In this document: piece by piece, positions 1-64,000 of the stretch
Layout of the letters: each line of letters starts with the position of its first letter
Position numbering within the stretch: position 1 is the first letter of the stretch
Assembly: GCF_024757985.1 (NCBI RefSeq)
Contig: NZ_CP103289.1
Coordinates: forward strand, 2,914,001 to 2,978,000
DNA length: 64,000 bases
DNA from: Cellulomonas sp. NS3
GTDB taxonomy: Bacteria; Actinomycetota; Actinomycetes; Actinomycetales; Cellulomonadaceae
Reading direction: 5' to 3'
Program-made: the position numbers and the translations under genes
Notes under the pieces: model-generated
What the model was told of the DNA's origin: nothing
Seen by the model: only the letters and a program-made list of their open reading frames with translations
The model's database searches: none

Positions 1-336
1 GACCTCGCGGCCCGCACGCGCGACAACAAGGTCACGCCCGACGAGCTGAGCGGCGCGACCTTCACGGTGACGAACACGGGCTCCGGCGGTGCGCTGTTCG
101 ACACCCCGATCGTCCCGGGCGGCACGTCGGCGATCCTCGGCACGGGCGCGATCGTCAAGCGCCCGGTCGTCACCAAGGACGCGGACGGCGGCGAGGTCAT
201 CGCGATCCGCTCGATGTGCTACCTGTCGCTCTCGTACGACCACCGCCTGGTCGACGGCGCCGACGCGTCGCGCTACCTCGCGACGGTCAAGGCCCGCATC
301 GAGGAGGGTGCGTTCGAGGCCGAGGTCGGTCTCTGA
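1..336 (+). CDS. sucB: 2-oxoglutarate dehydrogenase E2 (dihydrolipoamide succinyltransferase), C-terminal part
   Basis: The reading frame is open from the first base, so the gene begins upstream of the window. The visible 111 residues are the end of the 2-oxoacid dehydrogenase acyltransferase catalytic domain. [19 protein letters not shown] matches the family's TFTxxNxG block, and [16 protein letters not shown] carries the catalytic DHRxVDG motif near the C-terminus. The enzyme transfers the acyl group from lipoyl-lysine to CoA. The nearby lipB and lipA genes, which make the lipoyl cofactor, favour the 2-oxoglutarate or actinobacterial shared E2. Whether the succinyl or acetyl form is meant cannot be told from this fragment. 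A strong terminator follows. Confidence 0.9.
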
Positions 337-350
337 CACACCCCGCACGA

Positions 351-384
351 CGCCCGGGCACCCGCAGCAGCGGGTGCCCGGGCG
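351..384 (+). terminator. Intrinsic terminator after sucB
   Basis: A perfect 15-bp GC-rich stem (351-365 with 370-384) closes on the four-base loop AGCA, 14 nt after the sucB stop codon. There is no long T tract, as is usual in this base composition. Confidence 0.8.
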
Positions 385-520
385 CCGTCGTTCGTCGGGT
401 CGGCAGACCGTCCGCGGCCCCGGGCGGCGCGCCGCACCCCGGGGCGGCAGACCGTCCGCAGCCCGGAGCTGCAGCGCCGCTCCCCCGGCAGGTTCGCCGC
501 CCGCTCCCTAGGGTGAGCGC

Positions 521-1411
521 ATGCGCATCGTCGTCGCCGGATCGCACGGCCTCATCGGCACCGCCCTGGTCTCCGAGCTGCGGGGGCGCGGCGACACCGT
601 GGTCCGCCTCGTCCGCGGGACGCCGGGACACCCCGAGGACGTCGCGTGGGACCCGGACGCCGGGCGGCTCGACCCCGAGGCGCTCGCCGGGGCCGACGCG
701 GTGGTCAACCTCGCCGGGGTCAACGTCGGCACGCGCCGGCTCACCGAGAGCCGCAAGCGCGCGGTGATCCTCTCCCGGACCCGCACGACCGGCCTGATCG
801 CCACGACCCTCGCCGGGCTGGCGTCACCGCCGCCCGTGCTGCTGCAGGCGTCGGGGATCGGCGCCTACGGGGACCGCGGGGACGACGTGCTCGACGAGGG
901 CGAGCCGCTCGGCGACACGTTCTTCGCCGGCGTGGTCCGGCAGTGGGAGGGGGCGACCGCTCCCGCCGAGCACGCGGGAGTCCGTGTCGCGCACCTGCGC
1001 AGCGGGATCGTCCTCGCGCGCGGCGGGGGCGCGCTGGCGCGCATCGTGCCGCTCGTCCGGGCGGGGATCGCGGGTCCGCTGGGCTCGGGCCGCCAGTACT
1101 GGAGCTGGATCACGCTGACGGACGAGGTCCGAGCCGTCCTGCACCTGCTCGAGGCTCCCGTGGCGGGCCCGGTGAACCTCGTCGCGACGGCGGCGACCAA
1201 CGCCGAGGTGACGTCCGCGCTCGCCCGCGCCGTGCACCGCCCTGCGGTCGTGCCCGTGCCGGCGTGGGCCGTGCGCCTCGGGCTCGGCGACTTCTCCCAG
1301 GAGATCCTGGGTTCGGTGCGGGCCGTCCCGCGCAAGCTCACGGACAGCGGGTTCACGCACGTGCACCCCGACATCGACTCGGCGGCGGCCTACGTCACGG
1401 CGCGGGGCTGA
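521..1411 (+). CDS. TIGR01777 family SDR-type epimerase-like protein (DUF1731)
   Basis: A 296-residue protein. It starts with a Rossmann nucleotide-binding motif (MRIVVAGSHGLIGTALVSEL) and ends with the DUF1731 segment (LGDFSQEILGSVRAVPRKL). This is the YfcH/SDR39U1 family of atypical short-chain dehydrogenases, whose substrate is not established. The ATG start is supported by TAGGGT at 509-514, which places the expected transcription start on the ATG itself. It lies between sucB and the lipoate genes, a common actinobacterial neighbourhood. It overlaps the convergent kinase-like gene by 17 bp. Confidence 0.9.
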   Translation: MRIVVAGSHGLIGTALVSELRGRGDTVVRLVRGTPGHPEDVAWDPDAGRLDPEALAGADAVVNLAGVNVGTRRLTESRKRAVILSRTRTTGLIATTLAGLASPPPVLLQASGIGAYGDRGDDVLDEGEPLGDTFFAGVVRQWEGATAPAEHAGVRVAHLRSGIVLARGGGALARIVPLVRAGIAGPLGSGRQYWSWITLTDEVRAVLHLLEAPVAGPVNLVATAATNAEVTSALARAVHRPAVVPVPAWAVRLGLGDFSQEILGSVRAVPRKLTDSGFTHVHPDIDSAAAYVTARG

Positions 1412-2840
1412 CCTCCGGGTCACGGACCTCGGCCACCCGCCAGCCCGCCGGGGTCTCGCGGAGGACGAGCACGACGGTGCGTGCCGGGGCGGCCGGCACC
1501 TCGGCGTGCACCGACCCGTCCGCCCGGACGCGCTGGTGAGCCGAGGTCGCGCTCGTCACGCGCACGTGCGCCTCGCCGTCCGCGGGCACCCCGGGACCGG
1601 AGGGCTCCGCCGCCGGGACGCCGGCCTCCTCCACCGCGGCCGACTCCGTGACGACCACGCTCAGCCCGGTGAGGCGCAGCCCCTCGGCGGCGAGCCGGTC
1701 GAGGAGCTGCCTGTCGGCGGCGTGGGCGGCGGACCCCGGCACCTCGACCGCGTCGAGGTCGGCCGGGTCGCCGGCCACGAGGACCTCGCCCCGTCGCTCG
1801 GTGAGCTCGCGCGCCGCCGCCTCGACCTCCGCCCGGCGGCTGGTCGCGAGCCCCGCCGGGCGGCTGGTCGGCGCGTCCGCCCGGGTCGGCTCCCCCCAGG
1901 GACGGGGCACGACCAGCGCGACGGCGCCCACGGCGGCCACGACCGCCGCGGCCGCCAGCCCCGCGAGGACCCGGCGCGTGCGGACCGTCCTGCGGGTGCG
2001 CCGGCGGGACGCGCGCCGGACCGTCGCGTCGCGTGAGCCACGGCCGGCGAGCCGGGACAGCTCGGTGCGCGCGAGCACCGCGGCGTCCGGGAGCACGACC
2101 GGCTCGGGCTCCTCGGCACGGAAGCACGCGTCCGCGAGCGCCTGGGCGGTCGGCCGCAGCACGGGGTCCGGGTCGGCGGCCTCGGCCAGCAGGTCACGGA
2201 CGTGCGTGCCGCCGTCCCACGGCGCGTCCACCGCGGCGTCGGGCACCGCGAGGTGCCGCAGCACCGTGCGCGCGAGCGCGTGCACGTCCCCCTCGGGCCC
2301 GCACCCGTGCCCGTCGTGGACCTCCGGGGCGCCGTAGCCCGGCGTCCCGGAGCCCCCGACGACGCAGCTGACGAGGTCGACGAGCACCGGCCGGCCGTCG
2401 TCGCGCACCACGACGTTGGCCGGGGAGACGTCCGAGTGCACCAGGCCGGCGGCATGCAGCGCCGCGAGTGCGTCCGCGAGCGGGATCGCCAGCGTCACGG
2501 CCTCGCCCGGGCTCCACGGCCCGCGCGCGTCGTGCAGCGCCGCAAGGGTGGCGCCGGGGACGTGCTCGGTGAGCAGCGCGCAGCGGCCGTCGGGCAGGTC
2601 GAGCACGTCGCGCAGGCGGACGAGGTGCTCGTGGTCGACGTCGCGCAGCCGGTGCAGCCGGGCGGCGTGCCGCGGGTCACCGGTGAGGTCGACGACGCGG
2701 ACGACGACGCGCTCGGCCGAGCCGTCGAGCGCCACCGCGGACCACGCGGGCCCGTCCCCGCCGACGCCCACGGGGCCGACGACCCGGTACCCCGCCGTCA
2801 GCAGCGCAGCGGCGACGTCGGGCGGGGCAGCGCGGTCCAT
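1395..2840 (-). CDS. Membrane-anchored serine/threonine kinase-like protein, probably a pseudokinase
   Basis: The N-terminal two thirds has a Hanks-type kinase fold. It has a glycine-rich loop (VGPVGVGGDGPAW), a catalytic loop HSDVSPANVVV in place of HRDxxxxN, and GTPGYGAPEV in the activation segment. The usual VAIK lysine is Arg (VVVRVV) and DFG is DLV, so phosphotransfer is doubtful. A stretch of Arg/Lys precedes one transmembrane helix (VLAGLAAAAVVAAVGAVALVV), then a roughly 150-residue extracytoplasmic domain with no recognised fold. I chose the ATG at 2840; a GTG at 2885 would add 15 residues, and neither has a clear Shine-Dalgarno. It may bind ATP or a peptide as a signalling scaffold, as proposed for mycobacterial pseudokinases; this is inference. 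Confidence 0.8.
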   Translation of the reverse strand: MDRAAPPDVAAALLTAGYRVVGPVGVGGDGPAWSAVALDGSAERVVVRVVDLTGDPRHAARLHRLRDVDHEHLVRLRDVLDLPDGRCALLTEHVPGATLAALHDARGPWSPGEAVTLAIPLADALAALHAAGLVHSDVSPANVVVRDDGRPVLVDLVSCVVGGSGTPGYGAPEVHDGHGCGPEGDVHALARTVLRHLAVPDAAVDAPWDGGTHVRDLLAEAADPDPVLRPTAQALADACFRAEEPEPVVLPDAAVLARTELSRLAGRGSRDATVRRASRRRTRRTVRTRRVLAGLAAAAVVAAVGAVALVVPRPWGEPTRADAPTSRPAGLATSRRAEVEAAARELTERRGEVLVAGDPADLDAVEVPGSAAHAADRQLLDRLAAEGLRLTGLSVVVTESAAVEEAGVPAAEPSGPGVPADGEAHVRVTSATSAHQRVRADGSVHAEVPAAPARTVVLVLRETPAGWRVAEVRDPEVSPAP

Positions 2841-2972
2841 GCCGTCATCGAACCGTGCGGCGTCGCCCGCGGACCCGTTGTCCACAGGCCCGATGGCGTC
2901 CGCACGGTCGCTCCGCGCCCGGCTCAGGTCCGGTTTCGTGCGCCGGCGACGCTCAGCCGCACGCCCGCCGCG

Positions 2973-4076
2973 TCAGCCCGCAGCCGCCGGGTCCACCTCG
3001 ACCACCCGCCCCTCGCGCGCCGACACCCGGGCGGCGTCGAGCACGGCCGCGGTGCGCACCGCGTCCCACGGGTCGACCGGCACCGGTCCGCCGTCGAGGA
3101 CCCACGCCGTGACGGCCCGGTAGTAGTCGGCGTGGCCGCCGGGCGCCCGACGCACGGGGACCCGGTCGCGCCCGTGCACGAGCCAGCCCTCGTGCTCGTC
3201 CTCCGCGACGTGCGTCGCCGCCCCGAGCACCCCGCGCGGGGCTGAGTCGTCGTGCGTGTGCCGCTCGTCGAGCGACGCGAAGGGCGTCGGCTCCCCCTCG
3301 AAGCTCGTGACGAGGTAGGCGCCCTTGTCGCCGAGGACGCGGGTCCGCGGGCCGGGTGCGCCGACGAGCGCGCCCGCCTGGAGGTGGCTCACGACGCCGG
3401 GGCCGCCGTCGGCGGCGGCGTGCCGCACCGCGAGGAAGACGTCGTCCTCCGCGGGGGTCGTGAGCGCGCGCAGCTCGGCGTACACGCTCTCGACCGGCCC
3501 GAACAGCTGGACGGCGGAGTCGACCAGGTGCGCACCGAGGTCGAGCAGCAGCCCGCCGGCGCGCGTGTCGTTCTCCTTCCAGCGCTGCTGCGGGACGGGG
3601 CGCCACCGCTCCCAGCGCCGCTCGAAGCGGTGCACGCGCCCGAGCCGGCGGTCGTGCAGGAGGCCCAGGAGCGTGAGCTGCTCGGGGTCCCAGCGGCGGT
3701 TCTGGAACACCGTCAGGCGTCCGCCCGAGGTCTCGGCCTCGACCGCGAGCTCCCGCGCCTCGGCGGTGCTCGGGGCGAGCGGCTTGTCGACGACGACGGG
3801 CAGGCCGACCCCGAGCGCGGCGCGCACGTGCGCCACGTGCTCGCCCGTCGGGCTCGCGACCACGACGACGTCGAGCTCGGCGGCGTGGGCGAGCAGCCCC
3901 GCCACGTCCGGCTCGACGACGACGCCGGCCCAGTCGGCGCGCGCCTGCGCCGACCGCTCGGGGCTGCGGCTCACGACGTGCGTGACGCGCGCCCCGACCT
4001 CGCGCAGGAGCCGGGCGTGGATGCCCCGTCCCGCCGACCCGTACCCGACCAACCCGACCCGCAGGGACTCGCTCAT
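2973..4076 (-). CDS. Gfo/Idh/MocA family NAD(P)-dependent oxidoreductase
   Basis: A 367-residue protein. It has an N-terminal Rossmann motif (RVGLVGYGSAGRGIHARLL) and the family lysine in VVVDKPLAPS, followed by the alpha/beta C-terminal domain with FQNRRWDPEQLTLLGLL. Members oxidise or reduce sugars, inositols or related substrates; this one's substrate cannot be told. The ATG at 4076 is preferred over a TTG at 4085, because TAGGTT (4089-4084, minus strand) lies 7 nt upstream and fits a leaderless transcript. It is transcribed separately from its neighbours. Confidence 0.9.
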   Translation of the reverse strand: MSESLRVGLVGYGSAGRGIHARLLREVGARVTHVVSRSPERSAQARADWAGVVVEPDVAGLLAHAAELDVVVVASPTGEHVAHVRAALGVGLPVVVDKPLAPSTAEARELAVEAETSGGRLTVFQNRRWDPEQLTLLGLLHDRRLGRVHRFERRWERWRPVPQQRWKENDTRAGGLLLDLGAHLVDSAVQLFGPVESVYAELRALTTPAEDDVFLAVRHAAADGGPGVVSHLQAGALVGAPGPRTRVLGDKGAYLVTSFEGEPTPFASLDERHTHDDSAPRGVLGAATHVAEDEHEGWLVHGRDRVPVRRAPGGHADYYRAVTAWVLDGGPVPVDPWDAVRTAAVLDAARVSAREGRVVEVDPAAAG

Positions 4077-4151
4077 GCGCCCCAACCTACGACGCGTGCG
4101 ACGCCGGGCGGCACCCGCGTGACCCGCGCCGCAGGACCGGGCGGGTCCCGG

Positions 4152-6470
4152 TCAGCCGACCGGCGCGGCCTCCGGGGAGCGCTCGGCGACGGCGGGCGAC
4201 CGGTCGAGGCGCCCGAGGGGGCTCGGCCACCACGTGCGCCGGCCGAGGTCGTGCACGAGCGCCGGGACGAGCAGGCTCCGCACGACGAGCGTGTCGAGCA
4301 GCACACCGAACGCGACGAGGAACGCGAGCTGCGCGAGGAACAGCAGCGGGATGACGCCGAGCGCGCTGAAGGTCGCCGCGAGCACGATGCCCGCGGAGGT
4401 GATGACGCCACCGGTGACGGCGAGCCCGCGTAGCACGCCCTCGCGCGTCCCGACCTGCAGGGCCTCCTCGCGCACCCGCGTCATCAGGAAGATCGAGTAG
4501 TCGACCCCCAGCGCGACGAGGAACGTGAACGCGTAGAGCGGCACCGCGGGGTCGGCGCCCGGGTAGTCGAGCACGTGGTTGAACACGATCGCCCCGACCC
4601 CGAGCGCCGCGCCGAACGACAGCACGTTCGCGAGCACGAGCAGCACCGCGGCGACGACCGAGCGCAGCAGCAGCATGAGGATGAGCAGGATCACGACCAG
4701 CACGACCGGGACGATCACCCGCAGGTCCCGCGCCCCGGCGACCTGGGTGTCGAGCGTCTGGGCCGCGGCGCCACCGACGAGCGCGTCGGGCGACACGTCC
4801 GCGAGCGCGGCGCGCAGGTCCTCGACGGTGCCCACGGCGGCCTGCGTGTCGGCCGCCTCCTGCGTCGCGACGTCGACCCGGACGCGGCCGTCGACGACGA
4901 CCGGGGGTGCGGGCTCGGCGGCCGGACCGCCGACGCCGCCGGGCGCCCCGCTGCTCTCGCCCGTGTACACCGTGACCGCGTCGACGCCGTCGAGGCCCTC
5001 GGCCGTCTCCACGACGGCGTCGAGGTCCTGCTCGGGTGCCACGACGAGGATCGGCTGGGTCGCGCCGGCCGGGAAGTGCTCGGAGAGCACCTCCTCGCCG
5101 GCGACCGCGTCGACCTCGACGAGGAACACGTCGGACTGGTTGGTGCCGCCGGCCTTGAGGGTCGGCAGGAACGCCGCTCCCGCGACGAGGAGCAGCACCG
5201 TGACGATCCAGACCGGGCGTGCGTGGCGGCCGACGAACCGGGCGACCCCGCCCCACAGACCGGTGAGCACCTCGGCGGTCGGCCGGCGGTGGCCCGGGCC
5301 GTCGTGCTCGGCTCCCGCGACGACCTGCGGCCGGCTGGGCCAGAACAGGGCGCGCGAGCGCGACCCGAACACGAGGAGCAGCGCCGGCAAGAGGGTGAGC
5401 GACGCGAGGAACGCCGACGCGATGCCGATCGCGGCGACGGGGCCGAGGCTCGAGTTGGACGTCAGGTCGGAGAGCAGCAGGCACAGCAGCCCGGCGATCA
5501 CGGTGCCCGCGCTGGCGGCGATGGGCTCGATCGACGCCCGCACCGCGCGTCGCATCGCGGTGAACGGGCTCTGCACGGCGCGCAGCTCCTCGCGGTAGCG
5601 CGCGACGAGGAGCAGCGCGTAGTCCACCGCGGCGCCGACGACGAGGATCGAGAGGATGCCCTGGGACTGCCCGTTGAGCGTGAGCACGTCGTTCGCCGCG
5701 AGCTGGTACACGACGAGCGCGGCCGCGCACAGCGCGAACACCGCGGAGAAGATGACGACGAACGGCAGGAACGGTGACCGGTAGACGATCACGAGGATGA
5801 GCAGGACCGCACCGAGCGCGACGAGCAGCAGCACGCCGTCGATGCCGCCGAACGCGTTGGACAGGTCGGCGACGAAGCCGCCCGGGCCGGTCACCCAGGC
5901 CTGGAGCCCGAGCTCCCCGGCGTCGTCCGCGCTCGCCCCGAGGTCGGCCTCGAGCGCGTCGCGCAGCGCCCGGACCGACGCGCCGGTGACGCTCTCGTCG
6001 TCCGCGAGGCGCCCCTCGGCGGCGTCGCCGTCGAGGGACAGCGGGACGAGCACCGCCTCGCCGTCCTCGGACGGGACGGCGACGGCCGGGCCGGTGAGCA
6101 CGTCCTCGAGCGTCGTGGGGTCGCCGGCGGCCGCGTCGGCGCCCGGGATCTCGACGTCCGCGACCGTCCGGGCGAACTCCTGCACGGCGGTGGTCTGCTC
6201 GGGTGACAGGGCTCCCCCGCCCTGCGCCTCGAGCACGACCAGCACGGGTAGGGTCTCCGAGTCGACGAAGGCGCGTCCCGCCTCGGCCGCGCGCGTGGAC
6301 TGCGCGGACGAGGGCAGGAACGCGGCCGAGTCGTTGGTCTGGACCTGCGAGAGCTTGCCCTGCGCCATCCCCCCGAACGCCCCGACGGCGAGCCAGACGG
6401 CGAGGACGGCGACGAGGGCCAGCGCGCGCAGAGCGGCCCGACCAGATTTACTCAGCATGCTGAGTATCAT
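4152..6470 (-). CDS. MMPL/RND family transporter
   Basis: About 772 residues with MmpL/YdfJ architecture. There is one N-terminal membrane helix (ALALVAVLAVWLAVGAFGG) and a large extracytoplasmic loop. A bundle of helices containing VLLLVALGAVLLILVIVYRS and VGAAVDYALLLVARYREE follows, then a repeat of the same plan ending in VALGVDYSIFLMTRVREE. The paired DY motifs in these helices are the proton-relay positions of the family. Substrates of homologues are lipids or hydrophobic drugs. The start is uncertain between ATG 6470 and ATG 6458. Neither has a Shine-Dalgarno, and a palindromic operator covers both. Divergent from a MarR regulator, which is the classic layout of a repressor-controlled exporter. 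Confidence 0.9.
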   Translation of the reverse strand: MILSMLSKSGRAALRALALVAVLAVWLAVGAFGGMAQGKLSQVQTNDSAAFLPSSAQSTRAAEAGRAFVDSETLPVLVVLEAQGGGALSPEQTTAVQEFARTVADVEIPGADAAAGDPTTLEDVLTGPAVAVPSEDGEAVLVPLSLDGDAAEGRLADDESVTGASVRALRDALEADLGASADDAGELGLQAWVTGPGGFVADLSNAFGGIDGVLLLVALGAVLLILVIVYRSPFLPFVVIFSAVFALCAAALVVYQLAANDVLTLNGQSQGILSILVVGAAVDYALLLVARYREELRAVQSPFTAMRRAVRASIEPIAASAGTVIAGLLCLLLSDLTSNSSLGPVAAIGIASAFLASLTLLPALLLVFGSRSRALFWPSRPQVVAGAEHDGPGHRRPTAEVLTGLWGGVARFVGRHARPVWIVTVLLLVAGAAFLPTLKAGGTNQSDVFLVEVDAVAGEEVLSEHFPAGATQPILVVAPEQDLDAVVETAEGLDGVDAVTVYTGESSGAPGGVGGPAAEPAPPVVVDGRVRVDVATQEAADTQAAVGTVEDLRAALADVSPDALVGGAAAQTLDTQVAGARDLRVIVPVVLVVILLILMLLLRSVVAAVLLVLANVLSFGAALGVGAIVFNHVLDYPGADPAVPLYAFTFLVALGVDYSIFLMTRVREEALQVGTREGVLRGLAVTGGVITSAGIVLAATFSALGVIPLLFLAQLAFLVAFGVLLDTLVVRSLLVPALVHDLGRRTWWPSPLGRLDRSPAVAERSPEAAPVG
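6449..6466. promoter_or_regulatory. Operator 1 of the MarR/MMPL intergenic region
   Basis: A perfect 18-bp palindrome, TACTCAGCATGCTGAGTA. It overlaps the translation start of the MMPL gene and is 50 bp, about five helical turns, from operator 2. The symmetry, length and position fit a MarR-family dimer site; binding itself is inferred. Confidence 0.85.
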
Positions 6471-6498
6471 GAGGGAACGCTGGGCGCCGCGCAACACG

Positions 6499-6516
6499 TG
6501 CTCAGCATGCTGAGCA
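6499..6516. promoter_or_regulatory. Operator 2 of the MarR/MMPL intergenic region
   Basis: A perfect 18-bp palindrome, TGCTCAGCATGCTGAGCA. It shares the 14-bp core CTCAGCATGCTGAG with operator 1 and differs only in the symmetric second and second-last bases. It lies between the divergent marR and MMPL genes. Confidence 0.85.
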
Positions 6517-6558
6517 TCTGGTGAGCGCCGAGGGCGCCGGACGGGGGACGGGGTGGGC

Positions 6559-7128
6559 GTGACCGACGACGCACGTGCTCCCGGCCCCACCGCCCCCTGG
6601 GCGCGGATGGCCTCGGACGACCCGACCGACTGGCCCGTCGGACGGCTGCTGTCGGCCGCCGCGCGCCGCGTCGAGCGCGAGTGGAACGCCCATCTCGCCG
6701 GGTGGGACCTCAACCACGCGAGCCTGCCGGTGCTCGTGCTCCTCGCGCACGAGCCACGCTCGCAGCGCGAGCTCGCCGACGCGTGCAGCGTGACCGAGCA
6801 GACGATGAGCCGCATCCTCGCCCGCATGGAGCGCACCGGGTACGTGACGCGTGCGCCCCACGCCACCGACCGGCGCAAGGTCGTCCTCGCGATCACCGAC
6901 GCGGGCCGCGAGGTCGCGGTCAAGGCGTCCGACCGGCGGCCCGCCGACGCCATGACCACCCGCGGCCTCACCCCGGAGCAGGTCGAGCAGCTGCGGGCGC
7001 TGCTCGCGGTCGTCGCCCGGCCGGCGACGGCGACGGGCCCGAGCGACGGCGCGCCGGACGGCTCGCCGGTCGACACGGACGACGACGCACCCGGCGACGT
7101 GTGCCCCGCCGAGGAACGCACCGCCTGA
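6559..7128 (+). CDS. MarR family transcriptional regulator
   Basis: A winged-helix regulator of about 189 residues. The recognition region is SQRELADACSVTEQTMSRILARMERTGYVTR, and the wing is APHATDRRKVVLAITDAGREV with the conserved DRR. The start is GTG 6559 or GTG 6553; a G-rich GGGGGACGGGG stretch just upstream serves either. The last 35 residues are low-complexity and acidic. It is divergent from the MMPL exporter with two identical-core palindromes between them, so it very likely represses the exporter and itself, with an unknown small ligand. Confidence 0.92.
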   Translation: MTDDARAPGPTAPWARMASDDPTDWPVGRLLSAAARRVEREWNAHLAGWDLNHASLPVLVLLAHEPRSQRELADACSVTEQTMSRILARMERTGYVTRAPHATDRRKVVLAITDAGREVAVKASDRRPADAMTTRGLTPEQVEQLRALLAVVARPATATGPSDGAPDGSPVDTDDDAPGDVCPAEERTA

Positions 7129-7232
7129 GCCGCCCCGGCCCGGCCGCACCGCCGCGGGGCGCGCCGGGCACGCACCGCCGGTGCGACGACCGTCACGCCG
7201 CCGGCGCGCAGCCCCGGGGTTAGCCTGACGCC

Positions 7233-7961
7233 ATGCAGTTCGTCGAGCTCGACCTGGGTGCCCGCCTCCAGCCCTACCGGCCGACGTGGGACCTCCAGCG
7301 CGAGGTGCACGCGGAGGTCGCCGAGGGGACGCGCGAGGACACCGTGCTCCTGTGCGAGCACGAGGACGTCTACACCGCGGGGCGCCGCACGGCGTCGTGG
7401 GACCGGCCGGTCGACGGCACCCCCGTGGTCGACGTCGACCGCGGCGGCCGCATCACCTGGCACGGGCCCGGCCAGCTCGTCGGCTACCCGATCGTGCGCC
7501 TCGCGCAGCCCATCGACGTCGTGCGCTACGTGCGCGCGCTCGAGGAGACGCTGATCCGCACGTGCGCCGACCTCGGGCTGTCCGCCGTGCGCGTCGAGGG
7601 TCGCAGCGGCGTCTGGTTCGCGGCCGAGCCCGACGGGCCGCGCGGTCCGCTCCGGGAGCGCAAGGTCGCCGCGATCGGCGTCCGCGTCGCGAAGGGCGTC
7701 ACGATGCACGGCTTCGCGCTCAACTGCGAGCCGGACCTCGACGCGTTCGGCCGGATCGTGCCGTGCGGGATCCCCGACGCGGACGTCACGTCCCTGAGCG
7801 CCGAGACGGGCCGACGGGTGAGCATCGCCGAGGTGCTCCCGCTCGTGCGCACGCACCTCGAGGCCGCGCTCGCGCTGGTGCGCCTCGCGACCGCGGAGTC
7901 CCGGGCCGTCGGCGACGCCGCCCCCGTCGGCTCCCCGGACGCGGTGCCCGCGCTGCCCTGA
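7233..7961 (+). CDS. lipB: Octanoyl-[ACP]:protein N-octanoyltransferase
   Basis: LipB moves octanoate from acyl carrier protein to lipoyl domains, the first step of lipoate assembly. It shows the family blocks [40 protein letters not shown] and [13 protein letters not shown]. The last contains the catalytic Cys near residue 177, and AKGVTMHG holds the catalytic Lys. Its 242 residues include about 20 extra at the C-terminus. TAGCCT at 7221-7226 ends 6 nt before the ATG, so the message is probably leaderless. It is paired with lipA 0.7 kb downstream. Confidence 0.97.
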
Positions 7962-8000
7962 CCGCCTTCCCCGCGGCCGGGCTGCGCGGGACGTCGCAGG

Positions 8001-8504
8001 TCAGCGGCGTGCGCCGTGCGGGGCCAGCTCGTCCGCGACGGACGCGGCCCACGCGCGGACCGCGTCGAGATCGCGGAAGTCGCCCTGCTCGGCGTCGATC
8101 AGCGCGACGAGCGCCCGCTCGGCGAGCCCCAGGGTGCGCCGGTCGAGCCGTCCCCCGAAGACCTGAGGCGCGTGCGCCCCGGCCTGCGAGGCGAGCACGC
8201 CCACGTCGTCGGGCACCGTCGGCGGGCTGAGCGGGTTGCCGACGGGCCCGGACCAGAAGAGCCACACGGGTCGCGCCCGCAGCTGCCCGCCCTGGCGCTC
8301 GACCAGCTTCCGCAGACCCGCGCCGAGCCGCCCGGCGTACACGGCGGAGCCCAGCACGACCGCGGCGTACGGCTCGACCGTGCCCACGTCCTCGGGCTCG
8401 AGCTCGTCGACGTCGTGCCCCGCGGACCGCAGCACGTCGGCCACGACCGTCCCGATCTCCCGCGTCGCGCCGTGGCGCGAGGCCACCGTCACCAGGATGC
8501 GCAT
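8001..8504 (-). CDS. Flavodoxin domain-containing protein (HemG-like)
   Basis: A 167-residue flavodoxin fold. The FMN phosphate loop is in MRILVTVASRHGATREIGTVVADVL, where VASRHGATREI aligns with TxTGNT-type loops. Later segments are VVLGSAVYAGRLGAGLRKLVER and WLFWSGPVGNPL. The spacing resembles menaquinone-dependent protoporphyrinogen oxidase HemG and related actinobacterial flavodoxins, but the redox partner is unknown. A good Shine-Dalgarno (GAGGGGG) precedes the ATG. It is inserted antisense between lipB and lipA. Confidence 0.85.
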   Translation of the reverse strand: MRILVTVASRHGATREIGTVVADVLRSAGHDVDELEPEDVGTVEPYAAVVLGSAVYAGRLGAGLRKLVERQGGQLRARPVWLFWSGPVGNPLSPPTVPDDVGVLASQAGAHAPQVFGGRLDRRTLGLAERALVALIDAEQGDFRDLDAVRAWAASVADELAPHGARR

Positions 8505-8679
8505 GTCGAACCCCCTCGCCGTCGTGCGGTCACCTTCGTCCCGCTCGTCCCCTCCAGGGTCACCGTCGCGAGGGCCCGCGGCGTGGGTCGGAGGTCCCGT
8601 TATTCCCGCGCTGGCCTGTGATGCGTGCCTCCCGCTGCGCACGGCGAGCGCCCGCGCCTGCTGACGTAGGGTGAGGAAC

Positions 8680-9681
8680 GTGACGATCGCACCCGAGGGC
8701 CGGCGCATGCTCCGCGTCGAGGCACGCAACGCGCAGACGCCGATCGAGAAGAAGCCCGACTGGATCAAGACGCGCGCGACGATGGGCCCGGAGTACAGCG
8801 AGCTCAAGGGGCTCGTGAAGCGCGAGGGCCTGCACACGGTGTGCGAGGAGGCGGGCTGCCCCAACATCTTCGAGTGCTGGGAGGACCGCGAGGCGACGTT
8901 CCTCATCGGCGGCGACCAGTGCACGCGACGCTGCGACTTCTGCCAGATCGACACCGGCAAGCCCGCGGACTTCGACGCCGACGAGCCCCGCCGCGTCGCG
9001 GAGTCCGTCCAGGCGATGGGCCTGAAGTACGCGACCGTGACGGGCGTCGCCCGCGACGACCTGCCCGACGGCGGCGCGTGGCTGTACGCCGAGACGGTCC
9101 GCCGGATCCACGCGCTCAACGCCGGGACCGGCGTCGAGCTGCTGATCCCGGACTTCAACGCCGTGCCCGAGCTGATCGGCGAGGTCTTCTCGTCGCGGCC
9201 CGAGGTGCTCGCGCACAACCTCGAGACCGTGCCGCGCATCTTCAAGGAGATCCGCCCGGGCTTCCGCTACGACCGCTCGCTGTCGGTGCTGACGGCGGCG
9301 CGCGAGGCCGGCCTGGTCACCAAGTCGAACCTCATCCTCGGGATGGGCGAGACGATGGAGGAGGCCGCCGAGGCCCTCCAGGACCTGCACGACGCGGGCT
9401 GCGACCTCATCACGATCACCCAGTACCTGCGCCCCTCGGTCCGCCACCACCCCGTCGCGCGCTGGGTGCGTCCCGAGGAGTTCGTGGCGCTGTCCGACGA
9501 GGCCGAGCGCATCGGCTTCCTCGGCGTCATGGCCGGTCCGCTCGTGCGCTCGTCGTACCGTGCGGGTCGCCTGTGGGGCCAGGCCATGCGCCGTCGCGGC
9601 GAGGAGATCCCGGCCGCGCTCGCGCACCTCGGCGAGGAGCGCTCGTCGCGCCAGGAGGCGTCGAGCCTGCTCGCCCGCTGA
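8680..9681 (+). CDS. lipA: Lipoyl synthase
   Basis: A radical-SAM enzyme that inserts two sulfurs into protein-bound octanoate. It has both cysteine sets: [12 protein letters not shown] (CX4CX5C, auxiliary cluster) and CTRRCDFC (CX3CX2C, radical-SAM cluster). The C-terminal RSSY motif (VRSSYRAG) supplies the serine ligand. I chose GTG 8680 because TAGGGT (8667-8672) lies 7 nt upstream and would overlap the alternative GTG at 8671. It has 333 residues, normal for the family. It works with LipB on the E2 subunits encoded by sucB and partners. Confidence 0.96.
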
Positions 9682-9745
9682 CGGCTGCGGCACGGGGCTG
9701 CGTGCGGGCACGGAGGGGGCCGGGCGGCGACTAGACTTGCCCACC

Positions 9746-10453
9746 ATGGCCCGCGAGAAGACCGTCAAGCCGCCCAAGGTGAAGAAGACCCGGTGGTACC
9801 ACCAGGTCTGGCAGGCGTACCAGATGACCCGCCGGAACGACCCGGCGGTCACGTGGTACGTGCTCGGGGCGTTCGTCGGGATCATCGCGGTCGGCCTCGT
9901 CATCGGCCTGCTGACGGACCACCCGTTCTACGCGCTGTTCGTGAGCCTGCCGTTCGCGCTGCTCGCGGCGATGTTCATCCTCGCGCGGCGCGCCGAGACG
10001 GCCGCGTACACCCAGATCGAGGGCCAGCCCGGCGCGTCGCGCGCTGCGCTCGGCACGATCCGGCGCGGCTGGACCTTCGCCGAGGAGCCCGTCGCGGTCG
10101 ACCCGCGCACGCAGGACCTGGTCTTCCGCGGCGTCGGCCGGGCCGGCGTCGTCCTCGTCGGCGAGGGTCCCGCTCCCCGCGTCGCCAAGCTCCTCGAGGC
10201 CGAGCGCAAGCGCACCGCGCGCGTCCTGTCGGGCGTGCCGATCACGCTCATCCAGGCCGGCAACGGCGAGGGCCAGGTGCCCCTGCGCAAGCTCCCCCGC
10301 GCGGTCACGCGCCTCAAGCCGACGCTCACCAAGCAGGAGACCGGCGAGGTGCTCAAGCGCCTCACCGCCCTCGGCGCCGCGCGGCTGCCGCTGCCCAAGG
10401 GCATCGACCCGATGCGCGCACGCCCCGACCGCAAGGGCATGCGCGGGCGCTGA
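9746..10453 (+). CDS. DUF4191 domain-containing membrane protein
   Basis: A 235-residue protein of a family that in actinobacteria regularly follows lipA. A basic N-terminus (KTVKPPKVKKTRWYHQVWQAY) precedes two close membrane helices (WYVLGAFVGIIAVGLVIGLL and YALFVSLPFALLAAMFILA), then a basic cytoplasmic domain ending in DRKGMRGR. The function is unknown. TAGACT (9732-9737) is 8 nt before the ATG. It is probably cotranscribed from its own leaderless promoter, since lipA ends 64 nt upstream. Confidence 0.9.
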   Translation: MAREKTVKPPKVKKTRWYHQVWQAYQMTRRNDPAVTWYVLGAFVGIIAVGLVIGLLTDHPFYALFVSLPFALLAAMFILARRAETAAYTQIEGQPGASRAALGTIRRGWTFAEEPVAVDPRTQDLVFRGVGRAGVVLVGEGPAPRVAKLLEAERKRTARVLSGVPITLIQAGNGEGQVPLRKLPRAVTRLKPTLTKQETGEVLKRLTALGAARLPLPKGIDPMRARPDRKGMRGR

Positions 10454-10549
10454 GCGGCCCCGCCCCGCGCGGTCTCGCCCGGGAGACCGGCCGAGACCGG
10501 AGGCGACCGTCCCCGCGGCGGAGGCGTCGGGCGCGCTACGGTCCTGGTC

Positions 10550-11146
10550 GTGCCGACGCCGTACTGGAACCACAACACGCACTACCACCCGCTCGCGCTG
10601 CGGCACGTGCGGCCCGGCACGCGAGCGCTCGACGTGGGCAGCGGCGAGGGGCTGCTGACCCGTCGGGTCGTCGCCGCCGGCGCCGTCGAGGCGACGGGCC
10701 TCGACACCGACCCGGCCGAGACCGCACGGGCGACGCAGGCGTCCAGGGGCGACGAGCGCCTGCGCTACGTCACCGGCGACGTGCTGACCGCGCCCCTCGA
10801 CGAGCACGCCTACGACCTCGTCACCTGCGTCGCGACGCTGCACCACCTCGACCTGGACGCGGGGCTGCGGCGGCTGCGTGCCCTGACGGCGCCGGGCGGG
10901 CACCTCGTCGTCGTCGGCCTCGCCCGCGTCGGCTCCCCCGCCGACCTGGCGCTCTCCGTCGCCGGCGTCCCCGCCGCAGCCGTCGCGCGACGGCTGCGGA
11001 GCGAGTGGGAGCACGGCTCGCCGATCACCGAGCCCAGGACGACCTACGCCGACGTGCGCGACGCCGCCGCCCGGCACCTTCCCGGCGCGCGCTGGCGGCG
11101 GCACCTGTACTGGCGCTACAGCCTCACGTGGCAGGCACCGCGGTGA
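10550..11146 (+). CDS. Class I SAM-dependent methyltransferase
   Basis: A 198-residue Rossmann-fold methyltransferase. Motif I is ALDVGSGEGLLTRRVV, the acidic SAM-ribose residue is in GLDTDP, and the motif IV region is YDLVTCVATLHHLDLDAGLRRL, as in Methyltransf_11/25 members. The N-terminal HNTHYHPL is typical of an actinobacterial subgroup whose substrate is unknown. TACGGT (10537-10542) ends 7 nt before the GTG start, again a leaderless layout. Confidence 0.9.
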   Translation: MPTPYWNHNTHYHPLALRHVRPGTRALDVGSGEGLLTRRVVAAGAVEATGLDTDPAETARATQASRGDERLRYVTGDVLTAPLDEHAYDLVTCVATLHHLDLDAGLRRLRALTAPGGHLVVVGLARVGSPADLALSVAGVPAAAVARRLRSEWEHGSPITEPRTTYADVRDAAARHLPGARWRRHLYWRYSLTWQAPR

Positions 11147-11203
11147 CGTCGGACCGCGTCGCGCTCGCCGGCCCGGCGCACCCGCGGCCTCGCGCAGCGC
11201 GGA

Positions 11204-11638
11204 TCACCGCCGGACGATGACCGTCCCCGCCGTGCGGTCGTGCAGCCCACGACCGTCGGCGTCCCACACGACGGCCGGCACGACGAGGCAGAGCAGCACC
11301 GTGCGGACCAGCGCGAGCAGCAGCCCCGGCGGCGTCCCGGGGCTCACCAGCCGCTGGACGCGCAGCCCGAGCGCGCGGTGCCCGAGGGTCGTGCCGAGCG
11401 TGCTCACGAGCAGCACGTTCTCGAGCGCGAAGACGCCGAGGGTCGCCATGGGGTCGCGGTCGAAGAACGCGGCCGAGATGAGCAGGCAGACCGCCCAGTC
11501 GATCGCCAGGGCCGCGAGCCGCCGCCCGACCGGCGCCAGCGAGCCGGCTCCGGTGGCGGGCAGCCCGAGCCGCGAGCCCTGGCCCTCGCCGGACGGACCG
11601 CCCTCGAGCCACGAACCCATCCCCGCGCGCTGCTCCAT
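11204..11638 (-). CDS. RDD family membrane protein
   Basis: A 144-residue protein with the RDD signature: GRRLAALAIDWAVCLLISAAF with conserved Arg and Asp in the first helix, then LGTTLGHRALGLRV. It has three hydrophobic segments. Its role is unknown; RDD proteins are sometimes linked to ion transport. It is divergent from glnA, its usual actinobacterial neighbour. TAGGCT on the minus strand (11650-11645) ends 6 nt before its ATG. Confidence 0.88.
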   Translation of the reverse strand: MEQRAGMGSWLEGGPSGEGQGSRLGLPATGAGSLAPVGRRLAALAIDWAVCLLISAAFFDRDPMATLGVFALENVLLVSTLGTTLGHRALGLRVQRLVSPGTPPGLLLALVRTVLLCLVVPAVVWDADGRGLHDRTAGTVIVRR

Positions 11639-11714
11639 GCGGCTAGCCTAACCAGCGGACCGGGCGCCGCCGTCGCCCGCGAGTGCGACCGATCGTTACG
11701 TGCGGAGCCCCCGC

Positions 11715-11752
11715 GTAACAGCGCGGAAACATGAGGTACACGGCCGGGTAAC
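11715..11752 (+). promoter_or_regulatory. GlnR-type box in front of glnA
   Basis: GTAAC (11715), GAAAC (11726), TACAC (11737) and GTAAC (11748) recur at exactly 11-bp spacing. This matches the actinobacterial GlnR pattern gTnAC-n6-GaAAC-n6-GtnAC-n6-GAAAC. It lies 62-99 bp upstream of the glnA start, where GlnR would control transcription in response to nitrogen. An extra GTTAC sits at 11695. GlnR itself is not in the window. Confidence 0.75.
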
Positions 11753-11813
11753 GCCCCCCACCTAGCCTCGAGGCGCCCGGACAGCGGGCGTTTCACAACC
11801 CGAGGAGCAGCGG

Positions 11814-13238
11814 ATGTTCAGCAAGCCGGAGGAAGTCCTGGCGTTCATCAAGAGCGAGGACGTGAAGTTCGTCGACGTCCGGTTCTGTGACCTGCCCGGC
11901 GTGATGCAGCACTTCAACGTCCCGGCGTACTCGCTGGACCTGGACTTCTTCACCGACGGCCAGATGTTCGACGGCTCGTCGATCCGTGGCTTCCAGGCGA
12001 TCCACGAGTCGGACATGAAGCTCATCCCCGATCTCTCGACGGCCTACCTCGACCCGTTCCGGACCGAGAAGACGCTGAACATCAACTTCCACATCGTCGA
12101 CCCGTACACCGACGAGCCGTACAGCCGCGACCCCCGCCAGGTCGCCGCCAAGGCCGAGGCGTACCTGCGCTCGACGGGCATCGCGGACACGGCGTTCTTC
12201 GCCCCCGAGGCCGAGTTCTACATCTTCGACGACGTGCGCTTCGAGACGAAGCAGAACGCGTCGTACTACTACATCGACTCCATCGAGGCCGCCTGGAACA
12301 CGGGCCGCGTCGAGGAGGGTGGCAACCTCGGCCACAAGACCCCCTACAAGGGCGGCTACTTCCCCGTCCCGCCGGTCGACATGTTCGCCGACCTGCGCGA
12401 CAAGATCTCGCTGCAGCTCGACGCGCTGGGTCTCGGCGTGGAGCGCGCGCACCACGAGGTCGGCACCGCCGGCCAGGCGGAGATCAACTACCGCTTCGAC
12501 GAGCTCGGCAAGTCGGCCGACAAGGTTCAGCTCTTCAAGTACGTCGTGAAGAACGTCGCGCACGAGGCCGGCAAGACCGCCACGTTCATGCCGAAGCCCC
12601 TCTTCGGCGACAACGGCTCGGGCATGCACGTGCACCAGTCGCTCTGGAAGGACGGCAAGCCGCTGTTCTTCGACGAGAAGGGCTACGGCGGCCTCTCCGA
12701 CCTCGCGCGCTGGTACATCGGTGGCCTGCTCAAGCACGCGCCCTCGCTGCTCGCGTTCACGAACCCGACGGTGAACTCCTACCACCGCCTGGTCCCGGGC
12801 TTCGAGGCGCCGGTCAACCTCGTCTACTCGGCACGCAACCGCTCCGCGTGCATCCGCATCCCGGTCACGGGCTCCAACCCGAAGGCCAAGCGCATCGAGT
12901 TCCGCGTGCCCGACCCGTCGAGCAACCCGTACCTCGCCTTCGCGGCGATGCTCATGGCCGGCCTCGACGGCATCCAGAACCGCATCGAGCCGCCGGAGCC
13001 GGTCGACAAGGACCTCTACGAGCTTCCCCCCGAGGAGCACGCGCTCATCCAGCAGGTCCCGGGCTCGCTCGCCGAGGTGCTCGACAACCTCGAGGCCGAC
13101 CACGACTTCCTCACGGCCGGCGGGGTCTTCACGCCCGACCTGATCGCGACGTGGATCGACTACAAGCGCTCGCACGAGGTCGACCCGATCCGTCTGCGGC
13201 CGCACCCCCACGAGTTCGAGCTCTACTACGACGTCTGA
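11814..13238 (+). CDS. glnA: Glutamine synthetase type I (GSI-beta)
   Basis: Makes glutamine from glutamate, ammonia and ATP as a cytosolic dodecamer. The 474 residues include [11 protein letters not shown], the Glu-rich metal site [11 protein letters not shown], the [13 protein letters not shown]-site loop and the Glu flap. The tyrosine of the adenylylation loop is present ([13 protein letters not shown]), so the protein can be switched off by GlnE, encoded 2.7 kb downstream. A good Shine-Dalgarno (CCCGAGGAGCAGCGG) precedes the ATG. A GlnR-type box upstream and a hairpin terminator downstream make it a single-gene unit. Confidence 0.98.
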
Positions 13239-13260
13239 TCGGCTGCTCCCGGTCAGTGCG

Positions 13261-13303
13261 GGCGAGGGGCGTTCCTGGCAGCTGCCAGGGGCGCCCCTCG
13301 GCC
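13261..13303 (+). terminator. Terminator after glnA
   Basis: A long hairpin with CGAGGGGCG (13263-13271) pairing CGCCCCTCG (13292-13300), and inside it the perfect palindrome CCTGGCAGCTGCCAGG. It begins 25 nt after the glnA stop. Confidence 0.75.
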
Positions 13304-13419
13304 GTTGTCCGGCAGGTCCGACCGGCGCTCGCGAGCGGTCCGGACAGGGATGACCCAGGCGCGGGACGTGCGCGGTCGTCCCGGTGCGGGACGGCCGCCC
13401 GGCGGACGGGCGCGGGACG

Positions 13420-14439
13420 TCAGGCGTCGCGCGTGGGCGCCGGCGCGCAGGACTGCCGCTCGACGAGCTCGGTCGGCAGCGACACGTGCGTCTGGGCGGG
13501 CGAGCGGCCCTCGACGAGGTCGATGAGCATGCGGACCGCCTGGTAGCCCATATCCTGGATGGGCTGGGCGACCGTGGTGAGCTGCGGGACGGCGAGCGCC
13601 GACTCGGGCACGTTGTCGAAGCCGATCACCGAGAGGTCCTCGGGCACGCGCAGCCCGAGCCCCTGCGCCACCTGCATCGTGCGGATCGCCGAGAGGTCGT
13701 TGGCCGCGAAGATCGCGGTGGGCGGGTCGTCGAGCGCGAGGAGCTCGCGCGCCGGCTGCTCGGCGGACTCCGGCCGGTAGCCGCCGACGCGGATCAGGTC
13801 GGGGTCGACCTCGACCCCCGCGGCCTCGAGCGCGTTGCGGTAGCCCTCCTCACGGAGGCGGGCCGACTCGAGGTCGAGGCGACCGCCGAGGAAGCCGATC
13901 CGTCGGTGGCCGAGGCCGAGCAGGTGCTCGGTCGCGAGCATCGCGCCCTTGAGGTTGTCCGAGTCGACGGTCGGCATGCCGGAGCGGCCGGTGTGCGGGT
14001 CGACCGCGACGACCGGCGTTCCGTAGCGCGCGTCCACGACCGTGGGGGTCACGAGGACCGCACCGTCGATCAGCGTCCCCGAGAGGCGCGAGAGGTACCG
14101 GCGCTCCCAGCCGACGAGCTCCTCGGCCGCGCCGCTCGCGGAGTAGGCGACGATCTCGTAGCCGCTCCCCCGGATCGCGTGCGCGGCGCCCTTGAGGAGC
14201 TCGGTGCTGAACGGCTCGAAGTCGGCGACGAGGATGCCGATGACGTTCTTCTGGTGGCTGCGCAGGCTGCGCGCGACGAGGCTCGACTCGTAGCCGAGCT
14301 CGGCGATCACCGCCTGGACCCGGCTCGCGGTCTCGGCCGAGACGCCGTAGCGCTCGTTGATCACCTTCGAGACGGTCGCCACCGAGACGCCGGCCTGCCG
14401 GGCGACGTCACTGATGGTGAGCCTGCGCTGGATCTCCAC
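13420..14439 (-). CDS. LacI family transcriptional regulator
   Basis: A 339-residue repressor. It has the LacI helix-turn-helix and hinge (LTISDVARQAGVSVATVSKVINERYGVSAET) and a periplasmic-binding-like sensor domain (NVIGILVADFEPFSTELLKG through IGFDNVPESALAVPQLTTVAQP). I chose GTG 14439: TAGAGT (14452-14447, minus) ends 7 nt upstream of it but would overlap the alternative GTG at 14448. The ligand is probably a sugar, as for most of the family. An operator-like site just upstream suggests autoregulation. The divergent AI-2E permease may be a second target. Confidence 0.92.
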   Translation of the reverse strand: MEIQRRLTISDVARQAGVSVATVSKVINERYGVSAETASRVQAVIAELGYESSLVARSLRSHQKNVIGILVADFEPFSTELLKGAAHAIRGSGYEIVAYSASGAAEELVGWERRYLSRLSGTLIDGAVLVTPTVVDARYGTPVVAVDPHTGRSGMPTVDSDNLKGAMLATEHLLGLGHRRIGFLGGRLDLESARLREEGYRNALEAAGVEVDPDLIRVGGYRPESAEQPARELLALDDPPTAIFAANDLSAIRTMQVAQGLGLRVPEDLSVIGFDNVPESALAVPQLTTVAQPIQDMGYQAVRMLIDLVEGRSPAQTHVSLPTELVERQSCAPAPTRDA

Positions 14440-14464
14440 GGCGGACACTCTAGCGTGTGTAAAA

Positions 14465-14478
14465 CGTTATCGAAAACG
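14465..14478. promoter_or_regulatory. LacI-family operator
   Basis: CGTTATCGAAAACG is a near-palindrome (6 of 7 arm bases) with the central CG typical of LacI-family operators. It begins 13 nt beyond the -10 hexamer of the lacI-type gene, so it covers the -35 region and should mediate autorepression. Confidence 0.7.
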
Positions 14479-14686
14479 ATTGCCGTGCTCGGCGCCCCTC
14501 AGACCGCCTCCGGTGCGGCGTCGACGGCCGGCCGGCGGTGTCCCGCGGTGCTCACCGGGTGCGCGGCCCGTGCGCGCCGCCGCCGCATGCACGGGTGGAC
14601 GGGACCGGCGTCCACTAGGTTCTCCCCAGAACCGTCCGCACCGGCCCCGAGCGGCCCCGGCGCACCCCCAGCCGTTGGAGCCCTGC

Positions 14687-15949
14687 ATGACCGAGCCGTC
14701 CCGCACCGTCCCCCGCACCGCCGCCGCGGACCGTCGCCCACCCGCGTGGCTCCCCCGCGCGCTCGTCATGGCCGTCGTCGCGGTCTTCCTCGGCGTGCTG
14801 ACCTGGCGCGCGCTGGGCCAGCTCGGCACGGTGCTGACCATCGTCGTCATCTCGTGGTTCATCTCGCTCGCGATGGAGCCCGCCGTCAAGTGGCTCGTGC
14901 AGCACGGCATGAAGCGTGGGCTCGCGACGGGCCTCGTCATGATCGGGTCGATCGTCGCCGTCGTCGTCGTGCTGGCCCTGTTCGGCGGGCTGTTCGTCGC
15001 GCAGCTCGTCGACCTCGTCCAGGACGTCCCCCGCCTGTACGCGGACCTCACGGCGATGCTCGACGAGAGCTTCGGGATCGTGCTCCCGGGCACCGACGAG
15101 GTGCTCGAGCGGCTCGCGAACGACTGGGGGGACGACCTCGCGTTCGGCATCCTGGGCGTGGGCGGCTCGATCGTCGGGTTCTTCTTCGTCGCGTCCGCGG
15201 TGCTCCTCGTCGTGTACTACATGGTCTCGGCCGGGCCGCGGTTCCGCGCCGCGATCTGCCGGCTGCTCGCGCCGCGCCGCCAGCGCGAGGTGCTGAACAT
15301 CTGGGAGGTCTCGCAGGCCAAGGTCGCGGACTTCATCAACTCGCGCCTCATCCTCGCGGCGCTCTCGACCGCGTTCACGTTCGCGTTCCTCACGATCGTG
15401 CACGTGCCCTACGCGCTGCCGCTCGCAGCGTTCACCGGTGTCGTGTCGCAGTTCGTGCCGACGATCGGCACCTACCTCGGTGGCATCCTGCCGATCGCCG
15501 TCGCGTTCTCGGTCAGCCCGCTCACGGCCGTCGGGGTGCTCGTCTTCATCCTCGCCTACCAGCAGCTCGAGAACCTGGTCTTCGCCCCCAAGGTGTCGGC
15601 GCGGTCCCTCGAGCTCAACCCGGCGATGTCGTTCCTCGCGGTCCTCGCGTTCGGCGCGGTGTTCGGGGCGCTCGGGGCGTTCCTCGCGCTGCCGGTCGCC
15701 GCGACGATCCAGGCGGTCTCCGGGACGTACGTGCGCCGCCACGAGCTCGTCGACTCCGAGCTCCTGCGCGCCGAGCCGGGCCAGACGCTCGAGCCCAAGG
15801 ACCCCGAGGCCACGCGCTCCCCGGACACCGGCGGGAACGACGACGACGCGCAGCACGGCACCGCGCGCAACGGCTCCGCGACCGGGACCCCGGCGGCCGC
15901 GTCGGCCGACCGCGCGGGCACGGACCCGGCCGCGGGCGCTCAGGCGTAG
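14687..15949 (+). CDS. AI-2E family transporter
   Basis: A 420-residue polytopic membrane protein with the family pattern. Paired N-terminal helices (ALVMAVVAVFLGVLTWRAL, TVLTIVVISWFISLAMEPAV) are followed by a long amphipathic stretch and further helices ending in ALGAFLALPVAATIQAV. The conserved PxxxLG motif appears as FVPTIGTYLGGILP. Members have been linked to AI-2 export or Na+/H+ exchange; the cargo here is unknown. About 60 disordered residues end the protein. It overlaps glnE by 10 bp at the convergent 3' ends. Confidence 0.9.
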   Translation: MTEPSRTVPRTAAADRRPPAWLPRALVMAVVAVFLGVLTWRALGQLGTVLTIVVISWFISLAMEPAVKWLVQHGMKRGLATGLVMIGSIVAVVVVLALFGGLFVAQLVDLVQDVPRLYADLTAMLDESFGIVLPGTDEVLERLANDWGDDLAFGILGVGGSIVGFFFVASAVLLVVYYMVSAGPRFRAAICRLLAPRRQREVLNIWEVSQAKVADFINSRLILAALSTAFTFAFLTIVHVPYALPLAAFTGVVSQFVPTIGTYLGGILPIAVAFSVSPLTAVGVLVFILAYQQLENLVFAPKVSARSLELNPAMSFLAVLAFGAVFGALGAFLALPVAATIQAVSGTYVRRHELVDSELLRAEPGQTLEPKDPEATRSPDTGGNDDDAQHGTARNGSATGTPAAASADRAGTDPAAGAQA

Positions 15950-18900
15950 AAGACCCGCTCGACGACCGCGCGCGCCCGGCGCGCGGTGCGCAGGTAGACC
16001 TCCTCGAGCTCGCCCCCCGAGCCCGACGGGTAGCCCAGCACGCGCGCGAGCCCGGCGAGCGCCTGGCGGTCGTGCGGCAGCACGTCGGCGTGCGCTCCCC
16101 CGGTGCGCCCGCTCCACAGCACGAGCGCGTCGCGCAGGCGGGAGGCCAGCTCCCACGCGTCGGTCAGCTCCCGGCAGTCGTCGGGGTCGAGCAGGCCCGC
16201 GCCGGCCGCGGCGTCGAGCGCCTCGAGCGTCGCGGTCGTGCGCAGCCCCGGGACGCGGTGGGCGTGCTGGAGCTGGAGCAGCTGGGCCGTCCACTCGACG
16301 TCGGAGGTGCCCCCGCGCCCGAGCTTGAGGTGGCGCGCCGGGTCGACCCCGCGCGGCAGGCGCTCGGCCTCCACGCGCGCCTTGACCCGCCGCACCTCGC
16401 GGACCGTGGCGGCCTCGAGCCCACCCTCCGGGTAGCGCAGCGGCGCGACGAGCTCGACGAACCGGTGCCCGAGCTCCTCGTCCCCCGCGACCGGGCGCGC
16501 CCGCAGCAGCGCCTGGCTCTCCCACGGCGAGGACCAGCGGCCGTAGTACTCCGCGTAGGCGTCGAACGACCGGGTCAGCGGGCCGTTGCGGCCCTCGGGG
16601 CGCAGGTCGGCGTCGACCTCGAGCGCCGGCTCCGGACCGACCTCGCCGAGCATCTGCCGGATGCGGGTCGCGACCGTGAGGGCGTACTGCTGCGCGCCCG
16701 TGGGATCGGTGCCCGGTACGGGGTCGTGCACGAACAGCACGTCGGCGTCCGAGGAGTACCCCATCTCGCGGCCACCGAGCCGGCCCATCGCGACCACGAG
16801 GAGCCGCGTCGGGTCCTCGTCGAGGCCGTGCTCCCGGCGCGCCTCGGCCCGCGCGACGCGCAGCGCCCCCGCGAGCACGACGTCCGCGGCCGTCGTGAGG
16901 CTCTGCGACGCGCGCGTGCTGATGACCACGCCGAGCACGTCGGCCGCCGCGGTGCGCGCGAGCTCGCGCCGGCGCAGGGCCCGCAGCGCGGTCGCCGCGG
17001 GCGCGGGCTCGTGCGCGCGGGTGAGCACCGCGTCCGCCTCGGCGGTCATCCGCTCGTAAGTGCGGGGCTCGAGCTCGGCGTCGCCCGCGAGCCACGTGAC
17101 CGACTCCGGCGAGCGCGAGAGCGCGTCGGCGACGTACCGGGAGGTCGACAGCACCCGCGCGAGGCGCTGCGCCGCCGTCCCGGAGTCCCGCAGCAGCTTG
17201 AGGTACCAGTGCGTCGTCCCGAGCTCGTCGGACAGCCGGCGGAACGCGAGCAGCCCGGCGTCCGGGTCGGCGCCGTCGGCGAACCACCCGATCATCACGG
17301 GGAGCAGCTGACGCTGGATCGCGGCGCGGCGCGAGATCCCTTCCGTCAGCGCGGCGATGTGCCGCAGCGCGCCGGCGGGGTCCTTGTAGCCGATCGCGGC
17401 GAGCCGGGCGCGCGCCGCCTCGGGGGCGAGGCGGGCCTCCTCGGTCGAGAGCTGGGCGGTCGCCGGCAGGAGCGGGCGGTAGAACAGCTCCTCGTGCAGG
17501 CGCCGGACCTCGCGCCGCACCGTGCGCCACCGCTCGTCGAGCCCCGCGGCGCCCTCGGCACGCATCCCGACCGAGCGGGCGAGCCGGCGCAGGTCCGCCT
17601 CGGCAGCCGGCATGAGGTGCGTCCGCTGCAGCCGGTGCAGCTGGATGCGGTGCTCGAGCGCGCGCAGCAGCCGGTAGCAGACCGCGAGCTGCGCGGCGTG
17701 CTCGCGGCCGACGTACCCGCCGGCGGCGAGCGCGGCCAGCGCCGTGAGCGTGTTGGGGCTGCGGATCGTCTCGTCCGCGCGCCCGTGCACGAGCTGGAGG
17801 AGCTGGACCGTGAACTCCACGTCGCGCAGCCCGCCGACGCCGAGCTTGAGCTGCCGGTCGGCCTCGGCGGCGGGCACGTGGTGCTCGACCCGGCGTCGCA
17901 TCGCCTGGGAGTCCTCGACGAAGTTCTCCCGCTGCACCGCCGACCACACGAGCGGGTTGACGAGCTCGACGTACTCGCGGCCCAGCGCGACGTCGCCGGC
18001 GAGCGGGCGCGCCTTGAGCAGCGCCTGGAACTCCCACGTCTTGGCCCAGCGCTCGTAGTACGCGCGGTGGCTCGCGACCGTGCGGACCAGCGGCCCGTTC
18101 TTGCCCTCGGGGCGCAGCGCCGCGTCGACGGGCCACAGCGCCGGCTCGGCGGACGCCGTCGAGCAGGCGCGCGCCAGGCCGGTCGCGAGCCGCGCGCCGA
18201 CCGCGAGCGCCTCGTCCTCGCCGACGCCGTCGACCGGCTCCGCGACGTAGATGACGTCGACGTCGCTCACGTAGTTGAGCTCGCGGCCACCGGCCTTGCC
18301 CATCCCGATGACCGCGAGGCGCACCCCGAGCCCGTGGTCGTCGAGGTCGGAACGCGCGATCGCCAGCGACGCCTCGAGCGCGGCCGCCGCGAGGTCCGCG
18401 AGCGCCGCGGCGACCCCGGGGAGCCGGCTGAGCGGGTCGGTCGCCGTCAGGTCGGTCGCCGCGATCCGCAGGAGCCGGGCACGGTACGCGCGGCGCATCG
18501 CGTCGACGCCGGGCGAGCCGACGACGGCGGCCACCGGCACGTCCGCGGCCGGGTCGGCCCCGACGGCCTCGAGCAGCTCGGCGCGCACGTCGCCCGCGCT
18601 CACGCCCGTCCCCGGGGTGTCGTCGACGAGGAGCGCGAGGTTGCCGGGGTGCGCCGCCAGGGTGTCCCCGAGGGCCACCGAGGAGCCGACGACGGCGAGC
18701 AGCCGGTCCCGGCCCTCGCTCGGCGACCCGAGCAGCCCGCGGAGCACGCCCGCGTGCGCGGGATCGGCCGACGAGACGCACGCGCCCGCGATCTTGGCGA
18801 GCGCGAGCAGCGCGTGGTCGGGGTCGGCGACCTCGGACAGCGGCCCCAGCAGCGCCTCGGGCTCGTCGACGACGACCGCGAGGGCGGCGTCGGCGAGCAG

Positions 18901-18990
18901 CCGCTCCGCGCGCGCGGCGTCGGCGAACCCGGACCGGGTCAGCCGGCCGGCCAGGGTGCTGCCGCGCCCGCCGGCGCCTGGGGTGCTCAC
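15940..18990 (-). CDS. glnE: Bifunctional glutamine synthetase adenylyltransferase/deadenylase
   Basis: A 1016-residue protein with two nucleotidyltransferase domains. The first has GMGKAGGRELNYVSDVDVIY near residue 230 and the second AMGRLGGREMGYSSDADVLF near residue 735. Each carries the G-G-x12-D-x-D metal motif; in GlnE the N-terminal copy removes AMP and the C-terminal copy adds it. The target is the tyrosine of the KDLYELP loop in GlnA. The GTG start is supported by TAGCGT (19002-18997, minus) 6 nt upstream. It follows glnA2 on the same strand, the usual actinobacterial order. Confidence 0.97.
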   Translation of the reverse strand: MSTPGAGGRGSTLAGRLTRSGFADAARAERLLADAALAVVVDEPEALLGPLSEVADPDHALLALAKIAGACVSSADPAHAGVLRGLLGSPSEGRDRLLAVVGSSVALGDTLAAHPGNLALLVDDTPGTGVSAGDVRAELLEAVGADPAADVPVAAVVGSPGVDAMRRAYRARLLRIAATDLTATDPLSRLPGVAAALADLAAAALEASLAIARSDLDDHGLGVRLAVIGMGKAGGRELNYVSDVDVIYVAEPVDGVGEDEALAVGARLATGLARACSTASAEPALWPVDAALRPEGKNGPLVRTVASHRAYYERWAKTWEFQALLKARPLAGDVALGREYVELVNPLVWSAVQRENFVEDSQAMRRRVEHHVPAAEADRQLKLGVGGLRDVEFTVQLLQLVHGRADETIRSPNTLTALAALAAGGYVGREHAAQLAVCYRLLRALEHRIQLHRLQRTHLMPAAEADLRRLARSVGMRAEGAAGLDERWRTVRREVRRLHEELFYRPLLPATAQLSTEEARLAPEAARARLAAIGYKDPAGALRHIAALTEGISRRAAIQRQLLPVMIGWFADGADPDAGLLAFRRLSDELGTTHWYLKLLRDSGTAAQRLARVLSTSRYVADALSRSPESVTWLAGDAELEPRTYERMTAEADAVLTRAHEPAPAATALRALRRRELARTAAADVLGVVISTRASQSLTTAADVVLAGALRVARAEARREHGLDEDPTRLLVVAMGRLGGREMGYSSDADVLFVHDPVPGTDPTGAQQYALTVATRIRQMLGEVGPEPALEVDADLRPEGRNGPLTRSFDAYAEYYGRWSSPWESQALLRARPVAGDEELGHRFVELVAPLRYPEGGLEAATVREVRRVKARVEAERLPRGVDPARHLKLGRGGTSDVEWTAQLLQLQHAHRVPGLRTTATLEALDAAAGAGLLDPDDCRELTDAWELASRLRDALVLWSGRTGGAHADVLPHDRQALAGLARVLGYPSGSGGELEEVYLRTARRARAVVERVFYA

Positions 18991-19078
18991 GCCGTCACGC
19001 TACCCAGGGCGCGCACGTGGCGGCGCCCCGGGCCGCGGGCCGGGACGCGCGGCGGCACGGGGCGGAGCGCGAAAGGGC

Positions 19079-20416
19079 TCAGAGGACCGGCAGGAACCGC
19101 TGCAGCTCGTACGGCGTGACCTGCGAGCGGTACTCCTCCCACTCGCGGCGCTTGTTGCGCAGCACGTAGTCGAAGACGTGCTCGCCGAGCGTCTCGGCGA
19201 CGAGCTCCGACTTCTCCATGACGGCGATCGCGGCGTCGAGCGACGTCGGCAGCGGCTCGATGCCGAGCGCACGGCGCTCCGCGTCGGTGAGCTCCCACAC
19301 GTCGTCCTCGGCGCCCTCGGGGAGCTCGTAGCCCTCCTCGATGCCCTTGAGGCCGGCCGCGAGCATGACGGCGAACGCGAGGTACGGGTTCGTCGCCGCG
19401 TCGACCGCGCGGTACTCGATGCGGCTCGAGTTGCCCTTGCCGGGCTTGTACATCGGCACGCGCACGAGCGCCGAGCGGTTGTTGTGGCCCCAGCAGATGA
19501 AGCTCGGGGCCTCGGAGCCGCCCCACAGGCGCTTGTAGGAGTTGACGAACTGGTTCGTGACCGCGGTGATCTCGGCGGCGTGCGTCAGCAGCCCCGCGAT
19601 GAAGCTCCGGGCGACCTTCGAGAGCTCGAGGTGCGCGCCGGGCTCGTGGAACGCGTTGCGGTCGCCCTCGAACAGCGACAGGTGCGTGTGCATCCCGGAC
19701 CCGGGCTGGTCGGCGAGCGGCTTCGGCATGAACGACGCGAAGACGCCCTGCTCGAGGGCGACCTCCTTGACGACCGTGCGGAACGTCATGATGTTGTCGG
19801 CCGTCGTGAGCGCGTCCGCGTAGCGCAGGTCGATCTCGTTCTGGCCCGGGCCGGCCTCGTGGTGGGAGAACTCGACCGAGATCCCCATCGACTCGAGCAT
19901 CGTGATGGCCGCGCGCCGGAAGTCGTGCGCCGTGCCGCGCGGGACGTGGTCGAAGTAGCCGCCGGAGTCGACGGGGACGAGCGGGACCAGCGGGTCCGCC
20001 GGCGCCTCGAACAGGTAGAACTCGACCTCGGGGTGCGTGTAGAAGGTGAACCCCTGCGCGCTGCCCTTCGCGAGCGCGCGCTTGAGGACGTTGCGCGAGT
20101 CCGCGAGCGAGGGCTCGCCGTCGGGCGTGAGGATGTCGCAGAACATGCGCGCGGTCCCGTGCCGCTCGCCCCGCCACGGGAGCACCTGGAACGTGCTCGG
20201 GTCCGGCTTGGCGATCATGTCGGCCTCGTACACGCGCGTGAGCCCCTGGATCGAGCTCCCGTCGAAGCCGATGCCCTCCGCGAAGGCGGCCTCGAGCTCG
20301 GCCGGCGCGATCGCGACCGACTTGAGGATCCCGAGCACGTCGGTGAACCAGAGCCGGATGAAGCGGATGTCCCGTTCCTCGACCGTGCGGAGCACGAACT
20401 CCTGCTGCCTGTCCAT
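19079..20416 (-). CDS. glnA2: Glutamine synthetase, GlnA2 type, not adenylylatable
   Basis: A 445-residue glutamine synthetase with FDGSSIQGLTRVYEADM, HPEVEFYLFEAP and GSGMHTHLSLF. It is shorter than GlnA. At the adenylylation loop it reads DDVWELTDAERRALG, with Trp where GlnA has Tyr, so GlnE cannot modify it. This matches the GlnA2 (GSI-alpha-like) paralogue found beside glnE in mycobacteria and streptomycetes. I chose ATG 20416; ATG 20425 is an alternative. It probably supplies a constitutive or specialised activity. Confidence 0.95.
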   Translation of the reverse strand: MDRQQEFVLRTVEERDIRFIRLWFTDVLGILKSVAIAPAELEAAFAEGIGFDGSSIQGLTRVYEADMIAKPDPSTFQVLPWRGERHGTARMFCDILTPDGEPSLADSRNVLKRALAKGSAQGFTFYTHPEVEFYLFEAPADPLVPLVPVDSGGYFDHVPRGTAHDFRRAAITMLESMGISVEFSHHEAGPGQNEIDLRYADALTTADNIMTFRTVVKEVALEQGVFASFMPKPLADQPGSGMHTHLSLFEGDRNAFHEPGAHLELSKVARSFIAGLLTHAAEITAVTNQFVNSYKRLWGGSEAPSFICWGHNNRSALVRVPMYKPGKGNSSRIEYRAVDAATNPYLAFAVMLAAGLKGIEEGYELPEGAEDDVWELTDAERRALGIEPLPTSLDAAIAVMEKSELVAETLGEHVFDYVLRNKRREWEEYRSQVTPYELQRFLPVL

Positions 20417-20545
20417 GCGGTACATCCTGCCTGATGGACGGGGCGTTCCGGCGCCGGACCGCGCCGGGCGCACCCGATCGACGCGGTCCGTCGGCGGGAG
20501 GTCGCCCGCGGCGTGCACCGCCGCGGCACCCTCTAGGCTCGGCGC

Positions 20546-22204
20546 ATGGCCCACCTGCGCATCGCCCTGGCCCAGATCGACACCTGCGTCGGGGACCTCG
20601 ACGCGAACAGCGGTGCGGTGCTCGACCGGGCCCGCCAGGCGGCGGACGCGGGTGCCGACCTCGTGGTCTTCCCCGAGATGACGATCACCGGGTACCCGAT
20701 CGAGGACCTCGCGCTGCGGGCGTCCTTCCGCCGCGGCGCCGAGGCCGCGCTGCACCGGGTCGCCCGCGAGCTCGACGCCGCGGGTCTCGGCCACCTCGCG
20801 GTGCTGGTCGGGTCCGTCGGCGAGAAGACGACGCGCGAGCACGACGGCGCCCCGGCGCGCCCGACGAACCAGGCGGTGCTCCTGCAGCACGGCGCCGTGC
20901 AGACGCGCTACGACAAGCACCACCTGCCGAACTACGGCGTGTTCGACGAGTTCCGGATCTTCGCGCCCGGCGACGGCGTGTGCGTGCTCGACGTGCGCGG
21001 GCGGCGCGTGGGCGTCGTGATCTGCGAGGACATCTGGCAGGACGGCGGCCCGGTCTCGCAGATGGACGAGAACGAGGTCTCCCTGCTCGTCGTGCTCAAC
21101 GGCTCGCCGTTCGAGGAGGGCAAGGGGCACGTGCGCACCGAGCTCGCCGCGCGCCGGGCCCGCGAGGTCCAGGCCCCGGTCGCGTACTGCAACATGGTCG
21201 GCGGCCAGGACGACCTCGTGTTCGACGGCGGCTCGTTCGTCGTCGGCGCCGACGGCCGGCTGCTCGCGCGGGCGCCGCAGTTCCACGAGCACCTGCTGGT
21301 CTGGGACCTCGTCGAGGACGACGAGGAGCCCGCGACGGGCGAGATCGCCCCGCCCCTGCACCCCGACCAGGAGATCTACCAGGCGCTCGTCGCCGGGCTC
21401 GTGGGGTACGTCCGCAAGAACGGCTTCCGGTCGGTCGTGCTCGGGCTCTCGGGGGGCATCGACTCCGCGCTCGTCGCCGCCCTGAGCGCGGACGCGGTGG
21501 GCGGCGCGAACGTCGTCGGCGTCTCGATGCCCTCGCGGCACTCGTCGGAGCACTCGAAGGACGACGCGGCCGACCTCGCGAAGCGCATCGGGGCCGACTA
21601 CCGCGTGCAGCCGATCGGCCCGATGGTCGACGCGTTCGAGGGCGAGATGCACCTCGAGGGCGTCGCCGCGGAGAACCTCCAGGCGCGGGTGCGCGGCGTG
21701 ATCCTCATGGGACTGTCGAACGCCGAGGGGCACCTCGTGCTCGCGACGGGCAACAAGTCCGAGCTGGCGGTCGGCTACTCGACCATCTACGGCGACGCCG
21801 TCGGCGGCTACGCGCCGCTCAAGGACGTCGACAAGTCGCGCGTGTGGGCGCTCGCGCGGTGGCGCAACGACGCCGCGATCGACGCCGGCGTGATCCCGCC
21901 GATCCCGGAGAGCTCGATCACCAAGCCGCCCTCGGCCGAGCTGCGTCCGGGTCAGGTCGACCAGGACTCGCTGCCGCCGTACGACCTGCTCGACGAGGTC
22001 CTCGACGCGTACGTCGAGCACGCCGAGGGCCGCGCCGAGCTGCTCGCGCGCGGGTTCGACCCGGAGGTCGTCGACAAGGTGCTGCAGCTCGTCGACCGGG
22101 CGGAGTGGAAGCGGCGGCAGTACCCGCTCGGGCCCAAGGTCACGGCGCTCGCGTTCGGCCGCGACCGACGCCTGCCGATCACGACGCGCTGGCGCGAGCC
22201 CTGA
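20546..22204 (+). CDS. nadE: Glutamine-dependent NAD+ synthetase
   Basis: A 552-residue two-domain enzyme. The N-terminal nitrilase-type glutaminase has its catalytic triad in FPEMTITGYP, DKHHLPNYG and VICEDIWQDGG (Cys near residue 160). The C-terminal ATP-pyrophosphatase domain has the PP-loop GLSGGIDSALVAAL near residue 302. It converts nicotinate adenine dinucleotide to NAD+ with ammonia channelled from glutamine. TAGGCT (20534-20539) ends 6 nt before the ATG. It is divergent from glnA2. Confidence 0.96.
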   Translation: MAHLRIALAQIDTCVGDLDANSGAVLDRARQAADAGADLVVFPEMTITGYPIEDLALRASFRRGAEAALHRVARELDAAGLGHLAVLVGSVGEKTTREHDGAPARPTNQAVLLQHGAVQTRYDKHHLPNYGVFDEFRIFAPGDGVCVLDVRGRRVGVVICEDIWQDGGPVSQMDENEVSLLVVLNGSPFEEGKGHVRTELAARRAREVQAPVAYCNMVGGQDDLVFDGGSFVVGADGRLLARAPQFHEHLLVWDLVEDDEEPATGEIAPPLHPDQEIYQALVAGLVGYVRKNGFRSVVLGLSGGIDSALVAALSADAVGGANVVGVSMPSRHSSEHSKDDAADLAKRIGADYRVQPIGPMVDAFEGEMHLEGVAAENLQARVRGVILMGLSNAEGHLVLATGNKSELAVGYSTIYGDAVGGYAPLKDVDKSRVWALARWRNDAAIDAGVIPPIPESSITKPPSAELRPGQVDQDSLPPYDLLDEVLDAYVEHAEGRAELLARGFDPEVVDKVLQLVDRAEWKRRQYPLGPKVTALAFGRDRRLPITTRWREP

Positions 22205-22230
22205 CGGGCACCCCTCACCCCGACCCACCC

Positions 22231-22254
22231 GGGGCGCACACCGGCGTGCGCCCC
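22231..22254 (+). terminator. Hairpin between nadE and panB
   Basis: GGGGCGCAC (22231-22239) pairs perfectly with GTGCGCCCC (22246-22254) across a six-base loop. It may end nadE transcription or attenuate read-through into panB. Confidence 0.55.
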
Positions 22255-22284
22255 GCCCACCCCGGACGACCAGGAGCAGCGGCG

Positions 22285-23097
22285 ATGAGCGAGACCCCCA
22301 AGCGCGTGCGCGTGCACCACCTGCGCGAGGCGAAGGAGCGCGGCCAGAAGATCACGATGCTCACCGCCTACGACGCCCCGACGGCGCGCATCTTCGACGA
22401 GGCCGGCATCGACCTGCTGCTCGTGGGCGACTCGATCGGCAACACGATGCTCGGCCACGAGACGACCATCCCGGTCACGGTCGACGAGCTGGTCCCCGCG
22501 GTGCGCGCGGTCACGCGCTCGGTGCGCCGCTCGCTCGTCGTGGCCGACCTGCCGTTCGGCTCCTACGAGGCGGGCGCGCAGCAGGCGCTCGAGACGGGCG
22601 TGCGGTTCTTCAAGGAGGCGGGCGCGCACGCGGTCAAGCTCGAGGGCGGCAAGCGGTGCGCCGCGCAGGTCCGTGCGCTGACCGACGCGGGCATCCCCGT
22701 CGTCGGGCACCTCGGCTTCACCCCGCAGTCCGAGAACATGCTCGGCGGCAAGCGGGTCCAGGGCCGCGGCGACGCCGCTGCCGCGACGCTGAGCGAGGAC
22801 GCGCTCGCCCTCCAGGAGGCCGGCGCCGTCGCGGTCGTCCTCGAGATGGTGCCCACGCACGTCGCCGCGCGCGTGACCGAGATCCTGGAGATCCCGACGA
22901 TCGGCATCGGCGCCGGCCCCGAGTGCGACGGCCAGGTCCTCGTGTGGCTCGACATGGCGGGCATGGGCGACTGGTCGCCCCGGTTCGCGAAGCAGTACGC
23001 GCAGGTCGGCCGGCTCCTCGGGGAGGCGGCCCGCGCCTACGCCGACGACGTGCGCTCGGGCGGGTTCCCCGACGCGGCGCACTCGTTCGAGAGCTGA
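22285..23097 (+). CDS. panB: 3-methyl-2-oxobutanoate hydroxymethyltransferase
   Basis: The first committed step of pantothenate synthesis: transfer of a hydroxymethyl group from methylenetetrahydrofolate to ketoisovalerate. It is 270 residues with the family blocks MLTAYDAPTARIFDEAG, LLVGDSIGNTMLGHETT (Mg-binding Asp), AHAVKLEGG and IGIGAGPECDGQVLVWLDMAGM. A Shine-Dalgarno (CAGGAGCAGCGG) precedes the ATG. The stop overlaps the open frame of the next gene. Confidence 0.97.
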   Translation: MSETPKRVRVHHLREAKERGQKITMLTAYDAPTARIFDEAGIDLLLVGDSIGNTMLGHETTIPVTVDELVPAVRAVTRSVRRSLVVADLPFGSYEAGAQQALETGVRFFKEAGAHAVKLEGGKRCAAQVRALTDAGIPVVGHLGFTPQSENMLGGKRVQGRGDAAAATLSEDALALQEAGAVAVVLEMVPTHVAARVTEILEIPTIGIGAGPECDGQVLVWLDMAGMGDWSPRFAKQYAQVGRLLGEAARAYADDVRSGGFPDAAHSFES

Positions 23098-23216
23098 GCG
23101 CGACGACGCCCCGGCCGGCACCCGAGGAGCCGGCTCGGCGCCCCGGCCCGCGACCGCCCAGACGGCTCGCCGTCTGGGCGCTGCCCCTCACGCTCCTGGG
23201 CGTCGTCGTCGTCCTC

Positions 23217-24176
23217 GTGGCGCCCGGGGCGTTCGACGCGGCCGGACGGGTCGTCGGCGCGCACCTCGTGGCGTTCCGCATGCCCGTCGCGCTCGGCATG
23301 CTCGTGCTGGGCGTCGCGGTGCTGCTCGTCCCGCGGGCCCGGCGCTCGCGTGTCGGGGTGGTCTCGGCCGGGGTGCTCCTGGCCGGGGCTGCGGCGCACG
23401 TCGGGGTGCTCGGCGCCCGCGGATGGGACGGCGACGTCACGGCGGCGCGCGAGGACGGGGACGTGGTGGTGCTGGCGTTCAACACCCTCGGCGTCGTCAC
23501 GTCCGCGGACCTCGCGCCTCTCGTGCTCGAGCACGGCGCGGACGTGGTCGTGCTCCCGGAGACCGTGCCGGCCACGGCGAGGGCCACCGCGGCGCTGCTC
23601 GAGGACGCCGGCCGTCCGGTGTGGGTCTTCGGGCGGAGCACGGGGGGCGGCGCCCCGGTCGCCTCGACGGCCTTGCTCGTGGCGACCGATCTCGGCCGGT
23701 ACCAGGTCACGTCCGAGCTGCCCACGGTGCTGGCCGGGTTCCGCGCCGACCCGGTCGCGGGTGACGCCACCTCGGCCCGCGGGGCGCGCGCCGCGGCGGT
23801 CGGGCGCTCGCCGCTGCTCGTCGCCGCGCACCCGACAGCGCCGTTCTCGCTCGCTGCGATGGACGACTGGCGCCGGGAGACGAGCCTCGTCGCGCAGACC
23901 TGCGACGGGACGTCGGGCGTCGTCGTCGCGGGCGACCTCAACGCGACCCTCGACCACCCCGGGCTGCGTGACCTCGGCTCGTGCGTCGACGCGGCGGAGT
24001 CCGCCGGGGCCGCCGCGCTGGGCACGTGGCCGGCCGGGATGCCCAGCTGGCTGTCGACGCCGATCGACCACGTGCTGGTCGACCCGGAGGTGTGGGAGGT
24101 CGTCGGCTTCGACGTGCTCCCTGCCGTCGGGGGGAGCGACCACCGCCCGGTCGTGGCGCACCTTCGGCCGCGCTGA
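23217..24176 (+). CDS. Membrane-anchored endonuclease/exonuclease/phosphatase family protein
   Basis: The C-terminal domain has the EEP fold: [39 protein letters not shown] (GDxN) and [12 protein letters not shown] (SDH). It follows two or three membrane helices, giving an enzyme with an exposed hydrolase domain. The start is uncertain. Coding sequence, with a proline/arginine-rich leader and a helix (LAVWALPLTLLGVVVVL), extends back to about 23094, but the first standard start codon past panB is GTG 23217. A CTG at 23094 overlapping the panB stop (CTGA) is possible. The substrate is unknown, perhaps phosphodiester or phospholipid. Confidence 0.82.
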
Positions 24177-24250
24177 CGCGGGCGCGAGCACCGGGTCCCG
24201 GCATCCGCCGACCCGGGCGCACCGGGACCGGGCCGGCGACGAGCCCTGCG

Positions 24251-24433
24251 TCAGCGCCGGCGCTCGTCCTCCTCGTCCCACGCGCGCGTCCGGGCCTTCG
24301 CCTGGTCGAGCGCGTGCTCGGCGGCCTCGCGCGTCGGGTACGGGCCCATCCGGCCGGTCCAGTCCGAGACCTTGCCCTCCTCGACCTGGCCGGTCTCGGT
24401 GTTGTAGTAGAACTCGCGGTCCGTCCCGGTCAT
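24251..24433 (-). CDS. Small SPOR-like conserved protein
   Basis: A 60-residue protein ([20 protein letters not shown] and so on, with [19 protein letters not shown]) found widely in actinobacteria and often annotated as SPOR domain-containing. The YNTxTGQVE and GPYPTREEAE motifs resemble half a SPOR repeat. It has no signal peptide. The function is unknown. It is divergent from map and convergent with the EEP gene. Confidence 0.75.
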
Positions 24434-24520
24434 GGTTCCTCCGCCGGTTTCGGGGCACCCGGAAGTGCCTTCCTGCTGCTCAGCCGCCGTTCCGCGGCAC
24501 CTCTCCGTAGACTGCCACTC

Positions 24521-25393
24521 ATGTCGACCCTGCACGCGTCGAGACCGGCGCTGGTCCCCGGGACCGTGAGCCCGCGCCGCGACGTGCCCTCCTCGATCGC
24601 GCGGCCCGAGTACGTGGGCCGCCCCGGACCCGCGCCGTACACGGGGAGCGACGTCGTCGACCCCGAGACGGTCGAGCGCATCCGCGTCGCCGCGCGGATC
24701 GCCGCGCAGGCGCTCGAGGAGGTCGGGCGGCATGTCGCGCCCGGCGTGACGACCGACGAGCTCGACCGCGTCGGCCACGAGTTCCTGCTCGACCACCACG
24801 CCTACCCGTCAACGCTCGGCTACCGCGGCTTCCCCAAGTCGCTGTGCACCTCGGTCAACGAGGTCGTCTGCCACGGGATCCCCGACTCGACGGTGCTCGT
24901 CGAGGGCGACCTCGTGAACGTCGACATCACGGCCTACGTCGGCCGGGTGCACGGCGACAACAACGCGACGTTCGGCGTCGGGGAGCTCGACGAGGAGTCC
25001 GCGCTGCTCGTCGAGCGGACCCGGGAGGCGCTCGCACGGGCCGTCAAGGCGGTCGTGCCGGGGCGCGAGATCAACGTCATCGGGCGGGTCATCGAGAAGT
25101 ACGCGCAGCGCTTCGGGTACGGCGTGGTGCGCGACTACACCGGCCACGGGGTCGGCGAGGCGTTCCACACCGGGCTCGTCGTGCCGCACTACGACGCCGC
25201 GCCGGCGTACGCGACCGTCATCGAGCCCGGGATGGTGTTCACGATCGAGCCGATGCTCAACCTCGGGACACCCGACTGGGTCCTGTGGGACGACGGCTGG
25301 ACCGTCGTGACCGCGGACGGCCGCCGCAGTGCCCAGTTCGAGCACACCCTGCTCGTCACCGAGACCGGGACGGAGATCCTGACGCTGCCATGA
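24521..25393 (+). CDS. map: Methionine aminopeptidase, type I with N-terminal extension
   Basis: Removes initiator methionine from new proteins. The 290 residues contain the metal ligands of the family in [17 protein letters not shown] (two Asp), GHGVGEAFH (His), FTIEPM (Glu) and AQFEHTLLV (Glu). The roughly 40-residue N-terminal extension with PxxP-like segments ([10 protein letters not shown]) matches the mycobacterial MetAP1c form. TAGACT (24508-24513) ends 7 nt before the ATG. ATGA overlap with ppgK shows cotranslation. Its partner enzyme, peptide deformylase, is at 45.7 kb. Confidence 0.96.
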
Positions 25394-26199
25394 GCAAGCA
25401 CCACGAGAAGGACCACGAGAAGACGCACGGCAAGGGCGCCCACGGCGAGGCCGGCACGGCGTTCGGCATCGACATCGGCGGGAGCGGCATCAAGGGCGCG
25501 CCCGTCGACCTGAGCACCGGGGAGTTCAGCGCCGACCGCGTCCGGATCCCCACCCCGCAGCCCGCGACCCCGGACGCCGTCGCGCGCACCGTCGCCGAGG
25601 TCGTCGACGCCTTCCAGCTCCCGCCCGAGCTGCCCGTCGGGGTGACGTTCCCGGCGGTGATCCTGCACGGGGTCGCGCAGTCCGCCGCCAACGTCGACAA
25701 GTCGTGGATCGGCACGAACGTGGAGGAGGTCGTCGCGCAGGCGACCGGCCGCCGTGTCGTCGCGGTCAACGACGCCGACGCCGCCGGCTACGCCGAGACC
25801 GTCTACGGCGCCGCGCACGGCCAGAAGGGCGTCGTGCTCGTCGTGACGCTCGGCACGGGCATCGGCTCGGCGCTGATCGTCGACGGTCACCTCGTGCCGA
25901 ACACCGAGCTCGGGCACCTCGAGATCGACGGGCACGACGCCGAGACCCGGGCCGCGGACAGCGCCCGCGAGCGCGAGGACCTGGACTACGCGCAGTGGTC
26001 GGCGCGGCTGCAGCGCTACTTCCGCGTCGTCGAGGACCTGTTCTGGCCCGACCTCATCGTCGTCGGCGGCGGCGTCAGCAAGCACCACGCGAAGTTCCTG
26101 CCGCTGCTCGACCTGCGCACGCGCATCGTGCCCGCCGAGCTGCGCAACGCCGCAGGCATCGTGGGCGCGGCGGCCCTCGCGGCGCAGGCCCGGCACTGA
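25390..26199 (+). CDS. ppgK: Polyphosphate glucokinase
   Basis: Phosphorylates glucose using polyphosphate or ATP. The 269-residue ROK-type protein has the phosphate loop [16 protein letters not shown], the catalytic Asp in [13 protein letters not shown], and [30 protein letters not shown]. These are near-identical to actinobacterial PpgK signatures. A His/Lys-rich N-terminal tail ([15 protein letters not shown]) of about 20 residues is extra. The start codon overlaps the map stop by four bases. In a cellulose degrader it would feed cellulose-derived glucose into glycolysis. Confidence 0.95.
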
Positions 26200-26207
26200 C
26201 GACGCCG

Positions 26208-27005
26208 GTGCCTCCCCCGGCGCGGCTCACCCGGGTCGCGCCGGGGGTGCACACGGCGACGGCGGAGATCTGGACGACGCTCAGCACGGTCGTCGACGGA
26301 CCCGACGGCACCTGCCTCGTCGTCGACCCCGCGATCACGCCCGCCGAGGTCGACGCGCTCGCGGACGCGCTCGACGCGACGGGACGGCGGGTCGTCGCCG
26401 GCGTCTCGACCCACCCGCACTGGGACCACGTGCTGTGGTCGCCGCGCTGGCCCGGCGTGCCGCGGTGGGCGACGCGGACCGCGGTCGACGCGCTGCGACG
26501 CACGCGGGCGTCGGACCTCGCGAAGGCCGACGAGGCGGCGCCGGGCCACGACCCCGACCTGTTCGGTGCCCTGACGGCGCTCGAGGCGGACGCCGTGACG
26601 GTCCCGTGGGACGGCGCGGCGGTCCGGGTGCTCCCCCACCGCGCGCACTGCCCGGGCCACGCGGCGCTCGTGCTGCCCGAGGCCGGCGTGCTGCTCGCGG
26701 GCGACATGCTGTCCGACCTCGAGATCCCGCTCCTCGACGTCGACGCCGAGGACCCCGTCGGCGACTACGCCGCGGCCCTGGACGTGATGGAGGAGGCCGC
26801 CGAGGCCGACGGCGTCCGGGTGCTCGTCCCGGGCCACGGTCACGTCGGTGACCGCGCCGAGCTCGCGCGCCGGCTCGCCGCCGACCGGGCGTACCTCGAC
26901 GCGCTCGTCCACGGGCGCACGCCCGACGACGCCCGGCTCGCGACGCCGTGGCTCGCGCAGGAGCACGCGCGGCACGTCGAGCGGCTGCGTCGCCAGTGCA
27001 GCTGA
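26208..27005 (+). CDS. Metallo-beta-lactamase fold hydrolase
   Basis: A 265-residue MBL-fold protein. The metal motif HxHxDH is present as STHPHWDHVLW, followed by PGHAALVLPEAGVLLAGDML and VPGHGHVGDR. The exact family (glyoxalase II-like or quorum-lactonase-like) cannot be set. The GTG start lies 9 nt after the ppgK stop, so it is probably the third gene of a map-ppgK operon. Confidence 0.85.
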   Translation: MPPPARLTRVAPGVHTATAEIWTTLSTVVDGPDGTCLVVDPAITPAEVDALADALDATGRRVVAGVSTHPHWDHVLWSPRWPGVPRWATRTAVDALRRTRASDLAKADEAAPGHDPDLFGALTALEADAVTVPWDGAAVRVLPHRAHCPGHAALVLPEAGVLLAGDMLSDLEIPLLDVDAEDPVGDYAAALDVMEEAAEADGVRVLVPGHGHVGDRAELARRLAADRAYLDALVHGRTPDDARLATPWLAQEHARHVERLRRQCS

Positions 27006-27124
27006 GGCGGCGCTGGCCGCGGGGCCGGGCGTCGTCCGCGGGCCGTCGCTCCCGACCGGCCGAGCGTGCGTCGACGCCCGACGGTCGTGTCGCCCCGCGC
27101 GCCCGTCCGGTCTAGCGTCGGCCC

Positions 27125-27535
27125 ATGGGACTCGTCGTCGACACCCTGTCGGTGGACTGCGCGGCGCCGCGCAGGCTCGCGGAGTGGTGGGCTCAGGTGC
27201 TGGGGTGGCAGGTGCTCGAGGACGAGGACCCGGACGACGACGAGGTCGCGATCGGCGACCCGTCGGGGTCACCGCTGACGCTGCTCTTCCTGCAGGTCCC
27301 CGAGGCGAAGACGATCAAGAACCGCCTGCACCTCGACCTGCGCCCGCCGGACGGCTCCGACCAGCAGACCGAGCTCGGTCGCCTGCTCGGGCTCGGCGCC
27401 CGGCGGGTCGACGTCGGGCAGGAGGCGAGCGTGAGCTGGCTCGTGCTCGCCGACCCCGAGGGCAACGAGTTCTGCCTCCTGCAGTCCACACCGGCCGAGC
27501 TCGCCGCGGAGGCGGCCGCGCGGCGCGACGGCTGA
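27125..27535 (+). CDS. VOC family protein (glyoxalase-like domain)
   Basis: A 136-residue single VOC-fold protein of the actinobacterial glyoxalase-like type: LVVDTLSVDCAAPRRLAEWW, a central RLHLDLRPPDG, and a C-terminal LADPEGNEFCLLQ with the typical Glu metal ligand. The substrate is unknown. TAGCGT (27113-27118) ends 6 nt before the ATG. Confidence 0.85.
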   Translation: MGLVVDTLSVDCAAPRRLAEWWAQVLGWQVLEDEDPDDDEVAIGDPSGSPLTLLFLQVPEAKTIKNRLHLDLRPPDGSDQQTELGRLLGLGARRVDVGQEASVSWLVLADPEGNEFCLLQSTPAELAAEAAARRDG

Positions 27536-27546
27536 CGCGCCCGGAG

Positions 27547-27936
27547 CGGATGAGCTGGCCGGTACGCCGGGTTCTGTGCCCGCGCGCGGTTGCCCCCGCG
27601 CGGGTGACGGCCATCCATCTACGACGTACGTTGCCGCACGCCTCCAGCGGCCTACCCGGGAGCTCGGGCGGGCAGCCCTCGAACGCTCCCTGTCTGGCCT
27701 TGCTCCGGGTGGGGTTTACCTAGCCGCACCGGTCACCCGGCACGCTGGTGGTCTCTTACACCACCCTTTCACCCTTACCCCGCCTGCCCCGGAGGGCGGG
27801 CGTGGCGGTCTTCTCTCTGTGGCACTGTCCCGCGGGTCGCCCCGGGTGGGTGTTACCCACCACCCTGCCCTGTGGAGCCCGGACGTTCCTCGGCGAGCCC
27901 GGGGGCTCGACGCGGCCGTCTGGCCAGCTCATCCGG
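27547..27936 (-). ncRNA. rnpB: RNase P RNA, class A
   Basis: The catalytic RNA of RNase P, which trims tRNA 5' ends. On the minus strand both ends carry complementary P1 sequence (GGATGAGCTGGCC at the 5' end, GGCCAGCTCATCC at the 3' end). The interior contains the conserved GGGTGAAAGGGTGGTGTAAG-type P4/J region and the GGTAAACCCC segment. About 390 nt is normal for an actinobacterium. No protein-coding frame here is credible. Confidence 0.93.
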
Positions 27937-27991
27937 GACCAGCCTAGTGCGCCGCGGCGCCCGGGGGCGCGATGCGCCGGGACGACCGGGG

Positions 27992-28375
27992 TCAGACGTC
28001 GACGCGGTACCCGAGCGTGAGCTCGTCGCCCGCGACCCCGCGGATGCCCCAGCTCGCGGGCGGGCTCTCCAGGACGACGACCTCGAGGTCGTCGGCGTCG
28101 AGCCCGAGCGCGGGCGCCACGTCGTCGAAGAACGCGGCGATCAGCGCGCGTCGGGCGGCGGGGCTGCGCCCGGTGAAGCACACGATCTCGACGACCAGGT
28201 AGGCGGGCGAGCGCGGTGCGACGAGGTCCTCGGCGTCGAGCAGCAGGAACCGGTGGAAGCGCTTGTCCTCGGGCAGCTGCCATGCGCCGACGAGCGCGGC
28301 GTGCACCGCGTCGGACACCTCGCGCCGCCGGGGCGCCCAGACGTCGCGGCGTCCGTAGATCTTGACCTGAGCCAT
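27992..28375 (-). CDS. Tautomerase-family protein lacking Pro-1
   Basis: A 127-residue protein that fits the Tautomerase_2 family: MAQVKIYG at the start, a middle RFLLLDAEDLVAP, then VEIVCFTGRSPAARRALIAAFFDDVAPAL. Tautomerases use an N-terminal proline as catalytic base. Here the residue after Met is Ala and no nearby start would expose a proline, so ordinary tautomerase chemistry is doubtful. Encoded between rnpB and yaaA, divergent from yaaA. Confidence 0.78.
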   Translation of the reverse strand: MAQVKIYGRRDVWAPRRREVSDAVHAALVGAWQLPEDKRFHRFLLLDAEDLVAPRSPAYLVVEIVCFTGRSPAARRALIAAFFDDVAPALGLDADDLEVVVLESPPASWGIRGVAGDELTLGYRVDV

Positions 28376-28443
28376 GAGCCACCTCCGGGTCGCGGCCGCG
28401 CAGCGCGTCGTCGCTCGCGGTGCGGGCAGCCTAGAGTCTTCGG

Positions 28444-29226
28444 GTGCTCGTGCTCCTGCCGCCCTCGGAGGGCAAGACCGCGCCGGCGCGCGGCCCGGCC
28501 CTCGACCTCGACGCCCTCTCCTCCCCCGAGCTCGGGCCGGTGCGCCGGAAGGTGCTCGACGCGCTCGTCGAGGTGAGTGCGCGACCCGACGCGACGGCCG
28601 TCCTCGGCGCGGGGGCGTCGCTCGCGGGCGAGGTGGCGCGCAACGTGAGGCTGCGCGAGGCGCCGACGGCACGTGCGTCCCGCGTGTACACGGGCGTCCT
28701 GTACGCCGCGGCCGGTCTCGACGACCTCCCGCGCCGGGCGCGCGAGCGCTCGACCCGGACCGTGCGGACCGTCTCCGCGCTCTGGGGGCTCGTCTCCCCG
28801 GCCGACCGCATCCCGGCGTACCGGCTCTCGATGGGCACGGACCTGCCCGGCGTCGGTCCGCTCGCCCCCGCCTGGCGCGACCCGCTCGCCGCCGAGCTCG
28901 ACACCGCCGCCCGAGAGCGGCTCGTCGTGGACTGCCGCTCGGCGGCGTACCTGGCGGCGTGGCGCCCGCCCGCGGACGCGGACTGGGTGCAGGTACGCGT
29001 CCTGCGCGAGCTCGACGGCCTGCGGTCCGTCGTCTCCCACAACGCCAAGCACACGCGCGGCGTGCTCACGCGCCACCTGCTCGTGCGGCCCGGACGCGAG
29101 CCCCGCGACGCCGAGCAGCTCGCGGCGGCGGCCGCGGAGCTCCTGGCCGACGGCACGCTGCTCGACGTGGAGCTCGGCGCGCGTCCCCGCGCCGGCGCCC
29201 GCGTGCTCTCGCTGGTCGTGCGCTGA
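28444..29226 (+). CDS. yaaA: Peroxide stress protein YaaA (DUF328)
   Basis: A 260-residue YaaA homologue with MLVLLPPSEGKT at the N-terminus, the central TVSALWGLVSPADRIPAYRLSMG and VVSHNAKHTRGVLTRHLL. In E. coli the protein limits intracellular iron and DNA damage during peroxide stress. TAGAGT (28432-28437) ends 6 nt before the GTG. A tandem repeat begins inside the stop codon. Confidence 0.93.
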   Translation: MLVLLPPSEGKTAPARGPALDLDALSSPELGPVRRKVLDALVEVSARPDATAVLGAGASLAGEVARNVRLREAPTARASRVYTGVLYAAAGLDDLPRRARERSTRTVRTVSALWGLVSPADRIPAYRLSMGTDLPGVGPLAPAWRDPLAAELDTAARERLVVDCRSAAYLAAWRPPADADWVQVRVLRELDGLRSVVSHNAKHTRGVLTRHLLVRPGREPRDAEQLAAAAAELLADGTLLDVELGARPRAGARVLSLVVR

Positions 29227-29355
29227 CGCACGCCGGGCGGCCGTGCGCCGACGCACGCCGGGCGGCCGTGCGCCGACGCACGCCGGGTGCGCCGACGCAC
29301 GCCGGGCGGCCGTGCACTGACGCAGGCCGGGTGGTCGTGCGCTGACGCAGGCCGG
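29225..29355. repeat. Tandem 25-bp hairpin repeat, about five and a half units
   Basis: Units start at 29225, 29250, 29275 (a 19-bp short unit), 29294, 29319 and 29344 (partial). The consensus begins GACGCACGCCGGGCGGCCG and ends TGCGCC. Within a unit GCACG and CGTGC can pair around CCGGGCGGC, so each unit is a small hairpin. It begins at the yaaA stop codon and fills the gap between two convergent genes, a terminator position. Unit divergence increases toward the right. Confidence 0.88.
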
Positions 29356-29381
29356 AGGCCGGACCCCGGGGCGCGGCGACG

Positions 29382-30605
29382 TCAGCGCGCGGGCGCCCAG
29401 CCCTCGCTCGGTGCGCCGGCGACGGCGACCTCGGTCCGCCCGTCCTCGAACAGGCGCACGATGCTCACGGACGCGGGCGCGACGCGGAGCTGGCTCCACG
29501 CCGACGGCTGCGCGCGCATCGCGAGCCCGAGCGCCGCGCGGATCGCGACCGCGTGGCTGACGACGACGACGGTCCGGTCGACCCCGCCCGCGAGCAGCGC
29601 GTCGAGCCCGCCCTGGATGCGGCGGCCGACGTCCTCGATCGACTCCCCGTCCGGCGGCCGGACGTCGGCGCGCGTGTGCCAGGGCACGAGCATGCCGGGC
29701 CAGCGTTCCTCGATCTGCTCCGCGGTGAGCCCCTGCCAGGCGCCGAAGTCGGCCTCCCGGAACGCCGGCTCGGTGCGCACGGGCAGTCCGAGCCGGCGTG
29801 CGACGACCGCCGCGGTCTCCTGCGTGCGCACCATCGGCGAGGCGAGCAGCTCGCTCGGGTACGGGATGTCGCCCCACAGGTCACGGCCGACCCGCCGAAC
29901 GAGCTCCGCCGCCGCCGCGGCCTGGTCGCGCCCGTGCTCGTTGAGCGACGGCCCCGGCTCGGAGGAGCCCGAGTAGCCCCGGGAGACGGTCATGGTCGTC
30001 TCGCCGTGGCGCACGAGCACGACCGTGACGGGCTGGTCGTCGTCGAAGCGGACGGCCGCGCCGGACGGGCGCGGGCGCCGCGCGGGGACGCCGTCACCGA
30101 CGGGCGCCGGTGCGGCCGGCAGCCCCGGGGAGGGCGCGTCGGGGGTCGGCCCGGGGTCCCGCGAGACGGGGCCGCGCGTGTCCATCGCCTCGTTCGCCAG
30201 CGCGTCGGCCGCGGAGTTCTCGGCGCGGGGCACCCACGTGTACGTCACCTGCGCGCGCGGGAGCACCTCGGCCGCGCGCCGGGCGAGGCGGCGCATGTCC
30301 TCGTGCTTGAGCTGCCAGCGCCCCGACATCTGCTCGACGACGAGCCGCGAGTCCATCCGCACCTCGACGAGCGCGGCGGGGTCGATCTGCGCGGCCGCCT
30401 CGAGCCCGGCGACGAGCCCCGAGTACTCGGCGACGTTGTTCGTCGTGACGCCGAGGTGGTCGGCGCGCTCGGCGAGCACCTGCCCGGTGGACGCGTCACG
30501 GACGAGGGCGCCGTACCCGGCGGGCCCCGGGTTGCCGCGCGACCCCCCGTCCGCCTCGACGACGAGCCGGCGGGGCGAGCCCGCGGCGCCGCCCGTCGAC
30601 GTCAT
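29382..30605 (-). CDS. Bifunctional RNase HI / histidine phosphatase (Rv2228c type)
   Basis: A 407-residue fusion. The RNase H domain (residues about 12-140) has VEADGGSRGNPGPAGYGALV, the catalytic Glu in NNVAEYSGLVAGLEAA, and MDSRLVVEQMSGRWQLKH. The histidine phosphatase domain from about residue 190 starts VTVVLVRHGETTMTVSRGYSG (RHGE) and ends with VVSHAVAIRAAL. Mycobacterial homologues remove RNA:DNA hybrids and act as an alpha-ribazole phosphatase-like enzyme. A 50-residue Pro-rich linker joins the domains. It overlaps the upstream gene by ATGA. Confidence 0.95.
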   Translation of the reverse strand: MTSTGGAAGSPRRLVVEADGGSRGNPGPAGYGALVRDASTGQVLAERADHLGVTTNNVAEYSGLVAGLEAAAQIDPAALVEVRMDSRLVVEQMSGRWQLKHEDMRRLARRAAEVLPRAQVTYTWVPRAENSAADALANEAMDTRGPVSRDPGPTPDAPSPGLPAAPAPVGDGVPARRPRPSGAAVRFDDDQPVTVVLVRHGETTMTVSRGYSGSSEPGPSLNEHGRDQAAAAAELVRRVGRDLWGDIPYPSELLASPMVRTQETAAVVARRLGLPVRTEPAFREADFGAWQGLTAEQIEERWPGMLVPWHTRADVRPPDGESIEDVGRRIQGGLDALLAGGVDRTVVVVSHAVAIRAALGLAMRAQPSAWSQLRVAPASVSIVRLFEDGRTEVAVAGAPSEGWAPAR

Positions 30606-31345
30606 CAGAAGGCGTCCTCACCGCGCACGAGGATGCGCCCGGAGTCCTCGCAGTACACGATCTCCTCGGGCGGGAGCGCCTTGATGCGCGCGAGCTCGGT
30701 CCCGGGCACCTGGAGCCCGCTGCCCTCGGACCGGCCGCGCCGCAGCGCCGCGACCGCCACGCCGCCGAGCCGGCCGCGCAGCCGCTCGTAGAGCGCCAGG
30801 AGCTTCTCGTCGAGCGGCGACGCGAGCTCGGCACGCTGCACGGCGACCTTCTCGGCCTCGGCGTCGAGCTCGGCGAACGCGGCGTCGCGCTCAGCGACGA
30901 GCTCGGCCTTCTGCGCGACGACCTCGGCGTGCGCGGACGTCAGCCCGGCGAGGGCCGACTCGTGCGCCTCGAGCCGCTCCATGACCTCGAGCTCGACCTC
31001 CTCGAGCTCGTCCTGCCGGCGCGCGAGCGACGCGAGCTCGCTCTGCAGCGCCTGGAGGTCCTTCGGGCTCCCGGACCCGGAGTCGAGCCGCGCCTGGTCG
31101 CGCGCCGCACGGGTGCGGACCTGCTCGACGTCGGTCTCGGCCTTGGTGACCTCGCGGCGCAGGTCGCTCGCGGCGGTGCGGGAGGCGACGAGCGCGGTGT
31201 CGAGGTCGGCGAGGCGGCTGTCGACCTCGGCGAGCCGGGCCAGGACCGGGTGGGTGCGCTTGCGGTGCGCGATCTGGTCGAGCCGCGTGTCGAGCTGCTG
31301 CAGGTCGAGGAGCCTGCGCTGGTCCTCGGGGGGTGCGGTGGTCAC
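30605..31345 (-). CDS. Coiled-coil protein of the zinc-ribbon (Rv2229c/CT398) family with lost cysteines
   Basis: A 246-residue protein. Residues about 5-180 are heptad-rich coiled coil (LLDLQQLDTRLDQIAHRKR through EKVAVQRAELASPL). The C-terminal knuckle, which in homologues holds four zinc cysteines, keeps only one: RRGRSEGSGLQVPG and VYCEDSGRILVR. The family is thought to be a chaperone or scaffold and regularly sits between Nif3 and RNase HI genes. It overlaps both neighbours by four bases, so the three genes form one operon. Confidence 0.9.
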   Translation of the reverse strand: MTTAPPEDQRRLLDLQQLDTRLDQIAHRKRTHPVLARLAEVDSRLADLDTALVASRTAASDLRREVTKAETDVEQVRTRAARDQARLDSGSGSPKDLQALQSELASLARRQDELEEVELEVMERLEAHESALAGLTSAHAEVVAQKAELVAERDAAFAELDAEAEKVAVQRAELASPLDEKLLALYERLRGRLGGVAVAALRRGRSEGSGLQVPGTELARIKALPPEEIVYCEDSGRILVRGEDAF

Positions 31346-32556
31346 GGGGCGGTTCCTTCCGACGACGGGGGGCGGTCCGGGCTCGGGACCCGGCCGGACC
31401 ACGGATCGGTGCGCAGCGTGCTGACCCTGGTCTCCACCGTAGCGCCGGCGGCGAGGGCGTCCGCGCGCAGGTCGGCGGCGGCGCGCTCGAGCCACGGCCA
31501 CTCGGAGGCGAAGTGCGCGACGTCGACGAGGTACGGGGTCGCGGGCGTGCCCGGCGCGGCCTCGAACTCGGCGCGCTCCCGCAGCTCCGACGCGGGGTGG
31601 TGACGCAGGTCGGCGGTGAGGTAGGCGTCGACGCCGGCCGCGCGCACGGCGTCGAACAGCGAGTCGCCCGACCCTCCGAGGACCGCGACGCGCTCGACCG
31701 TGCCGTCCGGGTCGCCCGCGAAGCGCACGCCCTGCGCGGTCGCCGGCAGCGCCTGCGCGACGAGCTCCGCGAGGCCCCGCAGCGTCGTCGGCCCGGGCAG
31801 GCGCCCGACGCGACCGAGCCCCGTCGCGCCGTCCTCGCGCGCGAGCTCGAGCACGTCGAACGCGACCTCCTCGTACGGGTGCGCCGCGCGCATCGCCGCG
31901 GTCACGGCACGGCGCAGACGGCGGGGCGCGACCATCTCGACGCGCGCCTCGACGACGGTCGTGACCTCGCCCCGGCGGCCGACCGCGGGGTCGGCCCGCT
32001 CGGACGGGGTGAACGTGCCCTCCCCCGTGGTCCGCCACGCGCAGCGGCTGTACTCCCCGATCGCGCCGGCCCCCGCGGCCGCGAGCGCGTCGACGAGCCG
32101 CTCGGCGTTCGCGACGGGGACGAACACGACGTGCTTGTCGAGCGCCTCGACGGGCTGGGCGACGAGCGGCACCTGGTCGACGAGCCCGACGGCGTCGGCG
32201 AGCGCCTCGGCGACCCCGCCGTGCGCGGCGTCGGCGTTGGTGTGCGCGACGTGCAGCGCGATGCCCGACCGCACGAGCCGGTGGACCAGCGCGCCCTTGA
32301 ACGTCGTCGCGGCGACCGAGGTCACCGGGCGCAGCAGCAGCGGGTGGTGCACGAGCACGAGGTCGGCGCCCCAGGCGACGGCCTCGTCGACGACCGCGGC
32401 GACCGGGTCGACGGCGAGCAGCACCTTGCGCACCGGTTGGCGCGGGTCGCCCGTCACGAGCCCGACGGCGTCCCACGACTCGGCGGTCCCGGGCGGGTAG
32501 CGGCGCTCCAGGAGCCGCACGACCTCGGCGAGGGGCAGGGCGTCGTCGCGGGTCAC
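31342..32556 (-). CDS. Nif3-like dinuclear metal centre protein
   Basis: A 404-residue Nif3/DUF34 protein. Metal-binding blocks are LVLVHHPLLLRPVTSV, ALHVAHTNADAAHGGV and, near the C-terminus, VDVAHFASEWPWLERAAADL. The large middle insert carries the GTP cyclohydrolase-like ferredoxin fold typical of long bacterial forms. The biochemical role is unsettled. GTG start; TAGCGT (32569-32564, minus) ends 7 nt upstream and drives the three-gene operon. Confidence 0.93.
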   Translation of the reverse strand: MTRDDALPLAEVVRLLERRYPPGTAESWDAVGLVTGDPRQPVRKVLLAVDPVAAVVDEAVAWGADLVLVHHPLLLRPVTSVAATTFKGALVHRLVRSGIALHVAHTNADAAHGGVAEALADAVGLVDQVPLVAQPVEALDKHVVFVPVANAERLVDALAAAGAGAIGEYSRCAWRTTGEGTFTPSERADPAVGRRGEVTTVVEARVEMVAPRRLRRAVTAAMRAAHPYEEVAFDVLELAREDGATGLGRVGRLPGPTTLRGLAELVAQALPATAQGVRFAGDPDGTVERVAVLGGSGDSLFDAVRAAGVDAYLTADLRHHPASELRERAEFEAAPGTPATPYLVDVAHFASEWPWLERAAADLRADALAAGATVETRVSTLRTDPWSGRVPSPDRPPSSEGTAP

Positions 32557-32566
32557 GGACGGAACG

Positions 32567-33475
32567 CTACCCGCCGGGACGCCGCTCGCCGAGCACCGTG
32601 ACGGCGTCCCCGACCGCGACCCGGCCCGTGGTCACGGGGACCATCCGCACGCCGAACCACACCTTGCCGTCCCAGCGCCGGTGCCTCGCGAGCGTGCGCA
32701 GCGGCTCCTGCCCGCGCACGAGGGTCGTCGGGTCGACCGTCGTCATGACGCACCGGTCGCAGTGCTCCGCGAACCGCAGCTCGACGTCGCCGACCCGGAT
32801 GCCGGGCCACGCGTCCTCCGCGAACGGCTCGACGTCGCCGTCGACCACGAGGTTGGGCCGGAAGCGCTCCATCGCGAGCGGCGCGTGCGGGGCGGCGCTC
32901 CCGGCGGCGGCACCCCGGCCCTCGTCGACACCGGCCGTCGCGGGGGCGGGGCGCCCGGGGACGGTGCGCGCCGGTGCCGTGGCGACCCACGCGTCGAGCC
33001 GGCGCAGCGACGCCACGACCGTGACCAGCACGGGGCCGTCGTCCGCGAGGCTCAGGACGTCGCCCGGGCGGCCGCCGTGGGCCGGGTCGACCGGGCGCCG
33101 CGCCGGCTCGTCCTGCCACACGAGCCGCACGTCGAGCCCGAGCACAGCCCGCAACCACGCGTCGGCGTCGGGCCCCGCCGCCCGCACGCGGCGGACGCGG
33201 GACAGGCCCACGGCCACCGGACGCCCGTCGAGGGGCGGCGCGACGGGCAGGTCGTCGCGCCCCGGGTGGCTCAGCACGACCCCGCCCCCGGGGGACGTCC
33301 GCGCGCTCACCCCGAGCAGCCCGGGGTGCCGCCGTGCGGTGACCGCAGCACCCTCGGGGTCGACGAGCATCCACCGGCGGTCGCCGCGCAGGCCCGCGCG
33401 CTCGACCTCGGCCGCCGCGACGGGCTGGCCGCGCAACGACTTCACGGGGTGGACGGTCAGGGCCGCGACGTGCAC
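32567..33475 (-). CDS. MOSC domain-containing protein (mARC/YcbX-like)
   Basis: A 302-residue protein with an N-terminal MOSC_N beta-barrel (VAALTVHPVKSLRGQPVAAAEVERAGLRGDRRW) and a C-terminal MOSC domain. The latter has RPNLVVDG and the cysteine segment FAEHCDRCVMTTVDP, whose first or second Cys would ligate molybdenum cofactor. Homologues reduce N-hydroxylated compounds. TAGCGT (33487-33482, minus) ends 6 nt before the GTG. Confidence 0.9.
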   Translation of the reverse strand: MHVAALTVHPVKSLRGQPVAAAEVERAGLRGDRRWMLVDPEGAAVTARRHPGLLGVSARTSPGGGVVLSHPGRDDLPVAPPLDGRPVAVGLSRVRRVRAAGPDADAWLRAVLGLDVRLVWQDEPARRPVDPAHGGRPGDVLSLADDGPVLVTVVASLRRLDAWVATAPARTVPGRPAPATAGVDEGRGAAAGSAAPHAPLAMERFRPNLVVDGDVEPFAEDAWPGIRVGDVELRFAEHCDRCVMTTVDPTTLVRGQEPLRTLARHRRWDGKVWFGVRMVPVTTGRVAVGDAVTVLGERRPGG

Positions 33476-33530
33476 CGCGCGACGCTAGCAGGCGGCGCGC
33501 CGCACCCGTCGCCCACCCGTCGCGCGGTCC

Positions 33531-33902
33531 TCACGCGGCCGGAACGCCCGCGAAGGCGATCACCCCGGCGGCGACGCAGAGCGCCAGCATCCCGAGGGCG
33601 TTGACGAACAGGTTCCGGCCGAGGTCGCGCGCCCGCACGTGCATGCCGACGGCGACGACGAAGTACGCGACGAGCGCCCCGCACGTGAGGGCGCCGAGGT
33701 ACGGGACGACGAGACCGAGCACCAGCCCGCCCACCGCGGCCAGCTTGAGCGGCGGCAGGACCCACCACCAGCGCCGCGGGAAGCCGACGTCGTCGAGGCA
33801 CCGGGCCACGAAGGGCACCGGCCGCACGCACGCGGCCGCGTCGACGAGCTGCACCAGCGCGAGCACGAGCACCGGCCAGACGGGGTCGGGCGTGGGCGAC
33901 AT
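33531..33902 (-). CDS. DoxX-like membrane protein
   Basis: A 123-residue protein with four hydrophobic helices (WPVLVLALVQLVDAAACV, LPPLKLAAVGGLVLGLVVPYL, LTCGALVAYFVVAVGMHV, ALGMLALCVAAGVIAFAG). It has the DoxX-like pattern of a conserved Lys in PPLKLAAVGG and the HVRARD turn. The function is unknown. It follows a TetR regulator with an operator-like palindrome between them, so it is probably the regulator's target. Confidence 0.8.
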   Translation of the reverse strand: MSPTPDPVWPVLVLALVQLVDAAACVRPVPFVARCLDDVGFPRRWWWVLPPLKLAAVGGLVLGLVVPYLGALTCGALVAYFVVAVGMHVRARDLGRNLFVNALGMLALCVAAGVIAFAGVPAA

Positions 33903-33926
33903 GGTGGCGCTCCTCTGCGGTCGTCG

Positions 33927-33949
33927 CCATACCGTACCGTATGGTACGG
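33927..33949. promoter_or_regulatory. TetR-type operator before the DoxX-like gene
   Basis: Two overlapping inverted repeats: CCATAC/GTATGG (33927-33932 and 33939-33944) and CCGTACC/GGTACGG (33932-33938 and 33943-33949). They lie 25-47 bp upstream of the DoxX-like start, in promoter position, downstream of the tetR-type gene. Confidence 0.7.
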
Positions 33950-33983
33950 CGGCGCGACCAGAGCAGCCGGGAGCCGACCGCCG

Positions 33984-34559
33984 TCACGCCTCCGGCGCGG
34001 CGTCCCCCTCGGGGACGAGCGGCAGCAGCTGTTCCAGCACCGCCCGCAGCTCCGCCGCACCGACCGGCGGCACCACCACGGCCGCGCCCACGAGAGCGAG
34101 GTACGGCAGCAGCGCCGCGCGGCGCGCCTCCTCGGCCGACCCCGTGTGCGGCCGCCACACCCGCTCCAGGGCCGCCAGGCGGGCGCCGTCGATCCGCGCC
34201 TGGACGGCGCGGGCGTCGTCGTCGGTCGTCGCCCACGCGCGCAGCGCGACGTCGAGCTCCGGCCGGTACAGCCCGGCGGCCGCGGGCTCGACCAGCGCGG
34301 TGAGCCGCGCGAGCACCGACCGGACGTCCCGGGCGTCGGCGGTCTGCGCCACCGCCCGGTCGACCGCCGCCACCGCGAGCCGCTCGACGTGCGCGAGGAG
34401 CGCACGGCGGTACCCGTCGGCGCCGTCGAAGTGGTGGTGGAAGGAGCCCTTGGACAGGCCGAGCCGTGCGGCGATCCGGTCGATCCGCAGCCCTGCGGAC
34501 CCCTCGGCGGCCAGCACGCGCACACCCTCGTCGAGCCACCGGTCGCGCGCGTCTCCCAC
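33984..34559 (-). CDS. TetR/AcrR family transcriptional regulator
   Basis: A 191-residue regulator with a standard TetR helix-turn-helix (GSAGLRIDRIAARLGLSKGSFHHHFDGADGYRRALL) and an all-helical ligand domain. The GTG start has TACGGT (34571-34566, minus) 6 nt upstream. It lies 81 bp upstream of the DoxX-like gene in the same direction, with a double inverted repeat in between. Confidence 0.92.
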   Translation of the reverse strand: MGDARDRWLDEGVRVLAAEGSAGLRIDRIAARLGLSKGSFHHHFDGADGYRRALLAHVERLAVAAVDRAVAQTADARDVRSVLARLTALVEPAAAGLYRPELDVALRAWATTDDDARAVQARIDGARLAALERVWRPHTGSAEEARRAALLPYLALVGAAVVVPPVGAAELRAVLEQLLPLVPEGDAAPEA

Positions 34560-34650
34560 CGGGCGACCGTACCCCGCGCCACGTGGCCGCCGGCGACGAC
34601 GGCCCGCACGCGGCGCACGCGGGTCGCCCGCAGCCGTCCGGACGAAGGGG

Positions 34651-34724
34651 TGGGCCCGGCCGGTTTCGAACCGGCGACCTCCGCGGTGTAAGCGCGGCGC
34701 TCTGACCAGCTGAGCTACAGGCCC
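34651..34724 (-). tRNA. tRNA-Val (anticodon TAC)
   Basis: A 74-nt cloverleaf on the minus strand: acceptor GGGCCTG with CGGGCCC, D-arm GCTCAGCTGGTCAGAGC, anticodon stem CCGCG/CGCGG around loop CTTACAC (anticodon TAC), T-arm GCCGGTTCGAAACCGGC, discriminator A. CCA is not encoded. Confidence 0.95.
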
Positions 34725-34760
34725 CTTGCGACGGGGGCACAGCCTACCCGCCGCGGACCC

Positions 34761-35252
34761 TCAGAAGGGGGCGCCGGGGAGGGCCGCGAGCGCCGTCCGG
34801 TACTCCGCGAGGTCCCGCACGACGCCGCGCGGGTTGCGCACGCACCAGCGGACCACGCCGTCGGCGTCGACGAGGAAGCTCCCCCGCAGCGCGAGCCCGT
34901 GCGCCTCGTCGAACACCCCGTACGCGCGGGCGACCTCGCCGTGCGGCCAGAAGTCGGAGAGCAGCGCGAACGGGTACCCCTCCTGCTCGGCCCACGCGCG
35001 CAGGGAGAACGTCGCGTCGCACGAGACCACGAGCAGCCGGGCGCCGGCGGCCTCGAGCTCGGTCAGGTTGTCGCGGAGCTCGCACAGCTCCTGCGTGCAG
35101 CGCCCGGAGAAGGCGAACGGCACGAAGACGACGAGCACGGGCGCGCCGCGCAGCGCACCGAGGCGCACCGGGGTCCCGTGGGTGTCGTCGAGGGTGAAGT
35201 CCGGCGCCGGGTCACCGACGCCGACGGGCGCGTCGGGCCCGGACGGGCTCAC
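34761..35252 (-). CDS. AhpE-type peroxiredoxin
   Basis: A 163-residue thioredoxin-fold peroxidase. The peroxidatic cysteine is Cys52 in VPFAFSGRCTQELCELRD, with a second Cys five residues on, like mycobacterial AhpE (FTGICTGELC). The usual Thr is Ser. The C-terminal half has the conserved Trp/Arg region SFLVDADGVVRWCV. It reduces hydroperoxides, probably with mycothiol or a thioredoxin-like partner. The GTG start overlaps the upstream DUF3052 stop by four bases. Confidence 0.92.
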   Translation of the reverse strand: MSPSGPDAPVGVGDPAPDFTLDDTHGTPVRLGALRGAPVLVVFVPFAFSGRCTQELCELRDNLTELEAAGARLLVVSCDATFSLRAWAEQEGYPFALLSDFWPHGEVARAYGVFDEAHGLALRGSFLVDADGVVRWCVRNPRGVVRDLAEYRTALAALPGAPF

Positions 35253-35671
35253 TTGCCGCGGCCGCGCGTCCCGAGCCGCGTCGCGGACCAGTCGGAGGCG
35301 ATCGCGAAGGTGCTCGTCGCGTGGAGCCCCGCGGTGGTCGCGGCCTCCTCGATGTCGCCGTGGTCGACGTGACCGGAGCGGCCGGGCTTGGGCGTGAACA
35401 CCCAGATCGAGCCACCGTCGTCCAGCACGGTCTGCGCGTCGACGAGCGAGTCCGTGAGGTCGCCGTCCACCTCGCGCCACCAGATCACGACGGCGTCCGT
35501 GACGTCGTCGTAGTCCTCGTCGACGAGCTCGGTGCCGGTGGCAGCCTCGATCGCTGCGCGCAGGTCGTCGTCGACGTCGTCGTCGTACCCGAACTCCTGG
35601 ATCACCTGACCGGAGGTGAAGCCCAGACGAACCGCTGCCTGCGTGGCCGCGTCGCCCGCGGTGCTTGCCAC
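35249..35671 (-). CDS. DUF3052 family protein
   Basis: A 140-residue actinobacterial protein: AVRLGFTSGQVIQEFGYDDD, an acidic middle, VVIWWREVDGDLTDSLVDA, and a C-terminal SDWSATRLGTRGRGK. In many actinobacteria it lies beside aceE and ahpE, as here. The function is unknown. It forms an operon with the peroxiredoxin (GTGA overlap) and is divergent from aceE. Confidence 0.9.
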   Translation of the reverse strand: MASTAGDAATQAAVRLGFTSGQVIQEFGYDDDVDDDLRAAIEAATGTELVDEDYDDVTDAVVIWWREVDGDLTDSLVDAQTVLDDGGSIWVFTPKPGRSGHVDHGDIEEAATTAGLHATSTFAIASDWSATRLGTRGRGK

Positions 35672-35976
35672 GTGCTGACCGTTCCCTTCCGTCGAGGCCG
35701 CCCAGAGGTGGCGACCTTTCGATTCCGCAAACCGTAGCCCACCGCACCGGGTGACGCCGTGGCAAGGGCCCTGGCAGAACCGGCGTGGCGCGGGTGTCGT
35801 GAGCGTCACGTCCGCCCGAGCGCCCCCGGTGTGACTTTCCGGCCCCGGGAGCAGGACAATGGGTGAACTACCCCGCGCCCGACGGCGCGCACTGCCGCGC
35901 ACGAACGTCGGGAACGGGCCCAGGTGCGCGCAGGGGCCGACCAGGCGCCGCCGCGAACGAGAGGCGAGGAGCGCTG
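35672..35976. other. Divergent intergenic region between DUF3052 and aceE
   Basis: 305 bp holding the promoters of both units. A possible aceE promoter is TGTGAC (35830-35835) and GACAAT (35855-35860), though the 19-bp spacer is long. The aceE frame stays open upstream of the chosen start, but there is no ribosome site for it. I see no convincing operator palindrome. Confidence 0.4.
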
Positions 35977-38721
35977 GTGGCTTCGACCGACGAGAGAGGG
36001 CCGCTCATCAACGGCCTGCTGAGCCAGGTACCCGACTTCGACCCGGAGGAGACCGGTGAGTGGGTCGAGTCGCTCGACGGCCTGATCGACGACCGCGGCG
36101 GGCCGCGGGCACGCTACGTGCTGCTGAGCCTGCTCAAGCGGGCGCGTGAGCGCAACGTCGCGGTGCCGACGTCCCTGAACACGCCGTACGTCAACACGAT
36201 CGGCGTGCACGAGGAGCCGTACTTCCCCGGCGACGAGGTCATGGAGCGGCGCTACCGCTCGTGGATCCGCTGGAACGCGGCCGTCATGGTCACGCGCGCC
36301 CAGCGTCCCGGCATCGCGGTCGGCGGGCACATCTCGTCGTACGCGTCCGTCGCGACGCTCTACGAGGTGGGGCTGAACCACTTCTTCCGGGGCAAGGACC
36401 ACGAGGGCGGCGGCGACCAGGTCTACTTCCAGGGCCACGCCTCCCCCGGCGTGTACGCCCGCGGGTTCCTCGAGGGCCGCCTGTCCGAGCACCAGCTCGA
36501 CGGGTTCCGCCAGGAGCTCTCGCACCCGGGCGGCGGCCTGCCGTCCTACCCGCACCCGCGGCTCGCGCCGACGCTGTGGGAGTTCCCCACGGTGTCGATG
36601 GGCCTCGGCCCGGCGTCGGCGATCTACCAGGCGTGGACCAACCGCTACCTGCACTTGCGCGGCATCAAGGACACGAGCCAGCAGGACGTGTGGGCGTTCC
36701 TCGGCGACGGCGAGATGGACGAGCCCGAGAGCCGCGGCATGCTGCAGCTCGCGGCGCAGCAGGGCCTCGACAACCTGACGTTCGTCGTCAACTGCAACCT
36801 GCAGCGCCTCGACGGCCCGGTCCGCGGCAACGGCAAGATCATCCAGGAGCTCGAGGCGCAGTTCCGCGGCGCCGGCTGGAACGTCATCAAGGTCATCTGG
36901 GGCCGCGAGTGGGACGTCCTGCTCAACGCCGACAAAGACCGCGCGCTCGTCAACCTCATGAACGAGACGCGGGACGGCGACTACCAGACGTACAAGGCCA
37001 ACGACGGCGCGTTCGTCCGCGAGCACTTCTTCGGTCGGGACCCCCGCACCAAGCAGCTCGTCGAGAAGATGACGGACGACGAGATCTGGGCCCTCAAGCG
37101 CGGCGGGCACGACTACCGCAAGCTCTACGCGGCGTACGCCGCGGCGCGCTCGCACACCGGGCAGCCGACCGTGATCCTCGCGCACACCATCAAGGGCTAC
37201 GGCCTGGGCTCGGGCTTCGCGGGACGCAACGCGACGCACCAGATGAAGAAGCTCAAGGGCGACGACCTCAAGGCGCTGCGCGACTCGCTGCACATCCCGA
37301 TCACGGACGAGCAGATCGACGCGGACCCGTACCTGCCGCCGTACTTCCACCCCGGCGCGGACGACCCGGCGATCCAGTACATGCTCGACCGGCGTCGCCA
37401 GCTCGGCGGGTTCGTGCCCGAGCGCCGCGAGAAGCACGTCCCGGTGCAGGTCCCGGGCGACAAGGTCTACGAGGGGCTCGCCAAGGGCTCGGGGACGCAG
37501 GAGGTCGCCACGACCATGGCGCTCGTGCGCCTGTTCAAGGACCTCGTCCGCGACAAGGAGTTCGGCCACCGGATCGTCCCGATCATCCCGGACGAGGCCC
37601 GCACGTTCGGCCTCGACGCGATCTTCCCGAGCGCCAAGATCTTCAACACGCAGGGCCAGCACTACCTCGCGGTCGACCGCGACCTCATGCTCTCCTACAA
37701 GGAGTCCGAGGCCGGCCAGATCATGCACACCGGCATCAACGAGGCGGGCTCCGCGGCGGCGTTCCAGGCGGTCGGCACGTCGTACGCGACGCACGGCGAG
37801 CCGCTCGTGCCGTTCTACTTCTACTACTCGATGTTCGGGTTCCAGCGCACGGGCGACCAGTTCTGGGCGGCCGGCGACCAGATGACCCGCGGCTTCCTCA
37901 TCGGGGCGACCGCTGGCCGCACGACCCTGACCGGCGAGGGCCTGCAGCACGCCGACGGGCACTCGCCCGTCATCGCGGCGACCATGCCGCACGTCGTGCA
38001 CTACGACCCGGCGTACGGGTACGAGATCCGGCACATCGTGCGCGACGGCATCGACCGCATGTACGGCCCCGACTCGGGCCGTGACCGGGACGTCATGTAC
38101 TACCTCACGGTGTACAACGAGCCGATGCTCCAGCCGGCCGAGCCCGAGGGCGTCGACGTCGAGGGCATCCTGCGCGGCATCCACCGCGTCGCCGACGCCG
38201 AGGGCGACGGGCCGCGCGCCCAGATCCTCGCGTCCGGTGTCGCGGTGCCGTGGGCGCTCGAGGCGCGCGAGCTGCTCGCGAACGACTGGGGCGTGCGCGC
38301 CGCGGTGTGGTCGGTCACGAGCTGGAACGAGCTGCGGCGCGACGGCCTGCGGGCTGACGAGCGGGCGTTCCTGCACCCGGGCGAGGAGCAGCACGAGGCG
38401 TACGTGACCACGAAGCTGCGCGGGTCCGAGGGTCCGTTCGTCGCGGTCAGCGACTTCGACCACCTCGTGCCCGACCAGATTCGGCAGTGGGTCCCGGGCA
38501 CGTACGCGACGCTCGGTGCCGACGGCTTCGGCTTCTCGGACACCCGGCCGGCGACGCGGCGGCACTTCAAGATCGACGGCCCCTCGGTCGTCGTCCGGGT
38601 GCTGCAGCAGCTCGCCCGCGAGGGTCACGTGGCGCACGACGCCCCGGCCCAGGCGATCGAGCGGTACCGGCTGCACGACGTCACCGCCGGGACCTCGGGC
38701 AACGCGGGCGGGGAGTCCTGA
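35977..38721 (+). CDS. aceE: Pyruvate dehydrogenase E1 component, homodimeric type
   Basis: A 914-residue E1 that decarboxylates pyruvate on thiamine diphosphate and loads lipoyl-E2. The ThDP motif is [20 protein letters not shown] ending in NCN at about residues 243-270. [15 protein letters not shown] and the C-terminal transketolase-like half ([37 protein letters not shown]) match single-chain AceE. I chose GTG 35977 because GAGGCGAGGAGCG precedes it; an ATG at 35863 would add 38 residues with no ribosome site. It links lipoate synthesis to central carbon flow. Confidence 0.97.
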
Positions 38722-38748
38722 CGCGCGTGCCGTGAGGCGGGACTGACA

Positions 38749-38788
38749 CGAGGAGGGGCCCGGCGGTGATCCGCCGGGCCCCTCCTCG
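38749..38788 (+). terminator. Terminator after aceE
   Basis: A perfect 18-bp stem (38749-38766 with 38771-38788) around the loop TGAT, 27 nt after the aceE stop codon. It also stands just beyond the 3' end of the convergent gene. Confidence 0.85.
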
Positions 38789-38813
38789 TTCGTGCGTCGC
38801 CGCGTGCGGCGCG

Positions 38814-39500
38814 TCAGGCGCCGGGGGCGTGCTGCTCGGCCTGCGCGATGGCCCGGCCCAGCTCGGCGCGCAGGTCCCCGACCGCACGCGCGTCGGGGTA
38901 CAGGTCGAGCGACGCGAGGTGCTGCTTCGCCTCGAACGGGCGGTCGGCCTCGAGCGCGGCGAGCACGAGCTGTCGTGCGATCTCGGGGTCGTGCTCGCGC
39001 GGGCGCCAGTGGCCGACGCCGAGGGACAGCGCGTCGACGGGGAGCCCCGCGTCGCGCAGGACGCCGAGCCCGGCGGCGAGCGCCTGGCCGCTCGGGTCGC
39101 GCTCCGCGGCGGTCGTGAGCCGGCGCAGCGTCCCCTCGTGGTCGTCGCGCACGGACAGCCGGGCGACCTCGATCAGCGGGTACCAGGCGCGCGGGTTCCC
39201 CGCGAGCTCCTCGCCGAGCGACCACACCGCGAGGTCGGCGGCGCGCTGGCGCTCGCTCTCGTCCGTCGGGGCGCTCAGCGGGTCGCCGTCGTGGGAGGTC
39301 TCGGCGGCGCGCCGGCGGACGATCTCCGCGAGCGCGCTGAACGCCCGCTCGTTGTTCGGGTCGTCGCTCAGCATCGAGCGCAGCGCGTCCTCGTGCAGGG
39401 TGTCCCCGCGGCGCGTGGCCGTGGTCGGGCGTCGTGCGCCCACTCTCGATGCCGACGTCGGTCGTCGCATGAGCTGGCGGAGCCGGGGCAGAAGGGCCAT
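38814..39500 (-). CDS. Conserved TPR-like protein of unknown function
   Basis: A 228-residue soluble protein. Helical repeats (DDPNNERAFSALAEIVRRRA, NPRAWYPLIEVARLSV, DPEIARQLVLAALEADRPFEAKQHL) suggest a tetratricopeptide-like scaffold, after a basic N-terminus (MALLPRLRQLMRRP). The family is common in actinobacteria next to aceE and the fab regulator. No function can be assigned. TATTGT (39512-39507, minus) ends 6 nt before the ATG. Confidence 0.78.
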   Translation of the reverse strand: MALLPRLRQLMRRPTSASRVGARRPTTATRRGDTLHEDALRSMLSDDPNNERAFSALAEIVRRRAAETSHDGDPLSAPTDESERQRAADLAVWSLGEELAGNPRAWYPLIEVARLSVRDDHEGTLRRLTTAAERDPSGQALAAGLGVLRDAGLPVDALSLGVGHWRPREHDPEIARQLVLAALEADRPFEAKQHLASLDLYPDARAVGDLRAELGRAIAQAEQHAPGA

Positions 39501-39573
39501 GAGGCGACAATATCCGCTGGCACGCCCGCGCACCCGGGCGGAGGGCCGGATCCGCGGTACTGACGGCCTCGGT

Positions 39574-39594
39574 CTTTGTCGACTTCCCACAACG
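39574..39594. promoter_or_regulatory. Candidate fatty-acid regulator box 1
   Basis: CTTTGT-N8-CACAACG, sharing all 13 fixed bases and spacing with a second copy at 40883-40903. It lies 20-40 bp upstream of the regulator's start codon, over the expected -35 region of its TATGCT promoter. Confidence 0.7.
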
Positions 39595-39614
39595 GCGAAC
39601 CGTATGCTCGCCGG

Positions 39615-40880
39615 ATGGCCCCGCCCCGCACCCGCACCTCGGCGCGCGCGCCCGGGACGTCGACCCGCACCGCACCCGCGGTCACGCTGCCGGCCTCGCC
39701 CCCGGGCACCGACGCACCGTGCCCGACCGGGACGGAGACGCTGCGCCGCGTGCGGGACGGCAACGGGCTCCTCGCGGCGGCCGCGATGCGCCGGCTCGAC
39801 GAGGACCTCGACTGGTACCGCACGCTGCCCGCCGAGGACCGCTCGTGGGTCGGGCTCGTCGCGCAGGCCGGCATCACCGCGTTCGTCACGTGGTTCGGCG
39901 ACCGGTCGACACCCCCGCACGGCGTGGGCGAGATCTTCGCGGCGGCTCCCCCGGAGCTGACCCGGTCGATCTCCCTGCAGCACACGCTGCAGCTCGTCCG
40001 GGTGGTCGTCGACGTGGTCGAGACCCACAGCGACGAGCTCGCGGCTCCCGGCGGCGAGCGCGACCTGCGCGAGGCCGTCCTGCGCTACTCGCGTGAGGTC
40101 GCCTTCTCGGCCGCGGAGGTCTACGCCCGGGCCGCCGAGGTGCGCGGCGCGTGGGACGCGCGCCTCGAGGCGCTCGTCGTGGACGCCCTGGTCCGCGGCG
40201 AGGTCGACGACGCGCTGCGCTCGCGGCTCGCGGCCCTCGGCTGGAGCGGCCGCGGGTCGACGCTCGTCATGGTCGGGACGACGTCCTCGGTGCTCGACGA
40301 CGTGCGCGCCGCCGACCTGCGGCGCACGACCCGCCGCGCCGCGGACGACGCCCTGGTGGGGATCCAGGGCGACCGGCTCGTCGTCATCCTCGGCGGCGAG
40401 CGGGATCTTCGTGCCGCCGCCGCCTCGCTGCTCCCCCGCTTCGGGCCCGGCCCGGTCGTGATCGGGCCCGTCGTGCGGGACCTCGCCGACGCGGCCCGCT
40501 CGGCGCGTGCGGCGCTCGCCGGTCTCGTCGCGGCACCCGCCTGGGAGCAGGCGCCGCGCCCCGTGCCCGCCGACGACCTGCTGCCCGAGCGCGTGCTCAC
40601 CGGTGACGTGACCGCGCGCCGCACGCTCGTGACGCAGGCGTACGAGCCGCTCGTCGCCGCGACGGGCTCGCTGCTCGAGACCCTCTCGGCGTACCTCGGC
40701 GCGGGTCGCTCGCTCGAGGCCGCGGCGCGCGTGCTGTACGTGCACCCCAACACCGTCCGCTACCGCCTGCGTCGCGTCGCCGACGTCACCGGCTGGGACC
40801 CGCTCGACCCCCGTGAGGCGTACGTCCTGCAGACCGCGCTCGCGCTGGGCCGTCTGGGTGAGTCGACCGCCGGCTCCTGA
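39615..40880 (+). CDS. fasR: PucR-type transcriptional regulator of fatty-acid synthesis (FasR-like)
   Basis: A 421-residue protein with a PucR C-terminal helix-turn-helix: LLETLSAYLGAGRSLEAAARVLYVHPNTVRYRLRRVADVTG. The middle is a degenerate GGDEF-like fold. It immediately precedes fabD-fabH-acpP-fabF, the position of Streptomyces FasR, which activates these genes. TATGCT (39603-39608) ends 6 nt before ATG 39615, which favours this over a TTG at 39576. The long basic, Pro/Thr-rich N-terminus (about 35 residues) looks disordered. The symbol is by position and domain, not by proven orthology. Confidence 0.88.
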   Translation: MAPPRTRTSARAPGTSTRTAPAVTLPASPPGTDAPCPTGTETLRRVRDGNGLLAAAAMRRLDEDLDWYRTLPAEDRSWVGLVAQAGITAFVTWFGDRSTPPHGVGEIFAAAPPELTRSISLQHTLQLVRVVVDVVETHSDELAAPGGERDLREAVLRYSREVAFSAAEVYARAAEVRGAWDARLEALVVDALVRGEVDDALRSRLAALGWSGRGSTLVMVGTTSSVLDDVRAADLRRTTRRAADDALVGIQGDRLVVILGGERDLRAAAASLLPRFGPGPVVIGPVVRDLADAARSARAALAGLVAAPAWEQAPRPVPADDLLPERVLTGDVTARRTLVTQAYEPLVAATGSLLETLSAYLGAGRSLEAAARVLYVHPNTVRYRLRRVADVTGWDPLDPREAYVLQTALALGRLGESTAGS

Positions 40881-40882
40881 GC

Positions 40883-40903
40883 CTTTGTAGGAACAGCACA
40901 ACG
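40883..40903. promoter_or_regulatory. Candidate fatty-acid regulator box 2, before fabD
   Basis: The second copy of CTTTGT-N8-CACAACG, starting 3 nt after the regulator gene and 66 nt before fabD. TTGT and ACAA form inverted arms. The eight central bases differ between the copies, so the match is not a recent duplication. Confidence 0.7.
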
Positions 40904-40968
40904 TCGTTCGGCGAGGTTGGTGCGCGTCGTGTGCCGTGCCCGCGGGACAAGCAGGGCACAGTGGACAG

Positions 40969-41985
40969 GTGCTCGCCATCGTCTGCCCTGGCCAGGGCTC
41001 CCAGTCCCCCGGAATGCTCGGCCCGTGGCTCGAGCTCGACGGGGCAGCCGCGCGCCTCGACGGGTTCTCGCGCGCCGCCGGGCTCGACCTCGCCGCGCAC
41101 GGCACGACCTCGGACGCCGACACGATCCGGGACACCGCCGTCGCCCAGCCGCTCATCGTCTCGACGTCGCTGCTGGCGCTGCACGCGGTGCTCGACGGCC
41201 TCGGCGGGCACACGGCCCCCGAGATCGCCGACGTCACCGCCGGCCACTCCGTGGGCGAGTTCGCCGCGGCCGCGGTCGCGGGCGTGCTGGACGACGCCGA
41301 CGCGGTCGGTCTCGTGGCGCAGCGCGCGACCGCCATGGCCCGCGCCGCCGCCGCGACGCCGACCGGCATGAGCGCGGTCGTCGGCGGCGACCCCGAGGAG
41401 GTCCTCGCCGCGATCGCCGCCGCCGGCCTCACGCCCGCCAACGTCAACGGGGGCGGCCAGGTCGTCGCCGCCGGGGACCTCGACTCCCTCGCGGCGCTCG
41501 CGGCGAACCCGCCGGCGAAGGCGCGCGTCGTCCCGCTCCAGGTCGCCGGCGCGTTCCACACCGAGTTCATGCGTCCCGCGCTCGACGCGTTCGCCCCCGC
41601 CGCCGCGGCCCAGGCGGCGCACGACCCACGCACCGTGCTGCTGTCCAACGCCGACGGCCGCGCCTACGGCGACCTGCCCGGTGCGTCCGGCCCGCACGGC
41701 TCGGGCACGGACGTGCTCGGACGGCTCGCGCAGCAGATCGTCGCCCCGGTGCGCTGGGACCTGTGCCAGGAGACGTTCGTCGCGCTCGGCGTCACGGGCC
41801 TGCTCGAGCTGGCTCCCGGTGGTGTGCTGACGGGGCTCGCGCGACGTACGCTGCCCGGGGTCGAGACGGTCGCGGTGAAGTCCCCGGCCGACCTCGACGC
41901 CGCGCGGGACCTCGTGCTGCGCCACACCTCCTCGCCCGCGAGCAGCGCGGCCGAGTCCCCGAGCACCCAGGAGAACGCCTCGTGA
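40969..41985 (+). CDS. fabD: Malonyl-CoA:ACP transacylase
   Basis: A 338-residue protein that loads malonyl groups onto ACP. It has the N-terminal VCPGQGSQSPGML, the nucleophile Ser near residue 94 in VTAGHSVGEFAAA, an Arg-containing block AQRATAMARAAA, and the catalytic His in GAFHTEFM. The GTG start is just after TGGACAG; an upstream GTG would add 11 residues. It is the first gene of the fab operon, with a four-base overlap into fabH. Confidence 0.95.
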   Translation: MLAIVCPGQGSQSPGMLGPWLELDGAAARLDGFSRAAGLDLAAHGTTSDADTIRDTAVAQPLIVSTSLLALHAVLDGLGGHTAPEIADVTAGHSVGEFAAAAVAGVLDDADAVGLVAQRATAMARAAAATPTGMSAVVGGDPEEVLAAIAAAGLTPANVNGGGQVVAAGDLDSLAALAANPPAKARVVPLQVAGAFHTEFMRPALDAFAPAAAAQAAHDPRTVLLSNADGRAYGDLPGASGPHGSGTDVLGRLAQQIVAPVRWDLCQETFVALGVTGLLELAPGGVLTGLARRTLPGVETVAVKSPADLDAARDLVLRHTSSPASSAAESPSTQENAS

Positions 41986-42980
41986 CCCGTCCGACCCTCA
42001 CGCAGGCGACCGGCCCCGCGCACACGCGGATCCTCGGGCTGGGCGCCGCGCGCGGCTCGAAGGTCGTGCCGAACGACGACATCGTCGGCCCCATCGAGTC
42101 CTCGGACGAGTGGATCCGCCAGCGGACCGGGATCGTGACGCGCCGGCGTGCCGAGGCCGGGACGGACGTGCTCGACCTCGCCGAGGAGGCGGCCCGCGAG
42201 GCGATCGCGAACGCGGGGCTGACGGGCGCGGACATCGACGCCGTCATCCTCTCGACCGTCACCTACTTCCACCAGACGCCCGCGGCCGCCGCGATCGTGG
42301 CGGACCGCGTCGGCGCGACGCCGGCCGCCGCGTACGACATCTCGGCCGCCTGCGCCGGGTACTGCTACGGCGTGGGGCAGGCCGACGCGCTCGTGCGGTC
42401 GGGCGCGGCGCGCAACGTGCTCGTGATCGGCGCGGAGAAGATGAGCGACTTCATCGACCCGGCCGACCGCAGCATCTCCTTCCTGCTCGGCGACGGCGCG
42501 GGCGCCGTGGTGATCGGCCCGTCCGACACCCCCGGCATCGGCCCGACGGTCTGGGGCTCGGACGGCGGGCAGGCCCAGCTCATCCGCCAGACGCACTCGT
42601 GGCAGGAGGCCGGAGAGCAGGGCTGGCCGACGCTGCGCCAGGAGGGTGCGAGCGTCTTCAAGTGGGCCGTCTGGCAGATGGCGCCCATCGCGCAGAAGGC
42701 CGTGGCCGCCGCGGGTCTCACGATCGACGACCTCGACGCGTTCATCCCCCACCAGGCGAACATGCGGATCATCGACCAGATGATCAAGCAGCTCAAGCTC
42801 CCCGAGACGGTCGCGGTCGGCCGTGACATCGCCGACATGGGCAACACGTCGGCCGCCTCGATCCCGCTCGCGACCGAGCGCCTGCTCCGCGAGGGTCAGG
42901 CAAAGAGCGGCGACATCGCGCTCCAGATCGGTTTCGGCGCGGGTCTCGTGTACGCCGCGCAGGTCGTCGTCCTGCCCTGA
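41982..42980 (+). CDS. fabH: Beta-ketoacyl-ACP synthase III
   Basis: A 332-residue initiating condensing enzyme. The catalytic triad is Cys in ISAACAGYCYG (about residue 124), His in FIPHQANMRI (about 257) and Asn in DMGNTSAASIP (about 287). In actinobacteria it prefers branched primers that give iso and anteiso fatty acids. The GTG start overlaps the fabD stop (GTGA). Confidence 0.97.
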   Translation: MTRPTLTQATGPAHTRILGLGAARGSKVVPNDDIVGPIESSDEWIRQRTGIVTRRRAEAGTDVLDLAEEAAREAIANAGLTGADIDAVILSTVTYFHQTPAAAAIVADRVGATPAAAYDISAACAGYCYGVGQADALVRSGAARNVLVIGAEKMSDFIDPADRSISFLLGDGAGAVVIGPSDTPGIGPTVWGSDGGQAQLIRQTHSWQEAGEQGWPTLRQEGASVFKWAVWQMAPIAQKAVAAAGLTIDDLDAFIPHQANMRIIDQMIKQLKLPETVAVGRDIADMGNTSAASIPLATERLLREGQAKSGDIALQIGFGAGLVYAAQVVVLP

Positions 42981-43117
42981 CCGCGGCGCGGGTGCCGCCG
43001 CCGCGCGGCTCCCGACACGCGACCGGCCCGACCGCGCGTCCGCCGCCCGGCGGTACCGTGCACAGTTCAGCAGCACCTCCCAGCACGTCCCAGCAGCACC
43101 CAACCAAGGAGACACCG

Positions 43118-43366
43118 ATGGCGCACAGCGAGCAGGAGATCCTGGCCGGACTGGCCGAGATCGTCAGCGAGGAGACGGGCCTTCCCACCGACTCCGTCCT
43201 GCCCGAGAAGTCCTTCACCGACGACCTCGACATCGACTCGCTGTCGATGATGACGATCGTCACCCTCGCCGAGGAGAAGTTCGACGTGCGCATCCCCGAC
43301 GACGAGGTCAAGAACCTCGTCACGGTCGGCGACGCGGTCTCGTTCATCTCGGGCGCCCAGTCCTGA
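43118..43366 (+). CDS. acpP: Acyl carrier protein
   Basis: An 82-residue acidic four-helix carrier. The phosphopantetheine site is Ser41 in DDLDIDSLSMMTIV. CAAGGAGACACC is a strong Shine-Dalgarno. It lies 137 bp after fabH and carries the growing chains used by FabD, FabH and FabF. Confidence 0.97.
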   Translation: MAHSEQEILAGLAEIVSEETGLPTDSVLPEKSFTDDLDIDSLSMMTIVTLAEEKFDVRIPDDEVKNLVTVGDAVSFISGAQS

Positions 43367-43586
43367 GCACGCCGCTCGGCCGGCTCCCCGCCGGCTGAGC
43401 ACCGCTCGGCCCGCACCACCGGCCGAGCACAGCCCGACCGGACGCCGCTCAGGTGAGCGCACCCGGTACGCGCTCCCCCGAGGACGCAGCACGACGCATC
43501 CGGCCGCCCGGCCCGCCCACGGCGCACCACACGCCCGGGCCGGGCGCCCGGACGCCCTCCCGCCACCGCCCCGAACTGGAGCACCC

Positions 43587-44834
43587 ATGAGCCCCGTCAC
43601 CGACGTCGTCGTCACCGGCCTCGGCGCCACCACGCCTCTCGGTGGTGACGTCCCGAGCACCTGGCAGGCCGCCCTCGCGGGCGAGTCCGGCGCACGCCCG
43701 CTCCCCAACGACTGGGCGGAGCGGTACGAGATCGCCGTGAGCTTCGCGGCGCAGCTCAAGGTCGGGCCCGACGAGGTCCTGTCGCGCCCCGAGATCAAGC
43801 GCATGGACCCGTCCGCCCAGTACGCGATCATCGCGTCGCGTGAGGCGTGGGCCGACGCGGGCAGCCCGGAGGTCGACCCCGAGCGCCTGGGCGCCGTCGT
43901 GTCGTCGGGCATCGGCGGGATCTGGACGACGCTCGACGCGTGGGACACGCTGCGCGAGAAGGGCGGGCGCCGCGTCCTGCCCATGACCGTCCCCATGCTC
44001 ATGCCCAACTCCCCGGCCGCCTACGTCGAGCTCGAGCTCGGCGCCCGTGCCGGTGCGCACGCGCTGGTCTCGGCGTGCGCGTCGGGCGCCGAGGCGATCG
44101 GGTACGCGGTCGAGATGATCCGCTCGGGCCGCGCCGACGTCGTCGTCGCCGGCGGCACCGAGGCGGCGATCCACCCCATGCCGCTCGCGGCGTTCGCGGC
44201 GTCGCGCACGCTGTCGACGCGCAACGACGACCCCGCCGCCGCGTCCCGGCCGTACGACACCGGGCGGGACGGGTTCGTGCTCGGTGAGGGCGCCGGCATC
44301 GTGGTGCTCGAGAGCGCCGAGCACGCGGCCGCCCGCGGCGCACGCGTCTACGCGAAGGTCGCCGGGGTCGGCCTGTCCGCCGACGGCTACCACCTGACGT
44401 CCCCCGAGCCGTCGGGGCGCGGTCAGATCTCCGCGATGCGCTCGGCGCTCACGGACGCGGGCATCGACCCCACCGACGTGCGGCACGTCAACGCGCACGC
44501 CACGTCGACGGTCGTCGGCGACCTCATCGAGGCGCGGGGCGTCCGCGACGTGCTCGGCGCGGCCGCGGACCAGGTCGCGTTGTCGGCCACGAAGTCGATG
44601 ACGGGTCACCTGCTCGGCGGAGCGGGCGCGCTCGAGACCATCTTCACGGTGCTCGCGCTGCACGAGCGCACGGCTCCCCCGACGATCAACGTCGCGGACC
44701 CGGACCCCGAGCTCGTGCTCGACCTGGTCCGCGACACTCCGCGCGCCCTCCCGGCCGACGGTCAGCTCGCCGCGATCAACAACTCGTTCGGGTTCGGCGG
44801 CCACAACGTCGCCCTCGTGGTCACGACGGCCTGA
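43587..44834 (+). CDS. fabF: Beta-ketoacyl-ACP synthase II
   Basis: A 415-residue elongating condensing enzyme with Cys-His-His: VSACASGAEAIGYAVE (about residue 165), NAHATSTVVGD (about 304) and SMTGHLLGGAGALE (about 339). CTGGAGCACCC precedes the ATG. The 220-bp gap after acpP shows no gene and no strong terminator. It closes the fab operon with a strong hairpin downstream. Confidence 0.97.
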   Translation: MSPVTDVVVTGLGATTPLGGDVPSTWQAALAGESGARPLPNDWAERYEIAVSFAAQLKVGPDEVLSRPEIKRMDPSAQYAIIASREAWADAGSPEVDPERLGAVVSSGIGGIWTTLDAWDTLREKGGRRVLPMTVPMLMPNSPAAYVELELGARAGAHALVSACASGAEAIGYAVEMIRSGRADVVVAGGTEAAIHPMPLAAFAASRTLSTRNDDPAAASRPYDTGRDGFVLGEGAGIVVLESAEHAAARGARVYAKVAGVGLSADGYHLTSPEPSGRGQISAMRSALTDAGIDPTDVRHVNAHATSTVVGDLIEARGVRDVLGAAADQVALSATKSMTGHLLGGAGALETIFTVLALHERTAPPTINVADPDPELVLDLVRDTPRALPADGQLAAINNSFGFGGHNVALVVTTA

Positions 44835-44841
44835 CGCCCCG

Positions 44842-44898
44842 CACGACGACGCCCGGCCACCGCGACCCGTGAGGGTGCGGTGGCCGGGCGTGGTCGTG
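44842..44898. terminator. Bidirectional terminator after fabF
   Basis: A 15-bp perfect stem, ACGCCCGGCCACCGC (44849-44863) with its complement (44877-44891), extended by CACGAC/GTCGTG on the outside. It sits between the convergent fabF and DUF3145 genes. Confidence 0.8.
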
Positions 44899-44939
44899 CG
44901 CCGCGTGGCCGGCGTCGCGGCTCAACCGCCGACGGCCGT

Positions 44940-45440
44940 TCAGCCCACCCGGTGCAGCCAACGGACGGGCGCCCCGGCACCGGCGTAGCGGAACGGCTCG
45001 AGCTCGTCGTCCCACGCCTGCCCGAGCGCGAGGTCGAGCTCGGCGCGCAGGCGTGCCGGATCGGCGGCGTGCACGAGGGCGGCACGGATGCGGTCCTCGG
45101 GCACGACGACGTTGCCGTGCACGTCGGTCTGGGCGTGGAAGATGCCGAGCTCGGGCGTGTGGCTCCAGCGCGAGCCGTCGGTGCCGTGGCTGGACTCCTC
45201 GGTCACCTCGTAGCGCAGGTGGGTCCACCCGCGCAGCGCCGAGGCCAGGCGCGCGCCCGTCCCCTGGGCACCCTGCCAGGACAGCTCTGCCCGGTACATC
45301 CCCGGCGCCGCGGGCTGCGGCGTCCAGTCCAGGGACACGCGTGTGCCCAGCACGTTGCCTGCCGCCCACTCCATGTGGGGGCAGAGCGCACGTGGCGCTG
45401 AGTGCACGAAAAGTACACCGCGGGTGATCGCACCTGCCAT
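44940..45440 (-). CDS. DUF3145 family protein
   Basis: A 166-residue actinobacterial protein: ITRGVLFVHSAPRALCPHMEWAAG near the start, WTHLRYEVTEESSHGTDGSRW in the middle and RFRAELDLALGQAWDDELEPFRYAG-like residues at the end. In many actinobacteria it sits directly after fabF, as here, which suggests a link to fatty-acid metabolism; its function is unknown. A Shine-Dalgarno (GGAGGGCG) precedes the ATG. Confidence 0.9.
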   Translation of the reverse strand: MAGAITRGVLFVHSAPRALCPHMEWAAGNVLGTRVSLDWTPQPAAPGMYRAELSWQGAQGTGARLASALRGWTHLRYEVTEESSHGTDGSRWSHTPELGIFHAQTDVHGNVVVPEDRIRAALVHAADPARLRAELDLALGQAWDDELEPFRYAGAGAPVRWLHRVG

Positions 45441-45699
45441 GTCGCCCTCCTGACGGCTCGAGGTTCGTCTTCCCCAACGACCTCGTCCCGCAGACAGGAG
45501 TGCACCACGGCCTCGCGGCGTGCTGGTGACAGCATGCATGATCCGGCTGGTCGGACGCCAGCGAATCCGGCTTCGCCACCCGGACGTGCACCGGTCCGGC
45601 GTGCGGACCGTCCAGGTTCGCCCCGATACGTCGGGATCAGGACCCGGACGGGCGACGGACGGCGCCGGACCGGAACGGGTGTCCGGGGCGGCGTCCGCG

Positions 45700-46185
45700 T
45701 CAGAGCTGGTCGCGGATCGCGCGCATCGCCTTCTTGCGGACCGACCGCTCGAGCCGGTCGAGGTACAGGTAGCCGTCGAGGTGGTCCACCTCGTGCTGGA
45801 GGCACCGCGCCATGAGCTCGGTGCCCTCGACGACGACCTCGCGGCCGTCGAGGTCCTCGCCGACGACCCGGGCGTACCAGGCGCGCTTCGTCGGGTACCA
45901 GAGGCCGGGCACCGAGAGGCAGCCCTCGTCCCCGTCCTGGTAGTCCTCGGACAGCTCGACGATGCGCGGGTTGAGCACGTAGCCGATCTCGTCGTCGATG
46001 TTCCACGAGAAGGCGCGGAGCCCGACGCCGATCTGGTTGGCGGCGAGGCCGGCCCGACCCTCGTGGTCGACGGTCTCGAGCAGGTCCGTCACGAGGGAGC
46101 GCACCCGGTCGTCGACGGTCGTGATCGGGTCGCAGGGGGTGCGCAGGACCGGGTCGCCGACCGTGCGGATCTCTCTCATCGCCAT
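45700..46185 (-). CDS. def: Peptide deformylase
   Basis: A 161-residue metalloenzyme that removes the formyl group from new proteins. All three motifs are intact: [16 protein letters not shown] and HEVDHLDG (Cys and two His bind the metal, Glu becomes Asp-flanked in the HExxH-type site, here HEVDH). [14 protein letters not shown] is the usual N-terminus; ATG 46179 is an alternative. It acts before methionine aminopeptidase. Confidence 0.96.
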
Positions 46186-46382
46186 GCCCACGATTGTTTC
46201 ATGCGGGGCTGTCCTGCTCGGGCACTCCGGCGGTCGGGGGTGTGAACCGCGCGGGCCGGACGCGCCTCCGAGCCGCCGCCCTCGCGCCCGCGCGGCTCCG
46301 CCGCCCACCGCACCCCTGCGGCGCACCAAGGACGGGACTGCATTCGAGTGACCCAGGTCACGTGAATTGGACGCGTGCACGA

Positions 46383-46416
46383 CGAAAGGCCCGGGAACAT
46401 TTCCCCGGGCCTTTCG
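46383..46416 (-). terminator. Terminator after bldC
   Basis: CGAAAGGCCCGGG (46383-46395) pairs with CCCGGGCCTTTCG (46404-46416), a perfect 13-bp stem with an 8-nt loop, 34 nt beyond the bldC stop. Confidence 0.8.
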
Positions 46417-46449
46417 GCGAGAAGCTGCGCGTGACGCGCGGGTGGTCGC

Positions 46450-46677
46450 TCAGGCGTCGGAACGCTGCTGCGGGACGCCCGTGAGGAGCTGGCGGACCTC
46501 GTTCTCGTGGAAGCGGCGGTGCCCACCGAGCGTCCGGACGGCCGAGAGCTTGCCGGCCTGCGCCCAGCGCGTGACGGTCTTCGGGTCGACGCGGAACATC
46601 GCTGCGACCTCACCCGGGGTGAGCAGAGCGCCCGGCATCGAGGCGGACTCGGAACGGTTGGGGGTGGTGATGGCCAT
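46450..46677 (-). CDS. bldC: Developmental regulator BldC (MerR-like DNA-binding protein)
   Basis: A 75-residue protein whose core LLTPGEVAAMFRVDPKTVTR, continuing WAQAGKLSAVRTLGGHRRFHENEV, matches Streptomyces BldC nearly residue for residue. BldC binds DNA as asymmetric head-to-tail oligomers and delays sporulation in Streptomyces. This organism's relatives do not sporulate, so its role here must be another global one. AGGAGAG lies 10 nt before the ATG. Stands alone, with its own promoter and terminator. Confidence 0.95.
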   Translation of the reverse strand: MAITTPNRSESASMPGALLTPGEVAAMFRVDPKTVTRWAQAGKLSAVRTLGGHRRFHENEVRQLLTGVPQQRSDA

Positions 46678-47306
46678 GATGACAACTCTCCTGTCGTTCG
46701 GTAGCTCGGCTGACCCCTGAGGCCCCGTGGCTTTGCGTCCCCACCTTGCGGCGGGTTTGCCGTTTCTCGCTGACGTCCTCAACTATGCATGAACCCGGAC
46801 AACTTCGCAACAACCCCCCGAGGGTGAAACGAACCGCCCAGGGGGCCGATCGGGTGAATCGATGCGCTTCGACGCTGCACATAACACGCTTCACCGGGGC
46901 GCGCATCCTGACCGCCGCCGGACCTGCGGATGGGCCGGAGCAGACGCCCCCATGACGATCTCTCGCCCTCCCGCCGGATTGGTCCTACCCTTGACCCAAC
47001 GCCCAGGCGCGAGCGGGGCGGGTCGCCAGGTGACCACGGCGGGTGACGGGCGCCTCATCTTGTGCGGGTGAGGCGCCCGAACGCCGTCCTCCTCCGTCGC
47101 CGAACGTGACCGAGACGCGTGTCACCCCGTGCCCCAGGGCCCTCACCGTCGCGGCGGACCGTGGAGTCCGCACCCGGGTGCCGCGGCGGCGTCGGCACCC
47201 GTGCCCCGCACGGGCCCTGACCTGCGGCTCTCCCCTCAAGAAGCCGCCGCTCGTGCCGATGCTCCCTCCGGAGAGCCCCCACGTGGCTCGCAGCCGGAGG
47301 AGTCAC
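46678..47306. other. 629-bp intergenic region between bldC and the GGDEF/EAL gene
   Basis: Holds the bldC promoter and 5' leader on one side and the promoter of the large signalling gene on the other. The stretch 46770-46830 is clearly less GC-rich than its surroundings. Frames open here have no ribosome sites or recognisable products. I see no RNA gene. Confidence 0.5.
46782..46810 (-). promoter_or_regulatory. Putative bldC promoter
   Basis: On the minus strand TTGCGA (46810-46805) and CATAGT (46787-46782) are separated by 17 bp, a plausible sigma-70-type promoter. It would give a leader of about 100 nt before bldC. Confidence 0.5.
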
Positions 47307-50300
47307 GTGCCGCACACCTGGACCGTCCTCGCGCTCGCGCGCCACATCGGCGGGTTCTACCACGGTGAGCTGCTCGCCGGGCTGGTGCAGGAGGTGACCG
47401 CGCAGGGCGGTCGCGTCGTCGTGGCCCAGACCGCACCCGAGAAGCCCGAGCTCGACGAGACCGTCGTCGGCGAGACCGCGCTCTCGGTCGCGTGGGACGA
47501 GGCCGACGCGGTCGTCACGATCGCCCTCAGCGCGAGCGCGGCCTTCCTCGAGCGGATGCTCGAGCTCGGCAAGCCCGTCGTGCTCACGAGCCAGCGGGTC
47601 GACGGCGTCGAGGCGCCCGTCGCGCTGCCGGACAACCACGGCGGCATCCACGCGGCCGTGGAGCACCTGCGCGCGCACGGGCACACCCGCATCGGGTTCG
47701 TCGGGGACCTGCGGCAGTACGACTACCAGGAGCGCCACCTCGCGTACCGGGACGCGCTCGCCGCGCACGGGCTCACCCCGCGCGACGAGCTGCTGGTCGT
47801 GGCGCGGGACTGGTCGGAGGCCGCGGGCGAGGAGGCCGCCCGCGCGCTGCTCGACCGTCCCGATCGGCCCGACGCGGTGGTCACCGCGTCCGGGCACAAC
47901 GCGATCGGTCTCATCCGCGGGCTCGCCGCCGCGGGGGTGCGCGTGCCCGAGGACGTCGCGGTCCTCGCGTTCGACAACGTCGAGCAGGGCGCGTACGCGA
48001 CCCCGAGCCTGTCGAGCGTGCACCAGCGGTTCGACGAGGTCGGGGCGCTGGCCGGGTCGCTCGTCATGCGCGCCCTGCGAGGCGAGCACGTGCCCGCGGG
48101 CAGCCACGTCGCCGAGGCCACGGTCGTCGTCCCGCGCGGCTCGTGCGGGTGCCGCAACGACGTGCTCACCGCCCGGTCGGCCCCTGGGTCCCGCGCCGCC
48201 GGCGTACCCGTGCAGCCCGACGACCTCCACCGCACCCTGTCGACCCTGCTCGCCGGGCAGCACCCCGGGACCGTCACCCCCGACGCGACGGTGGGCCTCG
48301 CCCGCGAGCTCGAGCGCCTCCTGCAGCGCGGCGACGACCTGACCGGGGCGGACCTCGACGGGCTGCTCGCGCTCATGCGCGACGTCGCACCCGGGGACGA
48401 CGCGCTGCACCGGGTCACCTCGGTGCTCACCGAGCACGTGCAGCGGTTGATGAGCACGGGGAGCTCCACGGGCGCGAGCCCGCACGCCGCCGCCCTGAGC
48501 CGGGTCGCCGCGGCGCTCTGGCAGCTGCAGAACCACGGCTCGGTGCAGCAGGCGCACGTCCTCGCCCACCACGTGCTCGAGGGCTCCGACGTCGCGGCGG
48601 CGCTGCTGCGCGCCGACGCGGACGCGGCGCGCGGGCTCGGCTGGCTCGCGCAGACCCACTCGCGCGCGGGGCTGCTCGCGCTGTGGGACGACGCCGCGCC
48701 CGGTTCGCCGCTGCGGCTCGCGGGGGTCCACGACCCCGACGGTCTCCTCGACCACCGCGTCGGCGACGAGCTCGACTGGCGCCGGTTCCCGCCGTCCGAC
48801 CTCGTCGGGGCCGCCGACGGCGCCCAGGGCGAGGTGTGCCTCGTCGTGCCGATCCGGACCCCGGCGCGGCGCTGGGGGCTCCTCGCCGTCCTCGGCGTCG
48901 TGAACTCCCGGTCGAGCCACGAGGCGTACCACCACTGGGCCACGCTTCTCGCCTCCGTGCTCGAGGGCGAGGAGCTCGCGCTCAGCGCGCGCGCGAGCGA
49001 GGCCCGGTACGCGCACGCCGCGCGCGCCGCGAACGACGGCCTCTGGGAGCTCGACGTCGCCACGCGCGCCATGCACGTCTCGCCGCGGGGCCGCCAGCTC
49101 CTCGGCCTCGACGCCGACGCGCCCGCGCGCCTGGAGCGCTGGACCGAGGTGACGCACCCCGAGGACCAGGAGCGCGTGCGCGCCTCCTTCGCGCAGGCGC
49201 TCGACACCCCCGAGGTCCCCGTCGAGGTCGAGTACCGCCTGCGCAGGCCCGACGGGACGTACCGGTGGCTGCTCAGCCGCGGCCTCGGCGTCGCCGCCGG
49301 GCCCTCCGGACGTGCGGCCCGGCTCGTCGGCTCGCTGAGCGACATCCACCCGCGCAAGGAGCTCGAGGAGCAGCTGCGCGCGGCCGCTCTCTACGACCAC
49401 CTGACCGGCCTGCCGAACCGGCGGCTCTTCCTCGAGCGCCTGACGGCGGCCGTCGAGCAGCACCGCCGCGAGCCCGGGTCGCGGTTCGCCGTCCTGTTCT
49501 TCGACCTCGACGGGTTCAAGCTGGTCAACGACTCGCTCGGCCACCTCATGGGCGACCAGCTGCTGCTCGCCGTCGCGGAGCGCCTGCGCACCCAGGTCCG
49601 CGGCGTCGACACGGCCGCGCGGTTCGGCGGCGACGAGTTCGCCGTCCTGCTCGCGGAGCCCGAGCCCGACGAGCTGCTCGCGATCGCGCAGCGCATCCAG
49701 GAGCGGATCTCCGCGCCCGTCGAGCTGGCCGGTCACGAGGTCGAGGTCACGGCGAGCGTCGGGGTCGCCACGTCGTCCGGGGAGTACACCGACCCCGAGG
49801 ACGTGCTGCGCGACGCGGACATCGCGATGTACGACGCCAAGGGCAGCGAGCGCGGCTCCGCGTCGGTGTTCGACCCGACGATGCACGTGCGTGCGACGGT
49901 GCGGCTGCGGGCCCGCGGCGAGCTGCGCACCGCCCTCGCCCGCAGCGAGTTCGTGGTGCACTACCAGCCGATCGTGCCGCTCGACGGGTCGGGGCTCGAG
50001 CACTTCGAGGCGCTCGTGCGCTGGGAGCATCCTGAGCGCGGGCTGCTGCTCCCCGGGGACTTCCTCGCCGCGATGGAGGACAACGCCACGATCGTGACGC
50101 TCGGCAGCTGGGTCGTCGACGAGGTGTGCCGTCAGATCGCCGCCTGGTCCCAGGACTACCCCGGGGCGGTCGCCGTCGCGGTCAACCTCTCGCACCGCGA
50201 GTTCTGGGCGCCCGCGCTGCTCCGGACGGTGACCGACTCGCTCGCCCGTCACCGGGTCCCCGCCCGCAGCCTGATCCTCGAGATCACGGAGTCCGTGATC

Positions 50301-50708
50301 ATGGCCGACCCGGCCGTCGCGCGGACGGTGATGACGGACCTGCGGGCGCTCGGCGTGCGGCTGCACATCGACGACTTCGGGACCGGGCAGTCCTCGCTCA
50401 ACGCCCTGCGGACGTTCCCGGTCGACGCGCTCAAGATCGACGGCGCGTTCATCCGTGAGCTCGAGGTCGTCGAGCAGACGACCGAGCTCGTGCGGATCAT
50501 CGTCGAGATGGGCCGGGTGCTCGGCATCGAGGTCGTCGCGGAGTGCGTCGAGACGCCGTCGCAGGCGGACCGGCTGCGGTCGATGGGGTGCGCGAACGCG
50601 CAGGGCTGGCTCTACGCGCGGGCGCTGCCCGGCGCCGAGGCGGGCGCGCTGCTCGGGCACTCGCTCGCGTCGGACGCGGTGGACGCGTCCGGGCCCGGGA
50701 GCCGCTGA
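47307..50708 (+). CDS. Diguanylate cyclase/phosphodiesterase with LacI-type sugar-sensor domain
   Basis: An 1133-residue cytosolic protein. Residues 1-290 are a LacI/PBP1-type ligand domain without DNA-binding region (TWTVLALARHIGGFYHGELL, HTRIGFVGDLRQYDYQERH, DVAVLAFDNVEQGAYATPSL). A GAF-like region (about 440-560) and a PAS domain (570-690) follow. Next is GGDEF at about 773 with the inhibitory RxxD site five residues before it (RGVDTAARFGGDEF), and EAL from about 900 (FEALVRWEHP, DDFGTGQSSL, KIDGAFI). Both catalytic sets look intact. GTG 47307 has a perfect GGAGGAG 6 nt upstream; no signal peptide or membrane helix. It likely couples a sugar to c-di-GMP level. Confidence 0.93.
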   Translation: MPHTWTVLALARHIGGFYHGELLAGLVQEVTAQGGRVVVAQTAPEKPELDETVVGETALSVAWDEADAVVTIALSASAAFLERMLELGKPVVLTSQRVDGVEAPVALPDNHGGIHAAVEHLRAHGHTRIGFVGDLRQYDYQERHLAYRDALAAHGLTPRDELLVVARDWSEAAGEEAARALLDRPDRPDAVVTASGHNAIGLIRGLAAAGVRVPEDVAVLAFDNVEQGAYATPSLSSVHQRFDEVGALAGSLVMRALRGEHVPAGSHVAEATVVVPRGSCGCRNDVLTARSAPGSRAAGVPVQPDDLHRTLSTLLAGQHPGTVTPDATVGLARELERLLQRGDDLTGADLDGLLALMRDVAPGDDALHRVTSVLTEHVQRLMSTGSSTGASPHAAALSRVAAALWQLQNHGSVQQAHVLAHHVLEGSDVAAALLRADADAARGLGWLAQTHSRAGLLALWDDAAPGSPLRLAGVHDPDGLLDHRVGDELDWRRFPPSDLVGAADGAQGEVCLVVPIRTPARRWGLLAVLGVVNSRSSHEAYHHWATLLASVLEGEELALSARASEARYAHAARAANDGLWELDVATRAMHVSPRGRQLLGLDADAPARLERWTEVTHPEDQERVRASFAQALDTPEVPVEVEYRLRRPDGTYRWLLSRGLGVAAGPSGRAARLVGSLSDIHPRKELEEQLRAAALYDHLTGLPNRRLFLERLTAAVEQHRREPGSRFAVLFFDLDGFKLVNDSLGHLMGDQLLLAVAERLRTQVRGVDTAARFGGDEFAVLLAEPEPDELLAIAQRIQERISAPVELAGHEVEVTASVGVATSSGEYTDPEDVLRDADIAMYDAKGSERGSASVFDPTMHVRATVRLRARGELRTALARSEFVVHYQPIVPLDGSGLEHFEALVRWEHPERGLLLPGDFLAAMEDNATIVTLGSWVVDEVCRQIAAWSQDYPGAVAVAVNLSHREFWAPALLRTVTDSLARHRVPARSLILEITESVIMADPAVARTVMTDLRALGVRLHIDDFGTGQSSLNALRTFPVDALKIDGAFIRELEVVEQTTELVRIIVEMGRVLGIEVVAECVETPSQADRLRSMGCANAQGWLYARALPGAEAGALLGHSLASDAVDASGPGSR

Positions 50709-50792
50709 CCCCGTCGCACGGTGGCTCGCCCTCGCGTCGGACGCGTGCCGCGACGGCGCACGCGTGTCGGTCCACCGGCCTACCGTGGCGGG

Positions 50793-51197
50793 ATGACGGA
50801 GTCCCGGGAGTGGACGGTCGAGGACCACCTGGCGGGTGCGCCCGCGGAGCACGTGGCGCTGTACCGCCGCGTCGAGGAGCTCCTGCTGGGGCTGGGCGAC
50901 GTGCACCAGAGCGTGTCGAGGACCACCATCACGTTCGTCGGGACGCGCCGCGGTTTCGCCGGTGCACGCCCCACCAGCCGGGGTGTGCGCGGCTACCTGG
51001 ACCTCACGCGGGCGCTTCCGGAGGACCGGCGCCTCACGAACGTCTCGCCGTACACCGCGCGGCTCTTCGTGCACCAGTACCTGCTCCGGGACGAGGGCGA
51101 CCTCGACGACACGTTCGTCGGCTGGTTGCGCGAGGCGCACGCCGTCGGGCAGGGCGCGCACCTCGCACGCCGCCCGCCGGGTGGCCGGACGCCCTGA
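50793..51197 (+). CDS. DUF5655 domain-containing protein
   Basis: A 134-residue soluble protein: WTVEDHLAGAPAEHVALYRRVEELLLGLG, RTTITFVGTRRGFAGARPT and a C-terminal LFVHQYLLRDEGDLDDTFVGWL. This matches the DUF5655 family, found in many bacteria without a known function. TACCGT (50781-50786) ends 6 nt before the ATG. Confidence 0.82.
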   Translation: MTESREWTVEDHLAGAPAEHVALYRRVEELLLGLGDVHQSVSRTTITFVGTRRGFAGARPTSRGVRGYLDLTRALPEDRRLTNVSPYTARLFVHQYLLRDEGDLDDTFVGWLREAHAVGQGAHLARRPPGGRTP

Positions 51198-51285
51198 CCT
51201 GCTCCGACGCAGCCGCTCCCCCTGCGGGCCGCGTCGCCCCAAGCGATACTCGGCGTGGACACCCCGGGACCCGAAGGAGACGCTC

Positions 51286-51807
51286 GTGACGACCAGCTCG
51301 CCCGCCCGCGCCAAGCACCCGCGCAACGCCGTCGCCGGACCGTACGGCCACCCGTTCCACCCCATCCTCATCACCGTGCCGATCGGCGCCTGGGTCGCGA
51401 GCCTGGTGTTCGACCTCCTCTCGCGGATCACGACCGACGGCTCGGCGTTCGTGACCGGCGCGACGTGGCTGATCGGCATCGGGATCGTCGGTGCGCTGCT
51501 CGCCGCCGTCTTCGGGTTCCTCGACCTCATGACCATCCCGCAGCGCACCAAGGCGCACCGCACCGCGCTGACCCACATGACGCTCAACCTGGTCGTCGTC
51601 GTGCTCTACGCCGTGAACCTCGGGCTGCGCCAGGGCGAGGAGGGCGACGCCATCAGCACGGTCCCGCTCGTGCTGTCGCTGATCGCGCTCGCGGTGCTCG
51701 GCGCGTCGGGCTGGCTCGGCGGCAAGCTCTCCTACCGGTACGGCGTGCGCGTCGCCGACGAGGGCACGCAGGCGGAGGGCTTCCAGGCGCAGGCGACGAA
51801 GGGCTGA
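51286..51807 (+). CDS. DUF2231 family membrane protein
   Basis: A 173-residue protein with four membrane helices (PILITVPIGAWVASLVFDLL, ATWLIGIGIVGALLAAVFGF, LTHMTLNLVVVVLYAVNLGL, VPLVLSLIALAVLGASGWLG). The GHPFHPILITVPIG start and GGKLSYRYGV near the end are DUF2231 hallmarks; conserved His pairs suggest haem or metal binding. GAAGGAG lies 6 nt before the GTG. Confidence 0.88.
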   Translation: MTTSSPARAKHPRNAVAGPYGHPFHPILITVPIGAWVASLVFDLLSRITTDGSAFVTGATWLIGIGIVGALLAAVFGFLDLMTIPQRTKAHRTALTHMTLNLVVVVLYAVNLGLRQGEEGDAISTVPLVLSLIALAVLGASGWLGGKLSYRYGVRVADEGTQAEGFQAQATKG

Positions 51808-52166
51808 CGCCTCCGGAACGGTGGTGCGTCGACCGTTCCGGCCCTGCGGCTCGCTCCTCGCGCGGGCCCGGTCGACGGGCCGCGGTCGACCAGGGCTCTG
51901 CGCGCGCGCTCGCCGGAGCTCATGATCGACGCGCGCGCAGGCCCGAGCCGGCGCGCCGCTGCCCGGACCGTGCTCGGTCGCATAAACGCTTCGGGCGCTT
52001 CCGCTGCCCCGGGGCGCGTGTGACCGTCGACAGCGAACCGGCCCACGAGCCCGGGAAGCGCCTGTCGCGAGGGTCACGTCCGCACATCGTCGTGCGACGA
52101 CCCGCGCGGGGTGCGACACCCTCGTCATCCCGGCTCGGGTCAGCTCGTCGAGCACCTGGAGGATGC
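51808..52166 (+). other. Intergenic region upstream of the LPMO gene
   Basis: 359 bp containing the terminator of the DUF2231 gene and the LPMO promoter region. I looked for the Cellulomonas-type CelR/CebR operator TGGGAGCGCTCCCA and did not find it. GCGCTTCC and its complement GGAAGCGC occur about 55 bp apart, too far for a simple operator. A good ribosome site (TGGAGGATGC) precedes the LPMO ATG. Confidence 0.4.
51813..51841 (+). terminator. Terminator after the DUF2231 gene
   Basis: CCGGAACGGT (51813-51822) pairs perfectly with ACCGTTCCGG (51832-51841) across a 9-nt loop, 5 nt after the stop codon. Confidence 0.7.
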
Positions 52167-53231
52167 ATGTCCGTTCGCCCCCGTCTGCGCAGGCTCGCCC
52201 TCGCACTCCCCCTCGCCCTGGTCGCACCGTTCGTCGCGGTCGCGGTCATGGCCCCGCCCGCCGCGGCCCACGGCTCCGTGACCGACCCGCCCACGCGCAA
52301 CTACGGCTGTCTCGAGCGCTGGGGCGACAACCACCTCGACCCGACGATGCAGCAGAAGGACCCGATGTGCTGGGGCGCGTGGCAGCACGACCCCAACGCG
52401 ATGTGGAACTGGAACGGTCTCTACCGTGAGGGCGTCGGCGGCCGGCACGAGTCGACGATCCCCAGCGGCCAGCTCTGCAGCGGCGGGCGCACCTTCTCGC
52501 CGCGGTACGACTACATGGACACGCCGGGCAACTGGGTCGCCAAGGGCGTCCCGCAGAACTTCACGCTGACGCTCACCGACGGCGCGCAGCACGGCGCCGA
52601 CTACCTGCGCATCTACGTGTCCAAGGCGGGCTTCGACCCGACGACGGAGCGCCTCGGCTGGGACGACCTCGACCTCGTCACGCAGACCGGCCGGTACGCG
52701 CCGGCCGGCAAGTACCAGGCGGACGTCAACCTCGCCGGCCACAGCGGCCGCGCGGTGCTGTTCACCATCTGGCAGGCGAGCCACCTCGACCAGCCGTACT
52801 ACCTGTGCAGCGACATCAACATCGGCGGCGGCACCACGACGCCGACGCCCACGCCCACGGCGACCCCGACGCCCACCCCGACCGTGACGCCGAACCCGAC
52901 GCCCACGCCGACGGTGACGCCGGACCCGACCCCGTCGCCCACGCAGCAGCCCACGGGCGCCTGCACGGCCACGGTCTCCGTCGCCAGCAGCTGGGGCAAC
53001 GGCTACCAGGGCACGATCACGATCAAGGCCGGCTCGGCGGCGATCACCGGCTGGAAGGCCACCGTGAACGGCGCGACGATCACGCAGGCCTGGAACGGCA
53101 AGCTCTCCGGCAGCACGGTCACCAGCGAGGCCTACAACGGCAGGCTCGCTGCGGGCGCCACGACCACGGCCGGATTCCTCGGCAGCGGCCCGGCCCCGAG
53201 CAACGCGACCGCGACCTGCACGGCGTCCTGA
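52167..53231 (+). CDS. Secreted AA10 lytic polysaccharide monooxygenase with CBM2
   Basis: A 354-residue copper enzyme that oxidatively cleaves cellulose or chitin. The signal peptide ends AAA before His35, which becomes the N-terminal His of the copper brace. The second brace His is His142 (DGAQHGADYLRIYV). The AA10 fold ends with VLFTIWQASHLDQPYYLCSDI. A Pro/Thr linker (about residues 232-272) leads to a C-terminal CBM2 with its three surface Trp (SSWGNGY, ITGWKAT, QAWNGKL) and two cysteines. The CBM is about 85 residues, slightly short. TGGAGG is the ribosome site. The catalytic domain alone does not separate cellulose from chitin activity. Confidence 0.95.
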   Translation: MSVRPRLRRLALALPLALVAPFVAVAVMAPPAAAHGSVTDPPTRNYGCLERWGDNHLDPTMQQKDPMCWGAWQHDPNAMWNWNGLYREGVGGRHESTIPSGQLCSGGRTFSPRYDYMDTPGNWVAKGVPQNFTLTLTDGAQHGADYLRIYVSKAGFDPTTERLGWDDLDLVTQTGRYAPAGKYQADVNLAGHSGRAVLFTIWQASHLDQPYYLCSDINIGGGTTTPTPTPTATPTPTPTVTPNPTPTPTVTPDPTPSPTQQPTGACTATVSVASSWGNGYQGTITIKAGSAAITGWKATVNGATITQAWNGKLSGSTVTSEAYNGRLAAGATTTAGFLGSGPAPSNATATCTAS

Positions 53232-53285
53232 CGGCCGAGGACGCGCTCGCACGACGTCGGGCCCGCCGGCCCTGACGGCACGGCC

Positions 53286-53319
53286 ACGGCCCCGTCCCTC
53301 AGCTGAGGGGCGGGGCCGT
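53286..53319. terminator. Terminator between the LPMO gene and the tRNA
   Basis: ACGGCCCCG (53286-53294) pairs with CGGGGCCGT (53311-53319), and the loop contains the palindrome CCCTCAGCTGAGGG. It serves the LPMO gene and possibly the convergent tRNA. Confidence 0.75.
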
Positions 53320-53324
53320 CGGCG

Positions 53325-53398
53325 TGGGCCAGGTGGGGCTTGAACCCACGACCGACGGATTATGAGTCCGCTGCTCTGACCGGCTGAGCTACTGGCCC
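53325..53398 (-). tRNA. tRNA with anticodon CAT (Met elongator or Ile2)
   Basis: A 74-nt cloverleaf: acceptor GGGCCAG with CTGGCCC, D-arm GCTCAGCCGGTCAGAGC, anticodon loop CTCATAA (CAT), T-arm with GTTCAAGCC. It lacks initiator features. CAT is used by both elongator Met and lysidine-modified Ile2; sequence inspection alone does not decide. Confidence 0.92.
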
Positions 53399-53664
53399 GC
53401 GAGCGCCAGGCTACCGGGCGGTCGCCCGGCCGGACCGCGCCTCGCTGAGCCGCCGGGCGGATGCCGGTCAGGGGGTTGCCGACCACGAGACTCGGCACGC
53501 CCACCGTGTCGCCGTGCACCGGGGGCCACCGGCGACGTGGTCGACCGCGCAGCGGCTCGACGCGTGGCCGAGGTCTCCGACGCGCGGACGCCGGCGGCAC
53601 GTCACCGGAGGTCCAGCGATCGTCCTGAGCCCCCGGTGCGGCCGGTCGTCGGTACCGTGCGCGC

Positions 53665-54561
53665 ATGCCCCGTGTCCTCGTGAACGGCCCCGCGAGCTGG
53701 AACACGCTCGTCCGCGTCGCCACCCTGCCCGACGCCCGACCCCAGACGCTCTTCGCCTCCGGGCACCGCGACGGGCTGGGCGGGACGTCCGCCGGGAAGG
53801 CGCTGACGCTCGTGCGGCTCGGCGTCGACGTGACGCTCCGCACCGCGCTCGGCGACGACGACGCCGCAGCGCGCATCCGTGCCGAGCTCGCACAGCCAGG
53901 CATGGAACTGCTCGCCGACCCGCTGCCCGGCCCGAGCGAGCGGCACCTCAACCTCATGGCCGACGACGGCGGGCGGCTCTCCGTGTACCTCGACCTGCCG
54001 CCCGAGCCCGGACCGGCCCCGGCCACCGTGCACGCCGCGCTCGCCGGCGCCGACGCCGTCGTCCTCGATCTCGCCGGGCACAGCCGTGAGCTGCTCCCTC
54101 TCGTCCGGGCCGCCGGCGTCCCGCTCTGGTGCGACGTGCACGACGACGACGGGCGAGCGCCGTTCCAGCGCGAGTTCGCCGAGGCCGCCGACGTCCTGGT
54201 CGTCAGCGCCGACCGGCTCGACGACGCCGAGGGCTACCTCGCGCGCCACGTGGCCGGCGGCGCGCGGTGGGCCGTCTGCACGCGCGGGCGCGACGGCGCC
54301 GTCGCCCTCGGCCGTGCGGAGGGCTGGTGGACGGTGTCGGCGGTCCCCGTGGACGCGGGCGACTCGAACGGTGCCGGCGACGGCTTCACCGCGGGCCTGC
54401 TCGCGGCGTCGCTGCGGGGCCTGCCCCTGTCCGAGGCCCTGCGCCACGCCTCGGCCGCCGGCGCGCTGACGGTCGCGAGCGCCGAGCTCTCCGCGCCGGA
54501 CATCTCGTGGGACGCGGTCGCCGGGCTCGCGGGCACCGCGGTCGCGACGCCGCGCGGCTGA
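53665..54561 (+). CDS. PfkB family carbohydrate kinase
   Basis: A 298-residue ribokinase-fold protein. It has the glycine-rich substrate segment DGLGGTSAGKALTLVRLG and the C-terminal signature VDAGDSNGAGDGFTAGLLAA, whose Asp (about 237) is the catalytic base. The family phosphorylates ribose, fructose, nucleosides or sugar acids; the substrate here is open. TACCGT (53653-53658) ends 6 nt before the ATG. Confidence 0.9.
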   Translation: MPRVLVNGPASWNTLVRVATLPDARPQTLFASGHRDGLGGTSAGKALTLVRLGVDVTLRTALGDDDAAARIRAELAQPGMELLADPLPGPSERHLNLMADDGGRLSVYLDLPPEPGPAPATVHAALAGADAVVLDLAGHSRELLPLVRAAGVPLWCDVHDDDGRAPFQREFAEAADVLVVSADRLDDAEGYLARHVAGGARWAVCTRGRDGAVALGRAEGWWTVSAVPVDAGDSNGAGDGFTAGLLAASLRGLPLSEALRHASAAGALTVASAELSAPDISWDAVAGLAGTAVATPRG

Positions 54562-54711
54562 GCCGCCCGGCCGATCCGCGCCCCTCCCCCGGCGCCGCCC
54601 CGGTGGTCACGACGCCGCGCTCGCAGCACGCACCGCCGGCACGCCCGACCCGGTCCACGAGCGGGTGACGCGCGTCGGCCCCGCCCGCCCGAGCGCCACT
54701 ACGGTGGGGAC

Positions 54712-55218
54712 GTGCCCCTGTTCTCGCGTCGACCGTCCCTGCCGGCACCGATCCGCGCCCAGCTCACGCTCCCGCCGGGCGACCGCGTGCTGGTGGCGAC
54801 GGAGCTCGTCGGCGGCGGGTGGGCGGCGGCGACGCGGCGCGCGCTGTACGTCGTCGACCCCACGCTCGAGCGCCGGCCGTGGGCGGACGTCGACCGGGCG
54901 ACGCTCGACGCGGAGACCTCGACGCTCACGGTCCGCTGGGTCACCGGGACGTCCCAGGCGCTCGCGCTCACGGGTGCCGGCGCGCCGCCGTTCGCCCAGG
55001 TGCTCCGCGAGCGCGTGCAGTCCTCGGTCGTGCACAGCGAGACGGTCCCCGTGAAGGGCGCCGGCGAGATCCGGGTCGCGCTGCGCCGCGACGAGGACGG
55101 CGAGCTCGTGTCCCAGGTCATCGGCGACGGGACGACCGACCTCTCCGACCCGGCGGTCGCCGCCCTCGTCGACGCCGCGGAGCGGCGTGTCCGGGCCGCC
55201 GCCGGACTCGCCGGGTGA
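54712..55218 (+). CDS. Conserved actinobacterial protein of unknown function
   Basis: A 168-residue soluble protein (MPLFSRRPSLPAPIRAQLTL, then GGGWAAATRRALYVVDPT, PWADVDRATLDAETSTLTV). The first 110 residues look like a PH-like beta barrel and the end is helical. It is commonly found just upstream of tRNA-Asn in related genomes as far as I recall. No function can be given. TACGGT (54700-54705) ends 6 nt before the GTG. Confidence 0.75.
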   Translation: MPLFSRRPSLPAPIRAQLTLPPGDRVLVATELVGGGWAAATRRALYVVDPTLERRPWADVDRATLDAETSTLTVRWVTGTSQALALTGAGAPPFAQVLRERVQSSVVHSETVPVKGAGEIRVALRRDEDGELVSQVIGDGTTDLSDPAVAALVDAAERRVRAAAGLAG

Positions 55219-55275
55219 GGTCCTCGAGGTGCGCCGGAGCACTCCCCGAGGGCTGCTAGAGTTTTCCCCGCGCGA

Positions 55276-55348
<73 letters not shown>

Positions 55349-55349
55349 C

Positions 55350-55413
55350 TGCACGACAGGCCCCTGACCAGCGGAGACGCTGGGCGGGGGCCTTCGCTTT
55401 GCCCCGTCGTGCA
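55350..55413 (+). terminator. Nested hairpin after tRNA-Asn
   Basis: TGCACGAC (55350-55357) pairs with GTCGTGCA (55406-55413). Inside it AGGCCCC pairs with GGGGCCT, and CCAGCG with CGCTGG around GAGA. It probably terminates the tRNA transcript. The outer arm begins 2 nt after the tRNA. Confidence 0.7.
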
Positions 55414-55429
55414 ATAGCCGTGCAATAGC
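55408..55429 (+). repeat. Two tandem copies of CGTGCAATAGC
   Basis: An 11-bp direct repeat at 55408-55418 and 55419-55429, right behind the tRNA hairpin. Short direct repeats next to a tRNA attachment site can be integrase or excisionase arm sites; this is inference. Confidence 0.6.
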
Positions 55430-55561
55430 GGCGTGCTGCAGAGTCCGCTGAGGGCCCCTCCCGCAGGCACACGGGAACCCGCCGGGAGTGGCGCATGTCA
55501 CACACGGCGCAGGGGTCGGAAGCGGCGGAACGGTGCCGACGCGGGCCTGCCGCGGGCCGTG

Positions 55562-55823
55562 CTACTGCGCCCGGCGCACGACCCGCTTGCCGATGCCGAG
55601 CTCGGATCGCCGCGCTGCCGGCGGCGCCTGCTCAGCGACGGCCCGCGACTCCGTAACCGGCCGGACAAGCTGTGCCAGGTCCGCCTCGGTGATCCGGATG
55701 ACGCGTGAGCCGATCTTGATGGCATGCAGCTCGCCAGTCGCGATCAGGCGTCGTACGCCGCTCGGACACGTGCAGGCGGTCGGCGACCTCAGAGACGGTG
55801 AAGCACTCCTGAACCGTGGTCAC
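55562..55823 (-). pseudogene. Frameshifted excisionase-like helix-turn-helix gene
   Basis: Frame one reads VTTVQECFTVSEVADRLHVSER and then is lost. One base later in phase the sequence resumes as LIATGELHAIKIGSRVIRIT and continues EADLAQLV to a TAG. Together these make a typical MerR/excisionase helix-turn-helix protein of about 86 residues interrupted by one extra base near 55755-55765; the total length of 262 is not a multiple of three. Such proteins direct excision of integrated elements, and the tRNA-Asn lies 214 bp away. An assembly error is the alternative. Confidence 0.78.
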
Positions 55824-56032
55824 TGCAACCTCCGATGCGGGTCCGGGGCCTGATGGCGCTCCTTCGCTCGTCAGCATCCCGAGGAGCGATAGACGCCGCG
55901 ATGACGAGCCGGTGCCGTCATTGAGCACGGCCTGCCCGTCATCGCGGCAGGGCCCGGGACGTCCGGCCGTCATCGTCGGGGCTATACCCGTCCGTCAACG
56001 TCTCCCGTGTCCGACGACCCGAGGAGGCCACC

Positions 56033-57043
56033 ATGACGTGCAGCACCGGACCAGACCACGGCAGGTCGACACTCACCACGCCCCTACGCATCGTTCGAGA
56101 CCGCGATCGTCTGCTTCGGGTTCTCGCGATCATCGATTCCGATGGTTGGGAGTCGCCCGCCGGCACCGCTCTGCTCGAGTACGTGCGCACCCAGCTGGCG
56201 CGGCCTCTGGCGATCGACCTCGGCGTGCGCGGCGCGGCAGCGTCTCAAGCTGAGGCGACGGCGTGGGAGGCGGTCTGGGTGGCAATGACGAAGCCGTCAC
56301 TGCGGTCGGCCGGCTCGCCGTGGGGAGTGCTATGGCAGGTCGCTCGCCGGGCCGTGCTCGGCGAGGTCGTCGCTGCGCAGCTCGCAACGAACGAGCGCCG
56401 CGCGCGCACGCTCGCCGCCGCTGTGCGGGCAGGAGAGCTGAGCCCACCGATCGCCCTCGAGGTGATCATGGCCGAAGGGTACGAGCCCGCGAGCGGGGAC
56501 TTCGGACCCGTGGGAGAAGTCGTCTGGCGAGAGCTGCTCGCGTCCGCGGATCGCGCGTTGGTCGACGTAGGGTGGCCGGCCGATGAGGCGGCGAGGATCG
56601 TCGACGCGGTGCTGTGCATGCCGACGACGCCGGAATCGCGGTGCACGATCGTCGGCTGGCGGCTGCTGGCGGTCGACCTGGGTGTGCCGCCGTGGCAGGC
56701 TCGCCGCCTCGCACTCGCTCTGCGCGGCACCGCCTCGGCACCGGGAGTCCTGCCGCGACTGGTGACCGACGGGGAGTCCGCACTGTGCGACGAGCGCGTG
56801 CGGAACGCTCTGCTGGCGACGCGGGACCGGTCCCGCACCTCGACGCCGGACGTGAGCGACGCCGAGCCGCGTAGACGTGCGCCATGCACAGCCGGCCTGC
56901 CCGTGGAGATATCCACAGATTCGGGTGTGGCGGGCGCATGTTGTCCCTCCCCTGCGCCTACCTGCTGTCATGAGGACTGCGCGAGTGCACCCAAGTGCGC
57001 CGAGGACCGGGGTTCCCGGCTCGCCCGGTTGGGTGTGGAATAG
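56033..57043 (+). CDS. Hypothetical protein of the integrated element
   Basis: A 336-residue protein I do not recognise. It is rich in Ala and Trp with a conserved-looking start (IVRDRDRLLRVLAIIDSDGWESPAGTALLEYV), a helical middle (EATAWEAVWVAMTKPSLR, PWGVLWQVARRAVLGEVVAAQL) and WRLLAVDLGVPPWQARRLALAL. The last 50 residues contain five cysteines (ACCPSPAPTCCHEDC). A strong Shine-Dalgarno (GAGGAGG) precedes the ATG. Proteins like it precede transfer-type gene clusters in actinobacterial mobile elements; that link is from context only. Confidence 0.7.
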   Translation: MTCSTGPDHGRSTLTTPLRIVRDRDRLLRVLAIIDSDGWESPAGTALLEYVRTQLARPLAIDLGVRGAAASQAEATAWEAVWVAMTKPSLRSAGSPWGVLWQVARRAVLGEVVAAQLATNERRARTLAAAVRAGELSPPIALEVIMAEGYEPASGDFGPVGEVVWRELLASADRALVDVGWPADEAARIVDAVLCMPTTPESRCTIVGWRLLAVDLGVPPWQARRLALALRGTASAPGVLPRLVTDGESALCDERVRNALLATRDRSRTSTPDVSDAEPRRRAPCTAGLPVEISTDSGVAGACCPSPAPTCCHEDCASAPKCAEDRGSRLARLGVE

Positions 57044-57118
57044 GAACCAGCCGGTCCGTGTCGACGGCGAGCAGGTGGGTCACGTGCGGTCCGCAGGGGG
57101 CGGTGATCGCCGATGAGT

Positions 57119-57136
57119 TAGGGCGCGTCTCCCAAC
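57119..57136. repeat. Left terminal inverted repeat of the IS element
   Basis: TAGGGCGCGTCTCCCAAC. It matches the reverse complement of the right end in 15 of 18 positions. The first two bases, TA, are probably the target duplication. Confidence 0.82.
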
Positions 57137-57160
57137 CTCCGCTGCGGTCGCCGGGATGCT

Positions 57161-58072
57161 GTGCGGGTGTCTCGTCGTGCGGTGTTGACCGATGCTCAGT
57201 GGGAGCGGATCGCTCCGCTGCTGCCCTTGGACGTGGGCAAGCCGGGACGCCGGTTTCGCGATCACCGGCAGGTGGTCGAGGGCATCGTCTACCGGTACCG
57301 GACCGGGGTCGCCTGGCGCGATCTGCCGGCGGAGTTCGGGCCGTGGCAGACGGTCTGGAAGCGACACGCCCGGTTCTCCAGGGACGGGACCTGGGACAAC
57401 GTCCTGACCGAGCTGCTCGCCCAGGCCGACGCGGCCGGTGACATCGACTGGGCGGTTTCGATCGACTCCACGATCAACCGGACCCATCAGCACGCCGCGA
57501 CCCTGCCCCGCACCACGGGGGGCAGGCGCGAATCACAGGAATCAGTTATCGGAGCCGGCTGACCATGCGATGCGATCGGCCGGTCCCGGGGCGGGCTGTC
57601 CACGAAGATCCACCACGCGGTCGACGGCCGAGGGCTCCCGCTGGTCGTCATGGTCGGACCGGGGCAGGGCGGCGATGCCCCGATGTGTCTGCCGGTCCTG
57701 GACGCGATCCGCGTCCCGCGCCTCGGACCGGGCCGTCCGCGCACGCGCCCGGACTCGGTGCTGGCGGACAAGGCGTACTCCTCCCGGGCGATCCGCACCG
57801 AGCTGCGCCGTCGTGGGATCGTCGCGGTCATCCCCGAACCGCGCGACCAGCAAGGACACCGCAAGAGGCGCGGCTCACGCGGCGGTCGGCCCGTCACCTA
57901 TGACCCCGACGCCTACCGCGGCCGCAACGTCGTCGAGCGGTCCTTCAACGCCCTCAAGCACTGGCGCGGCCTCGCCACCCGCTACGACAAGCTCGCCCTG
58001 ACCTACCGCGGCGGCGCCGTCCTGGCCGCGATTCTGGCCTGGCTCCGCGCACCGTCGGGTGCGAGGCCCTAG
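57161..58072 (+). pseudogene. IS5/IS427-type transposase, two frames plus a 5-bp duplication
   Basis: Part A (frame starting 57161) reads LTDAQWERIAPLLPLDVGKPGRRFRDHRQVVEGIVYRYRTG through DSTINRTHQHAATLPRTTGG. Part B resumes as LSEPADHAIGRSRGGLSTKIHHAVDG and contains LADKAYSSRAIR (Asp) and GRNVVERSFNALKHW (Glu) of the DDE triad. The switch between parts lies near a run of six G (57517-57522), as in elements with programmed frameshifting. In addition GCGAT is duplicated (57567-57576) exactly in the conserved DHAIGRSRGG block, shifting the frame again. The enzyme is therefore probably dead. Confidence 0.88.
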
Positions 58073-58088
58073 CCAGTCGCTGCGGCTG

Positions 58089-58514
58089 TCACAGGCTGAA
58101 CCAGCAGTACACGTGCCCTCCGTCGGCGCGTGCCTGGCGCGCGAGTGCGGAGAGCTCACGGGCGAACGTGGCCAGGTCTGCGGGATCGGCGCCCTCCAGC
58201 TCTTCGGTCTGGGACCAGGGGACGACGACCTCTTCAAGCCGGCTGTCACTCACTTCGGCGAGGACCCGGGCCAGCTCGTCCGTGATCCGGAGAACGAGCT
58301 CTTCACCTCCGTTACGGTCCGCGACCGGCGACGTCGGTGCGTCGTCGAGAACCTCCTCGAACGTCCTGCCCGTCAGCAGTTCCTCGAGCGTCCCCAGATG
58401 CACGACCGGCTCGATCCCACCGCCGTCCACCGCGTGCGGCGGGATCGAGCCCCCGTGAACCAAGGCGGCGGCATCGTCCGTCAAAGCGACGAAGTACTCG
58501 GTGAGCAGACCCAT
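58089..58514 (-). CDS. Passenger gene in the IS element, unknown function
   Basis: A 141-residue acidic protein: MGLLTEYFVALTDDAAALVH, HLGTLEELLTGRTFEEVL, VADRNGGEELVLRITDELARVLAEV and VVPWSQTEELEGADPADLATF, ending HVYCWFSL. It resembles chromosomal orphan proteins of streptomycetes and relatives that are often small immunity-like cytosolic proteins; I cannot name a family. It is antisense to the transposase, 17 bp from its stop, and inside the inverted repeats. It is intact although the transposase is broken. Confidence 0.75.
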   Translation of the reverse strand: MGLLTEYFVALTDDAAALVHGGSIPPHAVDGGGIEPVVHLGTLEELLTGRTFEEVLDDAPTSPVADRNGGEELVLRITDELARVLAEVSDSRLEEVVVPWSQTEELEGADPADLATFARELSALARQARADGGHVYCWFSL

Positions 58515-58593
58515 GGCCTGATCATGCCGCCTCGCCCTGCATCAGACGCTGACCCACACCGAACGTCGCTCGCTCAGCCCATCGCCTCGGGCC

Positions 58594-58611
58594 GTTAGGA
58601 GACACGTCCTA
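58594..58611. repeat. Right terminal inverted repeat of the IS element
   Basis: GTTAGGAGACACGTCCTA, whose complement TAGGACGTGTCTCCTAAC matches the left end in 15 of 18 bases. It ends in the presumed TA target duplication. Confidence 0.82.
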
Positions 58612-58612
58612 G

Positions 58613-59180
58613 CGGTCGAGAACCGCTCGCGCCTCGCTCGCGCTCGTGTGTCTGCTCACCGCGGGCTCGCTGGCGTCGTGCTCTCCCGGAGACGCTCAAG
58701 CGGACCCCTCGCCGACGCCGACATCGGTCGGGCCGTCGAGCCCGACATTGACGCCTACGCCGACTACTGAGCCGGATGTCGCCGCAGCTCAAACTGCGAT
58801 CCTCGATGCGTATCGCGGCTTCTGGGCGGCGCAGACGACCGCTCTCAGCCGAGCCGCCCGCGGAGCTCGCTTTGCACGCAGTTGACAAGGCCTTGGCCGG
58901 CGTCGGCGAGGCGCTCTTCGAGTATCGACGTCAAGGGATCGTGATGGTGGGAGCCCCCGCACTCGACCCGGTCGTCGACACCGTCGAGCTCGCCACCTCC
59001 ACCGCTCACGTCACCGACTGCGTCGACTCGAGCGACTGGACGCCAATCTTCCGTGACACTGGAGAATCTGCCGCGGCCGAGAACCAGTCCCCTCGGCTCG
59101 TCGTCGAGGCGTGGGCGATGGTCTATGACGGCCGTTGGGTCATCCGAGAGACGCTCATCCACCGGGATCGACCGTGCTGA
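58613..59180 (+). pseudogene. Lipoprotein gene interrupted by the IS and frameshifted
   Basis: The frame begins directly at the IS edge with a signal-peptide core (TARASLALVCLLTAGSLASC, lipobox LASC) but no start codon in proper position. It continues through a Pro/Thr linker to AILDAYRGFWAAQTTAL. Around 58840-58860 the frame changes, and it resumes with EPPAELALHAVDKALAGVGE up to VYDGRWVIRETLIHRDRPC. Together it would be a secreted lipoprotein of about 190 residues typical of actinobacterial conjugative-type clusters. Both the start and the middle are damaged. Confidence 0.78.
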
Positions 59181-60094
59181 CCGGCGTGCGAGGTGTGTCC
59201 ACGGCGCTGCTGGCGGCGTTCCTGCTGTGCGCCGCTGCCACGTCTGCCGAGAGCGGGCCTGCGCCCGTCTGCCCGCCCACCGTGCCGACCTGCACGGTCT
59301 CCGTTGAACGATTAGGAACACCCAGCGCCCCTGTAGCTGTCGACGAGCCCGCTCCCGGCGCACCTGGCGAGCGCGTGTGCGTTGTGGATCTGACCGGTGA
59401 GACGGTGCCGTGCCGCAACGCCTTCGGGTGGTTCAACGACTCCGACGACTGCTACTACGGCCTGCTCGATCCTCAGCCGCCAGGTGACGATCAGCTGTGG
59501 CAGGGGAACTACCCGAACGGCGCCATGTACCAGGTGAGCTGCACCGGCCCGCCGCCCGGAACGAACGGCGGCTGGACGTGGCTGCCCACGCCGCCGCCGG
59601 GCTTCGGTGGCGTCTCGGTGACTCCGGCGGAGCTTGCGTCGCGCGCTGTCGATCAGATGCAGCTCGTGGGGCCGGCGATCGGGATCACGGTCCCGCCCGA
59701 CCGGCTCGGGCTGGTCGGAGTTCCCGTCTGGCTGTGGACCGAGGTCTCGCCCACCACGTGGGGGCCAAACTCGGCGACGGCATCGGTCACAGGGTTGTCG
59801 GTCACTGCCACGGCCCAGGTGTCGGAGATCCGGTGGGACATGGGCGACGGCAACGCGGTCGTGTGCCCGAACGCCGGGACACCCTGGTACGAGGGCGGCA
59901 TCGAGTCCCCGACCTGCGACCACATCTACGAGCAGCCCTCGGTCGGTCAGCCGAACGACGCGTACACGGTCACCGCGACCTCCACCTGGGACGTCACCTG
60001 GAGTGGTGGAGGCGCGTCCGGATCACTGACACTCACGCGCTCGTCGTCGACGACGGTGCGCATCGGCGAGCTCCACGTGCTCGTCACCGGTTGA
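59174..60094 (+). CDS. Secreted PKD-like protein of the integrated element
   Basis: A 306-residue exported protein. The signal peptide is GVRGVSTALLAAFLLCAAATSAES. Six or more cysteines follow, then Pro-rich GGWTWLPTPPPGFGG and a beta-rich C-terminal part with QVSEIRWDMGDGNAVVC, a PKD-like WDFGDG variant. The GTG start overlaps the preceding gene's stop. Proteins of this plan lie between a lipoprotein and a SAF protein in actinobacterial mobile-element clusters. Role unknown; perhaps cell-surface contact. Confidence 0.75.
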   Translation: MLTGVRGVSTALLAAFLLCAAATSAESGPAPVCPPTVPTCTVSVERLGTPSAPVAVDEPAPGAPGERVCVVDLTGETVPCRNAFGWFNDSDDCYYGLLDPQPPGDDQLWQGNYPNGAMYQVSCTGPPPGTNGGWTWLPTPPPGFGGVSVTPAELASRAVDQMQLVGPAIGITVPPDRLGLVGVPVWLWTEVSPTTWGPNSATASVTGLSVTATAQVSEIRWDMGDGNAVVCPNAGTPWYEGGIESPTCDHIYEQPSVGQPNDAYTVTATSTWDVTWSGGGASGSLTLTRSSSTTVRIGELHVLVTG

Positions 60095-60131
60095 GACCCC
60101 GCCCACGCGGGCACGTCATCGGAGCACCACC

Positions 60132-60815
60132 ATGACGACAGGCACCACCCCCGCCTCCACGGCCGCGAACGGCCGGACAACTGCTCCGCTGCGCGCACCC
60201 GTCCTCATCCCGCCGAGGGCGCGGCGCCGGCCCGGGCTGATGGTGGCCGGCATCGTGCTTGCGGTGGTTGGCGCGCTCGGGGCGGCGTGGCTCGTTGCGT
60301 CGGCCAGCGACCGGACGGCGGTCGTCGTCCTCGCCCGCGACGTTCCCTACGGCGCGACGTTGACCGAGCAGGACCTGACCGTCGGGGACGTGGCGCTGGA
60401 CCCGACGATCGAGTCGATCCCCGCCGAGCAGCTCGAGGGGCTCGTGGGGCAGGTCGCGGGCGCGACGTTGGTGACCGGTTCTGTGCTGGCACCCGCGCAG
60501 GTGCAGCCAGCCGGTCCGCCACTCGCCGGCGAGGTGCTCGTCCCCCTCCCCCTCGACCCGGCGCGCATGCCCGCTGGCGGGCTGACCGCTGGCGATCGGC
60601 TGCTCGTCGTGGACACCCCGGCCGCGCAGGCCGAACCGCCGAAGGACACCCCGGTCACGCTGGAGGCGAGCGTCGCTCGGGTCGGTGCGCCGGACCTCAA
60701 CGGTGTCGTTGTCGTCGACCTCGTCGCCGCTGCCGAGGACGGCCCCGCTCTCGCGGCCCGGGCCGCGACGGGCCGGTTCGCGCTCGTCATCCTGCCTACT
60801 GGGGAGGAGCGATGA
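60132..60815 (+). CDS. SAF domain-containing membrane protein
   Basis: A 227-residue protein. One N-terminal membrane helix (GLMVAGIVLAVVGALGAAWLV) leads to a SAF domain (TAVVVLARDVPYGATLTEQDLTV, like CpaB/FlgA), then a second beta-rich region. CpaB-type SAF proteins help assemble pilus or secretion channels, and in mobile elements they accompany ATPases of the MinD type, as here. The stop overlaps the next start (ATGA). Confidence 0.85.
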   Translation: MTTGTTPASTAANGRTTAPLRAPVLIPPRARRRPGLMVAGIVLAVVGALGAAWLVASASDRTAVVVLARDVPYGATLTEQDLTVGDVALDPTIESIPAEQLEGLVGQVAGATLVTGSVLAPAQVQPAGPPLAGEVLVPLPLDPARMPAGGLTAGDRLLVVDTPAAQAEPPKDTPVTLEASVARVGAPDLNGVVVVDLVAAAEDGPALAARAATGRFALVILPTGEER

Positions 60816-61582
60816 CGTCGCTTACGCTCTGCTCGGCGTCCGGGGCGCCGGGGGTGACAACCACGGCCCTTGCGCTGGGGTGGGTCTGGCCGCTGGTGTA
60901 CCCCGAGCGGCGGTGCTCGTCGTGGATGCCGACCCGGCCGGGTCCGGGGTTCTTCCGGGCTACCTGCGTGCCGGTGTCGTCGCGGGCGGTGGTGTGCTCG
61001 CACTCGCCGCCGAAAGGAGCCGCCCAGGACCGAACGCATTCCTTAATGAGGCGCTCGCGATCGATCCCGCCCGGACTCGCATGGTGCTGCTCGGGTTCAC
61101 TTCGACCGCGCAAGCTGGGACCGTCACGCCGGTGTGGGAGGCGCTCACCGACGCGTCGCGCGAGCTGGACGCTGCCGGTGTGGACGTGGTGGTGGATGCC
61201 GGTCGACTGGGCCACCGCTACGAGCCGACCGCCCTGATCCAGGCTGCCGACGCTGTCGCGGTGGTGCTGGCCTCAAGCCTCCGCGCCGTGATGACGACCG
61301 CGGCCGCGCTGCGCGACCTGCGCGCGTCCCGCGGGCCGGGGTCGCGCACGACGGCCGTCGTAGTCGGCGAGCGGCGGCCGTACTCGGCGCGTGAGATCAG
61401 CACTGCTCGAGGTCGAGCCGCTGCTCGCTGCCGGGGTCGATCCGTGGGCGGCGGGTGTGCTGGCGGAGGCCGGGTCGACGGGCTGGAGGTTCGAGCGCTC
61501 GGCCCTCCTGCGCTCGGCTCGCGACCTGGCCCAGCACCTGCGCACGGCGGCCACGACGGTGCCGTCGGCGGTCGGGTCATGA
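60812..61582 (+). pseudogene. MinD/CpaE-like ATPase with two frameshifts
   Basis: Three frames make one protein. It starts TLCSASGAPGVTTTALALGW, a deviant P-loop. After about 60910 it reads VLVVDADPAGSGVLPGYLRA, VLLGFTSTAQAGTVTPVWEAL and DVVVDAGRLGHRYEPTALIQ. From about 61400 it reads LEVEPLLAAGVDPWAAGVLA up to AATTVPSAVGS. One base is missing at the first junction and one is extra at the second, so the total length is a multiple of three. It would have been a P-loop ATPase coupled to the SAF protein. Confidence 0.82.
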
Positions 61583-61774
61583 GAGGTCGCGTCGTTCTGG
61601 GAGCCGCCCTTCCCTGGTCGTCGGGAGGAAGGCTCCCGACCTGTCGCCCTCGCCCACGCCGCCGCCGTGGTTCTCGGCGCGGTCGGAGGGAGGCCTCCTC
61701 ACAGTCCACGCTCGGAGGGCTCGCGGGACTGCCTTCGTCGATGCGCGCCGCCCGGATCGTCACTACGCACGGCA

Positions 61775-61985
61775 TCGGACCGCAACTTCCTCGAGTAGTC
61801 CACCTCTGGGTCGCCGATGTGCCCGGGCGCCGATGCAGCAAGAACGCGCTCGACGAAGGCGGAGTACTCCTCCATGTAGTGACGCAGGAAGTCGGCCGTG
61901 GAGTCGTCCATGACCTCGCCGTCGTCACCGAAGGCCGCGGGCGCGAAGGTGATGTACTGCCAGGCAGAAGGGAAGCAGCGCGATC
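61775..61985 (-). pseudogene. Fragment resembling the C-terminus of an NADPH-dependent FMN reductase
   Basis: Reads AWQYITFAPAAFGDDGEVMD followed by DSTADFLRHYMEEYSAFVERVL. This resembles the last 45 residues of NAD(P)H:FMN reductases (a hydrophobic strand, a DG turn and a long final helix). The upstream two thirds of such a gene is missing. Low certainty. Confidence 0.4.
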
Positions 61986-62009
61986 TGGGTCCATCAGGAG
62001 GATGATCGA

Positions 62010-62260
62010 ATGGCCACGGTCCGCGCGGATCGGCGAGCTCGTGGCGCACGCGCTTGAGGACGTCGCTGTGCCCGTGCCGGACGGTGAGGACGAACCGCTC
62101 CCCGATGAAGACCGCGATCTCGGCGACGTCGACGACATGGACCGGGTCGACGTCCCGGGCGGGCTTCAGCACGGCGAACACCACGCGCCATGGATCTCCA
62201 GCTTGGGTCGCTGGTGGGCCACCGACGACGTCGTTCACCTTCACCTGGGTCGCGTGGGCA
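62010..62260 (-). pseudogene. Truncated, frameshifted CorA magnesium-transporter fragment
   Basis: One frame reads VVFAVLKPARDVDPVHVVDV and AEIAVFIGERFVLTVRHGHSDVL. The frame just upstream, shifted, reads VAHQRPKLEIHG. These are the adjoining AHQRPKLExxGD and EIxVFVGxxFVVTVRHG blocks of the CorA N-terminal domain. The membrane part (GMN motif) is absent, so it is a relic. Confidence 0.78.
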
Positions 62261-62341
62261 TGCACATCGTCCACGTCGGGGTCGTCTTCTCCGTCTGCGC
62301 TCGAGGCGAGCGGCTCACCGTAAGGGATGAGGGGCGCGCAC

Positions 62342-62700
62342 TCAGCCGCCGACGTGGATGCCGGGTCGGAGGGCCGGGTCGGGCTCACTCTCGCGGAGGA
62401 ACTCCCGGAGCACGGGAGCGATGTCGCCCTGTCCGAGGAGCAGGTCCCGCAACAGGTGCCCGAGCGGGTTGCCCTCGTTCCACCTGTGCTGGCACTACGG
62501 GCGCCCGTGCCGTCGCGCAGGGCGAGCAGGATCGCCGCCAGGACGTTGGGAGCGGCGGGGCTCTGGGCGCGCAGGATCCGGTGCCCGTCGACACCGACCC
62601 CACGCACCTGCAGGACGTCGTTGGAGGTGGAGGGTTCGACGACGTCGATCTCGACGAACCATCCGTCGGCGCGCCCCGGCGCGGGCCCGCTGACCGCCAC
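62342..62700 (-). pseudogene. Frameshifted hypothetical gene
   Basis: Starts VDGHRILRAQSPAAPNVLAA and ILLALRDGT in one frame, then switches near 62500 to HRWNEGNPLGHLLRDLLLGQ and ends REFLRESEPDPALRPGIHVGG at a TGA. Both halves have coding character. The family is not recognised. Confidence 0.5.
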
Positions 62701-62832
62701 GCCACGCCACGGTGTCCGGCAGACAGCCGGACGTGGTGGAGGCGCGCCACGTTGGCCACGGCGACCGCGAACGAGCGCCGCGGCGTCCCGCCATCCCGAG
62801 TCCGTCCGACCGTGACCGACGAGGTGCCTCGC

Positions 62833-63975
62833 TCAGGCGCGCTCGAGACGGCCTGGATCGGCGTCAGCGACGACGACGAGATCCCGCCCGGCGAGCTTCG
62901 CGTCGTACAGCGCAGCGTCCGCCGCGGCATAGAGACGATCGAGGTCGTCAGGGTCGTCCGTGTGCACGACCCCGATGCTGACCGTCATCGGGATATCCCC
63001 CGTCGGGGCGGGGAACGGCGTCTCACGGACGGCCGCGTGCACGGCTCGCGCCAGGTCGACCACGCCGTCACGCGGGCCCGAGAGCAGGATCGCGAGCTCG
63101 TCGCCCCCGATCCGGGCGACCGTGTCGCCACGACGCACGACGGACCGCACGAGTTGGGCGACGTGCACGAGGGCGGCGTCGCCGACAGGGTGGCCGTGGG
63201 TGTCGTTCAGCTGCTTGAAACGGTCGACGTCGACGAGCACGAGCCCCGCTCCCTCGGCCGGTTGCGTCGAACGCCGCCGCGCTGCTGTGTGTGCCTCTGT
63301 CCGCAGGAGCTCCGCCGACTGCTCCAGGACGCGTCGGGTCGCGAGCCCCGTCAGCGAGTCGCTCGATGCGACCTCGTTGAGCCGTTGGACGAGCTGGTCC
63401 TGATGTCGGACCGCCGCGAGCAGCGCCGTCGTCGTCATCACGACGACTGCGGCCATGGACGCCAGGTCGGCACCGGCCGATCCCGAGGGCTGCGTCGAGA
63501 GGATGATCGTGGAGGCCCCGACGAGCGCGAGGACGGCCACGGTCCAGGCCACGAGGTGGCGCAGATGCGCCGCGGCGAAGATGACGGGGAACGTGAACCA
63601 CGCGAGGCCGCCGAAAGTGGAGTCTCCGCTCAGGTTCGACGTCGTGGTGTTGACCACCAGCGCGACCATGCACATCACCGTGTACGCCGGTCCGGGCACG
63701 ATCTCGGGACGGCGGCGCAGGAGCAGAGCGAGCCCGAACATGATGACGGTACCGACCACGGTCCACGCGGCGCTCGCCGCTGTGCCGCGGTAGTCGCCCA
63801 GCAGCTGCGGAAGCGTCTCGAGCGCGACGGTGGCGACACCGCCCACGAGGCACATCACCGAGGCGGTCCGCCCCGCGGCGACAGCGTCGCGGGGGCTGAA
63901 CAGCTCGAGGGCGCGCACGTCGACCCATCGGCTCGCCGGCGCGCCGCTCCAGGCGTTCGGGGCGATGTCACCCAC
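62833..63975 (-). CDS. Membrane diguanylate cyclase
   Basis: A 380-residue protein with about six membrane helices (for example AASAAWTVVGTVIMFGLALLL and LVAWTVAVLALVGASTIIL) and a C-terminal GGDEF domain. The active-site sequence is IGGDELAILLSG. An RxxD inhibitory site stands five residues earlier (RRGDTVARIGGDEL), so product inhibition is likely. It makes c-di-GMP from GTP. The start is GTG 63975, but the frame is open to the window end, so a longer N-terminus is possible. Whether it belongs to the decayed element or to the chromosome is unclear. Confidence 0.9.
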   Translation of the reverse strand: MGDIAPNAWSGAPASRWVDVRALELFSPRDAVAAGRTASVMCLVGGVATVALETLPQLLGDYRGTAASAAWTVVGTVIMFGLALLLRRRPEIVPGPAYTVMCMVALVVNTTTSNLSGDSTFGGLAWFTFPVIFAAAHLRHLVAWTVAVLALVGASTIILSTQPSGSAGADLASMAAVVVMTTTALLAAVRHQDQLVQRLNEVASSDSLTGLATRRVLEQSAELLRTEAHTAARRRSTQPAEGAGLVLVDVDRFKQLNDTHGHPVGDAALVHVAQLVRSVVRRGDTVARIGGDELAILLSGPRDGVVDLARAVHAAVRETPFPAPTGDIPMTVSIGVVHTDDPDDLDRLYAAADAALYDAKLAGRDLVVVADADPGRLERA

Positions 63976-64000
63976 GTCCGTGCCGGTCCGGGCCGCCGGA

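Follow-up and report, generated by a model that had tools for sequence, protein, structure and literature searches.

In the 64,000-nucleotide window of the Cellulomonas sp. NS3 genome analysed here, a gene for an MMPL-family exporter and a gene for a MarR-family regulator lie back to back. The exporter gene occupies positions 4152-6458 of the minus strand when it is read, as an open frame, from an ATG located on the dyad of a palindrome, and its product matches PF03176 (E 3.7e-106). The marR gene lies at 6559-7128 of the plus strand and its product matches PF12802 (E 3e-15); GTG 6559 is its presumed start, chosen instead of GTG 6553 on account of its alignment with the ATG in two relatives (L093 and L076). 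Within 6559-9681, marR is followed by lipB (PF21948), by a gene on the opposite strand and by a lipoyl synthase gene (Radical SAM, LIAS_N), and this marR-lipB-lipA neighbourhood is seen again, by visible similarity, in several relatives (L018, L075).

The first-pass annotation described two perfect 18-bp palindromes between the two genes, sharing a common core and spaced by 50 bp, and these are real features of the DNA. Site 1, TACTCAGCATGCTGAGTA, a palindrome and putative operator, is located at 6449-6466 and spans -8 to +10 of the exporter start; site 2, TGCTCAGCATGCTGAGCA, a lineage-specific second putative operator, is located at 6499-6516. Both are perfect over 18 bp. The core CTCAGCATGCTGAG is present in each, and their centres are 50 bp apart. 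The length of the palindromes was dropped as evidence because such palindromes are common in this window: with a GC content of 74%, it contains six perfect ones of at least 18 bp, sites 1 and 2 included, where 40 simulated sequences gave a mean of 2.25 and a maximum of 8. Perfect palindromes longer than sites 1 and 2, and G+C-rich, are found at 10974-10999 (26 bp) and 28075-28094 (20 bp). For the core, first-order expectation is 1e-4 occurrences per 64 kb and 0.0075 in the 4.78-Mb genome. The genome-wide search suggested by the first-pass annotation returned three exact sites, against none for the reversed control. Matches with up to two mismatches were discarded as a possible regulon, with 19 sites versus 42 for the reversed control. 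No mention of the core was found in the literature searched.

In order to follow site 1 through the family, loci were selected by protein and not by motif. Of 200 family genomes searched by protein, 127 (the genome of the window among them) have a MarR ortholog, and 80 of the other 126 loci were taken (E-value ranks 2-9, even ranks 10-126, and 13 more for genus coverage). The MMPL gene is divergent from marR in the window and in all 80 of these loci. An 18-bp match with at most three mismatches lies at the exporter start in 79 of them, and the 80th (L129) has an exact core at the exporter start, beyond the range first scanned; the 14-bp core is exact in 73 of 80 aligned rows (the window and 79 loci). 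Judged from this comparison, site 1 is old, occupying the same place in all 80 related marR-MMPL loci examined. A further 79 contigs, retrieved by means of the 16-mer itself, were excluded from the conservation counts; 39 of them carry a marR and/or MMPL match and the other 40 carry neither. Outside the family, 35 of 37 order-level matches were read. Ten have no MMPL match, and the site is present within three mismatches in 21 of the other 25. The homologous exporter start carries the dyad in 10 of the 21 (ATG in six, GTG in four), in three more an in-frame GTG stands 12 to 14 codons further up in the open frame, and the remaining eight have an ATG at the dyad (five) or no start codon there (three). 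In three loci of another family (L195, L196, L199) the site reads CTAAGC-AC-GCTTAG and its dyad carries a GTG in the exporter direction, and thus the half-site drifts while a start codon is kept.

The dyad axis of site 1 passes between the A and the T of the ATG at 6458-6456 on the minus strand, which is invariant in the 80 aligned rows (window and 79 loci) and whose A, at 6458, is the predicted start of a leaderless exporter transcript. The earlier statement that site 1 includes the possible ATG codons of the exporter holds for this ATG, which lies inside, and fails for ATG 6470-6468, which lies just outside. On the exporter strand the window reads TTGCGC, 17 bp, CATGAT, 7 nt, ATG. The first hexamer (6489-6494) is the predicted -35, and the second (6466-6471), which overlaps site 1 by one base, the predicted -10. 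The relatives show the same promoter-like pair, consisting of TTGC, 17-18 bp and a -10 element ending 7 nt before the dyad ATG: TTGC, TTGT or GTGC starts at -36 or -37 in 79 of 80 loci, the T at -36 is retained in 79 of 80 rows, and A2 and T6 of the -10 are kept in 74 of 80 loci. The case for this promoter rests on conservation, since 79 of 80 rows lack the T with which the exporter -10 would usually begin, and no sigma-70-type promoter emerged from a simple consensus scan. Given that this pair ends 7 nt before the ATG and that there is no evident ribosome-binding site, a leaderless exporter mRNA is probable, with a predicted start at its own start codon.

According to a rival explanation, the sites would still be MarR operators, but the exporter mRNA would carry a leader and be translated from ATG 6470 or another upstream codon, the dyad ATG then encoding an internal methionine. 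ATG 6470 is in frame in the window, and 49 of the 80 loci, the window left out, have some in-frame start codon (ATG, GTG or TTG) in the 30 nt before the dyad ATG. However, the equivalent of ATG 6470 is an ATG in only 30 of the same 80 loci, which disfavours it as the exporter start; a 4-mer resembling a ribosome-binding site stands before the dyad ATG in 7 of the 80 (window again left out); the -35/-10 pair points to the dyad ATG; and in other families the dyad codon is GTG in four of the ten clean cases and is still a start codon. We regard an upstream start as quite improbable.

Towards marR, a predicted -10 TATCAT (6465-6470, plus strand) overlaps the exporter -10 and would direct a start at about 6477; no -35 was recognised for it. 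At this block the pattern TANNNT is found in the marR direction in 56 of 80 loci, against a background of 0.3% per position, so that in these 56 loci the -10 elements overlap on both strands by a loose consensus, the exporter hexamer being without its first T. The predicted starts, 6458 or 6459 for the exporter and 6477 or 6478 for marR, are 18-20 bp apart. Since the same A/T block can be read as a -10 towards marR, one bound dimer could block both genes. A start spacing of 18 bp is reported to be the commonest among the bidirectional promoters of Escherichia coli in which the -10 is shared, PacrA/acrR being an example (PMC12825309). The present locus resembles PacrA/acrR in its divergent repressor and exporter genes and in its overlapping -10 elements; it differs in having a MarR-type and not a TetR-type regulator, in the probably leaderless exporter mRNA and in that the starts here are predictions.

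The codons covered by site 1 allow the demands of the DNA to be distinguished from those of the protein. Codon 2 of the exporter is CTG in 78 of 80 loci and CTT in the other two, even though these genes use CTG about as often as CTC (0.49 versus 0.485). Codon 3 is AGT in 44, AGG in 19 and AGC in 17 of the 80 loci, where AGT represents 1.1% of serine codons and AGG 2.0% of arginine codons. The fixed CTG at codon 2 together with the rare AGT or AGG at codon 3 argue that the DNA site, and not the protein, is constrained; codons 2-3 are, on this codon evidence, clearly dictated by the site, and the codon p-values overstate the case because the species are related. The earlier proposal that the operator is also coding or leader sequence is thus supported in silico for site 1 as start and coding sequence, by the 80 loci and by the codon bias. 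The conserved first residues of the exporter should consequently be taken with caution, as something other than protein conservation: a putative repressor site would here fix the start codon and rare codons of the very gene under its control. MarR operators are typically described as palindromes of 16-20 bp over a -10 or -35 element (PMC7432914, PMC5401885). Site 1, an 18-bp palindrome over the core promoter from which steric block of RNA polymerase would be expected, is like them; unlike them, it has its dyad axis inside the start codon and fixes the first codons.

The link between the site and the regulator was examined by searching the pattern TNCTCAGCATGCTGAGNA in 121 family genomes. It occurs at 75 sites in 58 genomes, with none for the reversed control, and genomes with marR contain it in 57 of 70 cases, those without marR in 1 of 51 (Fisher p 1.4e-20, a value that ignores relatedness). 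This co-occurrence supports in silico the first-pass proposal that the adjacent MarR protein has its operators at these sites. The exact 18-mer pattern is absent from 13 of the 70 marR genomes, several of which have variants. The single genome with the pattern and without a marR ortholog at the threshold used (G017) has it at 1555-1572 of L278, perhaps by chance or as a remnant.

Fifty-nine of the 75 pattern sites lie at marR-MMPL and 16 elsewhere, the one in L278 among them. Six of the latter are upstream of a phytoene synthase gene (PF00494 in 6/6), and four are upstream of a gene for an idi-like NUDIX protein, which we take from its signature to be isopentenyl diphosphate isomerase; in L266 the NUDIX gene is followed by a polyprenyl synthase gene. 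Four more precede a gene for a TspO-like membrane protein, a name that is weak (23.7-23.8 bits against a cut-off of 24 in one protein, the other three having no Pfam family), and one is at an alpha/beta hydrolase gene. The TspO-like gene with the pattern near its start was seen in four genomes of three genera (L083 5120-5974, L270, L277 and L279).

Furthermore, both in this genome and in all three congeners searched, a polyprenyl synthase gene has at it a variant with one mismatch, CTCAGTATGCTGAG, expected 0.003 times per genome, the identity of the gene being given by Pfam in three genomes and by visible similarity in the fourth (G038). In this genome that gene is followed by genes for a phytoene synthase, an amine-oxidase-type (crtI-like) protein and a UbiA prenyltransferase. 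Searches of the three congeners with at most one mismatch gave 4, 2 and 2 sites versus 4, 0 and 1 for the reversed control, and for this reason use was restricted to the identical variant at the polyprenyl synthase gene. At the crtE site of G038, the frame from the dyad ATG closes after six codons, and thus the dyad ATG at crtE need not be a start. With predicted sites at crtE, crtB and idi-like genes, the whole looks like a carotenoid/isoprenoid regulon, that is, a pigment-pathway switch.

An MMPL exporter with a divergent marR gene is a common efflux arrangement. The regulator might then be an ordinary drug-responsive MarR protein sensing substrates of the exporter, with the crt sites as a secondary matter, and it is indeed the exporter site that is retained in all 80 loci. 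This explanation is rather unlikely in our judgement, given that idi-like or phytoene synthase genes account for 10 of the 16 exact sites not located at marR, and that the crtE site is present in 4/4 genomes of the genus looked at.

The carotenoid/isoprenoid reading has a counterpart in CrtR of Corynebacterium glutamicum and its actinobacterial orthologs. These are reported to be encoded by a MarR-family gene divergent to an mmpL or crt gene and to have crt genes in their regulon (PMC5401885, PMC6739363, PMC7432914); in Micrococcus luteus and Pseudarthrobacter chlorophenolicus, mmpL is the only such divergent neighbour, and the orthologs bind the intergenic DNA of their own loci (PMC7432914, PMC5401885). 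The locus studied here agrees with CrtR in the winged-helix family of the regulator (pfam12802) and in the marR gene divergent to mmpL (one of the mmpL, crtE or idi neighbours expected of the type); putative operator sites lie at crtE, crtB and idi-like genes. In contrast, a strict CTCAGCATGCTGAG palindrome lies here on the exporter start codon, and the predicted transcript start coincides with that codon, whereas the crtE transcript of C. glutamicum is reported to start 114 nt (PMC5401885) or 85 nt (PMC6739363) upstream of its start codon. The published CrtR motif, with a central TTAA (PMC7432914, PMC5401885), is absent from window positions 6400-6600 and from all 80 stretches examined. For this reason the system is not filed as a CrtR member, although by analogy it is considered to work like CrtR. 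The best match to the MarR protein in 35 presumed Corynebacterium genomes is 30% identical, and the three loci read there are other MarR genes. A comparison with solved structures gave 77 MarR-like and other matches (best E 3.8e-08), with no CrtR name among the 60 of 77 listed.

Thus, we consider it likely that the MarR-family repressor binds site 1, as part of a CrtR-like carotenoid/isoprenoid switch that would control the probably leaderless exporter, marR and crt genes. In this proposal site 1 would be the operator of the adjacent repressor, which would work like Corynebacterium CrtR. A dimer at site 1 would cover -8 to +10 of an exporter mRNA that probably starts at the A of its own start codon, together with the spacer and the first two bases of the overlapping marR -10, and a single dimer would thereby silence exporter and regulator alike. 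The repressor would be released by a ligand, for which the analogy with CrtR makes GGPP or another isoprenoid pyrophosphate the most likely candidate, and the exporter, marR and crt genes would then be switched on together. In a bolder form, to which we give about even weight, the palindrome would be at once operator, core of two divergent promoters and start with first codons of a leaderless exporter, this triple use being kept across the bacterial family and dictating the N-terminus despite rare codons, and the exporter would belong to a carotenoid/isoprenoid response. The proposal would assign an exact predicted operator to a CrtR-like regulator that is found across a large soil-bacterial family, and would tie an MMPL exporter of unassigned cargo to carotenoid genes.

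Site 2 has a much narrower distribution. A second exact core within 130 bp beyond site 1 is found in the window and in one of the 80 relatives (L093, Cellulomonas cellasea NBRC 3753), which is identical to the window at 65 of 68 bp from site 1 through site 2, three positions differing; the next-best candidates among the 80 relatives have four mismatches. The twin design is accordingly, as far as these loci tell, recent and local, and not a property of the system as the first-pass annotation had it. Its spacing was also said to be exactly five helical turns, placing two dimers on the same face in order to cooperate. At 10.5 bp per turn, 50 bp corresponds to 4.76 turns, roughly a quarter turn less than five, which leaves same-face cooperation on a weak foundation; as a general feature it was rejected, also on account of the second site in 1/80 relatives. 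Seen from the exporter, site 2 immediately precedes the predicted -35; seen from marR, it falls in the predicted leader, at about +23 to +40 of the predicted transcript, and in this species and its closest relative it probably tightens repression, mainly of marR.

The two palindromes can also pair mutually, and they might form an RNA hairpin or a DNA cruciform instead of being protein-binding sites. The predicted fold of 6440-6530 reaches -43.3 kcal/mol (z -3.9), and a further inverted repeat flanks the pair. Nevertheless, the pair exists in two genomes versus 80 loci for site 1 alone, neither predicted transcript contains both sites, and a search for a terminator found none, which makes such a structure extremely improbable compared with protein binding. 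The flanking repeat, ACCAGAT (6441-6447) and ATCTGGT (6516-6522), is 7 nt long and overlaps exporter codons. These flanks hint that site 2 originated as an inverted copy of the exporter start; alternatively, it may have arisen as a direct repeat (39 nt, 74%).

Follow-up and report, generated by a model that had tools for sequence, protein, structure and literature searches.

The gene and its start

The window, i.e., the whole stretch of 64,000 nucleotides of the Cellulomonas sp. NS3 genome that was analysed, carries on its forward strand a gene whose features are listed below with the evidence for each.

47296..47302, +, Shine-Dalgarno sequence GGAGGAG, 4 nt 5' of the GTG; also in the C. cellasea orthologue
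47307..50708, +, whole gene, 1133 aa, GTG start, TGA stop at 50706-50708; open reading frame and codon-position substitution bias
47307..48155, +, LacI/PBP1-type ligand-binding core, residues 1-283; Pfam, phmmer, AlphaFold2 model and Foldseek
48141..48152, +, SCGC motif, residues 279-282, a family hallmark directly after the PBP1 core
48216..48611, +, helical bundle and long helix, residues 304-435; AlphaFold2 models, without a Pfam match
48612..48986, +, GAF-like domain, residues 436-560; Foldseek, without a Pfam match
49071..49331, +, PAS_3 domain, residues 589-675; Pfam, 8.2e-19
49386..49853, +, GGDEF domain, residues 694-849; Pfam, 6.2e-46, with RxxD at 765-768 and GGDEF at 774-778
49920..50621, +, EAL domain, residues 872-1105; Pfam, 2.5e-67, alignments to MorA and MucR, and motif positions

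The gene is real and intact. Its mismatches to the C. cellasea orthologue, which is 89% identical over the sensor, number 45/41/232 by codon position, i.e., the third-position bias extends over the whole gene. The open frame 5' of the GTG, compared in the same way, gives 29/24/23; it shows no codon bias and is therefore non-coding, so that no helix-turn-helix is missing from the annotated protein. An earlier note on this DNA, made from the sequence alone, had proposed that the start is fixed by GGAGGAG and that no helix-turn-helix lies upstream, and both proposals held up: the GTG start is supported by the conservation of GGAGGAG in C. cellasea and by a codon bias confined to the downstream side, and an upstream helix-turn-helix is ruled out by a frame that has neither codon bias nor any Pfam match. 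Pfam likewise found no helix-turn-helix within the window protein, which thus lacks the N-terminal LacI helix-turn-helix that marks a LacI-family transcription factor.

No membrane helix is predicted, the highest mean Kyte-Doolittle value over any 19 residues being 1.38, and on this ground a membrane-bound or exported receptor was rejected. This supports the earlier view of a soluble, cytosolic protein, whose ligand would then be cytosolic as well.

Domain layout of the sensor

The first 290 residues had been read as a LacI/PBP1 ligand domain, and profile searches bear this out with significant matches over both lobes, namely Peripla_BP_3 at residues 118-280 (1.8e-34) and Peripla_BP_1 at residues 21-255 (6.4e-13). 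For the first 293 residues the best match in the PDB is an ancestral LacI (9nt3, 9.9e-30 by phmmer), and Foldseek matches the AlphaFold2 model of the core to LacI-family structures, among them RbsR with bound ribose and CelR with bound cellobiose.

Pfam has no match for residues 284-560, which are nevertheless conserved in relatives. AlphaFold2 models were confident both for residues 1-561 (pLDDT 89.2, pTM 0.88) and for residues 284-561 (pLDDT 89.7, pTM 0.76), and predict for this middle region a helical bundle and a long helix followed by a mixed alpha/beta domain (455-560). The top Foldseek matches of the alpha/beta domain are mostly GAF domains, at a probability of about 1.00 and E-values of about 1e-3 to 5e-2. 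The GAF-PAS-GGDEF-EAL order given in the earlier note therefore stands for PAS, GGDEF and EAL by Pfam; at the level of the predicted fold, the GAF label fits the second half of the middle region only, the first half being a helical bundle, and a plain GAF domain throughout is ruled out.

A widespread family of sensors

The architecture is not as rare as the earlier note had implied. The genome of this strain has 38 GGDEF matches and encodes four proteins with a PBP1 core plus the middle region, one of which, the paralogue at 2367074, matches GGDEF weakly (46 bits) and EAL not at all. The family is widespread, with 472 relatives in one scan of genome contigs, and a 2022 review (PMC8846402) already mentions this pairing of domains.

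The best 80 of the 472 relatives were kept. Among these, [ST]CGC follows the PBP1 core in 79 loci, and the predicted N-terminal extension before the core is shorter than 35 aa in 76; the scan of two of the four loci with a long extension found no helix-turn-helix. Most of the 80 have a GGDEF domain and many an EAL domain too, the outputs that follow the sensor being GGDEF-EAL, GGDEF, degenerate GGDEF and, in distant phyla, histidine kinases. Eight relatives were scanned with Pfam: two, from Chloroflexota/Dormibacterota, are HisKA-HATPase proteins, and in the others the output is GGDEF or GGDEF-EAL, or GGDEF is matched weakly or not at all. The occurrence of the same sensor on GGDEF-EAL proteins, on GGDEF alone and on histidine kinases is as expected of an input module.

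In an alignment of 62 relatives, C280 and G281 are invariant (62/62) and C282 is present in 61. The window protein shares the features by which we group the family, i.e., a PBP1 core, RxSCGC, a conserved middle region of 270 aa and no helix-turn-helix, and in a tree of 62 sensors it pairs with its C. cellasea orthologue (100/100), followed by L087 and L109 (99/99). Judged by sequence, it is a member of a widespread family known from sequences only, the sensor class of which already appears in PMC8846402.

At the level of the order, the middle region was found in 17 of 198 genomes, and one of these genomes (G392, locus L193) has ten copies of it. A search across the phylum recovered the middle region from the strain's own genome only among 347 sampled, a weak negative with seven candidates scored per genome, and a phylum search with the whole sensor returned mostly ordinary LacI cores. 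Four loci from several Cellulomonas (L103, L108, L110 and L112) hold relatives with a weak or no GGDEF motif; these have in common a divergent upstream gene, which codes for a LacI transcription factor in L103 and shows 67-77% identity in the other loci, and, on the downstream side, a gene for about 585-612 aa. L117 resembles them on the upstream side.

The ligand pocket

Residues N110, D139, R143 and D223 are invariant in the family alignment (62/62). From the phmmer alignments and the numbering of LacI, we take R143 to be LacI R197, D223 to be D274, W169 to be W220 and F242 to be F293. At other pocket positions the window lineage departs from its relatives: position 169 is W in the window protein and N in 42 of the 62, position 195 is S in the window lineage and T in 46, and position 196, which is D in 60, is G in both the window protein and its orthologue. 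The W at 169 and the S at 195, one aromatic and one polar, are also present in C. cellasea. These changes suggest that the ligand of the window protein may differ from that of its relatives.

The LacI-like residues of the pocket, together with the closest solved relatives, make a sugar or sugar derivative a plausible cytosolic ligand. Equivalents of R143 and D223 occur also in the purine-binding PurR, and these residues are therefore no proof of a sugar. The core could instead bind a non-sugar cytosolic metabolite (a purine, a nucleotide or an amino-acid derivative) and report metabolic state instead of carbohydrate supply. PurR is among the LacI-family matches, and downstream of the family member in L126 come genes for an arginine-deiminase-family protein, a solute-binding protein of an amino-acid-type ABC system and an ABC ATPase; the closest solved relatives, however, are mostly sugar-responsive or ancestral (LacI, RbsR, CcpA and CelR), and aromatic residues (W169 and F242) occupy sugar-pocket positions of LacI, so we regard a non-sugar ligand as unlikely. 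We give still less credence to a core that has lost ligand binding and become a dimerisation platform or a protein-interaction surface, as in CcpA, which responds mainly to HPr-Ser-P and is among the closest solved relatives: the family-conserved positions 169, 195 and 196 have changed in the window lineage, and the degenerate GGDEF of some family members indicates that sensor and enzyme can drift, but R143, D223, N110 and D139 do not vary among the 62 relatives, and the aromatic W169 and the polar S195 are kept in C. cellasea.

The gene neighbourhood

In the window, the gene lies near genes for a beta-ketoacyl synthase, a deformylase, a MerR-type helix-turn-helix protein, DUF5655 and DUF2231 proteins, an LPMO_10-CBM2 protein and a PfkB protein, in an arrangement that, of the loci searched, C. 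cellasea alone shares. The LPMO gene is three genes downstream, and this synteny too is kept in no examined locus but that of C. cellasea. No sugar theme emerges from 65 neighbour genes of relatives, which include a single GH9 and a single GH43 gene, with DEAD-box helicases as the commonest family; one GH6 gene was found in another set of relatives' neighbours. Operon context was accordingly discarded as a clue to the ligand, with the window neighbours shared only with C. cellasea and the relatives' neighbours showing no sugar theme. The suggestion of cello-oligosaccharides as the ligand found no specific support, in that the relatives' neighbours are not enriched in sugar genes and the synteny of the nearby LPMO gene extends, in these loci, to C. 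cellasea alone. A second GGDEF gene is present in the window at 62881-63366 on the reverse strand (G000:C1:2976881-2977366).

The catalytic half

The best solved relatives of the catalytic half are the GGDEF-EAL enzymes MorA (7.8e-97) and MucR (1.2e-88, phmmer against the PDB), which resemble the window protein in this half and in its motif set and differ from it in their input domains. Catalytic motifs were judged by eye against the aligned structures of both. RxxD (R765-D768) ends five residues before GGDEF (774-778), and the EAL domain has EALVRW, VNLSHREF, LEITES, DDFGTG, LKID, VAECVET and AQGWL. The key GGDEF, RxxD and EAL motifs thus look intact, as the earlier note had described them, and together they make up the set by which a bifunctional GGDEF-EAL protein is recognised, from which both diguanylate cyclase and phosphodiesterase activities are predicted.

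Tandem GGDEF-EAL proteins, on the other hand, often have one dominant activity. A single active catalytic domain in the window protein, e.g., a phosphodiesterase with a GTP-binding, regulatory GGDEF domain, is a serious alternative to bifunctionality, to which we would give somewhat less than even odds. Against it, the window protein keeps its GGDEF, RxxD and EAL motifs, unlike the paralogue at 2367074. This alternative concerns the output and is compatible with our reading of the sensor.

Comparison with known systems

The core is like that of the LacI/GalR family (LacI, RbsR, CcpA and CelR) in fold, profile match and invariant R and D pocket positions. In contrast to members of that family, the window protein has no helix-turn-helix head, carries the SCGC motif and is built to drive enzymes, not DNA binding.

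Domains of the PBP clan are frequent in c-di-GMP proteins. According to the 2022 review (PMC8846402), SBP_bac_3 alone has been studied in these networks, and LacI-type Peripla_BP is among the c-di-GMP sensor domains without a tested role; the window protein has a sensor of this same class. The consulted sections of that review make no mention of the helical and GAF-like segment or of the RxSCGC signature. The arginine sensor RmcA of Pseudomonas aeruginosa, as described there, also has a binding-protein-type input on a c-di-GMP enzyme. Its input is of the SBP_bac_3 class of the PBP clan and is described as periplasmic (PMC8846402), whereas the window protein has a LacI/PBP1 core, no membrane helix, and additional helical and GAF-like segments. 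The aml cluster of Actinoplanes, with a maltase, a LacI regulator and a GGDEF-EAL protein, is suggestive, but only GGDEF and EAL are reported for the latter in the parts consulted of PMC6828939, and it was set aside. No experimentally studied LacI-type cyclase was found in the literature searched, most subscription journals being outside the reach of that search.

Proposed mechanism

Our preferred reading, to which we assign a probability of roughly 60%, is that the window protein turns over c-di-GMP in the cytosol and takes its input from a LacI/PBP1 small-molecule sensor, and that a ligand, most likely a sugar, shifts its balance of cyclase and phosphodiesterase activity. The two lobes of the PBP1 core would close on an intracellular ligand, probably a sugar or a derivative of one. 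This movement would be relayed via the SCGC linker, the helical bundle, and the GAF-like and PAS segments and alter the geometry of a dimer, and this in turn would shift the balance between diguanylate cyclase (GGDEF, product-inhibited via RxxD) and phosphodiesterase (EAL). The ligand class, the two enzyme activities, the sign of the response and its output are inferred elements of this model. If the model is correct, the family would link an internal metabolite directly to c-di-GMP in actinobacteria, cellulose degraders among them. Being soluble, its members are convenient for binding and activity assays.

PilZ genes and other neighbours of the family

Effectors that would respond to the change in c-di-GMP may include the PilZ protein whose gene adjoins that of a paralogue, with flagellar motility or adhesion as the plausible output. 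In the strain's own genome a single PilZ gene was detected (G000:C1:4132987-4133229, reverse strand; in L021, 8949-9860); it is tail-to-tail with the paralogue at 4128375, not with the window gene, and the genome has two flagellin genes. Counting this one, PilZ genes stand beside family members in 12 loci in all; tblastn with it found homologues in L024/L098, L069-L072, L029, L100, L102, L075, L104 and L107, and Pfam confirmed PilZ in six of these and in L021. This adjacency is found on several separate branches of the family, with shared inheritance explaining some of it, and makes the PilZ protein a candidate effector.

A broader and more speculative picture, which we consider possible but on balance doubtful, is that of a cytosolic carbohydrate-sensor family that sets c-di-GMP directly while the neighbouring PilZ protein reads it, so that sugar taken up would switch cells between swimming and attachment; in the window protein, the pocket would have been re-tuned to a different sugar.

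Among the three genes downstream of the family member in L126 (at 4082-7466), that for the solute-binding protein is of the SBP_bac_3 type; the layout of L133 is comparable in gene sizes only. Tandem pairs of full-length PBP1-GGDEF-EAL genes occur in L091, L094, L111 and L113.
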